From Morganella morganii (GTDB taxonomy: Bacteria; Pseudomonadota; Gammaproteobacteria; Enterobacterales; Enterobacteriaceae): DNA of 64,000 nt. Where the stretch lies: the NCBI RefSeq assembly GCF_019243775.1, contig NZ_CP069157.1, positions 1,364,001-1,428,000 of the forward strand. Direction: 5' to 3'. Position 1 is the stretch's first letter, and every line of letters begins with the position of its first letter. A model generated the notes under the pieces. That model was not told where the DNA came from. It saw only the letters and a program-made list of their open reading frames with translations, and did not search any database. The translations under genes and the position numbers were made by a program. This document shows positions 1 to 64,000 of this stretch, in pieces.

Positions 1-120
1 ACCATTCTTGACATCGTTTTCTCTCCACACAATTTAGATAATAAAAAGCCGTTACTTTTTATAAGTAATTAATTCCCTGGTGCTGGAATGATGGTTATTT
101 CTTTTTTATTATTCACAAAA

Positions 121-184
121 ATAAGTCCACCAGCGGTTATGCAAGGTATCTATCCGGCAGGACGATTTATGCCGGTGGACTTAT
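121..184. repeat. 11-bp inverted repeat with 42-base loop
   Basis: The arms ATAAGTCCACC (121-131) and GGTGGACTTAT (174-184) are perfectly complementary, and the inner bases AGCGG and GCC could extend the stem slightly. The rest of 1-305 shows no convincing gene. It lies downstream of the leftward gene at 306-515, so the structure could be a processing or termination element of the leftward phage operon or a small structured RNA. The repeat is seen directly; the role is open. Confidence 0.5.
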
Positions 185-305
185 GTTTGTAAAAAAGGGC
201 GGCCGGCTGGTGGAATGTACCGTGGTATGCACGGCCGCTAATGGTATTGCATGGTTATTGTTATGGGGTCGTTTACTCTTCACACAGTTATCAGATACGC
301 AGCCG

Positions 306-515
306 TTACTGCGGTTGTACTGTTAAAGCACAGCGGTCTTCCCACTTGATGATATCTTCATCGAGTCGACTGATGGTGCGTTCGTGGTCGCGGATCTCTC
401 TGTCACGTTCTGCATGTAGTAATTGCAGCTTTTGAATCGCTTGGGCTTTTTCGGTGATCCACTGTGCAACATCGTCGGCGGACATATTGCTGGTGATGGT
501 AGGTTCTGTTTGCAT
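306..515 (-). CDS. Small phage protein, first gene of the leftward (pL-like) operon
   Basis: This 69-residue acidic, helical protein has no family I recognise; residues 25-60 are charged and heptad-like, suggesting a short coiled coil. An AGGAGC ribosome site lies nine bases before the ATG. Its promoter region (516-614) holds two operator palindromes like those on the other side of the repressor gene, so it is probably repressed in the lysogen and expressed early on induction, in the position of lambda N. It has no visible arginine-rich RNA-binding motif, so an N-like role is not supported. Confidence 0.6.
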   Translation of the reverse strand: MQTEPTITSNMSADDVAQWITEKAQAIQKLQLLHAERDREIRDHERTISRLDEDIIKWEDRCALTVQPQ

Positions 516-549
516 GGTCAGATGCTCCTAAGTTTCGTTAGGTTTAAAT

Positions 550-598
550 CTAAGATAACTTAGTTTATCTGTCAATACAAATCTAAGAATTGTTAGAT
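550..598. promoter_or_regulatory. Left operators of the phage repressor
   Basis: CTAAGATAACTTAG (550-563) is a near-perfect palindrome and a second, ATCTAAGAATTGTTAGAT, spans 581-598. They match the three sites at 1272-1334. The arrangement mimics lambda OL, controlling the leftward gene at 306-515. Binding by the adjacent S24 repressor is inferred from the shared motif and position. Confidence 0.65.
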
Positions 599-614
599 TT
601 GCATGCTGAAAGGA

Positions 615-1247
615 TTAGAGTTCGTACTGTACGCCTTTGACAACGCCAACAATTTCGCAGTTGCCGTTAATTGCAATATTCGGATAACGAGGATTCAGTG
701 GGGACAAAAATCTATTGGGGCCATCTATAACCAATTTTTTAATGGTAACGTCATTAGTCCCGTTTAGTCTAGCAACAACTATTTTGCCGTGGGTGGCTTC
801 TGCAGACGGATCGACAATAACCATAACTCCTTCCGGAATGGAGGGCGTTCCAGTTGGGTTTGTCATGGAATCACCCTGAACTATAAGCGCAAAACTATTC
901 GGTGACACTTTAATGGAAGTCTCTAAATATTCGGTAGCTTCATCATATATTTCAGAGGGGATACTTTCTGTGAATTTACCTGCCTGTACATAGGAAATTA
1001 CCGGCAATCGCTGCATTGTAGTAACAACACTATCAGCTTGTTTTGAGGAAATACCATGTAAAATATAGGCCTCAGAGGTGTTAAAAAACTGAGCTAATTT
1101 AATCAGGGCGTCACCATTTGGTAGGTTTAGATCTTTCTCCCAATACCCAACAGCAACACCAGACACACCGCAATACTTTCCCAAGTCATTTTGAGTCGTC
1201 TTTGTCAGGCTTCTAAGCCGCTTAATCCTGCTTCCTACAGTATCCAT
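615..1247 (-). CDS. Phage CI-type repressor, S24/LexA self-cleaving
   Basis: A 210-residue lysogeny repressor. Residues 5-60 form a Cro/CI-type helix-turn-helix. Residues 80-205 are an S24 peptidase domain with an Ala89-Gly90 cleavage site, catalytic Ser127 in GDSMTNP and the general-base Lys170 in TIKKLV. RecA-stimulated self-cleavage after DNA damage would inactivate it and induce the prophage; that is known for the family and inferred here. It is transcribed leftward between two operator clusters, divergently from the cro-like gene at 1351. Length and motif order are normal for lambdoid repressors. Confidence 0.93.
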   Translation of the reverse strand: MDTVGSRIKRLRSLTKTTQNDLGKYCGVSGVAVGYWEKDLNLPNGDALIKLAQFFNTSEAYILHGISSKQADSVVTTMQRLPVISYVQAGKFTESIPSEIYDEATEYLETSIKVSPNSFALIVQGDSMTNPTGTPSIPEGVMVIVDPSAEATHGKIVVARLNGTNDVTIKKLVIDGPNRFLSPLNPRYPNIAINGNCEIVGVVKGVQYEL

Positions 1248-1271
1248 GTGAATCCCAGAGTTAGTTAAAAG

Positions 1272-1334
1272 CTAAGTTATCTTAGTTTTTGTTGATAAAA
1301 GATAACTTATATTTTAATATCTAATTTATCTTAG
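1272..1334. promoter_or_regulatory. Right operators between repressor and cro-like gene
   Basis: Three copies of a 14-bp palindrome lie 24-25 bp apart: CTAAGTTATCTTAG (1272-1285), AAAAGATAACTTAT (1297-1310) and CTAATTTATCTTAG (1321-1334). This is the three-site OR layout of lambdoid switches and must overlap the divergent early promoters. The sites are seen; occupancy by repressor and Cro is inferred. Confidence 0.75.
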
Positions 1335-1350
1335 ATTTGAGGGCGTGCTT

Positions 1351-1557
1351 ATGACCACCAGCGAAGTTGAAAGCTATTTCGGAGATGCAAACAAAGTAGC
1401 TGATTTTTTTGGAATAACCCCTGAAGCATTTTACCAATGGAAGAAACGACCGGGAGGTCTGATCCCTAAAAGCAGAGCATTTGAAGCAGCCTGCCGTACT
1501 GACGGAAAGCTGAAGTTCGATCCAATCCTTTACAAGCAGGGTACCAAAACTCTCTGA
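1351..1557 (+). CDS. Cro-like antirepressor (YdaS-like HTH)
   Basis: A 68-residue DNA-binding protein, first gene of the rightward early operon. The ATG at 1351 is preferred over the in-frame GTG at 1345. Residues 1-40 fit the Cro/YdaS pattern, in which a short helix is followed by an alanine-rich recognition segment and YQWKKRPGG. Cro proteins compete with the repressor at the right operators to commit to lytic growth. Position opposite the S24 repressor with three operators between supports the call more than sequence does, since small Cro proteins diverge quickly. Confidence 0.75.
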   Translation: MTTSEVESYFGDANKVADFFGITPEAFYQWKKRPGGLIPKSRAFEAACRTDGKLKFDPILYKQGTKTL

Positions 1558-1595
1558 CTTTGGTAACTACAACCCAACCTGAAAGCGAGTAGGCA

Positions 1596-2051
1596 ATGAA
1601 GAATGAATCACTGAAAGAAGTCGTAAGAGAGATGTGCAGCGCTACTAATGGTGGGCGCGAAGTTATGGCCGGTGCACTTGGTATGTCTGCCACGTCGTTC
1701 AATAACCGATTTTATGAAAAGAACGGCTGCAGGTTCTTCGATCACCACGACCTGATGACGATGCAGGAAGTCTCCGGGACGAAACTGTATGCCGAATATG
1801 TTGCAACAGAATCTGAAATGCTGCTGGTGGAAAGAATCAATCTTGATGATCTGGACGAGCCCGAATTATTTCGCCTGCATAGCAAGGTAGCGGCTAATCA
1901 GGGGGCACTGGCTGTGTTTATGGATAAATCACTGGAAGACGGGCAGGTAGACAGTGAAGAAGAAAAACAACTGAAAAAACTGTTGGATCGGACTGTGGCG
2001 ACAGGAAGGACATTTATCTATGCATTCATTAAGTACCACAAGAAAGGGTGA
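1596..2051 (+). CDS. YmfL-family regulator (CII position)
   Basis: A 151-residue protein resembling the YmfL family found in e14 and related prophages. It begins with a helical region including GGREVMAGALGMSATSF, which looks like a DNA-binding turn, and ends with a charged helical segment. It sits directly after cro, where lambda has cII, so a role in choosing lysogeny or controlling early genes is likely. The biochemical function of the family is poorly defined and I infer the role from position. Confidence 0.7.
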   Translation: MKNESLKEVVREMCSATNGGREVMAGALGMSATSFNNRFYEKNGCRFFDHHDLMTMQEVSGTKLYAEYVATESEMLLVERINLDDLDEPELFRLHSKVAANQGALAVFMDKSLEDGQVDSEEEKQLKKLLDRTVATGRTFIYAFIKYHKKG

Positions 2052-2114
2052 AGCCGAGAGTATACGGCTCTCGGCTTCGGTCGCGCTATATCAATGGTGT
2101 GAAGAGATAAACGC

Positions 2115-2306
2115 ATGAGCAGATTAACTCATTTGGCAGGCTTTGCGCAACTCCGCGTTGCTCCTGTGAAGGGTGGTAAAGACCCTGCCGCATTTGTTTA
2201 TACGGTAAGAGTACCGGAAGGTTTCTCGGAAACAAACTACCAGTTTGTGAAGTGGGCGGTAGGTGATTTTAACCGTCTGGGTAAGACAGCAGGAGCCGCG
2301 ACATGA
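2115..2306 (+). CDS. Hypothetical early phage protein
   Basis: A 63-residue protein with no recognised domain. It overlaps the next gene by four bases (ATGA), so the two are probably translationally coupled in the rightward early operon. The central segment is mixed strand and helix and there is no membrane segment or signal peptide. Codon use matches the neighbouring phage genes. Confidence 0.5.
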   Translation: MSRLTHLAGFAQLRVAPVKGGKDPAAFVYTVRVPEGFSETNYQFVKWAVGDFNRLGKTAGAAT

Positions 2307-2494
2307 AAGAAACAGCTGACAATCTGGATCGGTATTACACCGACAGCCGCGGGCGGAAAGTTCATGTTGTCCGGTTTGACCGGCAAAACAGCCGGGTGAT
2401 TTTCATGCGTGACGGCTATGAGCATCCGTGCTTTGAACCTCTGAAAACCTTTCAGGAGCGGTATACACGCGTGGATGAGGTGAACCATGAGTAA
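2303..2494 (+). CDS. DUF4222 small phage protein
   Basis: A 63-residue protein of the DUF4222 type, common in the early regions of lambdoid prophages. The signature is DRYYTDSRGRKVHVVRFD followed by a beta-rich RVIFMRDGYEHPC and a final FQERYTRV. The function is unknown. It overlaps both the preceding gene (ATGA) and the replication initiator gene at 2487, so it belongs to the same early transcript. Confidence 0.7.
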   Translation: MKETADNLDRYYTDSRGRKVHVVRFDRQNSRVIFMRDGYEHPCFEPLKTFQERYTRVDEVNHE

Positions 2495-3530
2495 TTTACT
2501 ACTGAAAAGCCGTCCGCTGGTAATCATTCCTGAGCTGGCAGTCCGGCTTGGTGTGAGTGAAGCGATAGTACTTCAGCAGGTTCAGTACTGGCTTAACGAT
2601 ACTGCCTCAGGTGTTGAAATTGATGGTCGCCGCTGGATTTACAATACGATAGATCAGTGGAAAGAGCAGTTTCCGTTTTACTCAGAAAAAACCATCAAAC
2701 GGGCGTTTACTAACCTGAAAACCCTGGGTGTTCTGAACGTTGAGCAACTTAAAAAAGCATCTCATGACCGAACGAATTACTACTCAATAAACCATGAACA
2801 CCCGCTTCTTTCCGATGGGGTCAAAATGTCTTCACCGAACGGGTCAAAATGTCCTCATCGAGCTGGTCAAAATGACCATGTCGAAGAGGTCAGCATGAAC
2901 TCATCGAACGGGTCAGATTGTCCCGATCTTACAGAGACTACAACAGAGATTACTACAGAGAATACAACAGAGAATACAACAGAGAATTCTTGTCCGGTTC
3001 CTGCGGAACAGGACCCGGCGAAAGAGGTTCTTGATTATTTTAATCTCACGACCAATTCAAATTACCGTGACGGAAAAACTACGATGGGACATATCCGCGC
3101 AAGACTGGCTGAGAATTATCTCCCATCTGACCTGAACCTGATCACCGACTACCTTACTGAAAAATGGCAAAACGACAGCAGGATGCGGGATTACCTGCGC
3201 CCTAAGACGCTGTTCAGCCCTGAGAACTGCGAAGAATATTTTGCCAAAGCACAGAAATGGCATGAATCCGGCCGCCCTGCGTGTGTTAACGGCCACTGGC
3301 TGAAGCCTGGCGAGGTGCATGTGGAAATTGATCCGCTGGAACGTGACGAGGCATTCGCTCGCCTGATTAGCAGCGGGTCAAAGCCGCGTAACCGCATCGA
3401 GGAAATCGCACTAAAAATGGCCGGTAAAACTGGTATCCGGAGGCAGACAGAATTCATGGGTCGCAAAACATGGATTTATATCTGGAAACAGGCCACAGAG
3501 CAGGCCGCAAAAGAACAGGAGGCAGCATGA
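2487..3530 (+). CDS. Phage replication initiator (O-like, Phg_2220_C domain)
   Basis: A 347-residue protein. Residues 1-110 look like a winged-helix DNA-binding domain, with two helices and a recognition segment around YSEKTIKRAFTNLKTLGVL. Residues 110-175 are low complexity with Thr-Glu-Asn repeats. Residues 180-260 match the conserved phage C-terminal domain Phg_2220_C (EVLDYFNL start, YLRPKTLFSP core). The gene lies where lambda has O, and its linker DNA carries five 23-bp iterons, so it probably binds an origin inside its own gene and loads the host helicase. No separate P-like loader is visible. Confidence 0.78.
   Translation: MSNLLLKSRPLVIIPELAVRLGVSEAIVLQQVQYWLNDTASGVEIDGRRWIYNTIDQWKEQFPFYSEKTIKRAFTNLKTLGVLNVEQLKKASHDRTNYYSINHEHPLLSDGVKMSSPNGSKCPHRAGQNDHVEEVSMNSSNGSDCPDLTETTTEITTENTTENTTENSCPVPAEQDPAKEVLDYFNLTTNSNYRDGKTTMGHIRARLAENYLPSDLNLITDYLTEKWQNDSRMRDYLRPKTLFSPENCEEYFAKAQKWHESGRPACVNGHWLKPGEVHVEIDPLERDEAFARLISSGSKPRNRIEEIALKMAGKTGIRRQTEFMGRKTWIYIWKQATEQAAKEQEAA
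2819..2925. repeat. Five 23-bp iterons, probable phage replication origin
   Basis: GGTCAAAATGTC-like units begin at 2819, 2842, 2865, 2888 and 2911, exactly 23 bp apart. Since 23 is not a multiple of three, the repeats are read in three different frames (VKMS, SKCP, QND), so the DNA rather than the protein is conserved. They are followed at about 2935-2990 by an AT-richer stretch of 12-bp ACAACAGAGAAT repeats that could unwind. This is the layout of an iteron origin within an O-type gene. Confidence 0.75.
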
Positions 3531-3775
3531 TCATGCGTTTGGAAAGCAAAGAGATTTACGGTGTGAGTGTGGTTCCTGTGATGGCGGTTCTGCACCGGTT
3601 TATTCGGTGGTGGGTACTGCGCGACCTGAACCGCGCCTGGTCAGATGATCGCTTTTTTGAAAAGCACATTCAGCGCCGCGGCTGGCTGCATATTGCGGAC
3701 GCGTTCACATTCCACAACCGGTATCAGCGACTGCGTGAAGTGGTGAAAGCATATCAGGGGAAGGGCGCTATCTGA
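3527..3775 (+). CDS. Hypothetical early phage protein
   Basis: An 82-residue basic protein rich in Arg and Trp, for example FIRWWVLRDLNRAW. The ATG at 3527 overlaps the stop of the initiator gene (ATGA) and its own stop overlaps the next ATG (TGATG), so it is coupled on both sides. No recognised domain or membrane segment is visible. Its place among replication and recombination genes suggests an accessory in nucleic-acid metabolism, but nothing in the sequence proves it. Confidence 0.55.
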   Translation: MIMRLESKEIYGVSVVPVMAVLHRFIRWWVLRDLNRAWSDDRFFEKHIQRRGWLHIADAFTFHNRYQRLREVVKAYQGKGAI

Positions 3776-4791
3776 TGAATTACCTGTTAACCGGCTTTGT
3801 CCAGGAAGATGCCCGGATCCTGATGTTTAATCCGGGCGCGGAGATCGGCAATTTCCGGAATGGCGCCCGTTATGTTGTCAGTGCTGCTCCCCGTTCAATG
3901 GATGGTATTCCGTCCGGTCGCGTTCCGGCAGATACGCAGCCGCTGCTGACGGATGCTCGGGTATTACGTTTCCTGGACAATCCCGCAGTGGTAAAAGCTG
4001 CCGGCGGTTTACAGGGGTTTCGGCATTACGTTAAATCGATGGGTCACTGCCAGATTAACGATCCGGAAAACCCTTATCACCACCACGAACTGACCATGAC
4101 CCGGCGCAAGGACGGATTCATCCGGACGTGCTGGCACCATGACAACATCTTGCGGGCGCGTAATGTCCACCAGCAGCAGGCGGATGAAATTCTGTTATGC
4201 AACCAACGGGCATTTGTGGCGAGAAGTATTTTTACCGATCTTCGGCTGCCGGCCGGCCACTTTCTGAATCCCTCCGATTTGTTCACCTGGTCGGTGATGC
4301 GCCGTGTCAGTGATCATCTTCCGCCCTTTATCTGTTCATACATCCTGATGCAGCCACCGGAAGAAGAGATAATCGGCACCATGACGGAGCATTCCATTGT
4401 TCACCGGGCGCGTTCACACAGTCAGATTGTTCAGGGCATTGTTGAGCAGGTAAAGCCGGTCGTTATTCCGGAGATAGAGCCGGAGCCACCAGCCAGTTTT
4501 ATGAAAATCCCGAAGTTAAAACGCTGGGAGTGCCCGAAATACCTGCAATGGGTGAAAAGCCAGCCGTGTTGTGTGTGCGGCCAGCAGGCGGACGACCCAC
4601 ATCACATCATCGGTCATGGCACCGGCGGTACCGGCACAAAGGCACACGACAGCTTTACTATCCCGCTGTGCCGTATTCACCATGACGAGTTACACAGCGA
4701 CCCGGCAGCATGGGAGCAGAAGCACGGCAGCCAGCTGGAGTTGTTATTTAAGTTTATGAACCGGTCATACGGGATCGGTGTTTTTGGTTAA
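3775..4791 (+). CDS. DUF968 phage protein, HNH-like zinc domain
   Basis: A 338-residue protein of the DUF968 type. The C-terminal 100 residues carry the diagnostic PKLKRWECPKYLQWVKSQPC, then CCVCGQ, DPHHIIGHG and LCRIHHDELH, a Cys/His zinc-binding pattern related to HNH nucleases. The N-terminal 220 residues are a separate poorly characterised region. The family sits before Q in many lambdoid prophages and is thought to act on recombination intermediates or DNA, but the activity of this protein is unproven. Confidence 0.8.
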   Translation: MNYLLTGFVQEDARILMFNPGAEIGNFRNGARYVVSAAPRSMDGIPSGRVPADTQPLLTDARVLRFLDNPAVVKAAGGLQGFRHYVKSMGHCQINDPENPYHHHELTMTRRKDGFIRTCWHHDNILRARNVHQQQADEILLCNQRAFVARSIFTDLRLPAGHFLNPSDLFTWSVMRRVSDHLPPFICSYILMQPPEEEIIGTMTEHSIVHRARSHSQIVQGIVEQVKPVVIPEIEPEPPASFMKIPKLKRWECPKYLQWVKSQPCCVCGQQADDPHHIIGHGTGGTGTKAHDSFTIPLCRIHHDELHSDPAAWEQKHGSQLELLFKFMNRSYGIGVFG

Positions 4792-4821
4792 TGCGCTGTA
4801 CGGAGCGCTGAGAGATAAACA

Positions 4822-5262
4822 ATGAGAGATATTCAGATTGCATTAGACCGCTGGGGCGGATGGTCTTCATCAGACAACTGTGGAGTGGATTACTCACACA
4901 TAGCAGCAGGATTTAAAGGGCTCATCGTCAGTAACAGATCGGAGCGCCAGTCATGTAGCGATCACGATGGCCGTGTTATCGACCAGGCAATCACTAAGTT
5001 AAAAGCTGTCAGAAAAGATGAAGAACTCGATCTGATTGTTGCTCATTACATGTACGGGGTATCAAAACGGGCAATAGCCCGTAAATGGAAGTTAAGCGAG
5101 GGGCGTATACGTCAGATGCTTCAGGTTGCAGAAGGGTTTGTCGATGGTTATCTGTATGCCACCGGTGCAGTTCTTGATATGGATTTAGAGATAGAAAAAG
5201 CCAGGGTAATAAATTGCAGTAAAAAAGTATTAGTGCGCTACGCAAATTCGGTGCTACTGTGA
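4822..5262 (+). CDS. Phage antitermination protein Q
   Basis: A 146-residue Q-type late regulator (Phage_antitermQ family). Diagnostic segments are the start MRDIQIALDRWGGW, the IAAGFKGL stretch, and LIVAHYMYGVSKRAIARKWK followed by EGRIRQMLQVAEGFVDG, which is a sigma-like helix-turn-helix. Q proteins load on RNA polymerase paused at the late promoter and allow read-through into lysis and structural genes. It lies at the expected place between replication and lysis genes, though an AT-rich gene has been inserted between Q and the holin. Confidence 0.88.
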   Translation: MRDIQIALDRWGGWSSSDNCGVDYSHIAAGFKGLIVSNRSERQSCSDHDGRVIDQAITKLKAVRKDEELDLIVAHYMYGVSKRAIARKWKLSEGRIRQMLQVAEGFVDGYLYATGAVLDMDLEIEKARVINCSKKVLVRYANSVLL

Positions 5263-5296
5263 TAAGAGTGATTCCTATGTCACATTGCTTATAAAC

Positions 5297-5322
5297 AGAA
5301 ACCTCGCAATTGCGGGGTTTCT
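5297..5322 (+). terminator. Hairpin after Q
   Basis: AGAAACC and GGTTTCT enclose a further paired TCGCAATTGCGG, followed by a mixed T/A tract. It is a plausible early terminator, or a site that the Q-modified polymerase reads through, located immediately before the inserted AT-rich gene. Confidence 0.55.
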
Positions 5323-5365
5323 AATATATTATTCATAATATATGGTTAATTTATGAGTGATATTT

Positions 5366-6590
5366 ATGAATGATGAGAAAAGCAAGCAAGAGCAAGAGTA
5401 TCGTATTTTTGTAGATAATTTAAAAAATACTACTATGTGTATTGACTCATTAAGCAGTGATAATTTTATCAATGGTATTTCTAATAAATTAAATAATGAT
5501 AAAAATAATATACATAGTATAGAATTAATTAAAAAACTATATGATGATATTGTAGATGTAAATAAATATATAAATATCCGTAGTGATATGCTATATAATG
5601 TATGCAAAAAATCAAGGTTATTTGGTTATGTGAAGTATGATGATAAAACTAATAGAGTTCAATATCTTTTGTATATGTATACATATTTTATTCGTTTTAT
5701 TATGGAATATAATTTTGAAAGAGTGGACAATGGTATTGTTCCTGAACTTATACTGCCAATAAATAATTATCAATACTATGATATAATATATGAAAACATA
5801 ATAGATGATTATAATTTTAGTTTATATGGTTATTATCTTTATGCTAAAAACGAATTTTTGAATAATATTATTAAGGATAAGTTACAATTACTGAGAGGTA
5901 ATGATATTGAACTCAGTACTATCAATAAAAGTATCAAAGATCTATCAGATAAAAATAATGAAATAATAAATAAATTTAATGAAATCGAAGTTAGTGGTGA
6001 AGACTATATTTTAAAATTTAAAAGTGAAATGAATGAGATAGAAAGGACTTTAAGAGATGATATTTTTGAAAAAGTAAGTATAATTCAGGGCTTAGAGAAA
6101 AGTGTTAATAATATCAATAACGGATTAACTTTTATTGGTCTCGAGAAAGCATATGAAAAATTTTCTATTCAGAAAGGCAGAGAAAAAAGAAATGCAAGGA
6201 ATGTTTTGAAAATATCTGTTTCATTATTATTTTTACCTATTATAGTTAAGATAATTTCATATGCTTGTGGTGTTGTTTACAATTATTATGGTTATGCGCT
6301 TACAGCAACAGCAACTTTACTTTTTTTATACCTATTCAGAGTGTCATTACTAAACTATCAATCTATAAAAGCAGAACTAACTCAAATAAACCTAAGAAGA
6401 AGTCTGTGTATGTTTATCCAGGGATATACGGAATTTTCTGTAAAACACGAAGATCGGTCATCTCTCTCTAAGTTTGAAAGCTTAGTTTTTTCAAACGTAA
6501 TACCAGATTCTAAAAAAAATACCATCTACTCTTGATGGTTTAGAGCAGTTGGCTAAATTATTCGAATCAATGAAGGGAAAGAATAGCTAA
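5366..6590 (+). CDS. AT-rich coiled-coil, two-helix membrane protein (moron), 3' frameshift
   Basis: Roughly 390 residues from the ATG at 5366, far more AT-rich than its neighbours, so it is probably a recently acquired accessory gene. Residues about 180-270 are coiled coil, followed by two hydrophobic segments near residues 285-335 (VSLLFLPIIVKIISYACGVV and YALTATATLLFLYLF) and a cytoplasmic tail. A run of eight A at 6512-6519 ends the literal reading at 6535; with seven A the frame continues about 20 residues (PSTLDGLEQLAKLFESM) to a stop at 6588-6590. It lies between Q and holin with its own flanking hairpins. A superinfection-exclusion or abortive-infection role is a guess from architecture. 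Confidence 0.65.
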
Positions 6591-6608
6591 ATTCTATAAA
6601 TTACTTAA

Positions 6609-6632
6609 GGTCGCTCCGGCGGCCTTTTTTTT
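6609..6632 (+). terminator. Terminator after the AT-rich gene
   Basis: GGTCGC TCCG GCGGCC followed by eight T is a strong intrinsic terminator. It isolates the inserted gene from the lysis cassette. The bases from 6633 to 6840 hold no gene. Confidence 0.8.
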
Positions 6633-6840
6633 GCCAGCAACAACAAGAGCATTGGAATACGACAGGCTCATTACCTAATCCGTATTCGGTCACAGTGCTC
6701 TTCTTCTTGCTTTCCCGCCGCTGGTGGGATTATCCGAACAATGCCGCAGCCACCTCACTTTAACCTGTTTAAAACATATAAACCGGTTGCGGCATTTCCC
6801 TATCAATTCACACACGGAACACTCCGCAGGGGGTGGAAAA

Positions 6841-7032
6841 ATGCGTATGTCCGATAAATATTCCAGCCCTGCGGCGTATGCGTGGGGTGTCTTTACTGCT
6901 GCTTTTGGTGCTCTGTCTCTGGATCAATGGGCTATCGTTGCCGGTATCGTCTGCACCATCGGGACGTTCCTGGTGAACTGGTATTACAAACGGAAAGAAT
7001 TCCAACTGAAAGCCGGAGAACATCATGAATAA
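6841..7032 (+). CDS. Holin, class II HP1 family
   Basis: A 63-residue holin starting at the ATG at 6841, which has an AGGGGGTGG ribosome site; longer upstream readings are not needed. Two hydrophobic helices (about residues 10-28 and 31-48) precede the charged tail [16 protein letters not shown], a pattern typical of HP1/P2-type holins. It permeabilises the inner membrane and lets the SAR endolysin become active. Its 3' end overlaps the endolysin gene by eight bases. A close paralogue lies at 55315. Confidence 0.88.
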
Positions 7033-7501
7033 CCGATTATTTAAAAAAGTCATGGCCGCTTGTGCTGCCGGGGCAATTGCCGGTGCGCTGGTGCTGATCC
7101 CCGCATATGAGGGTGTTGAGTACAAACCTTATCGTGATGTGGCCGGAGTGCTCACCGTATGTTACGGCCATACCGGCAGTGATATTCAGCCCGGCAAGCT
7201 GTACACGGACGCTGAATGTAAGGCGCTGTTGCATGACGACCTGACGAAAGTCCGGCGCGCGGTTGACCCGATGATCAAAGTGCCGATTGATGACAATACC
7301 CGGGCGGCCATCTATTCATTTGCATATAACACCGGAACCGGTGCGTTCTCGCGCTCCACTATGCTGCGCAAACTCAATGCCGGTGATATCGCCGGTGCAT
7401 GTGACGAAATGAAGCGCTGGACGTTTGCCGGAGGTAAACAGTGGCAGGGTCTGATCAACCGGCGCGAGACGGAGAAAGCGGTATGCCACGGAACCCTTTA
7501 A
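7025..7501 (+). CDS. SAR endolysin (lysozyme, GH24)
   Basis: A 158-residue T4/P21-type lysozyme that cleaves the glycan strands of peptidoglycan. The catalytic triad pattern is visible as Glu29 ([11 protein letters not shown]), Asp38 and Thr44. An uncleaved, weakly hydrophobic N-terminal helix (residues 8-27, rich in Ala and Gly) fits a signal-anchor-release endolysin exported by Sec and activated when the holin depolarises the membrane. The paralogue at 55499 has the same length and residues. Confidence 0.92.
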
Positions 7502-7641
7502 TGCAGATCATCATTGCTATCATCCTGCTGACTACTGCTCTGTTGGCGGGTTGTTATCTGTATTCACTCGAGAGTCACTGTAAGCCGCTGCCGGGTAACC
7601 AGCTGGAAGGTGTGATCCACTATGAGTGTGAAGCGCCATGA
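7483..7641 (+). CDS. Small lipoprotein between endolysin and Rz
   Basis: A 52-residue protein starting inside the end of the endolysin gene. A hydrophobic N-terminus ends in the lipobox LLAGC (Cys24), followed by [14 protein letters not shown] and two further Cys. A protein of the same length and pattern occurs in the same place in the second lysis cassette (55957-56115), so it is a conserved part of this cassette type rather than a chance reading. It could be an additional outer-membrane factor for lysis; its function is not known to me. Confidence 0.65.
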
Positions 7642-8165
7642 AAAGGGTAATCACTGTATTGCTCAACGGCTGGTTGTGGGCAGTTGTGTTCTTCGGGTTA
7701 TGGATGTTCAGCATGCTGTCAGCCGAGAAAACGGAAGGCCAACACAAAGACGATGTAATCACCGATCAGCAAAAGGTGATTGATAACGCTTACACCAGCA
7801 TCGATATCTTTGACCGCGTGGCCGCAGCGAACGCCAACCGCAGCATGCGCATCGAGGCCAAATCACAGGAGAAGCAGATTGAATACCGTACCATCATCCG
7901 GAAAGAGCCTACCTGCAATCTGTATATCCCTCAGCCTGTTTCTGATGGGTTGCTCAACCACGTCTACGCCATCCGTGAATCAGCAATGCGTTTCGATTCC
8001 GGCATCACTGACCCAGCCGGTGCTGGTACCGCTGCCACCCGCCGACTGACATATTGCCAGGCGGTTGAGTGGATAGAGCCGCTGCTGATGGCATTGGATA
8101 AGGCTAACGGGCAGTTGATTGATATCCGGAAAGCGGATACAGAGCGAAATAGAAAGCCACGATAA
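7638..8165 (+). CDS. Rz-like i-spanin
   Basis: A 175-residue inner-membrane spanin. One N-terminal membrane segment (about residues 8-27) is followed by a long charged helical periplasmic region. The start overlaps the preceding gene (ATGA). The whole Rz1 reading frame is embedded in it in another frame (7879-8049), the classic Rz/Rz1 layout. The spanin pair fuses inner and outer membranes as the last step of lysis. Confidence 0.75.
   Translation: MKRVITVLLNGWLWAVVFFGLWMFSMLSAEKTEGQHKDDVITDQQKVIDNAYTSIDIFDRVAAANANRSMRIEAKSQEKQIEYRTIIRKEPTCNLYIPQPVSDGLLNHVYAIRESAMRFDSGITDPAGAGTAATRRLTYCQAVEWIEPLLMALDKANGQLIDIRKADTERNRKPR
7879..8049 (+). CDS. Rz1-like o-spanin lipoprotein, nested in Rz
   Basis: A 56-residue lipoprotein read in a different frame within Rz. 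The hydrophobic stretch ICISLSLFLMGC ends in a lipobox; the mature part is short and Pro-rich (IPASLTQPVLVPLPPAD), typical of Rz1. I chose the TTG at 7879 because no ATG lies nearer upstream; an earlier TTG at 7780 would give an implausibly long leader. Partner of the Rz product in the spanin complex. Confidence 0.7.
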   Translation: MNTVPSSGKSLPAICISLSLFLMGCSTTSTPSVNQQCVSIPASLTQPVLVPLPPAD

Positions 8166-8224
8166 GCTGGTATTTGAACAGCAAAGGCTTGATCGCGTAT
8201 ATTAATAGGGAGATGCTAAATATT

Positions 8225-8743
8225 ATGGAGTGTACACTTATGTTTGATTGGATTAGTCTATCTGTGAATTCAGTTGTTGCGTTAATTACGGGTAGTCTTG
8301 CTGCAATTATTACTTCACGAATTGCCATGAATAAATTTTACAAAGAAAAATGGTGGGAAAGGAAGAGTCAGTCGTACAATACGTTAATTGATGCATTAAT
8401 AGAAATGGAATCCATTTACAAAAAGGCGTCAAGGCACTTTGAAATTGTTTATCAAATTGAAAGGTCAGATAATGAAATTATACCGAATATTAATTTTGAG
8501 TGGAGTCGGTATGATGAATTAAGTATTGTTATTCGCCGAATTTATATACTGTCGCCAATATCTTTAAGCAAAAAAGCAAAAGAACTTTTAGAAGAATATT
8601 TTACAAAATCAGAATCACTTGAATACTCAGTACATAAAGAGGGGTTCCACAATTTTATCGCATATGGTCAACTAAGTGAGGCAATAAATTCAATTATTAA
8701 TCCTATTATAGATGACGCAAGGAAAGAGCTAAGGTTTAATTAA
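8225..8743 (+). CDS. AT-rich single-span membrane protein (moron)
   Basis: About 172 residues from the ATG at 8225, chosen because a GGGAG site lies twelve bases upstream; an ATG at 8240 is also possible. One N-terminal membrane helix (ISLSVNSVVALITGSLAAII) is followed by a basic KFYKEKWWERK stop-transfer and a soluble helical domain. Its base composition is much more AT-rich than the flanking phage genes, and a terminator follows at 8819, so it looks like an inserted cargo gene between lysis and packaging. No family recognised. Confidence 0.6.
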   Translation: MECTLMFDWISLSVNSVVALITGSLAAIITSRIAMNKFYKEKWWERKSQSYNTLIDALIEMESIYKKASRHFEIVYQIERSDNEIIPNINFEWSRYDELSIVIRRIYILSPISLSKKAKELLEEYFTKSESLEYSVHKEGFHNFIAYGQLSEAINSIINPIIDDARKELRFN

Positions 8744-8818
8744 ATATAGGTACATAGAAATATAACTTCGGAAAGCTTGAGTTCCTGCTCTGTTGCAAAT
8801 CACAAAAAGAACATAATG

Positions 8819-8842
8819 ACCCGCCACGTGCGGGTTTTTTAT
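8819..8842 (+). terminator. Intrinsic terminator after the moron gene
   Basis: ACCCGC and GCGGGT pair around CAC and are followed by a T tract. It separates the AT-rich gene from the packaging genes, so late transcription must read through it, consistent with Q control. Confidence 0.75.
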
Positions 8843-8854
8843 TGGAGAATTTTA

Positions 8855-9209
8855 ATGCCACCACGCATCCCCCGGGCCTGCCGCAAACGTGGCTGCGCAA
8901 AGACAACCACCGACCGCAGCGGCTACTGCGAAGAACACCGAAATACAGGCTGGGAGAACCACCAGCAGGGTAAGAGCAGACACGAGCGCGGCTACGGTAC
9001 CAGGTGGGACCGGTTGCGTGCTGTGGTGCTGAGCAGGGACAAACATTTGTGCCAGCAGTGCCTGAGTGACGGTCGCGCAACAGAGGCAAAGACAGTGGAC
9101 CACATCACCCCGAAAGCTCATGGGGGGGACCGATGCGGAAAGTAATCTGCAAAGCCTGTGCTGGCCCTGTCACTACCATAAGACGGCAACAGAACGTAAT
9201 CGCGGCTGA
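8855..9209 (+). pseudogene. Phage HNH endonuclease, frameshifted at a G7 run
   Basis: The start at 8855 has a GGAG site. The protein shows paired Cys (CRKRGCAKT, YCEEH), the segment RHERGYGTRWDRLR, a CQQC knuckle and the HNH core VDHITPKAHGG. The literal reading stops at 9145 after GGDRCGK. If the run at 9122-9128 had six G, it would continue with TDAESNLQSLCWPCHYHKTA to a stop at 9209, giving the full 117-residue HNH with its last zinc Cys pair. HNH proteins next to terminase stimulate cos cleavage in HK97-type phages. The break is probably a run-length artefact. Confidence 0.82.
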
Positions 9210-9355
9210 CTGCTGATGATGCATGGGGGAGGGGGAGGTCAAATCCCTGCCGCCCCACGGCCAGAGGACCGCCGCCTTACCTCTTTTCAGATCGCCGCAG
9301 GTTAGAAAACTTTTTTCCGGGATCCCCGGATGGGAATCAATAGGAGAAAACGATT

Positions 9356-9826
9356 ATGTCGGGACCACCGAAAACCCCGTCACACCTGCGTTTGGTCAGG
9401 GGTAACCCATCAAAACGCCCGATCAATAAAAAAGAACCGAAACCGCCGTCAGGGGTACCCCCAACTCCGAAGCATTTTACCAAGCAGGGGAAATACTGGT
9501 TTAAGCGGATCGGGGAAGAACTCGATGCCATGGGCGTGATGAGTTCGATGGATGCCAAAGCGCTGGAGCTGCTGATCGAGGTATACACCGAATACCGGCA
9601 GCACTGCGATACCCTGGACGAAGAAGGTTACACCTACACAACACAGAGTGATGGCGGCACACTGATAAAAGCACACCCGGTGGCGGCAATGAAAGCCGAT
9701 GCCTGGAAACGGATCCGGGCAATGCTGGGTGAATTTGGTATGACCCCGGCGTCCCGCTCGAAGGTAACGATTAACACACCAGCCGAAGAAGACCCTTTCG
9801 AGGCATTTATGAAAAAGCGCAAATGA
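9356..9826 (+). CDS. Terminase small subunit, P27 family
   Basis: A 156-residue P27-type small terminase that recognises the packaging site and recruits the large subunit. Features are the basic, Pro-rich start (SGPPKTPSHLRLVRGNPSKR), a helical central region, and the C-terminal segment MTPASRSKV typical of the family. It follows the HNH gene; the noncoding bases 9210-9355 are where a cos or pac site would be expected. It ends three bases before the large terminase start. Confidence 0.9.
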   Translation: MSGPPKTPSHLRLVRGNPSKRPINKKEPKPPSGVPPTPKHFTKQGKYWFKRIGEELDAMGVMSSMDAKALELLIEVYTEYRQHCDTLDEEGYTYTTQSDGGTLIKAHPVAAMKADAWKRIRAMLGEFGMTPASRSKVTINTPAEEDPFEAFMKKRK

Positions 9827-9829
9827 TGA

Positions 9830-11560
9830 ATGGCAACCGTAGCAGATGGGATCCGGTACGCCGAACAGGTAGTTGCCGGAGAAATAGTTACGGGCGAACT
9901 GATACGCCTGGCGTGTCAGCGGTTTCTTGATGATTTAGAGCGTGGCCCTGAGCGCGACATCTTTTTCATTGAAGAACGCGCCCAGCATATTCTGGATTTT
10001 TACCAGTTTGTCCCGCACGTCAAAGGGGCGCTGGCAGGCAAGCCGATAGAGCTGATGCCGTGGCATACCTTTATTCTGATTAATATCTTTGGTTTCGTGA
10101 TCCCGCTGGTTGATGAACTCAGCGGTGAGGCTCAGTACGACGATGACGGCGATCCGGTACTGGTTCGTCGCTTCCGGACAGCCTATAACGAAGTTGCACG
10201 TAAAAACGCCAAATCCACACTTTCATCCGGCATCGGCCTGTATATGACCGGTGCTGACGGTGAGGGGGGCGCCGAGGTTTACTCGGCAGCTACAACCCGT
10301 GATCAGGCCCGTATCGTGTTTGAAGATGCGAAAAACATGATTAAAAAGGCCAAAAGCTCACTCGGCCGCCTGTTTGAATTTAATAAGCTGGCGATTTACC
10401 AGGAGCGGTCCGCATCCAAGTTTGAGCCGCTTTCCAGCGATGCAAACAACCTCGACGGCCTGAATATTCACTGCGGCATTGTGGACGAACTTCACGCCCA
10501 CAAAACCCGTGATGTGTGGGATGTGCTGGAAACCGGGACCGGTGCCCGTCTGCAATCGCTTCTGTTTGCGATCACCACCGCGGGATTTAACCGCGAAGGC
10601 ATCTGCTACGAACTGCGGGATTACGCCATCAAGGTACTGCGGGGCGTAGTGGAGGATGACACTTTTTTCGCGGCCATTTACACGCTGGATAAAGATGATG
10701 AACCGTTCGATGAGTCTGTCTGGATAAAGGCTAATCCGGGGCTGGGTGTCTGCAAGCGCTTTGATGATATGCGCCGCCTGGCGAAAAAAGCAAAAGAGCA
10801 GATTGCCGCCCGGCCTAACTTTCTGACCAAACACCTCAATATGTGGGTTAACGCGGAGTCGATCTGGATGGACTCAGGAAAATGGGACAACTGCCCTGAA
10901 AACGCGCCGGATGATGAACTGAAGAACTGCCCGGTCTGGGTCGGTGTTGACCTGGCAAATAAAATCGACGTGGCCGCGGCAATTAAGGTTTATGAAGATC
11001 CGCGCGGACAGGTGCATGTTAAGTGTAAATTCTGGCTGCCGGAAGACCGGATAGAAACCGCACCGAATCATATTGCGGAGCTGTACCGGAAATGGGCGGC
11101 CGCCGGGCATCTGGAGCTGACTGATGGTGAGGTTATTGATCATGACATCATCAAAGCCGACATTCTGGCATGGTGCGAAGGTGATGACCTGCGTGAGCTC
11201 GGGTTTGACCCGTGGAGCGCGGTGCAGTTCTCACGCCGCCTGGCGGAAGAGGGGATCCCGCTGGTGGAAGTGGCGCAGACGGTGAAAAACATGTCTGAAT
11301 CCATGAAAACAGTACAGGCCGATGTCTATTCCGGAAAATTTCACCATGATCACAATCCGATGATGTCCTGGATGATGTCGAACGTGACCGTAAAACCGGA
11401 CAAAAACGACAACATTTTCCCGAACAAATCGACACCGGAAAACAAAATCGACGGACCGGTCGCGCTGTTTACGGCCAAATCACGCCAGATGGTGAACGGC
11501 GGGGAGGATAAGCAGGATCTTTCCGGATTCTTTGAAAACCCAATTATGGTAGGTATTTAA
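9830..11560 (+). CDS. Terminase large subunit
   Basis: A 576-residue packaging ATPase-nuclease of the HK97/P27-associated type. The ATPase half contains a Walker-A-like ARKNAKST near residue 125 and a Walker-B-like CGIVDELHAHK near residue 215. The nuclease half starts with VWVGVDLANKIDVAA, where the Asp is a metal ligand, and continues with further acidic residues around YRKWAAAG and ELTDGEVIDHD. It drives DNA into the prohead through the portal and cuts unit genomes. It overlaps the portal gene by one base (TAATG). Confidence 0.93.
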   Translation: MATVADGIRYAEQVVAGEIVTGELIRLACQRFLDDLERGPERDIFFIEERAQHILDFYQFVPHVKGALAGKPIELMPWHTFILINIFGFVIPLVDELSGEAQYDDDGDPVLVRRFRTAYNEVARKNAKSTLSSGIGLYMTGADGEGGAEVYSAATTRDQARIVFEDAKNMIKKAKSSLGRLFEFNKLAIYQERSASKFEPLSSDANNLDGLNIHCGIVDELHAHKTRDVWDVLETGTGARLQSLLFAITTAGFNREGICYELRDYAIKVLRGVVEDDTFFAAIYTLDKDDEPFDESVWIKANPGLGVCKRFDDMRRLAKKAKEQIAARPNFLTKHLNMWVNAESIWMDSGKWDNCPENAPDDELKNCPVWVGVDLANKIDVAAAIKVYEDPRGQVHVKCKFWLPEDRIETAPNHIAELYRKWAAAGHLELTDGEVIDHDIIKADILAWCEGDDLRELGFDPWSAVQFSRRLAEEGIPLVEVAQTVKNMSESMKTVQADVYSGKFHHDHNPMMSWMMSNVTVKPDKNDNIFPNKSTPENKIDGPVALFTAKSRQMVNGGEDKQDLSGFFENPIMVGI

Positions 11561-12897
11561 TGAAGCAAAATAAGCAACTGGGCCGCATCCGCAGTGCGCT
11601 GCTTAACTGGCTGGGTGTGCCTGTTCATCTGACATCCGGTGAGTTCTGGCAGGAATGGGCCGGTACCAGCAGCAGCGGAAAGGTAGTGACGGCAGATAAA
11701 GCCATGCAGCTGTCTGCGGTATGGTCCTGTGTGCGCCTGCTCAGTGAGTCCATCTCAACATTACCGCTGAAAATCTATCAGAATCAGCGTGACGGCTCCC
11801 GGACGCTGGCGAAAGAGCATCCGGTATACCGGCTTTTATGTAAGCAGCCGAACGCCGAGATGACACCATCCCGTTTTATGCTGATGGTGGTCGCCAGTAT
11901 CTGCCTGCGGGGTAACAGCTTTATTGAGAAGCGGTATATCGGATCAAAACTGGTCGCTTTGCACCCGCTCTTACCACAGAACATGGTGGTAAGACGCGGA
12001 AAAAGCGGTCGTCTGGAATATGAATATACCGACCCGCTGACACAGACAAAGCGCGATATTCCTCTGAAATCGATGATGCATATACGTGGTTTCGGGATGG
12101 ATGGTATCTGCGGCATGATCCCGGTAAAAACCGGGCGTGATGTGATTGGTGCCGCGATGTCTGTCGAGGAGTCCGCCGCAAAAATATTCGAAAACGGTCT
12201 TCAGAGTTCCGGGTTTCTGTCAGCTGAGATGCCGCTGAACGATGATCAGCGCGGGAGGATCAGAAAATATATTGAGGCATTTGTCGGCTCGAAAAATGCC
12301 GGGAAAATTATGGTGCTTGAAGGGGGGATGAAATACAACAATGTCACCATGAACCCGGAGGCTGCTCAGATGCTGGAAAGCCGGACCTTCAGCATAGAGG
12401 AGATTTGCCGCTGGTTCCGCGTGCCGCCGTTCATGGTTGGTCACATGGATAAACAGAGCAGCTGGGCGTCAAGTGTGGAAGGGATGAATATGCAGTTTCT
12501 GACCAATACACTGCGTCCGCTGCTGGTGAATATCGAACAGGAAATCAGCCGTTGCCTGCTGAACGATGACGATGATTATTATGCTGAATTTTCTGTTGAG
12601 GGGTTATTCAGGGCAGACAGCGCGGGGCGTTCAGCTTACTACACAACATCACTGCAAAACGGATGGATGAGCCGCAATGATGTCCGCCGTCTTGAGAATC
12701 TTCCGCCGATTGATGGTGGCGATATTTATACTGTCCAGCTTAACCTGACCCCGATCGATCAGCTCGGTAAAGACAACGGGAAAAATGAATCAGAAAAACT
12801 GCGGGCAGGAATAGCGAACTGGCTTTTCCCTGAATCATCTTCTGCCGCAGCGGGTCCGCAACAACAATCCACGCAATCACCTCATTCCGGGGAGTAA
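11560..12897 (+). CDS. HK97-family portal protein
   Basis: A 445-residue portal subunit forming the dodecameric ring through which DNA enters and leaves the capsid. Family signs are AVWSCVRLLSESISTLPL near residue 50, the MMHIRGFGMDG segment, and FRVPPFMVGHMDKQSSWASSV near residue 290. Length is usual for the family. It lies between large terminase and the protease in the standard HK97 order. Confidence 0.93.
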   Translation: MKQNKQLGRIRSALLNWLGVPVHLTSGEFWQEWAGTSSSGKVVTADKAMQLSAVWSCVRLLSESISTLPLKIYQNQRDGSRTLAKEHPVYRLLCKQPNAEMTPSRFMLMVVASICLRGNSFIEKRYIGSKLVALHPLLPQNMVVRRGKSGRLEYEYTDPLTQTKRDIPLKSMMHIRGFGMDGICGMIPVKTGRDVIGAAMSVEESAAKIFENGLQSSGFLSAEMPLNDDQRGRIRKYIEAFVGSKNAGKIMVLEGGMKYNNVTMNPEAAQMLESRTFSIEEICRWFRVPPFMVGHMDKQSSWASSVEGMNMQFLTNTLRPLLVNIEQEISRCLLNDDDDYYAEFSVEGLFRADSAGRSAYYTTSLQNGWMSRNDVRRLENLPPIDGGDIYTVQLNLTPIDQLGKDNGKNESEKLRAGIANWLFPESSSAAAGPQQQSTQSPHSGE

Positions 12898-12902
12898 ATT
12901 TC

Positions 12903-13754
12903 ATGAAAAAAAGTAACCTGCCGGCAGCGCCGGAGGGTCGCCCCTGCGCGTCAGTTAATTATGAACTGAAACCGAAAGCGCTGGAAAACTGGAACAGCGG
13001 CATAAAAGCCGCCAGCGCTGATAACACTATTTCCATTCTTGATGTGATCGGTGCCGATATGTGGGGTGATGGTGTTTCCGCAAAGCGGATTGCCGCAGCG
13101 CTGCGGGTTATCGGTGACAATGATGTGGTGGTAAACATTAACAGCCCCGGCGGTGACATGTTCGAAGGTCTGGCTATTTACAACCTGCTCAGGGCACACA
13201 ATGGTCATGTCACCGTCAATGTCCTGGGTATCGCCGCGTCAGCAGCATCAATAATCGCGATGGCCGGAGATGAAATTCTGATGGGCCGGGGCGCGTTTCT
13301 GATGATTCATAACTGCTGGGCTATCAGCATGGGTAACCGACATGATTTTGCAAAACTGGCCGCTGATCTTGAGCCGTTTGATAAAGCCATGGCGGGTATC
13401 TACATGGCCAGAACCGGACAGGATGAAAAAGATATCTGCCGGATGATGGATGAAGAAACCTATATCGGCAGCAGCGATGCCATTGATAGCGGGTTTGCCG
13501 ATGGCCTTCTGGCAGCGGACGCTATCGATAACGGTGACGAAACCCCGCAGGCCGCTGTCAGAAAAATTGATGCGCTGCTGGCAAAAACAAACACACCGCG
13601 CTCTGAGCGCCGGAAACTGATTTCTGCTTTAACGGGAAGTATGCCGGGCGCTGCTTCCGACCCTGAAGGTACGCCATGCGCTGCCACTGAAATAAATCCA
13701 CAAACCTTATCTGAACTGGAAGAGGCGGTAAGAGCCTTTACTCCGGCACGTTAA
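12903..13754 (+). CDS. Head maturation protease, ClpP-related (S14)
   Basis: A 283-residue serine protease that cuts scaffold or capsid delta domain during prohead maturation. Recognisable are NINSPGGDMFEGLAIYN around residue 80, the nucleophile Ser113 in GIAASAASI, and His136 in FLMIHNCWA, spaced as in ClpP. The C-terminal 80 residues are a nonconserved tail. It is followed 14 bases later by the capsid gene, whose N-terminal helical region is the likely substrate. Confidence 0.92.
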   Translation: MKKSNLPAAPEGRPCASVNYELKPKALENWNSGIKAASADNTISILDVIGADMWGDGVSAKRIAAALRVIGDNDVVVNINSPGGDMFEGLAIYNLLRAHNGHVTVNVLGIAASAASIIAMAGDEILMGRGAFLMIHNCWAISMGNRHDFAKLAADLEPFDKAMAGIYMARTGQDEKDICRMMDEETYIGSSDAIDSGFADGLLAADAIDNGDETPQAAVRKIDALLAKTNTPRSERRKLISALTGSMPGAASDPEGTPCAATEINPQTLSELEEAVRAFTPAR

Positions 13755-13768
13755 TTACTGGAGACATT

Positions 13769-14983
13769 ATGTCTGATACAAACGAATTACTGAAAAGCCT
13801 GAAAGCGCAGATTGAAAAAGCAAACAGCGACTTTAATGCCAAGGCGGAGAGCGCACTGACAGAAGCACAAAAAGCGGGCGGACTCAGTGCAGAGACAAAA
13901 GAGGCTGTTGATAAAATGGCGCTGGAGCTTAACGCGCTGCGCGAAGCCGAAAAAACCATTAAATCTGCGATGGGGGAACTGGAACAGCACATTGCCCAGA
14001 TGCCTCTTCAGAATGCCCTGAAAGCCGCGCAGTCCTTTGGTCAGCAACTGATTTCTGCGGAAGTACTGAAAGATATTAACTCCAGCATTCAGGGGAATAA
14101 ACGCATTTCTGTACCGGTACAGGCGGCGCTGATTTCAACCGGTGTTGCCGAAGGTGTTGTTGAGCCTCACCGTCTGCCGGGTGTTGATGTGGCACCAAAA
14201 CAACGGTTATTTATCCGTGATTTGATTGCTCCGGGAAAAACGCAGTCACCGGCAATCTTCTGGGTTCAGCAGACCGGATTTACTAATAAGGCAGCAGTGG
14301 TTCCGGAAAATACCACCAAGCCTTACAGTGATATTGAGTTTGCAACCAAAATCACCCCGGTAACCACTGTTGCTCACATGTTTAAAGCATCCAAGCAGAT
14401 CCTGGATGACTTTTCACAACTGCAGTCACTGGTGGATGCTGAAATGCGTTACGGCCTGAAGTTTGTTGAAGAACAGGAAATTTTGTTCGGTGACGGCTCC
14501 GGGGCGCATCTGCACGGCATTATCCCGCAGGCATCGAAATACAAAGCTGAATTCAGCGTTGAAAAACAGAATGGTATTGATGATCTGCGCCTGGCGATGC
14601 TGCAGTCTCAGCTGGCACGTTTCCCGGCATCCGGGCATGTCCTGCACTTTATTGACTGGGCGAAAATCGAACTGACCAAGGATTCGCTGGGGCGCTACAT
14701 CCTTGCCAATCCGGCCTCACTTACCGGCCCTACACTGTGGGGATTGCCGGTTGTGGCAACAGAAACGGCAGCATTCAAAGGTAAGTTCCTGACAGGGGCG
14801 TTTAATGCCGGTGCTCAGTTGTTTGACCGTGAAGAAACCAATGTGGTGATCTCCACTGAAAACGCCGACGATTTTGAGAAAAACATGATCTCAATCCGTT
14901 GTGAAGAGCGCCTTGCTCTGGCAGTAAAACGCCCGGAAGCCTTTGTTTATGGCAATTTCACTGTAGCCGGTGCTGGTGAATAA
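13769..14983 (+). CDS. Major capsid protein, HK97 fold
   Basis: A 404-residue HK97-type capsid subunit. Residues 1-75 form a charged, Ala-rich coiled coil, the delta or scaffolding domain, which the upstream protease should remove. The remainder shows the family pattern, including QRLFIRDLI, the TVAHMFKASKQILDD segment and FLTGAFNAGAQLFDREET near the end. Length and position are standard. Confidence 0.92.
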   Translation: MSDTNELLKSLKAQIEKANSDFNAKAESALTEAQKAGGLSAETKEAVDKMALELNALREAEKTIKSAMGELEQHIAQMPLQNALKAAQSFGQQLISAEVLKDINSSIQGNKRISVPVQAALISTGVAEGVVEPHRLPGVDVAPKQRLFIRDLIAPGKTQSPAIFWVQQTGFTNKAAVVPENTTKPYSDIEFATKITPVTTVAHMFKASKQILDDFSQLQSLVDAEMRYGLKFVEEQEILFGDGSGAHLHGIIPQASKYKAEFSVEKQNGIDDLRLAMLQSQLARFPASGHVLHFIDWAKIELTKDSLGRYILANPASLTGPTLWGLPVVATETAAFKGKFLTGAFNAGAQLFDREETNVVISTENADDFEKNMISIRCEERLALAVKRPEAFVYGNFTVAGAGE

Positions 14984-15030
14984 TTCTCTGAAAACAGGCG
15001 GCCTGCGGGCCGCTTTTTCGTAAGGATCAT

Positions 15031-15329
<299 letters not shown>

Positions 15330-15330
<1 letters not shown>

Positions 15331-15650
15331 TGCTTTCTCTGGAACGTGCAAAACAACAGGTGAGGCTGGATCCGGATTTCCATGATGAAGATGAGTTACT
15401 GAACTCTTACATTATTGCCGCCGGCCGCCTGGTGGAAAATCACACCCGGCGTACCTTAATCACGGATTCTGATGAAAGCCCCGATCCGGAAACAACTCTG
15501 ATTTATAGCGGCGATATTGAAGTCGCTATGCTCCTGCTGGTGGGTAACTGGTATGCAAACCGCGAATCAGTTGTAACCGGTGAATCCGTGGCAGTGTTGC
15601 CGATGGCGGTTGATGCGCTGCTGCAACCTTATGTGAGGTACCTGGAATGA
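15330..15650 (+). CDS. Head-tail connector, gp6-like
   Basis: A 106-residue protein of the HK97 gp6/Phage_connect_1 type. It begins MLSLERAKQQVRLDPDFHDEDELLNSYI and continues AAGRLVENHTRR, then IEVAMLLLVGNWYANRE, the usual helical pattern of the connector ring that attaches below the portal. It starts by overlapping the stop of the previous gene (TAATG) and overlaps the next gene by four bases. Confidence 0.85.
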
Positions 15651-15982
15651 GCAGGTTACGTGCCGGCGAACTCAACAAACGCATCATCCTGTACCGTCCG
15701 GAGGTGGTGACCGGGGAGCTCGGTGATTCCCGTACCGAACTGACGAAAGTCATCACGGTGTGGGCCAAAGCCGAGGCGATATCCAACCGTAAAATCCGGA
15801 CGGCAGAGCAGGATCAGGTCATCGAAACCATGCAGTTTACTGCGCGGCCACGCGCGGATGTGCAAATCGACTGGGTGATTGAATACCAGAACCGGTTTTT
15901 TACAGTCCGTGCCTGTGACCGTAATGACCCTGCGAAACTGATTATTACCACGGAGGCAGACATACGACATGATCGAAAGTGA
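15647..15982 (+). CDS. Head-tail adaptor/closure protein
   Basis: A 111-residue beta-rich protein resembling the SPP1 gp16/HK97 head-tail joining family: LRAGELNKRIILYRPE at the start, VWAKAEAISNRK, then DWVIEYQNRFFTVRA near the end. It plugs the connector after packaging. It overlaps both neighbours, in keeping with a coupled connector operon. Confidence 0.8.
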   Translation: MSRLRAGELNKRIILYRPEVVTGELGDSRTELTKVITVWAKAEAISNRKIRTAEQDQVIETMQFTARPRADVQIDWVIEYQNRFFTVRACDRNDPAKLIITTEADIRHDRK

Positions 15983-16358
15983 CCTCAAGTCGTCTCTTTC
16001 TGCTATCACCGCAATGCCCGTTTTCCCCCTGTTGTTACCGAAAGATGCACAAGAAGGTATCACCTTTCAGCGTATCAGTGATCCGCGTTATTCCACCGGT
16101 ATGGTCACCACTCATCTTATCGTGGCGCGTTTTCAGATAGGCATTCACGTACTGAATGACTACGAAAAAGCCCTGCTGCTGGATAAAGCTATCCGTGATG
16201 CCTGGGAGCCAATCCAGCATGGTTACATCGGTCATTATCCGGTGCAGACCGTGCAGCGTGGTAGTTTTCAGCAGGGGCGGGAAGAGCTGACAAAAAACAC
16301 CGTCCGCTGGTCAGTCATGCGGGATTTTATTATCACTTATCCGGAGGATGTATCGTGA
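15969..16358 (+). CDS. Tail completion/terminator-type protein
   Basis: A 129-residue protein between the head-tail adaptor and the HK97 gp10-like gene. The pattern ITFQRISDPRYSTGM, ARFQIGIHVLNDYEKALLL and RWSVMRDFIITY resembles DUF3168-type tail terminator proteins. I infer the function mainly from position and this beta-alpha pattern. It overlaps both neighbouring genes. Confidence 0.65.
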   Translation: MIESDLKSSLSAITAMPVFPLLLPKDAQEGITFQRISDPRYSTGMVTTHLIVARFQIGIHVLNDYEKALLLDKAIRDAWEPIQHGYIGHYPVQTVQRGSFQQGREELTKNTVRWSVMRDFIITYPEDVS

Positions 16359-16768
16359 GAACTACGGTTAAGGTTTCCGGCCTTGACGGGCTGGAAGCGG
16401 AGCTGATGAATCTCGGGGAAAAGCTGACATCCAGAATACTGCGCGATGCAGGCCGTGAGGCGATGACCGTTGTTGCTGAGGATATGAAACAGTACGCCGG
16501 TTATGACAGCAGTCACGACGATGACCACATGCGGGACAGCATCAAAGTCAGAACCACTGACCGGATGAAAGATAAAAAATACATCACCCTGATGACCGTT
16601 CGCGTGGGTCCGTCAAAAGCGCACCACATGAAGGCGCAGGCTCAGGAATTCGGGACATCAAAACAGATCCCGCGTCCGTTTATACGCCCTGCGCTGGATT
16701 ATCACCGTAAAGATATTTTAAACACCCTTGCCGCCGCCATACGCGCCGGTATTAATGAAAATCGTTAA
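16355..16768 (+). CDS. HK97 gp10-family head-tail joining protein
   Basis: A 137-residue protein of the HK97-gp10/tail-component family. It starts with VKVSGLDGLEAELMNLGEKL, continues with the helix RILRDAGREAMTVVAEDMK, and ends with EFGTSKQIPRPFIRPALD, the family signature. It takes part in joining or completing the tail. It overlaps the preceding gene by four bases. Confidence 0.82.
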   Translation: MRTTVKVSGLDGLEAELMNLGEKLTSRILRDAGREAMTVVAEDMKQYAGYDSSHDDDHMRDSIKVRTTDRMKDKKYITLMTVRVGPSKAHHMKAQAQEFGTSKQIPRPFIRPALDYHRKDILNTLAAAIRAGINENR

Positions 16769-16782
16769 CCTGGAGAACTATT

Positions 16783-17259
16783 ATGGCCGGAGAAAAATCC
16801 TCCCCGGAATACGCCATGTTGCCCGCCGGTACCATCGTAAAATTCGGTGAGGCCGGTGATACCGTCGACAAAATGAAAGCGCTGATTAACTGTAAAGCGC
16901 TGGGGGCTACCGGGCTTACCGGTGGTTTTATTGACTGCACCACCCTGAAAGATACCAACAAACAGTCGATTTCCGATCTGCCGGAAGGGCCTGAAAAATC
17001 ACTAGGGTTTATTGATGATCCCGGCAATGCTGATTTCGCCGCGTTTCTCAATGCTGCCGAGCAGCGTAAGACCGTGCAGTTTTATTTTGCACTGCCGAAC
17101 GGGCGTACAGCGACAATGATCCTCGCGTTGTCAGGCTGGGAAATGAACGACATCAGCGCCCCAGCCAGTGAGGTGATCCAGATTACCGTGAAAGGTAAGC
17201 AGAACAACATCACCTGGGGAACCACCACTGTCACACTACCAACAGGAGACGGAGAATAA
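16783..17259 (+). CDS. Major tail tube protein
   Basis: A 158-residue beta-rich protein corresponding to lambda V/HK97 tail tube. It contains TIVKFGEAGDTVDKMKALI, the loop TKDT-like LKDTNKQSISDLPEG, and FYFALPNGRTATMILALSGW followed by SEVIQITVKGK. It polymerises into the tail tube around the tape measure. It is followed immediately (TAATG) by the G-type chaperone gene, as usual. Confidence 0.82.
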   Translation: MAGEKSSPEYAMLPAGTIVKFGEAGDTVDKMKALINCKALGATGLTGGFIDCTTLKDTNKQSISDLPEGPEKSLGFIDDPGNADFAAFLNAAEQRKTVQFYFALPNGRTATMILALSGWEMNDISAPASEVIQITVKGKQNNITWGTTTVTLPTGDGE

Positions 17260-17603
17260 TGAATCTTAAATCAGCCCTGTTAAAACCGGATTCACACACG
17301 GAAAAACACACACTCTTCGGTACAGAAGTTTATCTGCGGCGTCTCACTGTCGGGGAGCTTGACCGCTACGAAAAAGAGCGCAAGGCTGCCTTTGATGCCG
17401 GTGATTATTCCGGGGTCACCCTTGCGGGGGCCGGTCTGATTTTGTCAGCTATCTGTGATGAGAACGGAACCCCGATCAGTGCGGAAAATCTGCCGACGGC
17501 AGAAGAACTTATTGATGCACACAGTAATCCTGTTTTTGTGGATGCAATGAATACCCTGCAAAAATATTGCTACGGGACTATTGAGGACGCGAAAAAAAAC
17601 TGA
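17259..17603 (+). CDS. Tail assembly chaperone G
   Basis: A 114-residue chaperone that coats the tape measure during tail assembly. It contains GTEVYLRRLTVGELDRYEKER and ends GTIEDAKKN at the TGA 17601-17603. The last codons, AAA AAA AAC, form an A AAA AAC slippery heptamer, so part of the product is extended into the GT form. Position between tail tube and tape measure fits lambda G. Confidence 0.82.
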   Translation: MNLKSALLKPDSHTEKHTLFGTEVYLRRLTVGELDRYEKERKAAFDAGDYSGVTLAGAGLILSAICDENGTPISAENLPTAEELIDAHSNPVFVDAMNTLQKYCYGTIEDAKKN

Positions 17604-17830
17604 CGGACTCACCCCGCCTCTATCTGTTATTTCAGCTGGCAGACCGGTGGGGGGAACCTGACCCCCGGAAACTGGCTGACATGCCCGCCGATCTGCTCAA
17701 TCACTGGCGGGCTTTTTTTATGCTGGAAGAGGAGGCTGCGGGTGAGGCCGGGGAAAACACAGTGGTACCAACGGTATCACCGGATATCAGCACGCAGTGC
17801 AATGATGTAATGAGGATCTTAAATGGCTGA
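17259..17830 (+). CDS. Tail assembly chaperone GT by -1 frameshift
   Basis: A -1 shift at the A8C run (17592-17600) opens a frame starting LTDSPRLYLLFQLADRWG and running to TGA at 17828-17830, overlapping the tape measure start. The extension carries DLLNHWRAFFMLEEEAAG, like lambda T and equivalents. The ratio of G to GT controls tail assembly in this phage class. The extension has no start codon of its own near its beginning, which supports frameshifting rather than a separate gene. Confidence 0.78.
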
Positions 17831-20796
17831 CGTTGCAAGTTTAGCGGTTGCGTTACACCTCAACGCAGCCAGTTTTAAGTCTGATGTGGAGGATGCCTAT
17901 AACAGTGCATCCGCCAGCTCAAAAAAATTCACACAAAATATCGGCAGGGAGTCGGCTAAAACGGCCGAACAGATTTCTCAGGTTTCAACTGAGGCTCAGC
18001 GGGCAGGTAACAGTATTGCGCGAATGAGTAACACCGGAGCTAAAGGCGGGTTCGCACACTTACGGACATCGCTGACCAATATTTCATCCGGCGCGAATGT
18101 CGCCGGCTCATCTATTCTCAGTGCCTTTATTCCGGCACTGGAACGGGCCGCCAATGACGTTGATCGCCTTAAAATGTCTATGGGCGAGAAGCGGCAGATG
18201 GATATTGCTGCTGCAAATGACGCAGTAAAAGTCGCTGAAAGCCACATTAAACAGGCTAACAGCGCCAAAGAAGCAGCAATGCAGCAGATGAAAATGGGCC
18301 ATGAAATGCGCGAGTCTGCCAGGTATCAGCGTGAACTGGCAATGGTGCAGAATGCCCATATGGAAAAAATGCGGGAAGTTAACCTCGCAAACGGTATGTC
18401 CGCCGATGCAATAGACAAGCAATACAGCAAAGAGCGGGCGATCAATGACAGAAAGATAGCGAATGCAAACGCCCTGGCAGAAAAAGCCAGGGATCGTCTC
18501 AGATCCGGCTCGGCAGCGCTGGCCGCTGCGGAAGCTGACGAGGCACTGGGTAAGCAAAAGCTGACAGCGGCGACCACGCAGCTGGCCGGTGCAAGTAAAG
18601 AGCTGACATTTGCACAGCGGGCATCAGCACAGGCAGGCGGCCTGCTGAAAAACACCTGGGCTATGCTGGGCGGAACACTCGGCATTGGTTTGATGGGCGC
18701 CGCCGGTGCTGCCACTTATCTGTATTCACAATACAGAGAAGCGGAAGAACGGCAAAAGGCGTTTAATGCCGCTATTCAGAAAGGCGGGGCGGGGCTGAAT
18801 AATTCGGTATACCAGCTGCGCACACTGGCCAATCAGCTCGGCGGAACAGCAGAGGCATACAAAACGGTGACGGCGGCAGCGACTGCCGGTTTTTCAGGCT
18901 CTATGCTGCGTGAAGTGTCTGAATTCGGCGTGCAGCTGGAAAAATCCGGCGGCAGCGCCGATCTCCTGATCACAAAGTTATCATCTATTAACGAGCAGCC
19001 GTTGCAGAGCCTGCGCCAGCTTATCAATGAAGGTCTGATTTTTGACGAGGCCACTATAAACCGGATTGCGCTGCTTGAACGTCAGGGGGATGTTGAAGGG
19101 GCAAAAGAGCTGGCCAGAAAAAGCGCCCTGAATGCCACAAAGACACTGAATGAAGAACAGATCAGGGTCAATGCCATTCATGAGAAAGGCGTTAAGGATA
19201 TTGAAGATCGCTATCGTTCACTGACCAGTTTCATGTCTGAATCCTCTTACGCCGCAGCACAGGTGCAGACCTCTGCTATGAATGCCATGATCCAGGAAAA
19301 ACTGGTATGGCAGATTGGTGCAACAATAAAAGGGATGCAGCAGGAGCAGCAGCAAAAGGAGCAGATAAAAAACACGCGTGAGCAGTTAGATGCGCAGTTG
19401 CAGTTAAACTCGGCGTATAAAGCGGGTGCTGATAAGCATACGGAAAAACTGAAACTGCAGAATGCCGCCCGTGAGCAGCTGAAATCCGGTCAGATGGATG
19501 CAAAGCAGTTTGAGCAGACAATGAAGGGGATCGACAGCCTTTACAGTTCGCTGGATAAGAAGGGACGCGGCGGCAGCGGTATTCCGGAGGGGCAGCGCCG
19601 TGCGCAGCAGCTGATGGAACAAACCGCCACACTCAGGGTACAGCTTGCTGAAAATGAAAAGCTGACCGCATCCGAAAGTAAGCTGATTGCATTTGAGCAG
19701 GAGCTGGTCGGCCTGGCAGGTAAAAAACTGAATGCCGCTCAGAAGAGTGTGATGGAAAACGCCGGGTCTATCCGTACCCAGTTACAGCTCAACGCCAGGC
19801 TTGAGCGGGAAATCGCACTGAAAGGGCTGCGTAAAAAATTTGATGACCAGAACTTTGAAATAACTCAGCGTACCCGGTCCATGCAGCAGGAGGCGGATAA
19901 TCAGCGCCTGCAAATCATTATGCCGACAGCGGATTATAACCTAATGCTAGAAGAGCAGAGGATTGCGGATGACTTTCGTCAGCGCCGCTATCAGCTGGAT
20001 AAAGAAATTTCGGATAAAACCTCTCAGTTATACAAAGATCAGACCGCCGTCCTGAATGCCGAACAGCAAAAGCAAACAGACATTGTCCGGCAGGCTGCAA
20101 AAGATAAATATAAAGCAGAAGGCGATTGGCAGTCAGGATTAAAGCGGGGCTGGCAGGATTTCAGTGACAGTAGCGCAAATGCGTTTGAAATGATGCGTAG
20201 CGCGTCAACCAATGTACTTAACAGCACATCATCTCTGTTTACAGATTTTCTTACCACTGGACGGGCAAGCTTCACTGACTTTACGAAATCCATTCTCACC
20301 GATATCACAAAAATGATTGTCCAGATGACCATTTTTAATGGTCTGAAAAATGGATTAAGTGGCACCTGGTTTGGTGATTTCATGGGAATGGGGGCTGTAG
20401 CTAATGCGACCGGCGGCGTGTATCACTCTTCAGGATTGAGCGCATACAGCAACAGCATTGTCAGCTCACCGACTGTGTTTCCGTTCGCCAAGGGCGGCGC
20501 ACCCAATATAGGACTGATGGGCGAAGCCGGATCTGAGGCGATTATGCCGCTCAGGCGCGGGCCGGACGGTAACCTTGGTGTGCGTGCCTATGGTGGCAGT
20601 AGTGCCGGTGGTACGGCACCTGTGGTTAATATCCAAATCGACAGTGACGGAAATCAGCAGATTCAGGCATCCGGTGGTCTTGAGCGGTTCGGCAGAGATA
20701 TAGGGCAGTATGTCGACCAGCGGTACCGCGCACTGATGGACAGGGACACCCGTCCCGGAGGGGCTGTCTGGAATCTGGCTAAGGGGGGGGAGATGA
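17823..20796 (+). CDS. Tape measure protein (reads into M because of a G8 run)
   Basis: About 990 residues that set tail length. The N-terminus (ASLAVALHLNAASFKSDVEDAY) and long Ala/Gln/Lys-rich coiled coils occupy residues 1-280. Membrane-like helices follow (LGIGLMGAAGAATYLYS), then further helical repeats, and a Gly-rich tail with PFAKGGAPNIGLMGEAGSEA, the usual tape measure C-terminal motif. The literal sequence continues without stop into the M frame to 21128. With seven G at 20783-20790 it would end LAKGGR at TGA 20794-20796 in a normal ATGA overlap with M. Confidence 0.9.
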
Positions 20797-21128
20797 TAGA
20801 AACATTCACCTGGAGTCCGCGCCTGAATCCGCAGGGCGATATTTCCTTCAGAACCCGTAAGGCGAAGTTTGGTGATGGTTATGAACAGGTTTGCGGGGAC
20901 GGCATTAATCCCCGCAGTCAGAAATGGTCACTGAATTTTACCGGAACGGAAAGTTATATCCGGCCAATCCGGGATTTTATTGACCGGCACGGCGGTATCC
21001 GTGCTTTTCAGTGGACACCGCCACTGGAGAATACCGGATTGTATCGCTGCGATGATCCGAAACTCACCCCGCTCGGCGGTGACAACTATTCACTCTCTCT
21101 CACTTTTACCCAGGCATTTAAACCATGA
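20793..21128 (+). CDS. Minor tail protein M
   Basis: A 111-residue protein of the phage minor tail (lambda M) family: IETFTWSPRLNPQGDISFRT, then AKFGDGYEQVCGDGINP and FQWTPPLENTGLYRCDD. It joins the tail tube end to the tip. Its ATG at 20793 is in frame with the tape measure only because of the G8 run just upstream; the natural arrangement should be two overlapping genes. It overlaps the L gene by ATGA. Confidence 0.85.
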   Translation: MIETFTWSPRLNPQGDISFRTRKAKFGDGYEQVCGDGINPRSQKWSLNFTGTESYIRPIRDFIDRHGGIRAFQWTPPLENTGLYRCDDPKLTPLGGDNYSLSLTFTQAFKP

Positions 21129-21883
21129 TCACAAACGATTACCAGAAGCTGGAACCGGGTAATGCCGTCCGGCTTTTTGAGGTTGACGGTACTGCGTTCG
21201 GTGCGCCGGATGTTTTGCGGTTCCATGCATACAATATCCAGCACGCAGAGGCAGAGATTACTGCCGCTGGTGGTGATCCGGAAAAATTACCGGCGAAATC
21301 CATCTGGTGGCAGGGCAGTGAATACCGCGCCTGGCCGGTACAGATTGAGGGGCTGGAGGCATCGACAACCGGCTCCGGCGCACAGCCGAAGTTATCGGTG
21401 GCAAATCTAGATGGCTCAATCACCGCTCTGTGTCTGGCCTACGATGACATGCTGAAAGCGAAAGTCACGATACATGATACCTTGGCGCACTATCTGGATG
21501 CGGCGAATTTTCCGGATGGCAACCCGGCGGCAGATCCTACCCAGGAAAAAGTCTCGGTCTTTTATATCGACAGCAAATCCTCGGAAACCAAAGAGGTTAT
21601 TGAGTTTGATTTAGCCAGCCCGATGGATTTGCAGGGGGTGCTGATCCCGACGCGGCAACTGCATGCAATGTGTACCTGGTGCATCCGCGGCAAATATAAA
21701 TCCGGTGACGGCTGTGATTATGCCGGACAGAACGGCTGGTTCGATAAACACGGAAATCCAGTTGACGACCCCGCGCAGGATCAGTGCAGCGGTATGCTGG
21801 GCAACGGCTGTACTTTGCGCTTTGGTCAAGATAACCCACTCCCGTTCGGCGGCTTTCCCGGAACATCATTACTGAGGAAATAG
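21125..21883 (+). CDS. Minor tail protein L
   Basis: A 252-residue tail-tip protein of the lambda L family. Conserved Cys are visible in MCTWCIRGKYKSGDGCDYAG and CSGMLGNGCTLRF, which in lambda L bind an iron-sulfur cluster. The N-terminal half begins YQKLEPGNAVRLFEVDGTAF. Order M-L-K-I-J is kept. It ends two bases before the K gene. Confidence 0.87.
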   Translation: MITNDYQKLEPGNAVRLFEVDGTAFGAPDVLRFHAYNIQHAEAEITAAGGDPEKLPAKSIWWQGSEYRAWPVQIEGLEASTTGSGAQPKLSVANLDGSITALCLAYDDMLKAKVTIHDTLAHYLDAANFPDGNPAADPTQEKVSVFYIDSKSSETKEVIEFDLASPMDLQGVLIPTRQLHAMCTWCIRGKYKSGDGCDYAGQNGWFDKHGNPVDDPAQDQCSGMLGNGCTLRFGQDNPLPFGGFPGTSLLRK

Positions 21884-21885
21884 GG

Positions 21886-22593
21886 ATGCAGGAAAATATT
21901 CAGGCGGCTATTTTTGCACATGCTGAACGTGAATATCCCCGCGAGTGCTGCGGGGTGGTCGCGCAGAAATCCCGTGTAGTGAAATATTTTCCCTGCCGCA
22001 ATATCGCGGCCACACCGGAAGATCATTTCGTATTATCGCCGGAGGATTACGCGGCTGCGGAAGACTGGGGAACGGTGACCGGTATTGTTCACAGTCACCC
22101 TGACGCCACCACCCGGCCGTCAGAACTGGATAAAGCGCAGTGTGATGCCCTTGGCGTGCCGTGGTACATCGTTAGCTGGCCGGAAGGAGATCTGCGGACT
22201 GTTCAGCCACGCGGTGATCAGCCATTACTCGGTCGGCCGTTTGTGCTTGGGTTTACTGACTGCTGGGGGCTGATTATGAGTTGGTTTCGGCAGGAGCGCG
22301 GCATCGAACTGCCGGATTACCGGGTCGACTATCCCTGGTGGGAGCAGGGCGAAAACCGTTACGCCGATAACTGGCGGGAAGCGGGATTTATTCAGGTTGA
22401 TGATCCGCAGCCCAGCGATTTGATAGTGATGCAGGTACAGGCACCGGTCGCCAATCATGCCGGTATTCTGCTGGCTGATAATATGCTGCTGCATCATTTA
22501 TACGGGCATTTGAGCCAGCGGGTGCCGTATGGCGGTTATTGGCGTGATCGCACAGTTATGGTACTGAGACACAAAATATTCATGACTGACTGA
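21886..22593 (+). CDS. Tail assembly protein K, JAMM plus NlpC/P60
   Basis: A 235-residue protein with two hydrolase domains. Residues 1-105 are a JAMM/Mov34 metalloprotease with His69, His71 and Asp82 in HSHPDATTRPSELD. Residues 115-235 are an NlpC/P60 peptidase with Cys126 in FTDCWG and His191 in ANHAGIL. Lambda K-type proteins process tail-tip components and probably act on the cell wall at entry. The gene is followed by an inserted lipoprotein gene instead of I directly. Confidence 0.88.
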   Translation: MQENIQAAIFAHAEREYPRECCGVVAQKSRVVKYFPCRNIAATPEDHFVLSPEDYAAAEDWGTVTGIVHSHPDATTRPSELDKAQCDALGVPWYIVSWPEGDLRTVQPRGDQPLLGRPFVLGFTDCWGLIMSWFRQERGIELPDYRVDYPWWEQGENRYADNWREAGFIQVDDPQPSDLIVMQVQAPVANHAGILLADNMLLHHLYGHLSQRVPYGGYWRDRTVMVLRHKIFMTD

Positions 22594-22640
22594 TCCGTTA
22601 TGGCTATTCTTATCAGTATATTCTGTTAATTGGTGAAATT

Positions 22641-23012
22641 ATGAAGAAGATACTAACTGTTACTATTGCATTACTTTTATCTGGTTGTGTTGCGCGGCCA
22701 ACAAATATTGAAGTACAAAATGCAGATTACGGTGAAAAACCCAGTAAAGAACTATATGAATCCAAAGTGAAGTCATATCAGGAAGGTCAATTAAAAGACC
22801 CTATGTCAGCAGTATATTCATTCAACGAGCCAAGGAAAGGTTGGTGTATATTCAATAGCAAAGTAAATTTTGGTTGGATTGTTGATTATACACTTAATGC
22901 CAAAAACGCATATGGTGGTTATGTAGGGGCGAAACCAGAGTTTACTATTATACAAAATAATACTGCATGGCACATGCCATATTATTTAAAAGATAATTGT
23001 GGTTACCAGTAA
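22641..23012 (+). CDS. Inserted lipoprotein in the tail operon (moron)
   Basis: A 123-residue lipoprotein with a clean signal and lipobox (ITIALLLSGC pattern, Cys18). The mature part is beta-rich (GWCIFNSKVNFGWIVDY, KNAYGGYVGAKPEF) and ends in a conserved-looking KDNCGYQ. It is AT-richer than K and I, lies between them, and has its own terminator. Lipoproteins expressed from lysogens at such positions often block superinfection (for example lambdoid Cor and phage lipoprotein exclusion factors); this is an inference for this gene. Confidence 0.68.
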   Translation: MKKILTVTIALLLSGCVARPTNIEVQNADYGEKPSKELYESKVKSYQEGQLKDPMSAVYSFNEPRKGWCIFNSKVNFGWIVDYTLNAKNAYGGYVGAKPEFTIIQNNTAWHMPYYLKDNCGYQ

Positions 23013-23020
23013 TATTTAAT

Positions 23021-23044
23021 AACCCGCTCCGGCGGGTTTTTTTT
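23021..23044 (+). terminator. Terminator after the inserted lipoprotein
   Basis: AACCCGC TCCG GCGGGTT followed by T8. Its presence inside the late operon marks the lipoprotein gene as an independent unit. Confidence 0.8.
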
Positions 23045-23055
23045 ATGGGGTAAAT

Positions 23056-23659
23056 ATGTCACAGGAAATAATGGCAAAAATTGAACTTGGTGGTGTGCTG
23101 GGTAAAACCTTTGGTAAAACGCATCAGCGGCTTGTCTGTACCACGTCAGAAGCCGTCCGTGCATTGTGCTGCACTGTTCCAGGCTTTGAGCGGTTCCTGA
23201 ATACCAGTAAATCACGAGGCTTAACTTACGCGGTATTTCGCGGGGAAAAGAATATCGGGGTGGATGACCTGGGTTTTCCGGTAACTGATGATGTCATCAG
23301 GATTGTGCCTGTGGTGATCGGCAGCAAAAGCGGCGGGTTGCTGCAGGTTATTTTTGGCGCGGTGCTGGTGGCTGCCGCCTTTATTTCTGGTGGTACATCA
23401 CTGGCTGCATGGGGGGGCTCTGGAGACAGGGTTAGCAATGACCGGTGCATCCATGATATTGGGTGGTGTTATTCAGATGCTGTCCCCGCAGCCAAACGGG
23501 ATCGCCATGAAAGACCAGGGCGAAAATAAACCGTCCTATGCGTTCGGTGCCCCAACGAATACTGTTTCCCAGGGCTACCCGGTACCGATCGGTTACGGTA
23601 AGCGCCGCATCGGCGGGGCCGTTATCTCTGCCGGTATTTACGTCGAAGATCAGCAGTAA
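23056..23659 (+). pseudogene. Tail assembly protein I, frameshifted at a G7 run
   Basis: The start at 23056 has a GGGGTA site. The protein begins IELGGVLGKTFGKTHQRLV, then IRIVPVVIGSKSGG and a glycine-rich hydrophobic segment, as in lambda I. The literal frame leaves the family after TSLAAWGG and stops at 23529. With six G at 23411-23417 it continues ALETGLAMTGASMILGG, then MLSPQP and SYAFGAPTNTVSQGYPVPI to a stop at 23659, giving 200 residues, the expected length. The gene would be needed for tail assembly, so the break either disables the prophage or is an artefact. Confidence 0.85.
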
Positions 23660-23691
23660 TCCTTTCTCCGTTTTTCAGCAGGAAATTCATA

Positions 23692-26600
23692 ATGACACAA
23701 ATCACAGGCCGCAAAGGCGGCGGTGGCAGCCCGCGCACGCCCGTCGAACAGCCGGACGACTTACAGTCTGTTGCAAAAGCCAAATTGCTGATCGCCCTCG
23801 GTGAAGGGGAATTTGCCGGTGAACTGACCGGGAAGAATATCTTTCTGGATGGTACGCCGCTGCTGAATGCTGACGGGTCGGAAAACTTTCCAGGTGTGGT
23901 GTGGGAATACCGCCCCGGTACCCAGGCGCAAACCTATATTCAGGGGATGCCGGCGGCGGAGAATGAAATCACGGTTGGTACCACCGTGCAGAGCAGCACA
24001 CAGTGGGCGCACGCATTCACCAACCCGCAATTGTCCGCGGTTCGCGTCCGCCTGAAATGGCCGTCCCTGTTCCGCCAGGAGGATAACGGGGATATGGTCG
24101 GTAACGAGGTGGCATACGCCATTGATTTACAGACTGACGGTGGGAGCTGGAAAACCGTTGTGGACGGACGTGTAAAGGGCAAAACAACTTCCGGTTATGA
24201 GCGTACCCACCGCATTGATCTGCCACAGTCGGCCACATCCTGGACACTGCGTGTGCGTAAAATCACGGCAGACGCCAACAGCGCAAAAATTGGTGACACC
24301 ATGGTGCTGCAGAGTTACACCGAGGTGATTGATGTCAAACTGAGGTATCCGCATACCGCGCTGTTGTATATCGAGTTTGACTCAAAACAGTTTAACGGCT
24401 CTATCCCGCAGGTCACCTGTGAGCCGAAGATGCGTATTATCCGTGTACCGTCAAACTATGACCCGGAGCACCGGACGTACTCCGGCACCTGGGATGGTTC
24501 GTTTAAGTGGGCATGGACCAATAACCCCGCATGGATATTTTACGATATCGTGGTTTCCGATCGCTTCGGCCTCGGGGACCGTATCAAAATGCAGAATATC
24601 GATAAATGGGAACTGTACCGTGTTGCGCAGTATTGTGACCAGCCGGTACCGGACGGCAAAGGCGGCAGTGGTACTGAGCCACGCTATATCTGTGATGTGT
24701 ATGTGCAGGATCGCAATGAAGCTTATACCGTACTGCGTGACTTTGCCGCCATCTTCCGGGGTATGACCTACTGGGGCGGCAATCAAATTATCACCCTGGC
24801 GGATATGCCGCGTGACATTGATTACAGTTACACCAAAGCCAACGTGCTGGACGGTCGTTTCACTTATTCCGGCAGCAGCAGTAAAGCCCGTTATTCCTCC
24901 GCGCTGGTGTCGTACTCGGATCCGCTGAACGGCTATGCCGATGCCATGGAGCCGGTGTTTGAAAATGAACTGGTTTACCGGTTCGGCTTTAATCAGCTGG
25001 AAATGACAGCGATCGGTTGTACCCGCCAGTCAGAGGCCAACCGCAAAGGCCGCTGGGGGATACTCACCAACAACAAAGACCGGGTGGTGACATTCGGTGT
25101 GGGGCTGGACGGTAATATTCCGCAGCCGGGATACATCATTGCAGTGGCGGATGAAAACCTGTCCGGGAAAGTCACCGGCGGTCGCGTCAGTGCGGTGAGT
25201 GGCCGGAGTATCACCCTCGACCGCAAACCGGATGCCGCTCCGGGTGACCGGCTGATGCTGAACCTGCCGTCCGGTAAATCACAGGCTCGTACCATTCAGA
25301 TGGTCACGGATAACGTGATCACCGTTACCACGGAATACAGCGAAACGCCGGAACCGGAATGTGTCTGGGTGACAGAATCAGACGAGCTGTACGCCCAGCA
25401 GTACCGGGTGGTGAGCGTGACTGAGAATGATGACGGCACGTTCACGATATCGGCGGCCATGCATGATCCGGACAAATACGACCGGATAGACACCGGCGCG
25501 GTACTCGATGAACGGCCAATCAGTATTATTCCGCCCGGTAACCAGTTCCCGCCGAAGGATATCACTATCAGCTCTTATTCTGTCGTGAACCAGGGGATCA
25601 GCATTGAAACCATGCAGGTTACCTGGTCACTGGCGGAGAACGCGATTGCCTACGAGGCGCAGTGGCGGCGTGATGACGGCAACTGGATCAATGTGCCGCG
25701 TAATGCCACCACTTCATTTGACGTGCCCGGGGTCTATTCCGGCCGCTATCTGGTGCGGGTCAGGGCGATAAATGCAGCGGAAATCTCCAGCGGCTGGGGG
25801 TATTCAGAGGAAACCCGGCTGACCGGGAAAGTGGGTGATCCGCCGATGCCGCTGAACTTCCGGGCATCCACACTGGTATTCGGGATCAAACTGAACTGGG
25901 AGTTTGGGAAATTTACGGAAGACACCCTGAAAACTGAAATTCAGTACAGCAAAACCAACGATGGTCAGAATCTGTTGCTGCTGGCTGATGTGCCGTACCC
26001 GTCCCGCTCTCACGAACTGGCCGGTCTGGCCGCCGGTACCGCGTTTTATTTCCGCGCCCGCCTGGTAGATAAAACCGGCAATCAGTCCCCCTGGACTGAG
26101 TTTGTGCGCGGTGTGGCCGAGTTCGATGCATCGACCATTATTGATGAAGTGGCCGCCGGGCTGGGCGACTCTCAAATCATCAAAGACCTGCAGTCTCAGG
26201 CTGATGACAACTTTGAAGCCATCATCAACAACGCCAATAACGCTTACGGTCAGTGGGGCTACTGGCAGCGCGAAACCGGCGCGATGAAAGCAGAAATCAT
26301 CGAAGTCCGCAACTACACAGTCACGGAAACGACTGCACTTGCAGAGAAACTGGACGCGGTTAAGGTGACTGCAGACGACAGTTTCGCCATGGCTCAGAAC
26401 TCTATCCGCGCACAGTGGGATATGGCATCCGGTCAGGCATCGGTGGTCCACGATATGAAAGTCCGGATCCATTACAACGGTGAGGACTATTCCGCCGGCA
26501 TGGTTATCGGGGCCGAGCTGAAAGGCGGTGAGGTGAGCACGCTGATTGGGTTTAATGCGCAGCAGTTTGCATTTTATAACCCGGTGAATAAATCTATGGA

Positions 26601-27246
26601 TTTGTTCATGTACATGAAGGGCGGACAGGTGTTTATCCGGGAGGCTTTTCTGGATGAGGCGTGGATAAAGAGCCTGCTGGTGATAGACAAGCTTCAGTCT
26701 GAAAACTATGACTCTGCCGGTAAAAAGGGATTCCTGATTGATGCCAAAACCGGGAAAGCCGAGTTTAACGAAGCCATTATTCGCGGAACGCTGTATGCCG
26801 TAGATGGCGAATTCACCGGGACTGTCTACGCACAACGGATAATCGGTGACGTTGTTACGGCCGGTATTTATCCTGCCGCGAGCGCAGGGAGTATATATGG
26901 TGACGGCGGAGACTGGACGACAGTTAAATCGACATTGACGTATGTCGGCGGTATGCCTTACGCCATCGCGCTGGTTTTACCAACTATCATTGTTGGCGTA
27001 GAGCAGCATCAGGGATACCCCTTGGGAAAATTGCAGGGGACCGAGGTAAACATACGTATTGACGGCGTTGCGCAGTCAGTCGCCGGGTTTGGTGATGTCC
27101 GCTCAGCGGTTATTTTCATTTCTGCGGGAAGGCGTGATGTGAAAATAGAGGTTGAGTACCGTGTCAGACATACCGGTTCTGTCGGCGTTCGCCTGGCTTA
27201 TGGCGTTGTTCTTGCCTGTAAGTACAACTCTGCATCATTCAGATAA
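23692..27246 (+). CDS. Tail tip/host specificity protein J
   Basis: An 1184-residue central tail-tip protein. It starts with the family pattern GRKGGGGSPRTPVEQPDDLQ, continues AKLLIALGEGEFAG and an N-terminal baseplate-like region. Fibronectin type III-like domains lie around residues 620-810, and the C-terminus, around residues 950-1184, is the variable receptor-binding part (for example GTLYAVDGEFTGTVYAQRII). J binds the outer-membrane receptor and triggers DNA ejection. Length is close to lambda J (1132). Confidence 0.92.
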   Translation: MTQITGRKGGGGSPRTPVEQPDDLQSVAKAKLLIALGEGEFAGELTGKNIFLDGTPLLNADGSENFPGVVWEYRPGTQAQTYIQGMPAAENEITVGTTVQSSTQWAHAFTNPQLSAVRVRLKWPSLFRQEDNGDMVGNEVAYAIDLQTDGGSWKTVVDGRVKGKTTSGYERTHRIDLPQSATSWTLRVRKITADANSAKIGDTMVLQSYTEVIDVKLRYPHTALLYIEFDSKQFNGSIPQVTCEPKMRIIRVPSNYDPEHRTYSGTWDGSFKWAWTNNPAWIFYDIVVSDRFGLGDRIKMQNIDKWELYRVAQYCDQPVPDGKGGSGTEPRYICDVYVQDRNEAYTVLRDFAAIFRGMTYWGGNQIITLADMPRDIDYSYTKANVLDGRFTYSGSSSKARYSSALVSYSDPLNGYADAMEPVFENELVYRFGFNQLEMTAIGCTRQSEANRKGRWGILTNNKDRVVTFGVGLDGNIPQPGYIIAVADENLSGKVTGGRVSAVSGRSITLDRKPDAAPGDRLMLNLPSGKSQARTIQMVTDNVITVTTEYSETPEPECVWVTESDELYAQQYRVVSVTENDDGTFTISAAMHDPDKYDRIDTGAVLDERPISIIPPGNQFPPKDITISSYSVVNQGISIETMQVTWSLAENAIAYEAQWRRDDGNWINVPRNATTSFDVPGVYSGRYLVRVRAINAAEISSGWGYSEETRLTGKVGDPPMPLNFRASTLVFGIKLNWEFGKFTEDTLKTEIQYSKTNDGQNLLLLADVPYPSRSHELAGLAAGTAFYFRARLVDKTGNQSPWTEFVRGVAEFDASTIIDEVAAGLGDSQIIKDLQSQADDNFEAIINNANNAYGQWGYWQRETGAMKAEIIEVRNYTVTETTALAEKLDAVKVTADDSFAMAQNSIRAQWDMASGQASVVHDMKVRIHYNGEDYSAGMVIGAELKGGEVSTLIGFNAQQFAFYNPVNKSMDLFMYMKGGQVFIREAFLDEAWIKSLLVIDKLQSENYDSAGKKGFLIDAKTGKAEFNEAIIRGTLYAVDGEFTGTVYAQRIIGDVVTAGIYPAASAGSIYGDGGDWTTVKSTLTYVGGMPYAIALVLPTIIVGVEQHQGYPLGKLQGTEVNIRIDGVAQSVAGFGDVRSAVIFISAGRRDVKIEVEYRVRHTGSVGVRLAYGVVLACKYNSASFR

Positions 27247-27247
27247 T

Positions 27248-27270
27248 AACCGCTCCGGCGGTTTTTTTTT
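27248..27270 (+). terminator. Terminator after J
   Basis: AACCGC TCCG GCGGTT followed by nine T. It closes the tail operon before the separately initiated tail fibre gene. Confidence 0.78.
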
Positions 27271-27294
27271 ATGTCCGAAATTCGAGGAAAACCC

Positions 27295-28913
27295 ATGATT
27301 TACACAGACGGCACCATAGCCATTAAAGCCGGTTCACCAATTGTGACCGGCACCGGTACGCAGTGGAAAAAGAACATTCACGGTGTGGCACCGGGCCAGC
27401 TTATCAGCATCGAAAACGGCGCAGCGCCTATCAGTATGATGATCCGCGCGGTAAACAGTGATACCGAACTGGTGTTGTCATTCAACGCCCCGGTCACACT
27501 CAGCGGCGCTAAATACTCCATTGCCACCACGGTACCGGATACCATTTCAGATGCGGCCCGCACCATGTCAGCGAATCAGGGCTATATCGTGTATTTTCTC
27601 CAGGCAATGCAGCAGTGGATGACGGACACCGGCCAGGTGGAAATTGAGCTGCCGAACGGCCAGAAGGTGACGTTGGACAGCATTAAAGCCCTTAATGATG
27701 CTATCAGCAAGATACCGAAAGTGGTTCAGGAGCCCGGTGAATCGAAAACGGATGTTATGAGCCAAAAGGCAGTAATAGGCTGGGTTAATAATTTTGCTGG
27801 GCAGGATGGTGATTCCGGGATTTTATATTCAAAAGACAAGAAAAAGATACTTAAAGTCAGTAATGATGGATATCTGACCTATTTTGTTGACGGTATTGCA
27901 AAATTCCTGGTGACGGGAGAGGGGGTTATTAATACGGAAGCCAATATTGCTGCTCTTGGTGATATTTCGATCTGGAACAAAGAAAAAAGTGCCAGACTGG
28001 CCATAGCTACTGTTGGTAATCGCACCTACTTTTCTAAATTTCATTCCGGAAAATGGCAGGGAGAGACAGAGGTTCCCGATGGTAATGGTACAATGGCGAC
28101 AAGGCAGTGGATTCAATCACTGACTGGTATCGGCGGGCAATCGGTATGGTATAAAAACGCTGATTTACTGTATGTCGCTAATGGTTGTTCTGTCTTTAAG
28201 CAGGGGGGGGGGTGGATGATAACTACTTCTCTGAATGGGGAACTGGTATCCATATGAACTACTCAGATACCCACGGAATGCGGATGTTTGTTGCTGGCAG
28301 AAACGGCAGGGTCATTGTCAACGTGCGATATTCATCCGGTGAAATGATTTGGAACACGTTGTGGGGGCAAACCAATACGACAGTGGATGGTAGTGGATTT
28401 TTGAAGGTATCATCCCCAATTATCCAAATCCACCCAGACGGTAGTTTCGACATCAACGACGAATCCGAAGGCGCTGAAGTCAGCCGAACAGCTACCGGCC
28501 AATATCACATTACCGGTATACTCGGTTATAACTCAGATGGTGCCTGGGGTGTAAACGGTGGTATCTCGGTACCGAAAGACAATAACGGCCTTGAGCTGGT
28601 TTATGTCGATGACCGCGTACTGGAAGACGGCAGTATCATCATCGAAACCTGTCACCGTCAGCATGCGCATTTACCGGACCGTTTCCAGAACTGGCGACTG
28701 AAAGAGGTCACCCCGGAAGGTGAACGCATTTTCTACCAGGATGGCGAACCGTGTGACCTGCCGGAATCTACCCGCCTCGATGTGCGCGTGGAAATGCCGC
28801 AGGGCTCAGTGTGGAATGTGAAGCAGCGTGAACTGGCCGAACAGATGGAACATGAACAGGCAGAACGGAAGGCTCAGGAAATAGTGGAGCAGGCCGGAGA
28901 CGCAGAGGAATAA
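27295..28913 (+). pseudogene. Tail fibre protein, split at a G10 tract
   Basis: The ATG at 27295 (GAGGAAA site) is preferred to the one at 27271. The N-terminal tail-binding region reads MIYTDGTIAIKAGSPIVTGT. The first frame ends at 28257. A run of ten G at 28203-28212 shifts it out of a second frame that continues VDDNYFSEWGTGIHMNYSDT, a typical distal fibre domain, to 28913 with a charged Glu-rich tail. Rejoining needs a run of eight or eleven G. Distal fibre on/off switching by slippage is possible; a sequencing error is the alternative. Confidence 0.8.
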
Positions 28914-29150
28914 AACAAAGCCGCGTTGGTGGGTGTATGGTGCGGTAATCCTTATATGTATTAATTCAAACTTAACCTGACATAGTTGTTAAAGCCCAAT
29001 CTAATCTTACAGGCCGTGCTGTGCTAGGAGCGGAAATTGTTCATATTGAATACTGTTAATTTATAACTGACTGGCAAAATACGTTATGTAGGCAGATACA
29101 ACTCCGTATTCGTTTAGGAGTTGTCAATCTACGTATTAGAAAAGGTCGCC

Positions 29151-29288
29151 ATGAGGACGCAAGCTGCCAAAAATAACGGGAGAATACCACCACGAAAGAA
29201 ACGACCAATACACTCGGGCTGTTATGATGGCAGTTTTTACAGCCAGAAGAAGCGACTAAGCAGAGATTCTGGCCGGAACCGGAACTAA
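29151..29288 (+). CDS. Possible 45-residue basic protein
   Basis: An ATG with an AAGG site six bases upstream opens a 45-codon frame very rich in Arg and Lys (RIPPRKKRPIHSGC). It is the only candidate in the gap 28914-29377, which otherwise shows a hairpin CAACTC/GAGTTG near 29100-29124 and no gene. Composition would suit a nucleic-acid-binding peptide but could equally be chance. Confidence 0.22.
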   Translation: MRTQAAKNNGRIPPRKKRPIHSGCYDGSFYSQKKRLSRDSGRNRN

Positions 29289-29377
29289 CAAACTTAGCAT
29301 TTCACTGACATCGTCAGCTGGCTTCGCATCATACTCTAAGCGCGTTTTGTAGCTATAACGTTGAAGCATACAGCATA

Positions 29378-31195
29378 ATGAATAAACAAAGTGATATAAT
29401 CCACAGTGATACTAACAACGATCTGACACGATGGAATATGCTTATGAAAGATTTTCGTTACTTCCTAAAGGAAAGTTATATCAATAGCAGGGCTTTAGTT
29501 ATTGGTATAAATAAATATAAAAATGTCCCTCCTCTTGCGTATGCAGTTAATGATGCATCAGAAATAAAGAGTTTACTCATCAATGAATTCGATTTCAAAG
29601 AGGAAAACATATCGTTTCTTCTTGATGAAAATGCTACCAAAGAAAATATATTAAGAGCATTTTCCAGACTTACAAGGGATGATATTGAACTGGATGAGAG
29701 GATTTTCATTTTTTATGCTGGGCATGGTGAAACACGAACTGGAATTTATGGCGAAGTAGGGTTTCTCGTACCTCATGACGCAATCACTGATGATTTATCC
29801 ACCTTTATACGCTGGGATGAACTTACCAAAAATGCAGAGTTGATAAGAGCGAAGCATATACTTTTCGTTATGGATGCCTGTTATGGTGGACTGGCATTAA
29901 CACGGGGAATAGGTCCAGGCAGTACGCGCTTCTTAAATGATATGATGCTACGGTATTCCAGACAAGTTCTGACAGCCGGTAAAGCCGATGAAACTGTCTC
30001 AGATTCTGGTGGGCCTTTGCCAAATCATTCAGTATTCACCGGACATCTAATTGAAGGTTTAAAAGGAAAAGCATTAACCGAAAACGGTGTATTAACCGCC
30101 AATGGTTTGATGACTTATGTTTACAATAAAGTATCAAATGATAAGTCTTCAAATCAAAGTCCGCATTATGGCTATATTGATGGTGATGGGGATTTTATTT
30201 TTAAATCTCCTTCTTGGTCCCATGACAATTTAGAGGAAACAACGGATAATGATAGGTTGATTTCGGTTCCCTATTTTCAGACGGAATTTTCTCCTTTAAA
30301 CGCTGAAGATAAAATAAGAAAAACAAAAAAATTACTGGCAAATGATTCATCCTCTATCGAGCTACATGATTTTGTGATTGATGAAGTTAAAAGTTTTCTA
30401 TCTGAAACCAGTGAGGATTTTTTCTCAGTAAATGGTCAGTTTACTAAAGAAGAACTTCTTGAGAGGATTTCTAAATATGAAAGTATATCTAAAACTATAA
30501 TCCTAATAATTTCTTGTGTCTCATATTGGGCTCGAACAATCCATATTCCATTATTAAGTAAAGCATTAGCTCGTTCAACTGACCGACTGGAAAGAGGGAA
30601 TGGTTTAACTGTATGGTTAAATCTACGATGGTATCCCTTAATAATGCAGTTTTATGCATTAGGGATAGCAGCATTTGAAAATAAAAAATATGATGTACTA
30701 TTTAGTGTTTTTTTTATAAAATTAGACTCGTCACTTTCAAACAATGGTAAACAGCTATATTTTGCTGAAGCCATTTCGAATGCCATTCTGGAATTGGCTC
30801 AACAAGGTGTATTTAAGCAACTCCCTGGATTTGAAAGGCATTTTGTACCAATGAGTGAGCATCTCTATACCATCTTGCAACCATTAATTGATGATACTCT
30901 ATTTATTGGGAAGAATTACGAAAATGTTTTTGATAATTTTGAATGTTTCTTAGCACTTGTCATCGCAGATCTGCATCAGCAGCAAGAGCGAACTCCATGG
31001 GGACCTGTAGGCCGTTTTGGTTGGAAAGAAAGAAATTTGTACAATTCCCCATTATCTAATATGATTAAGGAAGCCAAAGAGCAAGGTGTTAACTGGGCTC
31101 CATTAAAAAGTGGCTTCTTTGGAGGGGATATTTCCAGATTCTCTTTAGTTGCTGATGAATATTTAAAAGGAATATCAAAATTAAGTTGGTATTAA
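29378..31195 (+). CDS. Caspase-like (peptidase C14) protein with C-terminal effector region
   Basis: A 605-residue protein. Residues 37-260 are a caspase/metacaspase fold: SRALVIGINKYKNVPPLAYA, then FIFYAGHGE with catalytic His116 and FVMDACYGG with catalytic Cys168, both intact. The remaining 340 residues are helical and match nothing I know. There is no signal peptide. It is AT-rich, stands alone on the plus strand in the accessory end of the prophage, and converges on two small genes across a shared terminator. Bacterial caspase-like proteases act in several abortive-infection systems; that role here is inferred. Start could also be the ATG at 29438. Confidence 0.82.
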   Translation: MNKQSDIIHSDTNNDLTRWNMLMKDFRYFLKESYINSRALVIGINKYKNVPPLAYAVNDASEIKSLLINEFDFKEENISFLLDENATKENILRAFSRLTRDDIELDERIFIFYAGHGETRTGIYGEVGFLVPHDAITDDLSTFIRWDELTKNAELIRAKHILFVMDACYGGLALTRGIGPGSTRFLNDMMLRYSRQVLTAGKADETVSDSGGPLPNHSVFTGHLIEGLKGKALTENGVLTANGLMTYVYNKVSNDKSSNQSPHYGYIDGDGDFIFKSPSWSHDNLEETTDNDRLISVPYFQTEFSPLNAEDKIRKTKKLLANDSSSIELHDFVIDEVKSFLSETSEDFFSVNGQFTKEELLERISKYESISKTIILIISCVSYWARTIHIPLLSKALARSTDRLERGNGLTVWLNLRWYPLIMQFYALGIAAFENKKYDVLFSVFFIKLDSSLSNNGKQLYFAEAISNAILELAQQGVFKQLPGFERHFVPMSEHLYTILQPLIDDTLFIGKNYENVFDNFECFLALVIADLHQQQERTPWGPVGRFGWKERNLYNSPLSNMIKEAKEQGVNWAPLKSGFFGGDISRFSLVADEYLKGISKLSWY

Positions 31196-31219
31196 TAATT
31201 AATTATTAGTTGTTAATTT

Positions 31220-31250
31220 AAGTGCCTTTAAACGATCGATAAAGGCACTT
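31220..31250. terminator. Bidirectional terminator between convergent genes
   Basis: AAGTGCCTTTA pairs perfectly with TAAAGGCACTT around a nine-base loop, with A/T flanks on both sides. It serves the caspase-like gene and the leftward pair ending at 31255. Confidence 0.72.
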
Positions 31251-31254
31251 AATA

Positions 31255-31761
31255 TCAATCAGGTATCCATTCATCACGCACCTTTAAGGTAGATGTGTAC
31301 TTCGTTGTTTCTAAATTATAATAGGAAGAAAGATCTTGGCTTGATGTTATATTTTTTATTTCATGAATGTATATTTCTTTGAACATTTCTCTGTCAATTT
31401 TACCATCAATATATTTCTTACATGCTTCATCATATTGGTTAAGGAGGTCTTCAATGCAAGAATCATAAGTTTTATATAATAAATCAAGAGAATAAGACTC
31501 TTCAGCGCTCAATGAGCCTGCTTGTTTTTTTGCTAAGTATGGTGTCAAGATTGGTGTCAAATTATTTATTGTATTTCTTGCGTTAGTTATGCCAGTTCGA
31601 ATTTGAAGTTCAATTGCACCATATTGCAATTTCAATGCTTCACTTGCATTCTCTTGCGCAAACTTAACATCTTTTCTTGATTTGAAAAATGTATACAATG
31701 AGAGAAGTAATGCAGCACTAGACACGGCCAATGAATACATATTATAATAACTATCACTCAT
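31255..31761 (-). CDS. Membrane-anchored coiled-coil protein next to caspase gene
   Basis: A 168-residue protein with one N-terminal membrane helix (YSLAVSSAALLLSLYTFF), a basic KSRKD stop and a long helical soluble region (FAQENASEALKLQYGAIELQ). Its start overlaps the stop of the upstream gene (ATGA), so the two are co-translated. AT-rich like the neighbouring caspase-like gene. No family recognised; it could be a membrane partner or immunity component, or an unrelated lysogenic conversion gene. Confidence 0.6.
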   Translation of the reverse strand: MSDSYYNMYSLAVSSAALLLSLYTFFKSRKDVKFAQENASEALKLQYGAIELQIRTGITNARNTINNLTPILTPYLAKKQAGSLSAEESYSLDLLYKTYDSCIEDLLNQYDEACKKYIDGKIDREMFKEIYIHEIKNITSSQDLSSYYNLETTKYTSTLKVRDEWIPD

Positions 31762-32063
31762 TGAATTCTTCCTCTATTAAGCATTGCTATTAAATCCACC
31801 AAGTCATCATTGCTGGCACTAGCACTCCCTCGACTAATAGCATCAGATTGATCGTTTTTTTCATCGAAAGAAATGTTTCTTTCATCCGCAATGGCTCGCT
31901 TTATTTCATGAATGATCTCATGTTTTTGGTGTTGCGTTATTTTCCTTAGCCTGATACCTATATCTAACTCGGAAAGAATAATCTTGAGTTCATTTAGTCT
32001 ATCGTCTTCATTTTTATTTAATAAGCGTGAAACATATTGATTTGGTGATGTATCATTTGTCAT
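31758..32063 (-). CDS. Small soluble protein, first of a leftward pair
   Basis: A 101-residue charged helical protein (LNKNEDDRLNELKIILSEL, HQKHEIIHEIKRAIADERN) with a Ser/Ala/Asp-rich C-terminus. The GGGAGG ribosome site lies seven bases before the ATG. It is coupled by ATGA to the membrane protein downstream. No recognised domain. Together they form a minimal two-gene operon facing the caspase-like gene. Confidence 0.58.
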   Translation of the reverse strand: MTNDTSPNQYVSRLLNKNEDDRLNELKIILSELDIGIRLRKITQHQKHEIIHEIKRAIADERNISFDEKNDQSDAISRGSASASNDDLVDLIAMLNRGRIQ

Positions 32064-32370
32064 ATATTTCCTCCCGTTGATGATGCAGAATTATACGACA
32101 TTTTTTCTATAAAATAAATTGTTTATATCGTAGTTAAAAAAACTACAGTATTCAGTTTCAAAACTTGTTGTTCTTAAACGCACAATGAATCCTTCAGAGG
32201 GATTTAAGGATAAACATTACATTATCCCATTGTTTCCAGTGGTTCTAAATTCTCTCCTTATGTTCAGGCTCACACATTTTCAGCCTTGTGCTTTCTGAAT
32301 ACCGACTCTGCGTAAAGAGCGATCTTCACTACATAAGACCTGTTCGCAAAGACACCAGTGGGCTTGGCAA

Positions 32371-32483
32371 GTCACTATCGCTGGACAGCAAGACTAACTA
32401 GTTAGCAAAGTGCTGGAAATGGTATGGGAAACTTGTAGTAAGCCTGTTGGAGTGATATTCGACGGCGATCAAGCTAGTCATTA
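32371..32483 (+). pseudogene. Degenerate IS3-family transposase fragment
   Basis: One frame reads KVLEMVWETCSKPVGVIFDG followed by DQASH and a stop. It resembles the DDE-domain segment of IS3-family OrfB (alanine-rich helix, W-E-x-R-x-K-P, then MFHSDQGSHY). The motif is short, several key residues are altered and no ends are visible. The rest of 32064-32640 shows no gene. Confidence 0.4.
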
Positions 32484-32676
32484 AAAGAACTGATATTTTA
32501 GGTGGTTAACGAATCGCTACTACATTTTTTGGCATTTTCTTTATTGATATATAAATATCAACGTCCGCTCCTTGCTCATAGTTGGCTACCGGATTTGATT
32601 TCAATGAGTAATGCATGTGACGCATAATATTAGTAAAAATCAGATTGATGAGACAGCCAAACTTCTTTATCATTAA

Positions 32677-32692
32677 CTGTATATATATACAG
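32677..32692. promoter_or_regulatory. LexA (SOS) box upstream of umuD
   Basis: CTGTATATATATACAG is a perfect palindromic match to the LexA consensus CTGT-(8)-ACAG. It lies ten bases before the umuD ATG, so LexA should repress umuDC until DNA damage. Confidence 0.92.
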
Positions 32693-32702
32693 TTAATCGG
32701 TT

Positions 32703-33125
32703 ATGAGTATGAAACTTGTCAAGACCAACGATGACGCAATTCTGACATTGCCTCTGTTCCTGGAGCATGTCCCGGCCGGGTTTCCGTCACCGGCGGCGGA
32801 CTATATCGAGGACCGCATAAACCTGAACAGTGAGCTGATCCGGCATCCTGAAAGCACCTACCTGCTCAGGGTTGAAGGTAGTTCGATGATAGATGCAAAT
32901 ATCTTTGATGGTGATGTGGTTATCGTGGACAGCGCGGTAACCGCTGCTGAAGGTGATATAGTAATTGCCAGTTTTGAAGGTGAGTTTACTGTCAAAAAAT
33001 TGCAGCTGTCTCCTGTGCCTATGTTGATCCCGATGAATCCGGATTATCAGCCTATCGCAATCAGCAGTGAGCAGGATTTACAGATTTTCGGCGTGGTCAC
33101 CTACATCATTCACCGGGCGCAGTGA
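32703..33125 (+). CDS. umuD: UmuD, DNA polymerase V subunit
   Basis: A 140-residue UmuD. The self-cleavage site lies at Ala25-Gly26 in [11 protein letters not shown], the nucleophile is Ser61 in GSSMIDA and the general base is Lys98 in EFTVKKLQL. RecA-stimulated cleavage yields UmuD', which binds UmuC to form translesion polymerase V. The stop overlaps the umuC start (ATGA). It is carried near the right end of the prophage, so the genes may be mobile copies additional to chromosomal ones. Confidence 0.94.
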
Positions 33126-34388
33126 TGTTTGCGCTGGTGGATGTAAACAGCTTTTACGCCAGCTGTGAAAGAGTATTCCGGCCAGACCTGACAGGTAAGC
33201 CGGTCATCGTCCTGAGTAATAATGATGGTTGCGTGATCGCCCGGTCAGCAGAGGCGAAAGCTCTCGGCATCAAAATGGGGGAGCTGTATTATGAATGCCG
33301 CGCTTTTTGTCACAAAAATAATGTGACAGTATTCAGTTCAAATTATGCGTTGTACGGCGATATGAGCAGCCGTGTGATGACATTGCTCTCATCCTTCGCA
33401 CCCGCCACAGAAATCTATTCTATCGATGAAGCCTTTCTTGATTTTACCGGCATGACCAGGACATTCAGCCTGGAAGATTACGGCCGTGAGATACAGGCTG
33501 CCATTCTGCAGAAAACACACCTTCCGGTCGGTGTTGGTATTGCACCGACAAAGACACTCGCAAAACTTGCCAACCACGCCGCAAAAACATGGAAAAAAAA
33601 CCGGCGGAGTGGTCGACCTTTCTGATTCCCTGCGCCAGCGTAAATTACTGGCTTTGATACCGGTCAGTGAGGTATGGGGTATCGGCCGGCGCATATCTGC
33701 CAAGCTGAATACAATGGGTATCCGTACGGCATTAGATTTGGCGAACGCCGCACCGGCGACTATCCGTAAAACCTTTGGTGTTATCGCAGAGCGCACGCTG
33801 CGGGAGCTGAACGGGGAACCCTGTATTGAGCTGGAAGAAGTCAGAAAGGTGAAACAGCAGATCCTCTGCTCCAGGTCGTTCGGTACCAAAGTGACAGACA
33901 TTGTCACCATGAGAAAGGCCGTATGTGAATATGCTGAACGGTCAACAGAAAAACTCCGGGAAGAAAAACAACGCTGCCGTATGATCGGGCTGTTTGTTCA
34001 GACCAGCAGACACGCCAACGGGCCGGACTATGCGAACAGTGCAAACATTTCACTCGAGTATCCCAGCTGCGACACGCGGGACATCATCAATGCCGCCATG
34101 AGAGCACTGGATAGTATCTGGCGAGACGGATACCGATATTATAAGGCGGGCATCATTCTATCAGATTTCACGTATTCAGCAGTCACTCAGCTCGACATGT
34201 TCGCCATCCGGCAGCCATTCAAAAATAGTGACGAGCTGATGAAGACTATCGACACGATAAATAATAGCAGGCTGGGCCGTGTGTGGTTTGCCGGTAAAGG
34301 CAGCGATAGCAGGTACAAGATGAAGCGTGAAATGCTGTCACCGGCATACACGACAAATTTCAGTCAGCTGCCGGTGGTGAAAAGTTAA
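33122..34388 (+). pseudogene. umuC: UmuC, Y-family polymerase, frameshifted at an A8 run
   Basis: The N-terminal part shows [17 protein letters not shown] and the active-site [12 protein letters not shown]. The literal frame breaks after AAKTWKK at eight A (33593-33600) and stops at 33625. With seven A it continues [20 protein letters not shown], then GIGRRISAKL (helix-hairpin-helix) and the little-finger domain to 34388, giving 421 residues, the standard UmuC length. Either the run length is over-called or this lineage has lost polymerase V from this locus. Confidence 0.9.
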
Positions 34389-34589
34389 TGCGTCCAGTTA
34401 GGTGATAAAGCGCATTGAGATGGAATAAGTTTTTTCACGAACCAATAATTGAAAATACATTCCCCAAAACTATCAGTGGAATAGTGTTAAAACAATAGGT
34501 TAGGTGCAGCATTCAAACACCTGAATAGCATTGTTTTTTAATGGTTTTCAATAATAAAATTATGCAGTTATGTTGATTCTTAGTATCTA

Positions 34590-34754
34590 CTGCTGCGCCA
34601 CATGGGCTGGTTTGAAGCCGCTGACTTAATCGTTAAAGGAATGGAAGGGGCCATCGCTGCCAAGACCGTCACTTACGATTTCGAACGTCTGATGGAAGGC
34701 GCTAAGCTCCTGAAATGCTCAGAGTTTGGTGATGCAATCATCAAACACATGTAA
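34590..34754 (+). pseudogene. icd: 3' fragment of isocitrate dehydrogenase gene (attachment site)
   Basis: The frame reads [20 protein letters not shown] and ends [14 protein letters not shown] at TAA 34752, the C-terminus of NADP isocitrate dehydrogenase. An in-frame TAG lies just upstream at 34581 and no start is present, so it is a displaced 3' end. Prophages e14 and 21 integrate in icd, replacing its 3' end and leaving such a fragment. It therefore marks the prophage right end, with the core near 34590-34620; intact icd should lie left of the window. Confidence 0.85.
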
Positions 34755-34776
34755 TTAAGTTTACGGTGAAATAGTT

Positions 34777-34806
34777 AACGGGAACTGATTAGTTCCCGTT
34801 TTTTAT
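34777..34806 (+). terminator. icd terminator
   Basis: AACGGGAACT and AGTTCCCGTT enclose a short loop and are followed by a T tract. It follows the icd stop by 22 bases, as expected for the original chromosomal gene end. The bases 34807-35052 show no gene. Confidence 0.82.
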
Positions 34807-35052
34807 TGTTCAATCTGAAACGGTTATCAAAAAGTTTGCAAAATGATTTAGCAAAACGGTATGAAATTTGTACAGGTTGTAGGTGGTTTGAGGTTGAGAT
34901 GTGCGGGTAAGGAGAGGGTCGCTTTGAGCGAAAAGCGGAAGTTCAGAATGTATACTTACTTCGATGCTTGTTAAGCAATGGGGAGTAGGTCAGCAATTTA
35001 TTGTGAAAGCAATAACACTAATAGTATTAGTGAAGAGGCTAAAGATTTGTTT

Positions 35053-35083
35053 AGAATCCGCCCCCTTAAGAGGCGGTATTCTT
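35053..35083 (-). terminator. Terminator of the leftward nuclease operon
   Basis: AGAATCCGCC pairs with GGCGGTATTCT (one mismatch) around CCCTTAAGA. It lies directly downstream of the 35094 stop on the minus strand. Confidence 0.55.
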
Positions 35084-35093
35084 GGCAAACATT

Positions 35094-35957
35094 TTATTTA
35101 CTGTTTATCAATTGCAATAATGGGATCTCAGCTACATCATTAGGAATATAGGGGTCATCTTCTTTTAAATTAACCCCAATACAATCAACATCATTTAACC
35201 CAATTTCCCAAGCCCACCTAACATCTAACGTACTCATTTCTATCCCTAAACTATCTCTTTGTGGATGCTCAGGAACAATATTTTTTAACATCGCATCACA
35301 TCCAAGATAGAATTTTCCACAGGCCTGATACGCAGTAAGAAATCTTTCTAGATTGACATTGCTATCAGGAGTCATCGTATTAATTCTACTGATCATTGTC
35401 ATTCTTTTAGTTAATGGGGTTGTCATCATATTTTCAGATATTAGTACTCTATAATGAGTTGGGTTTTTAACTGAGATGCCCTTGACAATACAAACCCGTA
35501 ATCTGGCTTTACTATCTACCAAGCCTACTGATGATATAAGATCTTTAAAAATATCCTCACCTATATCGGGGTGTTTAAATAATAGATATAACCCTGGATA
35601 ACACGATTTTAATTGAGCGAAACCTACTCCTTGCCAGCGTGTTCTATCCCATAGACGAGGTTTGATTAGACTTTGTATGGAATAATCTTTATGTGTTATA
35701 TTTTCGAAATTAAGTTCCTCTTCAGGCATTCTTCCTTTACCGGGTGTTGGAGCTTTTATATCCTCGATCTCCAACACTTTCGAAAATTCACTATCCCAGG
35801 ATTTATCTCTTAAAAGAGGGTAAGTTTTCTTTTCAGAACTGGCGGAATAAATTTTCTTAATTTGTTGATCAATATCATTACCAAGAACATTTTCAATAGA
35901 TTTGATACAGGCACCAAAACTAATTGCTCTGTCGAATGCAGCATCTTCGAAGATCAT
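35094..35957 (-). CDS. Unknown 287-residue partner of nuclease-repeat protein
   Basis: A soluble 287-residue protein with no family I recognise. Notable segments are KPRLWDRTRWQGVGFAQL, YPGLYLLFKHPDIGEDIFKD and VDSKARLRVCIVKGISV, and a C-terminal acidic stretch. It starts five bases after the stop of the upstream gene (TGAAAAAATG), so it is translated from the same message. Base composition is AT-rich like its partner and unlike the chromosome. The tight pairing suggests a two-protein system; defence is the most likely context. Confidence 0.6.
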   Translation of the reverse strand: MIFEDAAFDRAISFGACIKSIENVLGNDIDQQIKKIYSASSEKKTYPLLRDKSWDSEFSKVLEIEDIKAPTPGKGRMPEEELNFENITHKDYSIQSLIKPRLWDRTRWQGVGFAQLKSCYPGLYLLFKHPDIGEDIFKDLISSVGLVDSKARLRVCIVKGISVKNPTHYRVLISENMMTTPLTKRMTMISRINTMTPDSNVNLERFLTAYQACGKFYLGCDAMLKNIVPEHPQRDSLGIEMSTLDVRWAWEIGLNDVDCIGVNLKEDDPYIPNDVAEIPLLQLINSK

Positions 35958-35961
35958 TTTT

Positions 35962-38348
35962 TCAATGTATTCTGTATTTTTTATAAAAAAATAACTCGGG
36001 GAGAAGATTGAACACTAATTCTTTGAATTTATTAGTGATTTTTTGTTGCACCTCGATTCTAAAATCACTTACATCAAAACCAGCGCAATTTATTGTAAGA
36101 TTTAGTTTTCCACTATTGCTATTTATTTCATGTGATAAGGATAAGTCATCATCGTCATCTGCTATTACTTCAATAATTAAAAATGCTTCTTTAAGATAGA
36201 TGTTGTCAATCGTACAGGTTGCAAAAGCACCCTCTAAAAGTGATAAGACATTAGTTGAAAACTCTATAAATGGTGACCGATTCGGAAAGTTAATTTCTAT
36301 AGTGCATCCAAAAATAAAAGATGTATGTACTCCTCGTTTGTCATGGTTATCTTTTATGCCCTTACTATTAAATCCTGTATCAAAGTCACGTATTTTTTGC
36401 AAGAAATCATTATGATCTTTATCGGCAGTAACTCCGTACTCACGTTCAAAATCTTCAATATAACCTAAAGCATATTTAAGACATCCCGATGATACAAAAA
36501 GGCCTAATCTATCGAGCTCATCGGGGATATTACTCTGTCGATTTATTCCCTTTAGGTCAGTGTTCAAAATGAGTTGACTTATGTAAAAATCGACTTGCTG
36601 ATTTTCTTTATCGCCGAACGAGCTATCACTGATATTCTCGTTAATTATTAAAAACAGTTCATACCATAAAAGAGCATGTGCTAATTTCCCTAGTTTTATT
36701 TCTGTTAGACATAAATTATAATAAATTTCAGCCTGCTTTAAAGATATCTCATCATACTTCCAGAAGTTATCTGTAATCAAAGAAGCGGATAGAAGCAAGC
36801 ATGAACGTGAACTCCATAGTAATCCAATGGATTCGTAAGCATAAGCAATAGCTTTTAATGCTAATATAAATTTATCTCGTGATTCCTCTTTATAGAGTGG
36901 AATAAAAGATTTTCCTAAATACTTGATTGCCTGATAAGGGTGACCATTTTGAAGCCTCTTTATACCTCTTCGCAGATTTAATAATGCCCCTTTAACTTCA
37001 CCACCTCTAACAGCAGATTGCTCAGTCATATAGTCTAATAAATTTTCATATGCATCTACATCGAAAAAAAATGTCATCTAGTTCGTTCAAAAGTTGGAAG
37101 TTTTTCTCAAACGGATAGCCTATTAAATTCCCGCTATTTTTAAAAATTTCATGTAACTCTTCAAATACAACCGAAGCATCTTCTACATCTGAAAACGTTG
37201 TCAGTTTATAAATGGCTTTGTGAGTTCTCGCTGTGAGCGCATTACTGGGACGTGAATCATCGTTAGCTATCTCATCTAGTTTGGCGAGCATGTTACGTTC
37301 AATATTCTCAATGTCGATTGTAGATGTTGCGTTGTTAAGTCTAATATAACTTTTATGAACGGTTACTAAATTTAAAACTTTTTCCCATTTTGAGGAATTA
37401 GTTGATGATGCTATACTTTCATACGCTAATTGAAGATTTTCTTCGAAGAGATTAAAATCTTCCATCCAAAAATGGGATTTCCAGGCGTATTGATAATACG
37501 CATCTAGCAATTGTTGATTAGTCCCGAATTTTTTTGAGATTTTTATAGCTCTTTCAAATAGACCTTGTGTTTCAATTAGTGGTTTCTCAAGTTCAGCGCT
37601 TAACTCTGCAATTTCTAAAAATATATCCACTTGTTCATATGAAATTTCAGCAGGGTTTATTTTCTCTCTAATATACTCGGTTAATTCTTCATATTTTTTA
37701 TGTTTCTTATAATCATTTTCTCCAAAAATAACTTCTCTTTTATATTGCGTTGGAACTGACAATGAATCAATGACCAATTGCTCAAAATGATTTTTGTAAA
37801 TTTGATCTAATAGCCAATTAATATCTAATATACGGACATCTATTCCAGTTTTTGTTTTTAGTGTATCCTCAACCTCTGAACGAATATTGGACTTTGCAGA
37901 TTGATTCGTTACGCAAAATACTTTAGTATACCCACGCTCTGTTTCTTTTATCTTAAGTACATCTTCATGACATTTTTTCTTCCAGTCTTTACGTGTACTT
38001 ACCGCAAAGGCCCAACGTTCTTTATTTGATGCTTCATTAACACCTTCGAACCAAAGGAGCTTATTCTGTTCCGAAACAGGGTATGTTTGTGTGTCAGTTT
38101 TACCATCCCCCCCCTGCTACAGGACCAGTCTGTTCAAGGAGATTAGGGCAAATTATTTTTTCACATATTTTTTTTGCAAAATCCTCGAATTGTAATTCTT
38201 GATTTCTTGTATTTAGCGTAGAGAGGAAGTGTTCCAGTACAACTCTATCTAAAGTACCAGTCTCTCTGATTGTTGAATCAGAAAACTTTTCAGGGCGACG
38301 GCGCCTTAAAAATTCTTTAGATGAAAATTTGGTTTTCTGTACATTCAT
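35962..38348 (-). pseudogene. Nuclease-like N-terminus plus helical (TPR-like) repeats; two run-length frameshifts
   Basis: Start at 38348, with an AGAGGAG site. Correcting two runs (C8 at 38107-38114 and A8 at 37064-37071, each one base shorter) joins three frames into one 794-residue protein. Residues 60-200 suggest a PD-(D/E)XK-like fold: GGGDGKTD, the segment RWAFAVSTRKDWKKKCHEDV, GYTKVFCVTNQ and ILDINWLLDQI. The remaining 590 residues are helical repeats of TPR-like character (for example EIYYNLCLTEIKLGKLAHAL). It is AT-rich and followed by a 287-residue partner. The domain reading is by eye; the defence role is inferred. Confidence 0.65.
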
Positions 38349-38402
38349 GATTGTGACGCTCCTCTTGCTATCGACAATAACCTTTGTATGCATCAACTAG
38401 AT

Positions 38403-38750
38403 TTATTGTTCATACTGCTTTTTTTGAAGAAAAAATTGCGGAAGTTTATTTCTAGACAAGCTATCTATGTAATCACTATACCACTGCATCATCTGTTGTC
38501 TCCCTTCCAAATACTGTGCATGATTGTAAGCCCCGTGAATAGCGTTCTGATCCACATGTGCAAGCTGTGTTTCGATCCATGCAGAGTTGAATCCTTCTTC
38601 GTGCAGAATGGTACTCAATGTGTGACGAAAACCATTCCCCGTCAGCCTTCCTTTTTATCCTAATAGCTCAATTACCTGATTAATGCTTTCCTTTGAGATC
38701 GGCTTAGTACGATCATTACGTCCAATGAATGCGATCGGAGATATGCACCT
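38403..38750 (-). pseudogene. P4-type integrase C-terminal remnant
   Basis: The frame reads AFIGRNDRTKPISKESI, then KGRLTGNGFRHTLSTILHEE, FNSAWIETQLAHVDQNAIHG and AYNHAQYLEG, the C-terminal catalytic part of P4-like tyrosine recombinases including HxxR (FRHT) and the Tyr nucleophile. A TAA interrupts it between ELLG and KGRL and the N-terminal part is absent. It lies just upstream of the defence-like operon, which was probably delivered by the lost element. Confidence 0.8.
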
Positions 38751-38849
38751 AATCTTATAACATCGTGTTTTCTATGTCCGTTTCTGGCACAAACCTGACT
38801 TATGACCTAGAAAACAGATATACGAGTTCAACTATGTATCAATAAAACA

Positions 38850-39275
38850 TTATATCAACACTCTTATCCAATCTTTGCCACGATCATCAGGATATTTATC
38901 GGTTTGCTGCTGGTTTTTATGGCCCAGCAGGTTTTGGGTATTAATTCCCTGTTCCCGGTATAAACGCTCCGATAATGACCGCATTTCATGAAATGTTGCC
39001 GGTGTTCCTTCTCCCCAGTCGATATCGGTTTTATCTCTGGCTTTTTTAAAGTTGGTGGTCAGGGTATTTGCGGTTACCTTGCCGCCGGGCTGTGACTGTG
39101 ATGTATTTCTTGTGTAGTGGACTAAATATTTGCTGACATACAGATCACGGCATCCGGCAATCACATCCCGCAGACTGATATTGAGTGCCTGACACCGGAG
39201 GGAGAGGGGAATAGCAAGCCGCGTTCCGGTAACAACAGCCAGCAATACGGTATTCCCGGGATATTTATGGTCCTT
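38850..39275 (-). pseudogene. Lambda-type integrase remnant with internal deletion
   Basis: The frame starts near NTVLLAVVTGTR and jumps directly to LAIPLSLRCQALNISLRDVI, so about 30 residues of the catalytic domain expected after the first active-site Arg are missing. It continues TFHEMRSLSERLYREQGI and LLGHKNQQQTDKYPDDRGKD, with the HxxR box and Tyr present. The N-terminal half is absent. A relic of a second integration event, distinct from the P4-type relic alongside. The surrounding bases 38751-39381 contain nothing else I can support. Confidence 0.75.
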
Positions 39276-39381
39276 ACAAGGGATATCGTAAATTTTCTGC
39301 CACTGAAAAGCGGACAGAAATTTAACGGGACAAAGCGTCCGGAATAATGCCTGACGACCCGGGAACCAATAGTGTAAAGCA

Positions 39382-39762
39382 CTATGCTGTTTTATCTTCC
39401 TTTTGCGCCAGTATTTTCGAAAGATTTATCTCTATCCAGTCTGCCAGTATGGTGACTTTTTCACTTATCTGTTCACCAAGATCGGTCAGTGTATACTCGA
39501 CGTGCGGCGGTAATACCGGATATGACACGCGATTAATGAAGCCATCCTGTTCCAGCGCCTGTAATGACTGAGCTAACATTTTCTCACTTATTCCGCCGAT
39601 TTTGCGTCGTAAATCGCTGAAACGGTGTGTCCCGTCACGAAGGGAAATTAAAATCAGTATCCCCCAGCGGCTTGTTACATGTTTAAGAATTTCCCGGGAA
39701 GGGCATTGCGCGGCAAATAAATTACCGTCGCGTAACTGTTGGGATAATGTTGAAGCTGCCAC
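39382..39762 (-). CDS. qorR: HxlR-family redox-responsive repressor QorR/YtfH
   Basis: A 126-residue winged-helix regulator very close in pattern to E. coli YtfH: SQQLRDGNLFAAQCPSREIL, then VTSRWGILILISLRDGTHRF and GGISEKMLAQSLQALEQDGF. The N-terminal Cys in AQCPSRE is the one expected to sense oxidation or electrophiles. It is divergent from qorB with a 17-bp palindrome between, the standard qorR-qorB arrangement, and should repress both genes. Confidence 0.88.
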   Translation of the reverse strand: MAASTLSQQLRDGNLFAAQCPSREILKHVTSRWGILILISLRDGTHRFSDLRRKIGGISEKMLAQSLQALEQDGFINRVSYPVLPPHVEYTLTDLGEQISEKVTILADWIEINLSKILAQKEDKTA

Positions 39763-39785
39763 GTTGCACTTACCTTTTTGTATGT

Positions 39786-39802
39786 ACTTACTTTAAGTAA
39801 GT
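39786..39802. promoter_or_regulatory. QorR operator
   Basis: ACTTACTTTAAGTAAGT is an 8-bp inverted repeat around one base, in the gap between divergent qorR and qorB. It matches the type of site known for QorR in enterics. Confidence 0.7.
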
Positions 39803-39851
39803 CTAGGTGTTATGTTAACGAAACACAAGTGATACATTAAGGAGCTATCTT

Positions 39852-40700
39852 ATGATTGCAATTACCGGTGCGACAGGCCTCCTGGGTCAGCATGTTATTG
39901 AAAATCTGCTGCAAACAGTCCCGGCAGGCCAGATTGTGGCGATTGTCCGTAATCCGGCAAAAGGTGCATCCCTGAGCCGGAAAGGAATTTCTGTACGTCA
40001 GGCTGATTACAATGATGAAGCATCATTAATCAGGGCATTACAGGGGGTTGAGAAATTGCTTTTGATTTCTTCCAGTGAAATCGGACAGCGTGTCACGCAA
40101 CATCGTAATGTGATTAATGCGGCAAAATCAGCTAATGTGAAATTCATTGCTTACACCAGTTTGTTACATGCCGACACCTCTCCGCTGGGTTTACATACTG
40201 AGCATGTGGAAACAGAAAAAATGCTGGCTGATTCCGGTATCCGGTATGCCCTTCTGCGCAATGGCTGGTATACGGAAAACTATCTGGCCAGTGTACCTGC
40301 TGCACTTGAGCATGGTGTCTTTATTGGTGCGGCCGGAGAAGGCAAAATCGCTTTCGCTGCCAGAGCTGATTATGCGGCGGCTGCCGCCTGTGTTATCAGT
40401 GAAGACGGGCATGCGGGTAAGGTGTATGAGCTTGCCGGAGATGAGGCCCGGACATTAAGCCACCTGGCGAAAGAACTGACTGAACAGAGCGGAAAGAATG
40501 TTGTGTATCAGAATTTAAGTCAGGCTGATTTTGTTGCCGCACTGAAAAATGCGGGCTTGCCTGATGAGTTGTCTGAAATGCTTGCTGACTCTGATGTTGG
40601 TGCGTCCGTAGGAGGATTATTCGATGATAGTCATACTCTGAGTAAACTGATTGGACGACCAACAACAACACTTGCTGAGAGCATCAAAGATATTCTGTAA
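39852..40700 (+). CDS. qorB: NAD(P)H:quinone oxidoreductase 2 QorB
   Basis: A 282-residue NmrA-type short-chain dehydrogenase fold protein that reduces quinones with NADPH. The nucleotide-binding GATGLLGQHV is at residue 5, followed by the QorB-specific VEKLLLISSSEIGQRV and ADTSPLGLHTEHVETEKML, with TLSKLIGRPTTTLAESI at the end. Length equals E. coli QorB. A GGAGC site precedes the ATG. Under QorR control, it probably protects from quinone or electrophile stress. Confidence 0.92.
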   Translation: MIAITGATGLLGQHVIENLLQTVPAGQIVAIVRNPAKGASLSRKGISVRQADYNDEASLIRALQGVEKLLLISSSEIGQRVTQHRNVINAAKSANVKFIAYTSLLHADTSPLGLHTEHVETEKMLADSGIRYALLRNGWYTENYLASVPAALEHGVFIGAAGEGKIAFAARADYAAAAACVISEDGHAGKVYELAGDEARTLSHLAKELTEQSGKNVVYQNLSQADFVAALKNAGLPDELSEMLADSDVGASVGGLFDDSHTLSKLIGRPTTTLAESIKDIL

Positions 40701-40867
40701 TCTCTCTTTCGGTACAGAACACAGTATTTTCTGGTGGTAAATACCTTCGGGAAAAAGAAACTACGGGGATGATATGCGGAGGGGAAAGTATATCAAACTG
40801 GCACCTGCCAGGTCGGATAAACAGACACGATAACCGATGGATATTATTAAAGCAGATACAACTGAAA

Positions 40868-40891
40868 AAAAACAGCCCGGCTATTGCCGGG
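40868..40891 (-). terminator. Leftward terminator, possible sRNA end
   Basis: GCCCGGC TATT GCCGGGC-type hairpin whose T8 tract lies on the minus strand (A8 at 40865-40872 on plus). It cannot serve qorB, which reads rightward. The minus strand upstream, 40892-41180, has no gene, so it may end a small leftward RNA. The rest of 40701-41180 holds no gene. Confidence 0.5.
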
Positions 40892-41180
40892 CAAATTGAT
40901 TAACGGAAGGGATACTTGCGACTTCTGCAACCGAATATACCTGCCAAAAGTTAAACGTAATATAAACAAGTATAAATACTTGGCATTAGGTTTATAATTA
41001 AGGCTAATGGGGTTAATTGGTCTTTTTGCTTGTCGTTAAATAATAATTTAAGATTTTTTTCCGTCAATGCCTTTTGTTTTTAGATAATTATTCTGAGTTG
41101 TATATTTTTTGTTGATAGCTTGGTTTGTCAGTCAGCATATTATGCTTTACCTTTAATATATGTTTATCAGGAGGTTCATA

Positions 41181-41453
41181 ATGAAAGATATTAATTTTAT
41201 TGTAGGGCAGAATATCCGCGACTTAAGACACCGTAATGGCTTGACTACAAAGATGTTAGCTAAAATGCTGGGGGTCTCACAGCAGCAGTTGTCAAGGTAT
41301 GAACGAGGTGTTAATAAAATAGATGTCAGTGTTGTATTTAAGATAATAAATATATTTCATGTGTCTTATGAATTTCTGTTTCCTGAAACTCAGAATGATT
41401 ATACTGAATCAGTAAAAAGCTCCTTTGTATATATGGAGCCTTTAGCAATCTGA
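41181..41453 (+). CDS. XRE-family regulator, MrpJ-like
   Basis: A 90-residue helix-turn-helix protein from the ATG at 41181 with an AGGAGG site. The domain spans residues 5-65: VGQNIRDLRHRNGLTTKMLA, then LGVSQQQLSRYERGVNKI. Small XRE proteins of this form are numerous in Proteus, Morganella and Providencia, where MrpJ-type members control fimbriae and motility. No fimbrial genes lie in this window, so the target is unknown. AT-rich flanks suggest acquired DNA. Confidence 0.78.
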   Translation: MKDINFIVGQNIRDLRHRNGLTTKMLAKMLGVSQQQLSRYERGVNKIDVSVVFKIINIFHVSYEFLFPETQNDYTESVKSSFVYMEPLAI

Positions 41454-41539
41454 TGATGCAAAAAATACAATCATAAATGTTATTCATTACCATATAAAAA
41501 ATGAATATCATTCTTATTTAAGAAGAACAAATACACAAT

Positions 41540-41573
41540 AAAGCCAGCTTAACATATTGTGAGCTGGTTTTAA
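41540..41573 (+). terminator. Terminator after the XRE gene
   Basis: AGCCAGCT and AGCTGGTT flank a loop ending in TTTTAATTTG. The remaining bases 41574-41784 contain no supported gene. Confidence 0.5.
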
Positions 41574-41784
41574 TTTGTACAAAAATATCACTGCATAAAA
41601 ACAGGGTATATCAGAGCGCCATGATAAATGCTGTAATATCAGTTGGTAAAGTCATTATTTATCCGCCGGAGATCAGTCAGCATCCCGCCGGAAGTTCCCT
41701 GCTGTCAATTTCCTTGTTACCCGCCTGATTAGATGTAATATCGGTATCTGACATAGCCATTAATGGTTTACTTAAGGTGCTGAT

Positions 41785-42141
41785 ATGAAAAAGAACGATC
41801 TGATTGAATATATCCGGACTAATTACGGCTCAGCCCCTGACTATCCGTGGATTAAATATCCGGATTATGCGGTATTCAGGCACCGCGGAAATGCCAAATG
41901 GTTTGCTATCATAATGTCAGTATCTGCTGATAAAATAGGCGCCGGAGACGCAGAGAAAGTAGTGGATATTGTTAATGTTAAGGCTGCGCCGGAAATGGTT
42001 GGCTCTCTTCGTTTAAAGGATGGTATCTATCCTGCGTATCACATGAACAAAGAACACTGGGTTACGATAATACTGGATGCTGAGTTCAGTAGTGAAGAAC
42101 TGAAGTCATTAATTGATGATAGTTACAGACTGACCTGGTAA
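41785..42141 (+). CDS. MmcQ/YjbR family protein
   Basis: A 118-residue protein of the MmcQ/YjbR fold (double-wing DNA-binding-like). Family markers are the N-terminal YPWIKYPDYAVFRH, KWFAIIMSV, VVDIVNVKA and the near-terminal MNKEHWVTIIL, followed by LIDDSYRLTW. Members are small cytoplasmic proteins of uncertain role, some near stress genes. The gene stands alone, with a GGTG site before the ATG. Confidence 0.88.
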   Translation: MKKNDLIEYIRTNYGSAPDYPWIKYPDYAVFRHRGNAKWFAIIMSVSADKIGAGDAEKVVDIVNVKAAPEMVGSLRLKDGIYPAYHMNKEHWVTIILDAEFSSEELKSLIDDSYRLTW

Positions 42142-42227
42142 CGATAATTTACAGGATAAACTCTCCGCAATTCCTTGATAGTTAGCATGTTTCGTTATTC
42201 CGGAGCCCATATATTAAATTTTCATTT

Positions 42228-42310
42228 TGTACCTTTATCCAATCTTTGTTGTGATCATCATGATATTTATCGGTTTGTTGCTGATTTTTATGTCCCGGCA
42301 GATTTTTGGT
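42228..42310 (-). pseudogene. Short lambda-type integrase fragment (copy)
   Basis: The minus strand reads GHKNQQQTDKYHDDHNKDWI, nearly the same as the end of the remnant at 38850-38940, and the DNA itself is clearly similar. It is a second relic of the same integrase 3' end, about 3.4 kb away. It may be an old attachment-end duplication. Confidence 0.65.
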
Positions 42311-42431
42311 TTCCGGGGCATTTACTGGCATGCAGAATATCGCATTCCGGTGCTGTAATACCCCCGGAAACAGTTGACCCATGAAATCAATCGATATATA
42401 ACCAAGTATATATCGGTTAAAGTGGGTAATA

Positions 42432-43478
42432 ATGATGAAAAAGTATCTGATTGGGTTTATTGCTGTCATTTTTTCATTCTCCGGCCAGGCGGCGCGGGAG
42501 TTTACAGATCAGCTGGGGCGCAAGGTTGTTATTGATGATCATGTTGAGCGCGTGGCTGTTCTTCAGCATCAGACACTGAATTTACTGGTTCAGTTGGATG
42601 CAACGGACAAAATTGTGGGCGTGATGGGAAACTGGCGTGAGCAGCTCGGTCAAAATTATGAACGGCTGGCACCTGAATTAGTGAAAGTGCCCAATGTAGG
42701 CGATCTGAAAAGCGTCAATCTTGAAAGTCTGGTGCAGTTGAAACCGCAGGTAGTTTTTGTCACTAATTATGCGCCACAGGAAATGATCGATAAAATTACG
42801 CAGGTGGGTATCCCGGTTATCGCCATTTCACTGCAGAAAGACAACAGCAGCCACGCTAAAAATAATGTGAATCCTGAGCTTGATAATGAAGAGCAAGCCT
42901 ACAATGACGGGCTGAAAGAAGGGATTACCCTGATTGGTGATATCGTTAATAAGCCGGACAATGCAAAAGAGCTGATTAAACAAACCTTTGACAGCAGGAA
43001 TATAGTGACCCAACGTCTGAAAGATATCCATGAAAGTCAGCGTGTCCGGGCCTATATGGCAAACCCGGATTTAACCACTTACGGATCAGGAAAATATACC
43101 GGTTTAATGATGCAGCACGCCGGCGCAATGAATGTTGCCGCTGCGACCATTAAAGGGTATAAACAGGTTTCTCTCGAGCAGGTTATCAGCTGGAACCCGG
43201 AAGTTATTTTTATTCAGGATCGCTACCCGGGCGTTGTTGACGAAATTAATAACGACCCCCGCTGGCAGGTTATTGATGCAGTGAAAAATAAACGTGTCTA
43301 TTTAATGCCGGAATATGCCAAAGCCTGGGGATATCCGATGCCGGAAGCGATGGCAATCGGTGAGTTATGGATGGCTGCTAAATTGTATCCGCAGAAATTT
43401 GCCGATATTGATGTGGATGCTGATGTTAATAACTGGTATCAGAAATTCTATCGCACTCAATATCAGGGCAGTCATTAA
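42432..43478 (+). CDS. Periplasmic binding protein, TroA/BtuF-type (metal chelate)
   Basis: A 348-residue exported protein with a signal peptide at residues 1-21 (LIGFIAVIFSFSGQAA). The family pattern is REFTDQLGRKVVIDDHVERV, then LESLVQLKPQVVFVTNY, and the C-terminal lobe with SWNPEVIFIQDRYP and VYLMPEYAKAWGYPM. This is the fold of iron-siderophore, haem, cobalamin and some molybdate/tungstate binding proteins. No permease or ATPase lies nearby. It overlaps the following ModA-like gene by one base (TAATG). Confidence 0.82.
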   Translation: MMKKYLIGFIAVIFSFSGQAAREFTDQLGRKVVIDDHVERVAVLQHQTLNLLVQLDATDKIVGVMGNWREQLGQNYERLAPELVKVPNVGDLKSVNLESLVQLKPQVVFVTNYAPQEMIDKITQVGIPVIAISLQKDNSSHAKNNVNPELDNEEQAYNDGLKEGITLIGDIVNKPDNAKELIKQTFDSRNIVTQRLKDIHESQRVRAYMANPDLTTYGSGKYTGLMMQHAGAMNVAAATIKGYKQVSLEQVISWNPEVIFIQDRYPGVVDEINNDPRWQVIDAVKNKRVYLMPEYAKAWGYPMPEAMAIGELWMAAKLYPQKFADIDVDADVNNWYQKFYRTQYQGSH

Positions 43479-44191
43479 TGCATATTATGGCGGCCGGCAG
43501 TCTGCGGGGAGCGCTGACTGCCATTTTAACCCGTTATTCCGGTAATAAAATACCGCCGGTAACCTGTGATTTTGGTCCGGCCGGTTTATTGCGGCAAAAG
43601 ATTGAATCCGGGGTAAAGTGTGACCTGTTTTTGTCTGCGGATCGGACACATCCGGAAGCATTACTCCGGAATAAGACAGCATTCAGTGTTGAGCCTTTTA
43701 TTGCCAATTACTTAGGAATTACCACCACCATTGAATTAGCTGAACAATATCCTGACTGGCAGCAATTACTGCGTGCTCCGGATTTAATTATCGGTACTTC
43801 AACGCCGGTTGATGATCCCTGCGGCGATTATGTGGTGCAGTTTTATTCTGAACTCAGTAAAGCCGATCCGGAACTGGCGGAAAATATCCGCAATCGTACA
43901 CGGTATCTGGTGGGCGGAAAAAATTCCCCGGTGATCCCAGCGGGACAAGTGGCGTCTCAGTGGCTGATTCACTCTCATCAGGCAGATATATTTATTGGTT
44001 ACCGGCACTATCAGAAAAAAATGTCAGAACTTCCCGGACTCGCGACAATAGCTATCCCGGAGGCGCATAATGTCAAAGCAATATATTGTATGGCCTTAAT
44101 GTCGCCGATAGCTCAGACTTTTGCTGATTACCTGTTACAGACTGAATCACAACAGATTTTTGTGGAAAATGGTTTTGTGTCTCTTAGTTGA
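43478..44191 (+). CDS. ModA-like binding protein without signal peptide
   Basis: A 237-residue protein with the extracellular solute-binding (molybdate ModA-type) pattern: MAAGSLRGALTAILTRY, then CDFGPAGLLRQKIESGVKCD and LFLSADRTHPEALL. It begins directly with the mature fold, so unlike ModA it shows no export signal. Coupled by TAATG to the upstream exported binding protein. Two unrelated binding folds with no transporter is unusual; the ligand is unknown, molybdate or another oxyanion being the obvious candidate. Confidence 0.75.
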   Translation: MHIMAAGSLRGALTAILTRYSGNKIPPVTCDFGPAGLLRQKIESGVKCDLFLSADRTHPEALLRNKTAFSVEPFIANYLGITTTIELAEQYPDWQQLLRAPDLIIGTSTPVDDPCGDYVVQFYSELSKADPELAENIRNRTRYLVGGKNSPVIPAGQVASQWLIHSHQADIFIGYRHYQKKMSELPGLATIAIPEAHNVKAIYCMALMSPIAQTFADYLLQTESQQIFVENGFVSLS

Positions 44192-44292
44192 AACAACTAA
44201 AAAACGGCTAAAAATATGACGGGAAATGTTATATTAAAACAGTCAGATAAAACCAATATGTTGAAAATTCAACCTGAATACCGGGGCTGAGA

Positions 44293-44865
44293 GTGAAAGG
44301 AAAAAACGTTATTATTGTTCATGGTTATACTGCATCACCGGCAGATAACTGGTTTCCGTGGTTAAAAAAAGAACTGGAATTGCTTGGTGCCACAGTTGCC
44401 GTTCCTGCGATGCCGGAACCGCATTCTCCTGATCCGCAAAAATGGCAGCAATGCCTTATCAGCAACAATATAACAGCGGATGAAAATACAATTTTTGTCG
44501 GGCACAGTCTTGGTTGTATTACGGTGCTGCGATATATCACTGAACATATTCCGGAAGGGACAAAACTGGGTGGTTATATTTTAGTCTCCGGTTTTGATTG
44601 CAGTCAGGAAACACTGCCTGAGCTGGAGGCGCATGTTCAGTATCCTCTGGATTATACTAAGCTGACAGAGATTTCTGATAAACGAATTTCAGTCATATCT
44701 TCTGACGACTGGGTGGTCAGTCCGCAGGCATCGAAAACGCTGGCGGAGTCGTTGCAGACTCAGGTTATTATTGAAAATAACGCCGGACATTTTTTGGACA
44801 GGGAAGGATATACTGAGTTTTCGGCGCTGCTTAATATATTCAGAACTGTCTTTTCTGTTTCCTGA
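44293..44865 (+). CDS. RBBP9/YdeN-family serine hydrolase
   Basis: A 190-residue alpha/beta hydrolase from a GTG start. VIIVHGYTASPADNWFPWL forms the first strand and loop, the nucleophile is Ser72 in VGHSLGC, the acid is Asp138 or Asp139 in SSDDWVV, and the base is His166 in NNAGHF. Length fits the RBBP9 family. Substrate unknown. It is followed after one base by a small lipoprotein gene. Confidence 0.86.
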   Translation: MKGKNVIIVHGYTASPADNWFPWLKKELELLGATVAVPAMPEPHSPDPQKWQQCLISNNITADENTIFVGHSLGCITVLRYITEHIPEGTKLGGYILVSGFDCSQETLPELEAHVQYPLDYTKLTEISDKRISVISSDDWVVSPQASKTLAESLQTQVIIENNAGHFLDREGYTEFSALLNIFRTVFSVS

Positions 44866-44866
44866 A

Positions 44867-45079
44867 ATGCAATTTATATTATTCCTTATTATTCATGTCG
44901 TGCTGACAGGATGTTCAACCTGGCCGGAGGTCGGGCACAACAAAACGGATTGGCCGCAACCCCATAAAAATTCACGTACAGCGGAGCAGAAAAGGGCTGA
45001 CAGGGCACCGGTGCATGAACAGCAGCGGGCTGTTATGAGAGGGGAGCGCCCTGATTATGAGGTATTTGAACGCTACTGA
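44867..45079 (+). CDS. Small lipoprotein
   Basis: A 70-residue protein from the ATG at 44867, one base after the hydrolase stop. The hydrophobic start QFILFLIIHVVL is followed by the lipobox LTGC (Cys16). The mature part is short, hydrophilic and rich in Pro, Arg and Lys. The leader lacks the usual basic N-terminus, which lowers confidence. No family recognised. Confidence 0.5.
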   Translation: MQFILFLIIHVVLTGCSTWPEVGHNKTDWPQPHKNSRTAEQKRADRAPVHEQQRAVMRGERPDYEVFERY

Positions 45080-45196
45080 ACCTGTTTTGCGGAAAGAGAA
45101 TATTTATCCTTTTTTTTCATTGGATCTGAGTGAGTTATGGAAATTATTTCCACCGGATGAATGGTAGATTATTTTTATAACAAAACGGAGGAACAC

Positions 45197-45505
45197 ATGA
45201 AAAATACACTGTATCTTTTAAAAATGGGATTTTCTGACTTAAATTATCCCGGTAGTCTCTTTCTTTGCCCTGACTGCACGCTGTTAGAAGGCGTTCTTGC
45301 CACGAATCCTGAATTGCGTGAATCAACAGATGTTGTTTATGTTGATTTTGATAAACCAAGAAAACTGCTGGTGGATCTTATCGGGGAAGAAAACCAGTCA
45401 TTGCCTGTATTAGTTTTCGCGGACGGACAAAACTTTATTAATGACGTTGATGGTATTCTGGCCGAATTTGCCATGACAAACGGATGTCCTGCAAAACATC
45501 CTTAA
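45197..45505 (+). CDS. DUF3088-family protein
   Basis: A 102-residue protein from the ATG at 45197, which has a perfect GGAGGA site. It has a thioredoxin-like beginning, LLKMGFSDLNYPGSLFLCPD, with Cys in LFLCPDCTLLEG, followed by DVVYVDFDKPRKLLVDLIGE and QSLPVLVFADG. This agrees with the DUF3088 family, of unknown function. A terminator follows at 45529. Confidence 0.78.
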   Translation: MKNTLYLLKMGFSDLNYPGSLFLCPDCTLLEGVLATNPELRESTDVVYVDFDKPRKLLVDLIGEENQSLPVLVFADGQNFINDVDGILAEFAMTNGCPAKHP

Positions 45506-45528
45506 GCGTCATCGATACACCAGAAATC

Positions 45529-45555
45529 AGCCTCACTTCTGGTGAGGCTTTTTCT
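45529..45555 (+). terminator. Terminator after the DUF3088 gene
   Basis: AGCCTCAC TTCTG GTGAGGCT followed by TTTTTCT, a strong intrinsic terminator. Confidence 0.85.
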
Positions 45556-45575
45556 GTGTCTTATCCGGTTTTACA

Positions 45576-45677
45576 TCAGTCAATAACGGTTATTTTTAAA
45601 GGACGGAATTTACTGTAGCACCATAATCCGATAAAAATCATTGTTCCGAAGATAACAGTAAACGCACCAATAAGCAC
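45576..45677 (-). CDS. Possible 33-residue membrane peptide
   Basis: On the minus strand a frame reads VLIGAFTVIFGTMIFIGLWC then YSKFRPLKITVID and stops at 45576. The hydrophobic span followed by a basic segment looks like a small inner-membrane protein. Only a GTG at 45677 is available as start and the ribosome site is weak. It is the only candidate in 45556-45945. Confidence 0.3.
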   Translation of the reverse strand: MLIGAFTVIFGTMIFIGLWCYSKFRPLKITVID

Positions 45678-45945
45678 CGCAATAATCTCACAGGCGGGAA
45701 CAGGAAATCCTTATAACTGATTAAAATATTAAAAGATTTATTTCAGCGAATAAATCATCTATTAAATGGATAAATATAGGTTATTTATTTTACAAATAAA
45801 AGTAATAGTGGTGAAATTCATTTTATATTTTACTTAGTCTCAGGTGGTATTATCAGTTGGTAACATATCGTTATTTTTCATTGTGTTTACATATAAAATA
45901 ATCTTATGTAATAATGCGTGGGTTAAATTATCAGGAATTAACCTT

Positions 45946-46330
45946 ATGCATTATGTAGTTATATCTCATTTGTCATTATGTCTTCTTGTCGGATGTGCTG
46001 AAGCAGGCAATAAAACTAACGCCGAATTAACCGTCGCCACCAAAAAAAACACCTGAAAATCTTATGAATAAGCCGACCTATATGCTTGCCGGTCATTCGA
46101 AATTTGAACAGGATGCAGAGAAAAGCCGAAATAAACAGAATGAACTTTTTAAAGCCGGATTAAAGGAGAGCAGAAATACCGGTATCGATAGTGATTTTTC
46201 TTATAAGCCTGCGAAATTTCCTTCTTATGCATATGGCCAGTATGCATCGCCGGAATTTGTCTGGAATAGTGAAAAACAGCTCTATGAAGTAAAACCATCA
46301 GCCAGTATGACCTTAACAATAACCCCTTGA
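45946..46330 (+). pseudogene. Small lipoprotein, frameshifted at an A8 run
   Basis: From the ATG at 45946 (AGGA site) the frame encodes a leader with lipobox LLVGC (Cys17) and AEAGNKTNAELTVATKK, then stops at 46056. With seven A at 46042-46049 it continues TPENLMNKPTYMLAGHSKFE and FKAGLKESRNTG to a stop at 46330, a 127-residue lipoprotein. Both parts then make one sensible protein of unknown function. Confidence 0.6.
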
Positions 46331-46483
46331 TTTGTTGTCCGGTCGGTCGCTGCATAATCTTCATGCAAAACGGATACGGTATTAAACCGCAAACCTATGT
46401 CAAATTTTTTAAATCCGGCCTTTGATTTGCGAACTGAAATCGCAGATGATGGCACTATAGTCACTGACAGGAGGTAAGTTGTT

Positions 46484-46705
46484 ATGTTTCCGGAATACCG
46501 TGATTTGATCTCCCATCTTCGCCAGAATAGTCATCAGTTTCGCACGCTGTTTGATAAACACAACCAACTCGATCATGAAATTGCCCGTCTGGAAAAATCG
46601 GACAGAAGCGGCTACAGTGAGGAAGTGGTGGAGCTGAAAAAACAGAAATTACGCCTGAAAGAAGAAATCCACCAGCTTCTTAAAGATCCGCCGGAAGATG
46701 ACTGA
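46484..46705 (+). CDS. ydcH: YdcH, DUF465 small coiled-coil protein
   Basis: A 73-residue helical protein matching E. coli YdcH: MFPEYRDLISHLRQN, then LFDKHNQLDHEIARLE and GYSEEVVELKKQKLRLKEEI. It should form a short coiled coil. The function is unknown; the family is widespread in proteobacteria. An AGGAGGT-like site precedes the ATG. It stands alone between unrelated genes. Confidence 0.92.
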   Translation: MFPEYRDLISHLRQNSHQFRTLFDKHNQLDHEIARLEKSDRSGYSEEVVELKKQKLRLKEEIHQLLKDPPEDD

Positions 46706-46773
46706 ATTTCCTTAATATGCCATCGGTTAATCCGGTGGCTTTTTGTTTACAGGGACAAAAAAGAGGAGGAAAC

Positions 46774-47262
46774 ATGATTTGTTACCGGCAGATGGTTAAT
46801 ACAGATTGCGGGCAGGTGGCGGCATTATTACAGGAGAATGCTCAGTCACGGCAGGGCGGATTGCTGGGGGAATATCCCCTGAAGAAAGTTGAAAATATGT
46901 TTGCGCATGCACTGACGGTGATTATTGCGCAGGATGGTGACGTGATTGCCGGGGTGGTGTTCAGTTTTCCGGTGCAGTCCGCACAAATATCGCCGGTGAC
47001 CGCGGTGATTTCACAGCAATTCGCTGAGTTACTGGAAAATAACTGGTTTTACGGCCCGGTCTGTATTGGGGCAGATTATCGCGGGCAGGGAATCTTACCG
47101 GCGCTGTATCAGCGGCTGTGTGCGGAAAACAGTGGAAAACCGGTTGCCTTTATTAATCAGGATAATGAACGTTCGGTTCGTGCACATCTGAAATCCGGTA
47201 TGAAAGAAGCCGGTCATTTTATCTGTGATAATACCCCTTACTTACTGATGATCGGCCGCTGA
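46774..47262 (+). CDS. GNAT-family N-acetyltransferase
   Basis: A 162-residue protein from the ATG at 46774, chosen for its GAGGAGGA site. The GNAT fold is shown by the strand VIAGVVFSFPV, the acetyl-CoA loop GADYRGQGILPALYQRL (R-x-x-G-x-G/A type), and the final strand with AFINQDNERSVRAHLKSGMK. The substrate is unknown. Confidence 0.84.
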   Translation: MICYRQMVNTDCGQVAALLQENAQSRQGGLLGEYPLKKVENMFAHALTVIIAQDGDVIAGVVFSFPVQSAQISPVTAVISQQFAELLENNWFYGPVCIGADYRGQGILPALYQRLCAENSGKPVAFINQDNERSVRAHLKSGMKEAGHFICDNTPYLLMIGR

Positions 47263-47380
47263 ATATCAGCGGGTTTTATCTTTTCCGGTTTTTATTTCCT
47301 GTTTTTACGTATTAGTGACTATACTGAAATCGTCATTATGATTTGCCGTATTAACATGATTTTCAACCGAGGAGCTTGTT

Positions 47381-47566
47381 ATGGGGTATTACGAGTTAAA
47401 AAAATCGACCAAAGATACACCGCAGCCGTACTATTTCGTTCTGAAAGCCGGAAACCATGAAATTATCGCCACCAGCGAAATGTATGCCTCAAAGCAGGGG
47501 GCAATGAATGGTATCGCGTCTGTACAGAAAAATGGCCCTTCTGAAGTTATTAAAGATCTGACCTGA
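47381..47566 (+). CDS. yegP: YegP, UPF0339/DUF1508 protein
   Basis: A 61-residue single-repeat YegP-type protein. It begins MGYYELKKSTKDTPQPYYFV, then LKAGNHEIIATSEMYASKQG and ends with GIASVQKNGP, the family motif. E. coli YegP has two such repeats in about 110 residues; here there is one. The function is unknown. A GAGG-type site and a downstream terminator make it a single-gene unit. Confidence 0.85.
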   Translation: MGYYELKKSTKDTPQPYYFVLKAGNHEIIATSEMYASKQGAMNGIASVQKNGPSEVIKDLT

Positions 47567-47587
47567 TCAATAAGCAGCAGATTTATT

Positions 47588-47625
47588 AAGGCCCCTGAGC
47601 ATATCAGCGGGCCTTTTCTTTTTCC
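47588..47625 (+). terminator. Terminator after yegP
   Basis: AAGGCCCCTGA and TCAGCGGGCCTT pair with one bulge, followed by TTCTTTTT. Confidence 0.78.
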
Positions 47626-47664
47626 TGTGCCGCTGAACTCATCCTGGCTGAAATACAATACCGG

Positions 47665-48549
47665 TTGTCCCGCATGCAAAAGCAGATTGCCCGTCTGCTG
47701 TTTATAGTATGGGTAACAATTATGTTCAGCGGGGCGGATTCTGTGTTTTTACTCTTATTAGCGTGTGGCTGTATTGTCGGGGCGACAACGGTATTGTTTG
47801 GTTTTGGCGGCGGATTTTTTATTGTTCCGCTGCTTTATGCATTGTTAACAGCTACGGCAGACAGCCATACCGCAGCGGCGGCCATGCATATTGCAGTGGC
47901 AACATCCACCGGAGTGATGATATTCAGCGCATCAATGGCAACACTCCGCCAGCATCGTGCCGGAATGATTAACTGGCCGCAGGTGCGTCCGCTGGCGGGA
48001 TATATTGCCGCCGGTGCGGTGGCAGGTGCATTGCTGGCGATTGCAGTTCAGGGGATATGGGTTAAGTGGATGTTTATTGCTTACCTTGCCATCACTATTC
48101 TGGACAGTATTTTCCGCCCCGGGTTTATGACACAGTCAGCGTCTCATCTGCGGACAATGTCAGCGGGTGCTGTTGCGGTGGCCGGTACTGTGATTGGTGT
48201 GGTGGCAGCATTTCTGGGGGTGGGCGGCAGTGTGATGACCGTTCCGCTGATGCGCCGCCGTGGTGCGGAAATGGCACAGGCGACGGCAATGGCTAATCCG
48301 CTGTCTTTGCCGATGGCACTGACCGGTACACTGACTTATATTCTGCTGGCCCGCCATGAGACGGCAGCATTCGGCAGCGGTTTTGCCGGTTATGTGGATA
48401 TTCAGGCTTTTATGTTACTGATTGCCGGATCCTGGCTGGGGCAGAAACTCAGCGCGCCGCTGGTTGGCCGGATCCCGGATAAACTCTATGCTAAATCTTA
48501 TCTGGCGCTGCTGATATTTGTGCTGCTGGTGATGGTGGTTGTGCAGTAA
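47665..48549 (+). CDS. TauE/SafE-family (TSUP) exporter
   Basis: A polytopic membrane protein of up to 294 residues with about eight hydrophobic helices in two similar halves. Each half contains the family Gly-rich turn: ATTVLFGFGGGFFIVPLLYA in the first and AAFLGVGGSVMTVPLM in the second, plus a conserved Ala/Thr-rich helix after each. TSUP members export sulfite or other organosulfur anions; the substrate here is unknown. The start is uncertain (TTG 47665, ATG 47674 or ATG 47722). It carries no linked sulfur genes. Confidence 0.87.
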   Translation: MSRMQKQIARLLFIVWVTIMFSGADSVFLLLLACGCIVGATTVLFGFGGGFFIVPLLYALLTATADSHTAAAAMHIAVATSTGVMIFSASMATLRQHRAGMINWPQVRPLAGYIAAGAVAGALLAIAVQGIWVKWMFIAYLAITILDSIFRPGFMTQSASHLRTMSAGAVAVAGTVIGVVAAFLGVGGSVMTVPLMRRRGAEMAQATAMANPLSLPMALTGTLTYILLARHETAAFGSGFAGYVDIQAFMLLIAGSWLGQKLSAPLVGRIPDKLYAKSYLALLIFVLLVMVVVQ

Positions 48550-48715
48550 GCAGGATATCTCCGCCGAAAAGTAATAATCTGCAGCGAATTAACAGAGTGC
48601 GGATTGCCGGTTGATTTTGTGATCTATCAGCTTTACTTATATCTCCGGATGTCCTTAAATATCTGCGGGTTCTTTGTTTGTCAGATACTAAGTAAGGTTT
48701 ACAGGAGATTCGATC

Positions 48716-48808
48716 ATGTCACCAATGACGAAAAGTACGATGGTATACCCTATTGGTTTCTTCACCTGCATGGCACTCATTATCTTTATTGTTGCGTTAG
48801 TGATTTGA
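48716..48808 (+). CDS. 30-residue membrane peptide
   Basis: An ATG with an AGGAGA site seven bases upstream begins SPMTKSTMVYPIGFFTCMA, continues LIIFIVALVI and stops. The whole second half is one membrane span. It is closely followed by a strong terminator at 48833, so it looks like a genuine single small gene of the stress-responsive small-protein type. No family recognised. Confidence 0.55.
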   Translation: MSPMTKSTMVYPIGFFTCMALIIFIVALVI

Positions 48809-48832
48809 TAACGGGTAATGAAGAAGAAAGGA

Positions 48833-48862
48833 AAACCTCCCGCGTGAACGGGAGGTTTTTTT
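48833..48862 (+). terminator. Terminator after the small membrane gene
   Basis: AAACCTCCCG CGTGAA CGGGAGGTTT followed by T tract; near-perfect ten-base stem. Confidence 0.88.
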
Positions 48863-48914
48863 TACGGCCCCGGTATGGCGCCGGTTTAATCCGCGGATAA
48901 CACCGTTATAATGA

Positions 48915-49133
48915 TCAGATTGCGCCCTGTTTTTCCTCTTTAACTTTTTTCGCTTTTTTCCCTTTTTCACTTTTTACTTTTGCTTCATGTTTTACGGCTT
49001 TCGCATGGCTGTCCGCTTTAGTGGCGGTAATACCGGAATGCGCAGCGGAAACTGCCGGTGCCGGAGTCGATGCCATTGCACCGAAAGAGAATAAACCGGC
49101 CAGAGTTGCAACAATAAGGGCTGAATGTTTCAT
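48915..49133 (-). CDS. Small secreted Lys/Ala-rich protein (Asr-like?)
   Basis: A 72-residue protein from the ATG at 49133 (GAGG site). The signal peptide MKHSALIVATLAGLFSFGAM ends near AMA-S, and the mature part is rich in Ala, Lys, His and Glu (KAVKHEAKVKSEKGKKAKKV). This resembles acid-shock protein Asr in build but not clearly in motif. Likely periplasmic; low complexity limits the assignment. The bases 49134-49378 hold no gene. Confidence 0.55.
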   Translation of the reverse strand: MKHSALIVATLAGLFSFGAMASTPAPAVSAAHSGITATKADSHAKAVKHEAKVKSEKGKKAKKVKEEKQGAI

Positions 49134-49378
49134 TATGATATCCTCAGGATTTCGGGAGTATTTATACCTGCTCAGCGGGTATGGATGAAACATATTCCTG
49201 TTTTTTTCGCCGCACAACGGGATATACATAAACAGTGGCAATATTTTCAAATCTCCAGAAAACTGACAAATCCTGATATTCCGCTATAGTTAACAATATT
49301 GAATTTATTGTTTAAAATCATTTTGTTATGTCGGTATTTTTTGAAGTTTAAACGGTTCATCAACAGGAAATAAATTTA

Positions 49379-49549
49379 TTATTTTCCCGGATTAAGTTTT
49401 TTTTGTAATTCTTCTGTCAGCCGGACCAGTTGCATCTTGTCTTTTTCTGAAAGATATGCAGTGTAATTATCCGCAAAGCGGTTAATACGCTCCATTCCTT
49501 TGATTATTTTTGCTGCTGCCTTATCGATATCACTCTGATTTGTATTCAT
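49379..49549 (-). CDS. 56-residue hypothetical protein
   Basis: The minus strand from the ATG at 49549 reads NTNQSDIDKAAAKIIKGMER, then FADNYTAYLSEKDKMQLVRL and ends NPGK. It has an AAAGGA site and is wholly helical and charged. An A8 run near the end leaves its last residues uncertain. No family recognised; it is too regular to be chance. Confidence 0.5.
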   Translation of the reverse strand: MNTNQSDIDKAAAKIIKGMERINRFADNYTAYLSEKDKMQLVRLTEELQKKLNPGK

Positions 49550-49679
49550 TGTTTTTTCCTTTACAGTGCCGGTGTTATTACTATTATCATAAAAAATAGT
49601 GATTAATAGCTTAAATTGAATTAATCCGGTTCATCATAAAGAATTAAGAGAGTCTTCATTTTCTTTTTTCCGGAGAGGA

Positions 49680-49826
49680 TTATTGTGGAAAGTTAAATAA
49701 GAAAATACGTTTTTCCACATTGCATAATCCGCCTTCGCGCATTTCCATCGGGTGAACGAGCACCGCGTAGCGGGGAAACCAGGTGTTGATCCGGATCTTG
49801 TCATTGACGGATATCGGATCATTCAC
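49680..49826 (-). other. Unassigned open frame, perhaps a gene remnant
   Basis: The minus strand reads NDPISVNDKIRINTWFPRYA, then VLVHPMEMREGGLCNVEKRI to a stop at 49680. Protein-like composition but only a GTG start and no ribosome site. It may be the 3' end of a lost gene. The remaining bases of 49550-49868 show nothing else. Confidence 0.25.
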
Positions 49827-49868
49827 TACGATATTAATTCATTCAAATGAATTAATAAAAGGTGACTT

Positions 49869-51141
49869 ATGAAAACAGCAAACACAGCAATACCGGCCGG
49901 GTTCTCTTTACAGGAGCGGGATCGCCGCTGGGATCTGGCGCGTGACATCATGCGTCAGCGTAATCTGGATGTTCTGATTGTTTATGGTGACCGGGAATCC
50001 GCTGCTCCGGCACCGTTCTGTGTGGATCACTATTTTACCAATGACCGCCTCGGGTCTGTGGTGATTTTTTATCAGGACAATGACCCGGTTGTGGTGACAT
50101 TTGCGCCGATGATGATTGCCGACCATATGCAGGCCGCATTACGCGGGGACAATCAGTGGTTGTCGCCGTCACAGATTATGGTCGGTAAAACCGGACGTAA
50201 TATCGGGGCACTGCTCCGGGAGATGAATGTACCGGCGACGGCACAAATCGGCGTGATCGGGCTGGAGCCGTATCCGCCGTTCTATTTTGATGGTGCTATG
50301 CCGTTCAATACCCTGACCGGGATTAAAGAGGCGTATCCGCAGGCGGCGATTGTACCGGTTTACCGTGACTTTTTTGTCCGCGCGTCCGTAAAAAGTGAGG
50401 AAGAACTGGCACATATCCGCCACGCTGCCGCCATCGGTGAAGCGATGAGTGAAGCCATGCGCGTGACAGCGGTACCGGGGAACAGTGAGGCAGATATTGC
50501 GGCAGCAGTCACTGCCACCTGTTTATCTGCGGGGGGGATTTACGGCGGAGATCCTGATGGGATCCGGCCCGGAATATATCGGCTGGGGTCAGCCTGCCTG
50601 GCAGTACCGCTCACAAAAACCCAGAGAGATTGAGCGCGGTGATATTGTGTTGTCAGAAATTTTCGCACTGTACGGAATGTATGAAACCCAGCATCAGGCG
50701 GCGGTTGCGGTCGGTAATATTCATCCGCAGCTGGAGAAAGCGGCACAGGTCGCCCGCGAGTGTTATGACATCGGGGTGTCATATCTGAAAGAGGGCGTGA
50801 CATTCGGGGAAGTGGTGGATGAGATGGAAAAACCGCTGCTGGCTTCCGGCGGCTGGCATGTGCATCCGCTGATCCACAGCATCAATCCGTATGGTCCGAT
50901 CGGGTTTGGTACTGCGCCGGGAATTGAATCTCTGCCGCTGGTATCCCGTTACCGCAAAGTGGAGCGCCTGCCGAATCCCGGCCGGGAACTGGTGCTGAAG
51001 GCAGGGATGAGCTTTGCATTTGAACCGAATTGTGCCTTTGGTTATCATCTGTGTAACCTTGGCGGTACGGTCATTGTCGGGAAAAACAGCGGAATTGAGC
51101 TGAATGATAATTCCACCCGGCTGATGCGTGCTGATCTCTGA
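49869..51141 (+). pseudogene. M24-family peptidase (Xaa-Pro type), frameshifted at a G7 run
   Basis: The first frame carries the creatinase-like N-domain (RRWDLARDIMRQRNLDVLIV) and the start of the M24 domain (SEEELAHIRHAAAIGEAMSE), and derails after TATCLSAGG. With six G at 50531-50537 it continues FTAEILMGSGPEYIGWGQPA, then IERGDIVLSEIFALYG and FAFEPNCAFGYHLCNLGGTV to 51141, 423 residues in all. M24 members with this layout include proline dipeptidases and relatives whose metal ligands may be replaced; here the usual Asp and His ligands are not all evident. A TetR gene follows at once. Confidence 0.82.
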
Positions 51142-51162
51142 TTATACCGGTGAATCCTGCAG

Positions 51163-51837
51163 ATGACGGAAAAGATGAATAAACATACGCTCTCCTCAGA
51201 GCAGACCAGAGAGAAACTGATACAGGCGGGGATCCGCCTGTTTGCCCTCAGCGGCGTCAGCGGTGTCCGGACACGGCAGCTGGCGGAGGAGGCGGGTGTG
51301 AATCAGTCAGCCATTCCGTATCATCTGGGCGGTAAGTCGGGCGTGTATGCCGCGGTGATCCGGAAAATTACCGATGACCTGGCCGCTGTGACGGATGTCA
51401 GCAGGATCGATGCTGCCACAGAGGCACTGACGGCACAGGCGCAGCCGGGCAAAACGGCACTGAAAACAGTACTGGTCAGTATGGTCTCCGGGCTGTGTAA
51501 GGCATTGTTATCGCCGGAACGCGCGCTGTATGGCACGCTGATCCTGCGGGAACAGCTGGAGCAGACTGAAAATTATGATGTGATTTATCAGTCATTTATT
51601 GAACCTTTTCATAAGCGGCTCTCTCTGCTGGCACAGCTTGCAGACCCGCCGGCGGATACAAAAACAACCATTATCAGGGCACACGCCCTGATAGGGCAGA
51701 TTCTGGGGTTTGTGGTGGCACAAAAGGCGTATCTGTGCCGCAGTGAAGCGAAATTTGTCAGTGAGGATGAACTGGCGGAAATCACCGGGCAGATTGTACT
51801 GCTTTCCTGCCGGGCTCTGGGACTGGATGAGGCGTGA
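51163..51837 (+). CDS. TetR-family regulator (CerR-type C-terminus)
   Basis: A 224-residue repressor. The N-terminal helix-turn-helix (residues 12-58) reads TREKLIQAGIRLFALSGVSG, then TRQLAEEAGVNQSAIPYHLG. The C-terminal ligand domain fits the CerR/DUF1956 type. It lies 21 bases after the M24 gene in the same direction, so it probably controls that operon. A hairpin follows at 51841. Confidence 0.86.
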   Translation: MTEKMNKHTLSSEQTREKLIQAGIRLFALSGVSGVRTRQLAEEAGVNQSAIPYHLGGKSGVYAAVIRKITDDLAAVTDVSRIDAATEALTAQAQPGKTALKTVLVSMVSGLCKALLSPERALYGTLILREQLEQTENYDVIYQSFIEPFHKRLSLLAQLADPPADTKTTIIRAHALIGQILGFVVAQKAYLCRSEAKFVSEDELAEITGQIVLLSCRALGLDEA

Positions 51838-51840
51838 ATG

Positions 51841-51867
51841 ACAGTGCCGGAGAGTATCCGGCACTGT
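51841..51867. terminator. Bidirectional hairpin between tetR-type gene and metQ-type gene
   Basis: ACAGTGCCGG and CCGGCACTGT are perfect ten-base arms around AGAGTAT, between convergent genes. Confidence 0.75.
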
Positions 51868-51877
51868 ATTGTCGTGA

Positions 51878-52693
51878 TTACCAGCCGGGAACGGCGCCGC
51901 CGTTAAACAGCGTTTCTGCGGCTTTGGCAACTTCCGGTGACTGATAAGCTTTAATAAATTTTTGTACATTCTCCGCGTCTTTATTATCTTCACGGGTCAC
52001 AATAATATTGACGTACGGTGATTCTTTATCTTCGATAAACACACTGTCTTTTACCGGGGATAAGCCGGTTTGCTGAATATAGGTGGTACTGATAATGGCT
52101 ACTGTGACTTTCGGATCTTTAATCACCCGGGGTAACTGAGCGCCTTCCAGCTCCATGATATTCAGTTTCAGCGGATTTTCAGTAATATCCAGCGCAGTCG
52201 GTAATAAACCGGTGCCGGATTTTAATTTAATCAGTTTCTCTTTTTCCATTAATAATAATGCACGGCCGAGGTTTGTCGGGTCATTCGGCATGGCAATGGT
52301 ATCACCGGTTTTTAATTCACTGATATTTTTAATTTTATCGGAATAACCTGCCATCGGAAATACAAAGGTATTTGCCACAGCGACCAGGTTATAACCTCTG
52401 GCGTTATTATCCTGGGCCAGGAACGGGCGATGCTGGAAGACGTTGGCATCAAGATCCCCATTGGCCGTCGGATCATTCGGTAACAATGAACCGCTGAAAC
52501 CGACCAGTTCGACATCCAGTCCGTATTTTTCTTTGGCCACTTTTTTGGCAACCTCAGCCACATCCTGCTCGGCGCCATTAATCACACCGACTTTAATTTT
52601 TGTCATGTCAGTTGTGCCCTTATCACAGCCTGACAGTAAAAATCCCAGTGCTAAAACAGCACCGGAAAAAAACAGAGAAAATTGCTTTTTCAT
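51878..52693 (-). CDS. MetQ/NlpA-family binding lipoprotein
   Basis: A 271-residue lipoprotein from the ATG at 52693. The leader ends in lipobox LLSGC. The family pattern is IKVGVINGAEQDVAEVAKKV, then NDPTANGDLDANVFQHRPFL and IAMPNDPTNLGRALLLME. MetQ and NlpA bind methionine and similar amino acids for ABC import. No metN or metI is adjacent, so it may be an NlpA-like orphan. No SAM riboswitch is evident upstream. Confidence 0.88.
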   Translation of the reverse strand: MKKQFSLFFSGAVLALGFLLSGCDKGTTDMTKIKVGVINGAEQDVAEVAKKVAKEKYGLDVELVGFSGSLLPNDPTANGDLDANVFQHRPFLAQDNNARGYNLVAVANTFVFPMAGYSDKIKNISELKTGDTIAMPNDPTNLGRALLLMEKEKLIKLKSGTGLLPTALDITENPLKLNIMELEGAQLPRVIKDPKVTVAIISTTYIQQTGLSPVKDSVFIEDKESPYVNIIVTREDNKDAENVQKFIKAYQSPEVAKAAETLFNGGAVPGW

Positions 52694-52795
52694 TATGTTC
52701 ACCATTCTGTTTACTGAAAGTATGTATCAGTAAATAGCGGTAAAATGAAAGAAAGGTCAACGGGAAGGGTGATGCAAAAATTTCATCTTGACAGA

Positions 52796-52862
52796 AATAA
52801 AAAAAAAGCCCGCAATCCGCGGGCATAATCACAACATTTCTTCAGGGTACTCTCTACTTGGA
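52796..52862 (-). ncRNA. Candidate leftward small RNA with terminator
   Basis: On the minus strand, GCCCGCGGATTGCGGGC followed by T8-9 is a strong terminator (52799-52823). About 40 bases upstream lies TATAGT, a possible -10 element at 52870-52875. No protein gene ends here, so a transcript of about 65 bases is likely. No known sRNA recognised. The rest of 52706-53149 shows no gene. Confidence 0.35.
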
Positions 52863-53149
52863 TGAACTTACTATACCGGAGCGGATGTGTAGTAGTGTCC
52901 GGCTTTTTAAAGCTTGATTAATGTATTATCGGGATTTGTCAGCAAACCATGACAAAGTGTGACAGACAGCACATTAATATCCGAAAGTTATCATGATAAG
53001 AAAAAAAGAATATAGCAAACCGGAAAACAGCCGTTGTATTGAACAAATACGCAGTTACTGACCTGTTCAGGCGATATACTCATTCCGGAAGCCTGCATAA
53101 TGATAAGTAATGCATGTTGTTATTTATCAATGATAAACGGAGCAACAAT

Positions 53150-53365
53150 ATGCCAAATAAAATCTTTTCACCAAAATATAATCCGGTAGAGCGGGTCGCT
53201 TTTGATATGGCACTGGCTCTTGCATCAAAAATTGAATCAGTTAACACACCAGCACAATTAATGGCCGAGATCGCGGCACTGTATCCTGAATGCTACAAAG
53301 CGGCTGATAACCAGCGTAAGCGGGAATATCTCGGATCACACGTCAAACTGCATTCGGTCGGATAA
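53150..53365 (+). CDS. 71-residue hypothetical protein
   Basis: From the ATG at 53150 (CGGAGC site) the frame encodes a helical protein: FSPKYNPVERVAFDMALALA, then PAQLMAEIAALYPECYKAAD. No membrane segment or known domain. It converges on, and overlaps by 30 bases at its 3' end, the leftward gene of the repressor module. It may be the chromosomal or cargo gene at the edge of the module. Confidence 0.55.
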   Translation: MPNKIFSPKYNPVERVAFDMALALASKIESVNTPAQLMAEIAALYPECYKAADNQRKREYLGSHVKLHSVG

Positions 53366-53587
53366 TGTTGTCAATACCGGGTGAATTACAGCATAAGTGC
53401 GACGGACAGAGAGTGCTTTTGTGACTCTGTCCATCGGACGTCTGTTCAGAGATAAAACCGGCGGTTTTTCATTGCATTCTCCGTTGATGGCGGCTTTCAG
53501 CGCTGCATTGAGCCGGTATTCCGCTTGTAGTTGTTGTCTGCGTGCAGCCCGGCGGGCTCTGGCGCACTGATATCCGCGGCAACTCAT
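53336..53587 (-). CDS. Basic leftward protein of the lysis module
   Basis: An 83-residue, Arg-rich protein (CARARRAARRQQLQAEYRLN, then LNRRPMDRVTKALSVRRTYA) with an excellent GGGAGG site. It is read leftward from a promoter region with two operator palindromes (53624-53683), the same position as the 306-515 gene of the prophage. An RNA- or DNA-binding role is plausible from its N-terminal Arg cluster, reminiscent of antiterminators, but not shown. Confidence 0.55.
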   Translation of the reverse strand: MSCRGYQCARARRAARRQQLQAEYRLNAALKAAINGECNEKPPVLSLNRRPMDRVTKALSVRRTYAVIHPVLTTLSDRMQFDV

Positions 53588-53623
53588 TTTTACCTCCCTT
53601 TATTTCTGAACCATCAGCATAAA

Positions 53624-53683
53624 AATACTAATGGTATTATTATAAGGTATTATTTTTTCCGAAAAATAAATACTAAGAGTATT
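53624..53683. promoter_or_regulatory. Left operators of the second repressor
   Basis: AATACTAATGGTATT (53624-53638) and AATACTAAGAGTATT (53669-53683) are two 15-bp palindromes 45 bp apart in front of the leftward gene. They recur on the other side of the repressor gene. Confidence 0.7.
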
Positions 53684-53731
53684 ATCTGTGAATAGTAAAA
53701 TGCCCTCCGGCAGGAGGGCGGCAGGAGATGA

Positions 53732-54439
53732 TTACAGTTTCATCATCATCTGAACGGCAACACCGATAATTTTACAGTCACCGTTAACTTTCATGGCCGG
53801 CCACGTCGGGTTGAGTCCTTTCAGATACCAGTTGCCGCCATCGATCACCAGTTTTTTGAACGTTGCTTCGTTAGAATCCGTCAGCTTTGCGACGACCAGG
53901 CTGCCATTTTCGGAATCTTTGCCGGTGTCGATCAGGATCAAAGAGCCGTCAGGCACACTCTTGCCGGTTGGTGCGGTCATGGATTCGCCTTCGACTCTCA
54001 GCCAGAATGCGGCCCCCTGAACATGGGTTTCTGATTCATACCATTCGTCGATTTGATCCAGCCCGTAAGCTTCATTCGCCTCATTCCAGGCACCCGCCTG
54101 TACCCAGCTGATTAACGGGTATCTCGGGGAGGGTTTGTAAGGGCGAAGGCCGGAAATATTGCTGTCAATAGCGGCACTCAGTGCCTGCGCCTCTGCGGCA
54201 AGAGACGGACTGAAATCAGAAATAGGGACATTGAGTTGCGTGGCGAACACACTTGCTGTCTGTAAATTCAATGCATTACGGCCGTTAAGATAGTGACCGA
54301 CGGCGCCCTGGCTGATATTCAGTATGTCAGCAATGCTCTGTTGGGTGATACCCAGCTCTTTTTTCTTTGACTCATACAAAGCTTTCAGTCTTCGGCAGTC
54401 TGCCAGCTGTTCTGTCGTCAGTTGTCGTTTTTCATTCAT
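53732..54439 (-). CDS. S24/LexA-type repressor of the lysis module
   Basis: A 235-residue repressor. The helix-turn-helix is at residues 28-72: LGITQQSIADILNISQGAVG then HYLNGRNALN. The peptidase domain has Ala115-Gly116 in SWVQAGAW, Ser153 in GESMTAP and Lys195 in TFKKLV. It should self-cleave upon SOS induction, releasing the operators on both sides. It differs clearly from the 615-1247 repressor, so it is not a copy from the same phage. The divergent right side leads to a lysis cassette. Confidence 0.9.
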   Translation of the reverse strand: MNEKRQLTTEQLADCRRLKALYESKKKELGITQQSIADILNISQGAVGHYLNGRNALNLQTASVFATQLNVPISDFSPSLAAEAQALSAAIDSNISGLRPYKPSPRYPLISWVQAGAWNEANEAYGLDQIDEWYESETHVQGAAFWLRVEGESMTAPTGKSVPDGSLILIDTGKDSENGSLVVAKLTDSNEATFKKLVIDGGNWYLKGLNPTWPAMKVNGDCKIIGVAVQMMMKL

Positions 54440-54441
54440 AC

Positions 54442-54510
54442 AATATTAATACCAAAATCAGAATTTTTGTCAATACTAAAGATATTGACATGTTTAATAG
54501 TTATGGTATT
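54442..54510. promoter_or_regulatory. Right operators of the second repressor
   Basis: AATACTAAAGATATT (54472-54486) and AATAGTTATGGTATT (54496-54510) match the left operators, with a weaker AATATTAATACC at 54442. They control rightward transcription. A 30-codon frame at 54490-54582 in the cro position has no good ribosome site and is not called. The region 54583-54804 shows no gene. Confidence 0.65.
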
Positions 54511-54804
54511 ATTCGTCTATCAACAGATACTGTTGCCCGCTCTTTAACAGACTGCGCTGAAAAATGCGCACCAACAGCCTGAACCACTCCGTGTGTGAAC
54601 AGGCTCCGGCATGCTGAATGCATTGCCATCAAAAAAGCATCCCGTAAGCGGGATGGTCGCCGGTATTTCCCGGCACTATTTATATTCAGTAACTTTATTT
54701 AAATTTGCCCTGCACATTATTTTTATTTAATGACATCCGGCTCTGCTTCGTTTAATACGCAGCGCAGCCGGTAATTTACAGGATGATACTTCAGAGGATA
54801 TATT

Positions 54805-55242
54805 ATGACTGAGGAAAAATTTAAAATATACGTCAATATTATCCGGGCCTGCCGGGATTATGATTGCTTTACCAACAGTGATGCTGCGCGATATACAGAG
54901 ACATCTGAAATATTTATCCGCACATATACCACTATCCTGCATAAAATCGGCAGTCTGATAAAAACAGGGATGGTTAAGCAGGGACGGCATTATATTCCGC
55001 AATATGCGGTGGCACCGGATGCTGTCACGCGTCTGTACCGCTATGTCCGTGAAATCAGGGGAGAACCTGAACCTAATCCTGTAATGAAATGTCCGTCAAA
55101 GGGAATGAAACGGATTAAATTCTGCGGGCGTGTGGTCAATAAAGCCTTTATTTCTCCGGGGTTCGGATGTTCTGCAATTACCGATATTGATTCACGATTA
55201 AAGGCAGTAAGGAATAAAGAACCGGAAACGACCTTACATTAA
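54805..55242 (+). CDS. Unknown 145-residue protein, regulator position
   Basis: The N-terminal half reads EEKFKIYVNIIRACRDYDCF, then AARYTETSEIFIRTYTTILH and IKTGMVKQGRHYIP, which looks like a winged helix. The C-terminal half is basic with two Cys (MKCPSKGMKRIKFCGR). An AGAGGATA site precedes the ATG. It lies between repressor operators and holin, where a late activator or antiterminator such as Q would lie, so that role is a reasonable guess. No family recognised. Confidence 0.55.
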   Translation: MTEEKFKIYVNIIRACRDYDCFTNSDAARYTETSEIFIRTYTTILHKIGSLIKTGMVKQGRHYIPQYAVAPDAVTRLYRYVREIRGEPEPNPVMKCPSKGMKRIKFCGRVVNKAFISPGFGCSAITDIDSRLKAVRNKEPETTLH

Positions 55243-55314
55243 TTTTTATATTTCAGACATTATCTGAGTTTACCTTTCAATAATATTTACGGAACACTCT
55301 GCAAGGGAGTGTAT

Positions 55315-55509
55315 ATGAGCATGTCAGATAAATATTCCGGGCCCGCAGCATATACCTGGGGGCTTATCACTTCCGTTTTGGGTGTGTTATCGCTGGATCA
55401 GTGGGCAGTCCTTATCGGGATTGTCTGCACCATCGGTACATTTTTTATCAATTGGTATTACCGACGGAAAGAGTTTCAGATAAAAGCCGGAGATCATCAT
55501 GAAGGATAA
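55315..55509 (+). CDS. Holin, class II HP1 family (second copy)
   Basis: A 64-residue paralogue of the holin at 6841: SDKYSGPAAYTWGLITSVLG, then [20 protein letters not shown] and YYRRKEFQIKAGDHHEG. Two membrane helices. The sequences differ at many positions although the pattern is the same, so they come from related but distinct phage lineages. It overlaps the endolysin gene. Confidence 0.87.
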   Translation: MSMSDKYSGPAAYTWGLITSVLGVLSLDQWAVLIGIVCTIGTFFINWYYRRKEFQIKAGDHHEG

Positions 55510-55975
55510 TCTGAGCAAAAAAGTCATTGCTGCAGCAGCTGGCGGCGCAATTTCTACCGCTCTGGTGCTGATTCCGGCCTATGAAGGCGTGGAATACCGG
55601 CCCTACCGCGATGTGGCCGGGGTGCTGACTGTCTGTTACGGGCATACCGGTAGTGATATTCAGGCCGGAAAGATTTATACGGCGGATGAATGCGGGGCGC
55701 TGCTGCACCGTGATCTGGATAAAATCCGCCGCGCGGTTGATCCGATGATTACGGTTCCTGTGGATGACACCACCCGGGCTGCCATCTATTCCTTTGTTTA
55801 CAACGTCGGCCCGGGGGCGTTTTCCCGCTCTTCGATGCTGCGAAAACTGAACAGCGGTGATATTGCCGGTGCCTGTGAGGAAATGAAACGCTGGACATTT
55901 GCCGGCGGCCGGCAGTGGCAGGGGCTGATTAACCGGCGTGAAGCGGAGAGTGAGGTATGTCGTGCAACCCTGTAG
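55499..55975 (+). CDS. SAR endolysin (second copy)
   Basis: A 158-residue lysozyme with Glu29, Asp38 and Thr44 intact ([13 protein letters not shown]) and an Ala/Gly-rich N-terminal signal-anchor-release helix. Equal in length to the prophage enzyme at 7025. Activated when the holin triggers. No structural phage genes accompany it. Confidence 0.9.
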   Translation: MKDNLSKKVIAAAAGGAISTALVLIPAYEGVEYRPYRDVAGVLTVCYGHTGSDIQAGKIYTADECGALLHRDLDKIRRAVDPMITVPVDDTTRAAIYSFVYNVGPGAFSRSSMLRKLNSGDIAGACEEMKRWTFAGGRQWQGLINRREAESEVCRATL

Positions 55976-56115
55976 TGCTGATCATTGCCGCGATTCTCAT
56001 ACTGACAGCCTGCCTGCTGGCAGGCTGTTACCTGTATTCACTCCCGGATTACTGTCAGCCGCTGCCGGGACATCCGCGGGCGGCCGTTATCCACTATCAG
56101 TGTGAAAATCCATGA
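55957..56115 (+). CDS. Small lipoprotein of the second lysis cassette
   Basis: A 52-residue protein overlapping the end of the endolysin gene, with LTACLLAGC lipobox (Cys24) followed by YLYSLPDYCQPLPG. It is the counterpart of 7483-7641, with the same length, Cys positions and context. Conservation in both cassettes argues for a real lysis-related role. Confidence 0.65.
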   Translation: MSCNPVVLIIAAILILTACLLAGCYLYSLPDYCQPLPGHPRAAVIHYQCENP

Positions 56116-56489
56116 ATATACTGACAAAAATACTGGCCGGTCTCTGCATTGTAATACTGACCTGTCTGTTGCTGACACTGCATCTGTACAGCGGTGTAAA
56201 AGGTAATTATCTGATGCTGAAAGATAAGTATGACCAGCAGCTGGCTGTTAATAATCTGACCCGGGTGGCGTTTATGGCCGGACATCATATTGCGCTCAGC
56301 AATATCCGGGCAAAGCAGACGGAGGAGGCGGAGCATATCAATGTTAAGACAATTATTAAAACCGTACTTAAAGAGGATGAATGTGCTGCCGCTTCTGTGC
56401 CTGGCCGTGTTACCGGCGGGTTGCAGCAATACGAGAGAGACATTCGTGCCCGCGCCGGTGGTGCCGGTTCCGGCTCATCTTCTCGCTGA
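56112..56489 (+). CDS. Rz-like i-spanin (second copy)
   Basis: A 125-residue protein with one N-terminal membrane helix (ILAGLCIVILTCLLLTLHLY) and a charged helical periplasmic part. Its start overlaps the previous gene (ATGA). The C-terminal third overlaps the o-spanin gene in another frame. Much shorter than the prophage Rz (175 residues). Confidence 0.72.
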   Translation: MNILTKILAGLCIVILTCLLLTLHLYSGVKGNYLMLKDKYDQQLAVNNLTRVAFMAGHHIALSNIRAKQTEEAEHINVKTIIKTVLKEDECAAASVPGRVTGGLQQYERDIRARAGGAGSGSSSR

Positions 56490-56658
56490 CTGCCCGCTGC
56501 CGGTTATCCCGGATGAACTGACTTACGGCGGCGCGATCCTGCTGCTGACGGATGCGATGAAAACAATCGCGGACTGTAATCACGATAAACGGGCAATACG
56601 GGAGTTTGAGCAGATGCGGGCTTCCGGAGCGGAAAGTAACAAAGGAAATGTGCTGTGA
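56377..56658 (+). CDS. Rz1-like o-spanin with C-terminal extension
   Basis: A 93-residue lipoprotein from the ATG at 56377 (an ATG at 56341 is possible). Lipobox LAVLPAGC is followed by a Pro-rich FVPAPVVPVPAHLLADCPLP. It then continues for about 55 residues with ELTYGGAILLLTDAMKTIAD, a LysC-like extension, making it longer than typical Rz1. It starts inside Rz and runs past its end. Confidence 0.7.
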   Translation: MNVLPLLCLAVLPAGCSNTRETFVPAPVVPVPAHLLADCPLPVIPDELTYGGAILLLTDAMKTIADCNHDKRAIREFEQMRASGAESNKGNVL

Positions 56659-56839
56659 GGGTGGGCAGACGGTTATCAGCATTGTTGTTAACAACTGCTG
56701 TAAATGCGGGTGTGAATGTAAAGAGCCGGAAAAACCGGAACTGACGTGTCCGCCGGTAACTCAGACATGTACACCACCGGATACACCGTGGACACCGACA
56801 ACACCAACATATACGGCGATGGTAACTACTCCACCGTGA
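56648..56839 (+). CDS. Cys-rich, Pro/Thr-tailed 63-residue protein
   Basis: From the ATG at 56648 (AAAGG site), overlapping the end of the Rz1 gene. The first half has seven Cys in CCEGG, NNCCKCGCECKEPE, and the second half is Pro/Thr-rich (CPPVTQTC, TPPDTPWTPTTPTY). The close-set Cys could bind metal. It is the last gene before the module terminator, so it is co-expressed with lysis. Similar small Cys-rich proteins occur downstream of P2-type lysis genes; function unknown. Confidence 0.5.
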   Translation: MCCEGGQTVISIVVNNCCKCGCECKEPEKPELTCPPVTQTCTPPDTPWTPTTPTYTAMVTTPP

Positions 56840-56871
56840 TGTGCAACAGTTTTTAAGTCTTTTATTCACAA

Positions 56872-56898
56872 AGCTTCGCTAAACAGCGGGGCTTTTTT
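56872..56898 (+). terminator. Terminator of the lysis module
   Basis: AGCTTCGCT and AGCGGGGCT pair with two G-U pairs around AAAC, followed by T6. Confidence 0.75.
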
Positions 56899-57042
56899 AT
56901 CCGGATTATAGATTATAACTGCCGGGATCACGGACATTTTTCCGAATCAGGTAAGTCTGATGTTTATATCGTGAAAGGATCTTATCGTAATCAGGCTATT
57001 TTACGTGAAACTCATTACTGTATAACCACAGAGGTGTTGATA

Positions 57043-57171
57043 ATGAAATCCGGTACAATAAAGTATGGTGTTATCAGTCTGCTCTTTCTGACTTTAACAG
57101 GCGTTGCGAGTGCGGATGTTTATCGTGATCGCAGCGGTATTGTAACCGGAACACAGCAGAAGCAAAATTAA
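57043..57171 (+). CDS. 42-residue secreted peptide
   Basis: An ATG preceded by GAGGTG encodes MKSGTIKYGVISLLFLTLTG, an evident signal peptide ending at VASA-D, and a 19-residue mature part DVYRDRSGIVTGTQQKQN. It lies between the lysis terminator and argW. No family recognised; a small periplasmic peptide. Confidence 0.5.
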   Translation: MKSGTIKYGVISLLFLTLTGVASADVYRDRSGIVTGTQQKQN

Positions 57172-57196
57172 TGACACGGACAGACGAATGGTGTTC

Positions 57197-57271
57197 TGGT
57201 GTCCCCTGCAGGAATCGAACCTGCAATTAGCCCTTAGGAGGGGCTTGTTATATCCATTTAACTAAGAGGAC
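57197..57271 (-). tRNA. argW: tRNA-Arg (CCU)
   Basis: The reverse complement folds as a tRNA: GTCCTCT acceptor, D arm with AGTTAAATGGATA, anticodon stem-loop GCCCCTCCTAAGGGC with anticodon CCT, T arm CTGCAGGTTCGATTCCTGCAG and an encoded CCA. It matches enteric argW, which is also next to dsdC in E. coli and is a well-known phage attachment site. Its 3' end faces the lysis module, the side on which an integrated element would lie. Confidence 0.95.
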
Positions 57272-57463
57272 ATGATGTCTGATGGTATGGCCGGTTTTGC
57301 GGCGGGTCATATGTTAACGCTCAACCCCGCATTCTATCAAGTCTTTATTTCCGCTTTGTTTTTTCTTCGTTTCCGGTTACCGGTGCGTTTTTTATGTGGT
57401 GCGCCGGTCCCGGATGTGCAGATTGAACGCATTACCTGCGGGATCCCGGGTGTCCGGCTGTAT

Positions 57464-58429
57464 TTATGGCAATGTCTTCGTAACCTTTTGTTTCAGCCAC
57501 GAAATAAAGATATCTGCTTTCGGATTACGCCTGTCTCCAAGCATAGCAAAGTAATATCGCTGACTGCATGTCAGTGAAATATCGCCGAAGGGCATCACCA
57601 GCATCCGGCTCTGAATACGTTTTTCCACCAGTTGTTTACGTCCCATCGCGACACCGGCATGATTCATCGCGGCCACAATCGCCAAATCTGAACGATCAAA
57701 ACACAAATTGCGCCGGTGAGGGAATAAATCAGGCTGATAGTGTTCACTCCAGGCTTTCCATTCGTCGTAATCCGAGTTACTGCTCCATGCCTGGCGGTCA
57801 TGTAATAACATGCAGTTCCTGAGCTGATGAATATTGTTATGCAGCTCATAACGTTTCGCATATTCCGGGCTGCAAACCGGCACGATTGATTCTGACATCA
57901 AATCCTCGCAATAGAGATTAGGTCTTGATATATCGTCGTAATAAATTGCGATATCAATGCCATAGCCGCGGAAATTGACATCATCATTACCGGTTAACAG
58001 ATTCAACTGAATAGCAGGGTATTGATCTGTAAAATCCGCTATCCCCGGAATCAGCCAGCATTGCGCCAGAGACGGGCGGGAATAGACCGTTAACTCGCCG
58101 GAAATTTCCTGATTTTTGATATCAATGATTTCCTGGTTAATGTCATCCAGGTTTTTCCGTAATGCCCAGTAGATGCGTTCACCGTCTGATGTGAGTTCAA
58201 CCCGCCGGTGAAAACGCTCAAATAACCGGAAACCCAGTTCACTTTCGAGGGTGTTGATACGGTGGCTTACCGCGCCGGGCGTCAGCGCCAGTTCCTGTGC
58301 TGCCAGAGCAAATGAACAGTGCCGTGCCGCTGCTTCGAAAGTATGCAGGCGTGACAGCTGATGACCCGATACCCGCTTGTTTCGCCGCAGGGATCCCGAT
58401 GGTTCATACCGGTTTATATCCGATGACAT
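57464..58429 (-). CDS. dsdC: DsdC, LysR-type activator of D-serine catabolism
   Basis: A 321-residue LysR regulator divergent from dsdX. The N-terminal helix-turn-helix reads LHTFEAAARHCSFALAAQEL, then LTPGAVSHRINTLESELGFR. The C-terminal domain binds D-serine as co-inducer in enteric DsdC. It activates dsdXA and represses itself. Its place beside argW and opposite dsdX agrees with E. coli. Confidence 0.9.
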   Translation of the reverse strand: MSSDINRYEPSGSLRRNKRVSGHQLSRLHTFEAAARHCSFALAAQELALTPGAVSHRINTLESELGFRLFERFHRRVELTSDGERIYWALRKNLDDINQEIIDIKNQEISGELTVYSRPSLAQCWLIPGIADFTDQYPAIQLNLLTGNDDVNFRGYGIDIAIYYDDISRPNLYCEDLMSESIVPVCSPEYAKRYELHNNIHQLRNCMLLHDRQAWSSNSDYDEWKAWSEHYQPDLFPHRRNLCFDRSDLAIVAAMNHAGVAMGRKQLVEKRIQSRMLVMPFGDISLTCSQRYYFAMLGDRRNPKADIFISWLKQKVTKTLP

Positions 58430-58646
58430 AGCCGCTCCCTTTTTATTATGCAGGATGATTTTACATAAAGAATACCGCGTTTAAGGTGAATTTATATGAT
58501 GCAATTCACGGAAAAAGTGCTGATTTTGATGAATGTCACGCATTTGAGTTAACCCAGCTAACCCAAGGCCCCGGTTTCATCGTTTGTCACCCCTGAATAT
58601 TTATTATCCAATGAATGCACAACAACAATATAACCAGGGGTAGGAT

Positions 58647-59984
58647 ATGGACTCTGTAATGTGGATGATCGGCACGCTGGTTTTCAGTATCTTGCTGATT
58701 ATTATTTCAATTATTAAATTTAAGTTTCACCCGTTTTTAGCACTGCTGCTCACCAGCTTTTTTGTCGGTATCGCCATGAATATGGAACCGCAGGATATGG
58801 TCAGCGCCATCGAAAACGGGATTGGCGGGACACTCGGATTTTTGGCGGCCATTATCGGACTGGGAACCATACTCGGGAAGATGATGGAAATATCCGGCGC
58901 TGCTGAGCGAATCGGGATCACGCTGGAAAAATGCCGCTGGTTAAGTCCCGATGTCACCATGATATTGATCGGCCTTATTTGTGGTATCACACTGTTTGTC
59001 GAAGTCGGGGTTGTATTACTGATCCCGCTGGCATTTTCGATTGCCAAAAAAACAAATACCTCATTATTAAAACTGGCGATTCCGTTATGTACGGCTCTGA
59101 TGGCCGTACACTGCATTATTCCGCCGCATCCTGCTGCGTTATTTGTCACCAATGAACTCGGCGCGGATATCGGAACGGTGATAGTGGCCGGGTTAGTGGT
59201 GGGGCTGGTTGCATCGCTGATTGGCGGGCCGCTGTTCCTGAAATTTTTGGGGGATCGTTTACCGCTCAAAGTTGTACCGGCCGCGTTTGCTGACCTGAAA
59301 GTCCGTGAAGAAAAAGATTTACCCTCATTAGGCGCGGCGTTATTTACGGTTCTGCTGCCGATTGTGCTCATGCTGATCAAAACAACCGCTGATTTAAACA
59401 TGAGCAAAGATAGCCCGTTATTCATCTTTTTATTGTTTATCGGTAATCCGATAACTGCGATGTTTATCGCCGCTTTTGCCGCTTATTACGTATTGGGTAT
59501 CCGCCGGAATATGGGAATGAGCGTCCTGCTCAGCAAAACAGAAGAAAGTTTTAGTTCGATTGCGAATATCTTGTTGATTATCGGGGCGGGAGGTGCATTT
59601 AACGGCATCCTGAAAGGCAGCGGGCTGAGTGATTCTCTGGCACTGGTGCTGTCCGGTATCGATATACACCCGATTTTACTTGCCTGGCTGGTGGCTATCA
59701 TTCTTCATGCCGCAGTCGGATCAGCAACGGTCGCCATGATGGGCGCGACTGCAATCGTGGCTCCGCTGATGCCGCTGTACCCGCACATCAGCCCTGAAAT
59801 TATGACGCTGGCTATCGGCTCCGGGGCAATCGGCTGCACCATTGTGACTGATTCCTTATTCTGGCTGGTGAAACAATATTGTAATGCCACGCTGGCGGAA
59901 ACATTCCGTTATTACAGTGTCGCCACGCTGATTGCATCCGTTGTCGCGCTGGCCGGCACCTTTGCACTTTCCTATGTGATTTAA
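58647..59984 (+). CDS. dsdX: DsdX, D-serine permease (GntP family)
   Basis: A 445-residue GntP-family proton symporter with about 12 hydrophobic helices. Motifs include IENGIGGTLGFLAAIIGLGT near residue 50, VEVGVVLLIPLAFSIAKKT and IIPPHPAALFVTNEL near residue 170. It imports D-serine for DsdA, nine bases downstream. The 58430-58646 gap should hold the DsdC-dependent promoter. Confidence 0.92.
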   Translation: MDSVMWMIGTLVFSILLIIISIIKFKFHPFLALLLTSFFVGIAMNMEPQDMVSAIENGIGGTLGFLAAIIGLGTILGKMMEISGAAERIGITLEKCRWLSPDVTMILIGLICGITLFVEVGVVLLIPLAFSIAKKTNTSLLKLAIPLCTALMAVHCIIPPHPAALFVTNELGADIGTVIVAGLVVGLVASLIGGPLFLKFLGDRLPLKVVPAAFADLKVREEKDLPSLGAALFTVLLPIVLMLIKTTADLNMSKDSPLFIFLLFIGNPITAMFIAAFAAYYVLGIRRNMGMSVLLSKTEESFSSIANILLIIGAGGAFNGILKGSGLSDSLALVLSGIDIHPILLAWLVAIILHAAVGSATVAMMGATAIVAPLMPLYPHISPEIMTLAIGSGAIGCTIVTDSLFWLVKQYCNATLAETFRYYSVATLIASVVALAGTFALSYVI

Positions 59985-59993
59985 AAGAGAGTA

Positions 59994-61331
59994 ATGATGA
60001 CTCAGATTAATATTGAAAAGTTAATTGCTGACTATCCATTGGTTCAGAAACTGATTGATTTAAAACAGGTGGCATGGTTTAACCCCGGCGTAACCACCAC
60101 GGAAGCGGGTTTGCCGTATGTGGGACTAACGCTTGAGGATGTGAAGGATGCACAAGCACGCTTAAGCCGCTTTGCCCCGTATCTGATGGAAGCCTTTCCT
60201 GAAACACAGGTCATGCAGGGGATCATTGAATCTGAAGCGGTAGCGATTCCGGAGATGCAGGCAGCTCTTGCGGCACGCTATCAGACGCCGCTGACAGGGA
60301 AAATGTATCTCAAAAAAGACAGTCATCTGCCGATCTCCGGTTCGATAAAAGCGCGTGGCGGGATCTATGAAGTGCTGACCCATGCGGAAAAATTAGCGCT
60401 GGAGGCAGGATTGCTGTCAACCGGTGATGATTATGCGGTGTTATTCTCGGATAAATTCAGGCAGTTTTTCAGTCAGTATCGTATTGCTGTCGGATCAACC
60501 GGTAACTTAGGGATGTCCATCGGCATTATGAGCGCGAAGCTGGGTTTCAGTGTCAGTGTGCACATGTCTGCGGATGCCAGACAATGGAAAAAAGACAAAT
60601 TACGTTCTCACGGTGTCAATGTCGTTGAATATGAACAGGATTACAGTATTGCAGTGGAGCAGGGGCGTAAGGAGGCTGAAAAAGATCCGTCCTGCTTCTT
60701 TATTGATGATGAGAACTCCTCCACACTCTTTTTAGGCTATGCGGTGGCGGGCCTGCGGCTGAAAACGCAATTTGCAGAAAAGGGAATTACCGTTGATGAG
60801 CAGCATCCGCTGTTTGTGTATTTACCGTGCGGTGTCGGCGGGGGGCCCGGCGGTGTTGCATTCGGATTAAAACTGGCATTTGGTGATGCGGTGCATTGTT
60901 TCTTTGCAGAACCGACACATTCACCCTGTATGCTGCTCGGGGTGCATACCGGTCTTCATGATGCCATCTCTGTTCAGGAAATCGGTATTGATAATATTAC
61001 TGCGGCCGATGGGCTTGCGGTCGGCCGGGCATCCGGATTTGTCGGCCGGGCCATGGAGCGGCTGATCGACGGTTATTACACCATTGACGATGCGGAAATG
61101 TATAACCTGTTAGGATTGCTTGATCAGACGGAAGCTATCCGGCTGGAACCTTCCGCTTTAGCGGGCATGCCCGGTTGTGTGCATGTGACCCGGAATCAGG
61201 CGTATTTACAGGCTGAATCGCTGGCACCGGAACGGATGGCGAATGCCACACATCTGGTCTGGGCAACCGGCGGCGGCATGGTTCCGGAAGATGAGATGCA
61301 GAAATATTTATCACAGGCCAAAGGTAACTGA
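59994..61331 (+). CDS. dsdA: DsdA, D-serine ammonia-lyase
   Basis: A 445-residue PLP enzyme converting D-serine to pyruvate and ammonia. The PLP-binding Lys119 lies in SGSIKARGG, the phosphate-binding glycine loop in [14 protein letters not shown], and [11 protein letters not shown] is also present. Length is as in E. coli DsdA. With dsdX it detoxifies and uses D-serine, which is abundant in urine. The first two codons are both ATG; either can start. Confidence 0.95.
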
Positions 61332-61396
61332 CAGGGCGGTGAGCAACTGAACAGACCGGGACCGGCGCGATTGTTGCCGGTTCCGGTATCAGGTGA

Positions 61397-62206
61397 TTAT
61401 TTACGGCTCATTTCCTGTGATTTTTCTGTCGCACTGCGGACACCGGCTATCACCGCCTGACGTAAACCCATTTCTTCCAGTTTGATGACTGCTTCAATCG
61501 TGGTGCCGCCCGGCGAGCAGACCATATCTTTCAGTTCGCCCGGATGTTTGCCGGTTTCGAGAACCATTTTTGCCGCCCCCATTACGGTTTGTGCTGCAAA
61601 CTCATAGGCTTGTTTACGCGGCATACCGCCAGCCACAGCCGCATCTGCCATTGCTTCAATAAACATAAAAACATACGCAGGAGCAGACCCGCTGACGCCG
61701 ATCACGGCATCAATCAGTGATTCAGGGACTAACTCAGCGCGGCCGAAACTGCGGCACAGTGACATCACCAGCTCAGTTTCTTCATCCGTCAGATAAGCAT
61801 TAACGGTAACGGATGTCATCGCGGCATTGACCAGCGCGGGGGTGTTCGGCATCAGACGGATCACTTTGGCGGATGACGGCAGGGCGGCTTCCAGAGCTTC
61901 CAGAGTCACACCGGCGGCCATCGAAACAATCAGGGTATCCGCTTTAAGGCAAGGGGAAATATCACGTAATACACCGGGAACGGCGTAAGGCTTTACACCT
62001 ATAAAAATAATATCGGATTGTTCCGCCACCCGCTGAACCTGTGTCTCACCGTGAACACCGAATTCCTGCGCCACGCGGTCGGTACTGGCCGGGCTGTGGT
62101 TATGTACAAAAACAGTATCAGGGGAAATAATTTTTCCTGAAATCAGGCCGTTAAGGATGGCTTTTCCCATATTTCCGCAACCAATAAATCCGACTTTTTT
62201 ATTCAT
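61397..62206 (-). CDS. proC: Pyrroline-5-carboxylate reductase
   Basis: A 269-residue enzyme making proline from pyrroline-5-carboxylate with NADPH. The Rossmann loop is VGFIGCGNMGKAIL, and the family signature near residues 220-245 is KDMVCSPGGTTIEAVIKLEE. The ATG at 62206 with an AGGAGCC site is chosen over a longer upstream reading. Single gene, leftward. Confidence 0.95.
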   Translation of the reverse strand: MNKKVGFIGCGNMGKAILNGLISGKIISPDTVFVHNHSPASTDRVAQEFGVHGETQVQRVAEQSDIIFIGVKPYAVPGVLRDISPCLKADTLIVSMAAGVTLEALEAALPSSAKVIRLMPNTPALVNAAMTSVTVNAYLTDEETELVMSLCRSFGRAELVPESLIDAVIGVSGSAPAYVFMFIEAMADAAVAGGMPRKQAYEFAAQTVMGAAKMVLETGKHPGELKDMVCSPGGTTIEAVIKLEEMGLRQAVIAGVRSATEKSQEMSRK

Positions 62207-62388
62207 GATGGCTCCTGTATTGCTGACAAAGACTGACCTGAAGAGCAGGATACCACTCTGTGCTGCCGGGGTAACCCGGTAATTTCGGCATGATTTACAT
62301 ACACAAATATACAAAATCCGGGTAATATTGACCTATTATAGATACGTGAAACTGTAAATTTTGCTCACGTTTTGGCATGGAGAAACAT

Positions 62389-63147
62389 ATGAAGTATCAG
62401 GTAAGTGGCCTGACACTTGCTGCGGTGCTGCTGATTGGCGGGTGCGCAAGTTCGGATCAGACACCGGGAACGCGCAGTGATCCGCTCGAAGGATTTAACC
62501 GCTCAATGTTCAATTTTAACTATAACGTGCTGGATCCTTATGTGCTCAGACCGGTGGCGGTTGCCTGGCGCGATTATGTGCCGACACCGGCACGAAACGG
62601 CACCATCAACTTCCTCGGTAACCTCGAAGAACCGGCCAGTATGGTCAACAATTTTCTGCGCGGGGATTTTTACCAGGGATTTAAGCACTTTAACCGCTTC
62701 TTTCTCAACACCGTCTTTGGCCTGGGCGGCCTGATTGATGTTGCTTCTATGGCGAACCCTGAACTGGCGAAAACGGAACCGGCCCGGTTTGGTAATACCC
62801 TGGGTTACTATGGTATGGGTTATGGTCCGTATGTGGTTATTCCGGGTTATGGCGGCGCAACACCGCGTGTGGATGGCGGCGACTGGCTGGATACCACGTA
62901 TCCGATGCTGAGTTATCTGACTATCTGGATGGGTGTCGGTAAATGGGCTATCGAAGGGATCGACAACCGTGCTCAGGCACTGGACGCGGAAGGTGTGCTG
63001 CATAACTCCAGCGACCCGTATCTGATGATGCGTGAAGCGTATTTCCAGCGTAATGATTTCCTGGCTTCCGGCGGGGCACTGAAAGTGCAGGAAAACCCGA
63101 ATGCGGCAGCGATTGCTGATGAACTGGATTCTATCGACAGCGAATAA
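62389..63147 (+). CDS. mlaA: MlaA (VacJ), phospholipid-recycling lipoprotein
   Basis: A 252-residue outer-membrane lipoprotein. The leader ends in LLIGGCASS. The family motifs are SDPLEGFNRSMFNFNYNVLD, then EPASMVNNFLRGDF and MASPE-like VASMANPELAKTEPARFGNT with GYGPYVVIPGYG. MlaA removes phospholipids from the outer leaflet via the Mla pathway. The ATG at 62389 has a GGAG site; one at 62377 is also in frame. mlaA next to fadL is the enteric arrangement. Confidence 0.95.
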   Translation: MKYQVSGLTLAAVLLIGGCASSDQTPGTRSDPLEGFNRSMFNFNYNVLDPYVLRPVAVAWRDYVPTPARNGTINFLGNLEEPASMVNNFLRGDFYQGFKHFNRFFLNTVFGLGGLIDVASMANPELAKTEPARFGNTLGYYGMGYGPYVVIPGYGGATPRVDGGDWLDTTYPMLSYLTIWMGVGKWAIEGIDNRAQALDAEGVLHNSSDPYLMMREAYFQRNDFLASGGALKVQENPNAAAIADELDSIDSE

Positions 63148-63173
63148 TGTGCTGGTGGCAGACAAATAAAAAA

Positions 63174-63202
63174 AGTTCTGGTCAGTGACCAGAACTTTTT
63201 TT
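63174..63202. terminator. Bidirectional terminator between mlaA and fadL
   Basis: GTTCTGGTCA GTG-centred palindrome (GTTCTGGTCAGTGACCAGAAC, given as arms GTTCTGGTCA and TGACCAGAAC) with A7 before and T7 after. It serves both converging genes. Confidence 0.92.
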
Positions 63203-63221
63203 ATGCATTCAGACCGGAAAA

Positions 63222-64000
63222 TCAGAAGCTGTAGTTAAAGTTAACACCGTATAACCAGGCTTTACCGGAGGAGCTGAATTCGTAGTTTGGCATTTGCAGG
63301 TTCGGGTTACCCAATTTGCCACCGATAGCTGCAAGCTGATCTTTACTCATCAGCGGCTCAGAGATATTAACTTTACGCCCGTGCATATAGGCGACACCAA
63401 CATCAACAGACGCATCTTTGTTGAAGGCGTAGGTTGAGCCCAGGCTGAACCAGATACGATCCTGGTCCGGAATAGAGATAGAGCGGTTGTTTGCCGGGAC
63501 CGGGCTGTCATCAAAGGCAATACCACCACGGAAGGTCCAGTTATCATCATGATAATAAGTGGTACCTAATGCTACGCGGTATGCATTTTTGAAACCTTCA
63601 TGCTTTTCAAACAGAACGCCGCCGTTACCTTTATCTGTCGCTTTCAGCTCCTGGAATGAATCCCAGCCGGTGTAAGCAAAGGTATAATGAACCGCCCATT
63701 TTGGTGCAACGCGGTGATAAGCGGAGAATTCCCAGATATCCGGTAAATTCAGATCCAGTTTACCTTTGGTGGAGCGGTCAAGAAGACCCGGAATGTTTTG
63801 GGTGAAATCACCGTCTTTAAATTTCACAGTGACTTTAGAGCGATATGTCAGACTGAAACGGTTATCTTTATCCAGCTCATATAACATCCCCGCATTCCAG
63901 CCGTAACCCCAGCCGTCACCTTTCAGTTTGGCGAGGTTAGAGTTTGCAGGAATTTTTGCTAATGCAGGATTTTTGGTCAGCCCGGCTGCAACCTGGCCCA
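63222..64000 (-). CDS. fadL: FadL, long-chain fatty acid channel (C-terminal part)
   Basis: The reading frame is open to the window edge, so only the C-terminal 258 residues or so are present. It shows the beta-barrel pattern of Fad[21 protein letters not shown], then [20 protein letters not shown] and [20 protein letters not shown], ending with the terminal Phe strand [13 protein letters not shown]. FadL carries long-chain fatty acids across the outer membrane. Confidence 0.93.

Follow-up and report, generated by a model that had tools for sequence, protein, structure and literature searches.

The minus strand at 35094-38348 of the window (the whole 64,000-nt stretch of Morganella morganii DNA that was analyzed) is read as three long frames plus a short N-terminal frame. 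These frames are AT-rich (GC 32-35% over 35001-38000) and carry the motifs GGDGKTD and STRKDWKKK, both as described in the initial annotation. The E. coli counterpart is one intact ORF of 1,083 codons with 95% DNA identity over 100% of the region, and E. coli EC21Z-063 and GZ04-0086 carry it as one 1,083-codon frame annotated as one hypothetical protein. In a blastn search of 5,426 complete E. coli genomes, 26 gave a match and 23 held at least 80% of the region (best places 95-99% identical), so the gene is not a chance occurrence. The nearest intact copy lies in viral contig L106 (99% DNA identity). The 287-residue frame, which had been described as a separate second gene (306 residues when measured from stop to stop), corresponds to residues 797-1083 of the E. 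coli protein and is thus its C-terminal part. Table 1 lists the features of the gene and its immediate upstream flank.

Table 1. Features in and next to the gene, in window coordinates.
Feature	Position	Strand	Remark
Single gene, homologue of E. coli WP_039268304.1 (1,083 aa)	35094..38348	-	Interrupted by three frame breaks
N-terminal domain, residues ~1-210; motifs GGDxKxD ... S-x-x-x-x-W-x-x-K-x-x-x-D	37718..38348	-	Boundary approximate
Middle region, residues ~211-640, probably TPR-like helical repeats	36427..37717	-	Boundary approximate
Region of residues ~641-870	35735..36426	-	Own profile only
C-terminal domain, residues ~880-1083, common to SEFIR/TIR-fused proteins	35094..35707	-	
Frame break 1, at homopolymer run	38107..38114	-	
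Frame break 2, at homopolymer run	37064..37071	-	
Frame break 3, at homopolymer run	35985..35991	-	Creates the false second gene; missed in the initial annotation
Tyrosine integrase relic, residues ~287-389 of 404	38457..38756	-	tblastn with the E. coli integrase of locus L002: 62% identity, E 1.6e-41

To the left of the gene lies a prophage (7000-29300), 80% of which matches Providencia phage PSTRCR_117lys at 95% and 45% of which matches Morganella phage IME1369_02 at 92%. At its right end, after genes that read like tail fibers, a caspase-like gene (29378-31195, plus strand; Peptidase_C14 E 6e-21, PADLOC PDC-S65 E 1e-46) is a second defense candidate. Downstream of it on the opposite strand are two small AT-rich ORFs of 168 and 101 aa (31255-32063, minus strand) with no clear family in Pfam, PADLOC or NCBIfam. 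A umuC-like gene (named by reading; 33122-34388, plus strand) occupies two frames, split near an A8 run at 33593.

Among 84,980 species, each scanned in one genome, 217 relatives were found. By their record titles the 80 that were kept come from Pseudomonadota, Bacillota, Bacteroidota, Cyanobacteriota, Acidobacteriota, Verrucomicrobiota and others. A further 12 loci came from viral contigs, and 87 of the resulting 92 were examined after omission of five partial copies (L055, L088, L089, L109 and L115); a single ORF of 1,055-1,139 aa was present in 85 of the 87. Outside this count, matches were found in 18 plasmid records (in 12 of them covering 80% or more of the protein) and one phage record. 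The Kluyvera and Snodgrassella proteins are 80% identical. At the order level, 8 of 394 genomes gave matches, comprising the broken copy of the genome itself, three full-length copies, one cut short, one fragment and two SEFIR proteins that have the C-terminal domain alone in common with the family. The C-terminal third of the window gene used as query found nothing in five genus-mates. The distribution of the family is wide and patchy, with one conserved domain order.

Profile searches against Pfam and defense models, which the initial annotation had proposed as a check, gave no identification. For 40 diverse members out of the 77 aligned, none of the families in Pfam, PADLOC 2023 and NCBIfam spans the protein, and the scattered matches had E-values of 0.004 or worse. 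The pieces of the window gene searched singly against the same three databases gave nothing past a weak TPR hint. PDB searches with a single protein and three profiles returned nothing, or designed and unrelated proteins at E 0.014 or worse. The portion of the literature covered by our searches held no description that we recognized as this family, and we make no claim of its being unpublished. This is a widespread and probably immune protein without a family name in the three profile databases.

The initial annotation placed frame breaks in the runs at 38107-38114 and 37064-37071. Both are present, and its count of two has to be raised by the third break, which splits the same gene. As sequenced, the window copy has no frame that would yield the full-length protein. 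At each break, a run of 7-8 identical bases differs by one base in length from all five intact relatives compared, and exactly three such differences separate the window gene from these five. Its substitutions relative to them number 21 to 200; the 21 that separate it from the L106 copy comprise 9 silent and 12 replacement changes. It is quite possible, if somewhat doubtful, that all three breaks are sequencing errors and that the gene is intact in the cell. Their position in homopolymer runs and the small number of substitutions against the nearest intact copy would fit this explanation. Three of the five runs of 7 or more bases in the window gene are broken. However, the same genome has 42 such runs unbroken inside 205 intact ORFs of at least 250 aa, a weak control since intact ORFs are unbroken by choice. 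Compared with a genus-mate, none of 57 genes was broken at a long run; the one frame-broken gene among them had nearby runs no longer than 4, and with the roles of the two genomes exchanged, 2 of 61 genes were frame-broken in the genus-mate. As far as tested, homopolymer breaks appear to be no general fault of this assembly. Decay is also common elsewhere, as 6 of the 23 E. coli copies appear in the annotation as two pieces (an IS is present in two of the six) and 2 of the 87 relatives are broken.

Residues D81, D85, S117, W122, K125 and D129 of the N-terminal domain were invariant in all 77 relatives, and D81, D85, K125 and D129 (GGD...D, K125 and D129) were also kept in three paralogues. We take this motif order to resemble that of the PD-(D/E)XK nucleases. 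In the restriction-endonuclease pattern the motif lysine is expected at column 119, where the family has K in 52 of the 77 relatives and Q in 19, so K125 may serve instead if the domain is a nuclease. The unnamed paralogues, from Agrobacterium pusense (L141), Mycobacterium gordonae (L142) and an Acidobacteria MAG (L069:4666-7875), have the N-terminal domain in common with the family (hhalign probability 98-99). The L069 paralogue gave no C-terminal-domain match, unlike the family, and the tblastn matches of the other two are limited to residues ~36-235. On the plus strand of L069 the paralogue lies upstream of and beside a family gene, and its likeness to the family extends over the N-terminal domain and a portion of the middle region. 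The M. gordonae plasmid encodes its 1,016-aa protein near Shedu and a restriction endonuclease, and the A. pusense plasmid encodes its 986-aa protein near an S8 peptidase and a kinase.

The N-terminal domain is a putative PD-(D/E)XK-like nuclease. We consider it rather unlikely that it is instead another enzyme or a binding domain. Such an assignment would agree with the variable column 119 and with the lack of a recognized homologue in the databases searched: no relative was found in Pfam or PADLOC (40 members) or in PDB, and hhalign comparison with a single Shedu sequence and a single restriction-endonuclease sequence gave no match. The motif order and the four invariant residues D81, D85, K125 and D129, on the other hand, fit the restriction-endonuclease pattern.

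The middle region forms a profile of its own that is conserved among relatives, and it probably consists of TPR-like helical repeats; a window piece matched TPR_2 below threshold (E 0.0056, 17.2 bits vs. the curated cut-off of 27). Residues ~641-870 matched no Pfam family in 40 members.

The C-terminal part had been called a partner of no known family, and it actually contains a domain common to a few SEFIR/TIR proteins. Four small proteins carry this domain fused to SEFIR or TIR (E 3e-21 to 2e-44). When residues 880-1083 of family members only were used for a profile, it matched L011, L012 and L119 at E 2e-36 to 2e-44 and L229, a Lactiplantibacillus plasmid TIR protein, at E 2e-22; the hhalign probability of the link was 99.9. 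L011 and L012 score as SEFIR (Pfam) and bSEFIR (PADLOC), and L119 is SEFIR-like by reading. The TIR-annotated gene with the C-terminal domain (L229:2515-3633, plus strand) lies on a 14.8-kb plasmid near an AbiEii-type gene. The domain is a minority variant among bSEFIR proteins, since only 1 of 20 fetched bSEFIR-model loci carries it (L130, which is the L012 protein again). In 398 phylum genomes, searched twice in what is probably the same sample, the domain was confined to the family and to SEFIR fusions, apart from a weak match in L120 (UvrB-like by reading) that was judged to be due to chance.

We favor, with some reserve, the explanation that the window gene is a copy, inactivated as sequenced, of a one-protein anti-phage defense gene carried as mobile cargo. 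In intact relatives, the long stretch of helical repeats in the middle would keep a protein of ~1,085 residues inactive. Once a phage component or an infection signal was recognized by the C-terminal domain, DNA cleavage by the N-terminal PD-(D/E)XK-like domain would stop the phage or kill the cell. Nuclease activity, helical-repeat fold, sensor role and abortive outcome are all inferred. Of the earlier proposal, the defense-like role, the nuclease-like N-terminus and the helical middle still give the best reading, and the pair of nuclease and partner is refuted.

The same protein could have its roles distributed differently, with the helical-repeat middle sensing and the C-terminal domain only oligomerizing or restraining the effector. 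We regard this distribution as rather unlikely. It would agree with the phage-sensing role proposed for repeat regions in known systems (PMC9122126, on TPRs). However, the SEFIR/TIR proteins appear on reading to hold little beyond the effector and the C-terminal domain, which would make this domain the only candidate sensor there. We keep to the C-terminal domain as the putative sensor in the favored explanation; if it is the sensor, the short SEFIR/TIR proteins offer a minimal route to what it recognizes.

The genomic setting of the family genes is defense-rich and mobile. The nearest ORFs on either side of family genes (117 ORFs, each up to 800 aa; PADLOC E<=1e-8) matched 154 PADLOC models vs. 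11 for 117 size-matched control ORFs; what is counted here is models rather than genes, and one system can be represented by several models; the control is narrow, from two genomes of the genus of the window. Among the 25 neighbor models listed of the 154 are PARIS AriA, Septu PtuA, PD-T4-6, PD-T7-5 and PglW, which belong to separate systems. Control ORFs also match defense models (AriA, mad2/3/8, Vsr and others), so model matches alone prove little. Annotated neighbors on plasmids include AbiEii, an S8 peptidase with an ATPase, and DUF1837 with a helicase.

Of the two integrase relics named in the initial annotation, one, upstream of the gene, was borne out by tblastn (Table 1). For the candidate second relic (38850-39245), similar DNA is present in viral contigs L105 and L106. 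The Photorhabdus locus L033 has a full-length tyrosine integrase directly upstream of the gene, with residues 1-389 matching at 61%, and Kluyvera has both a full-length copy and a relic adjoining the gene. Viral contigs L104-L106 keep integrase residues ~287-389 alone beside the gene, like the window, and E. coli records have an integrase pseudogene annotated at the same place. The relic has presumably traveled with the gene. The family recurs beside defense genes and, in some hosts, beside an integrase; what recurs is no two-gene pair.

The gene may conceivably guard its mobile element rather than the cell, by excluding rival plasmids, satellites or prophages. The position directly downstream of the integrase in Photorhabdus, a P4-family primase fragment beside the gene in one E. 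coli locus, and the 18 plasmid records would be consistent with such a role, but the neighboring ORFs match unrelated phage-defense models, and we consider element protection improbable.

A partner survey covered 70 of the 87 loci, after 17 near-duplicate or broken loci had been dropped. Downstream of the family gene, 1 of 63 loci had a same-strand ORF of at least 90 aa within 50 nt; on the upstream side the count was 8 of 64. This size limit would miss smaller partners. The family gene is thus usually solitary, a one-gene unit. A two-gene operon of a nuclease-repeat protein and a separate 287-residue partner, which agrees with the frames as they read in the window, can be dismissed with near certainty, since E. 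coli and 85 of the 87 relatives have a single polypeptide that includes those 287 residues. The joint transcription proposed for two genes is thereby moot.

We compared the favored one-protein arrangement with known defense systems. The family N-terminus has a motif order like that of the PD-(D/E)XK defense nucleases Mrr, Cap4 and Shedu, whereas no sequence or profile match to these was found. CBASS Cap4 has SAVED in its effector, and the 40 family members gave no PADLOC match to such a model. STAND/AVAST and Sir2-repeat (DSR) proteins combine an N-terminal effector and a long repeat region in a single polypeptide, as proposed for the family, but the 40 members gave no P-loop NTPase or Sir2 Pfam match (E<=0.1). 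One-protein systems with this layout appear in PMC9122126 and PMC11087589. In the DefensePredictor paper (PMC13092281), 13 of 31 further validated systems have PD-(D/E)XK domains and TPR is named in figure legends; the likeness to our family is by description, and the family may be identical with one of these systems.

A further tie is to bSEFIR (PADLOC PDLC03957), as the C-terminal domain is common to the family, L011 and L012 (both bSEFIR-scoring), L119 and L229. bSEFIR is ~370 aa long with a SEFIR domain; the family is ~1,085 aa long and gave no SEFIR match in 40 members and the window pieces. The C-terminal domain thereby links an unnamed family to some SEFIR defense proteins. STAND and NLR receptors swap effectors. 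We tentatively suggest, as a possibility short of a firm proposal, that an unnamed immune family of single proteins spans phyla and combines the same C-terminal sensor module with either of two dissimilar effectors (SEFIR/TIR or nuclease-solenoid); if true, this would be a case of sensor-effector swapping that involves no recognizable NTPase switch.
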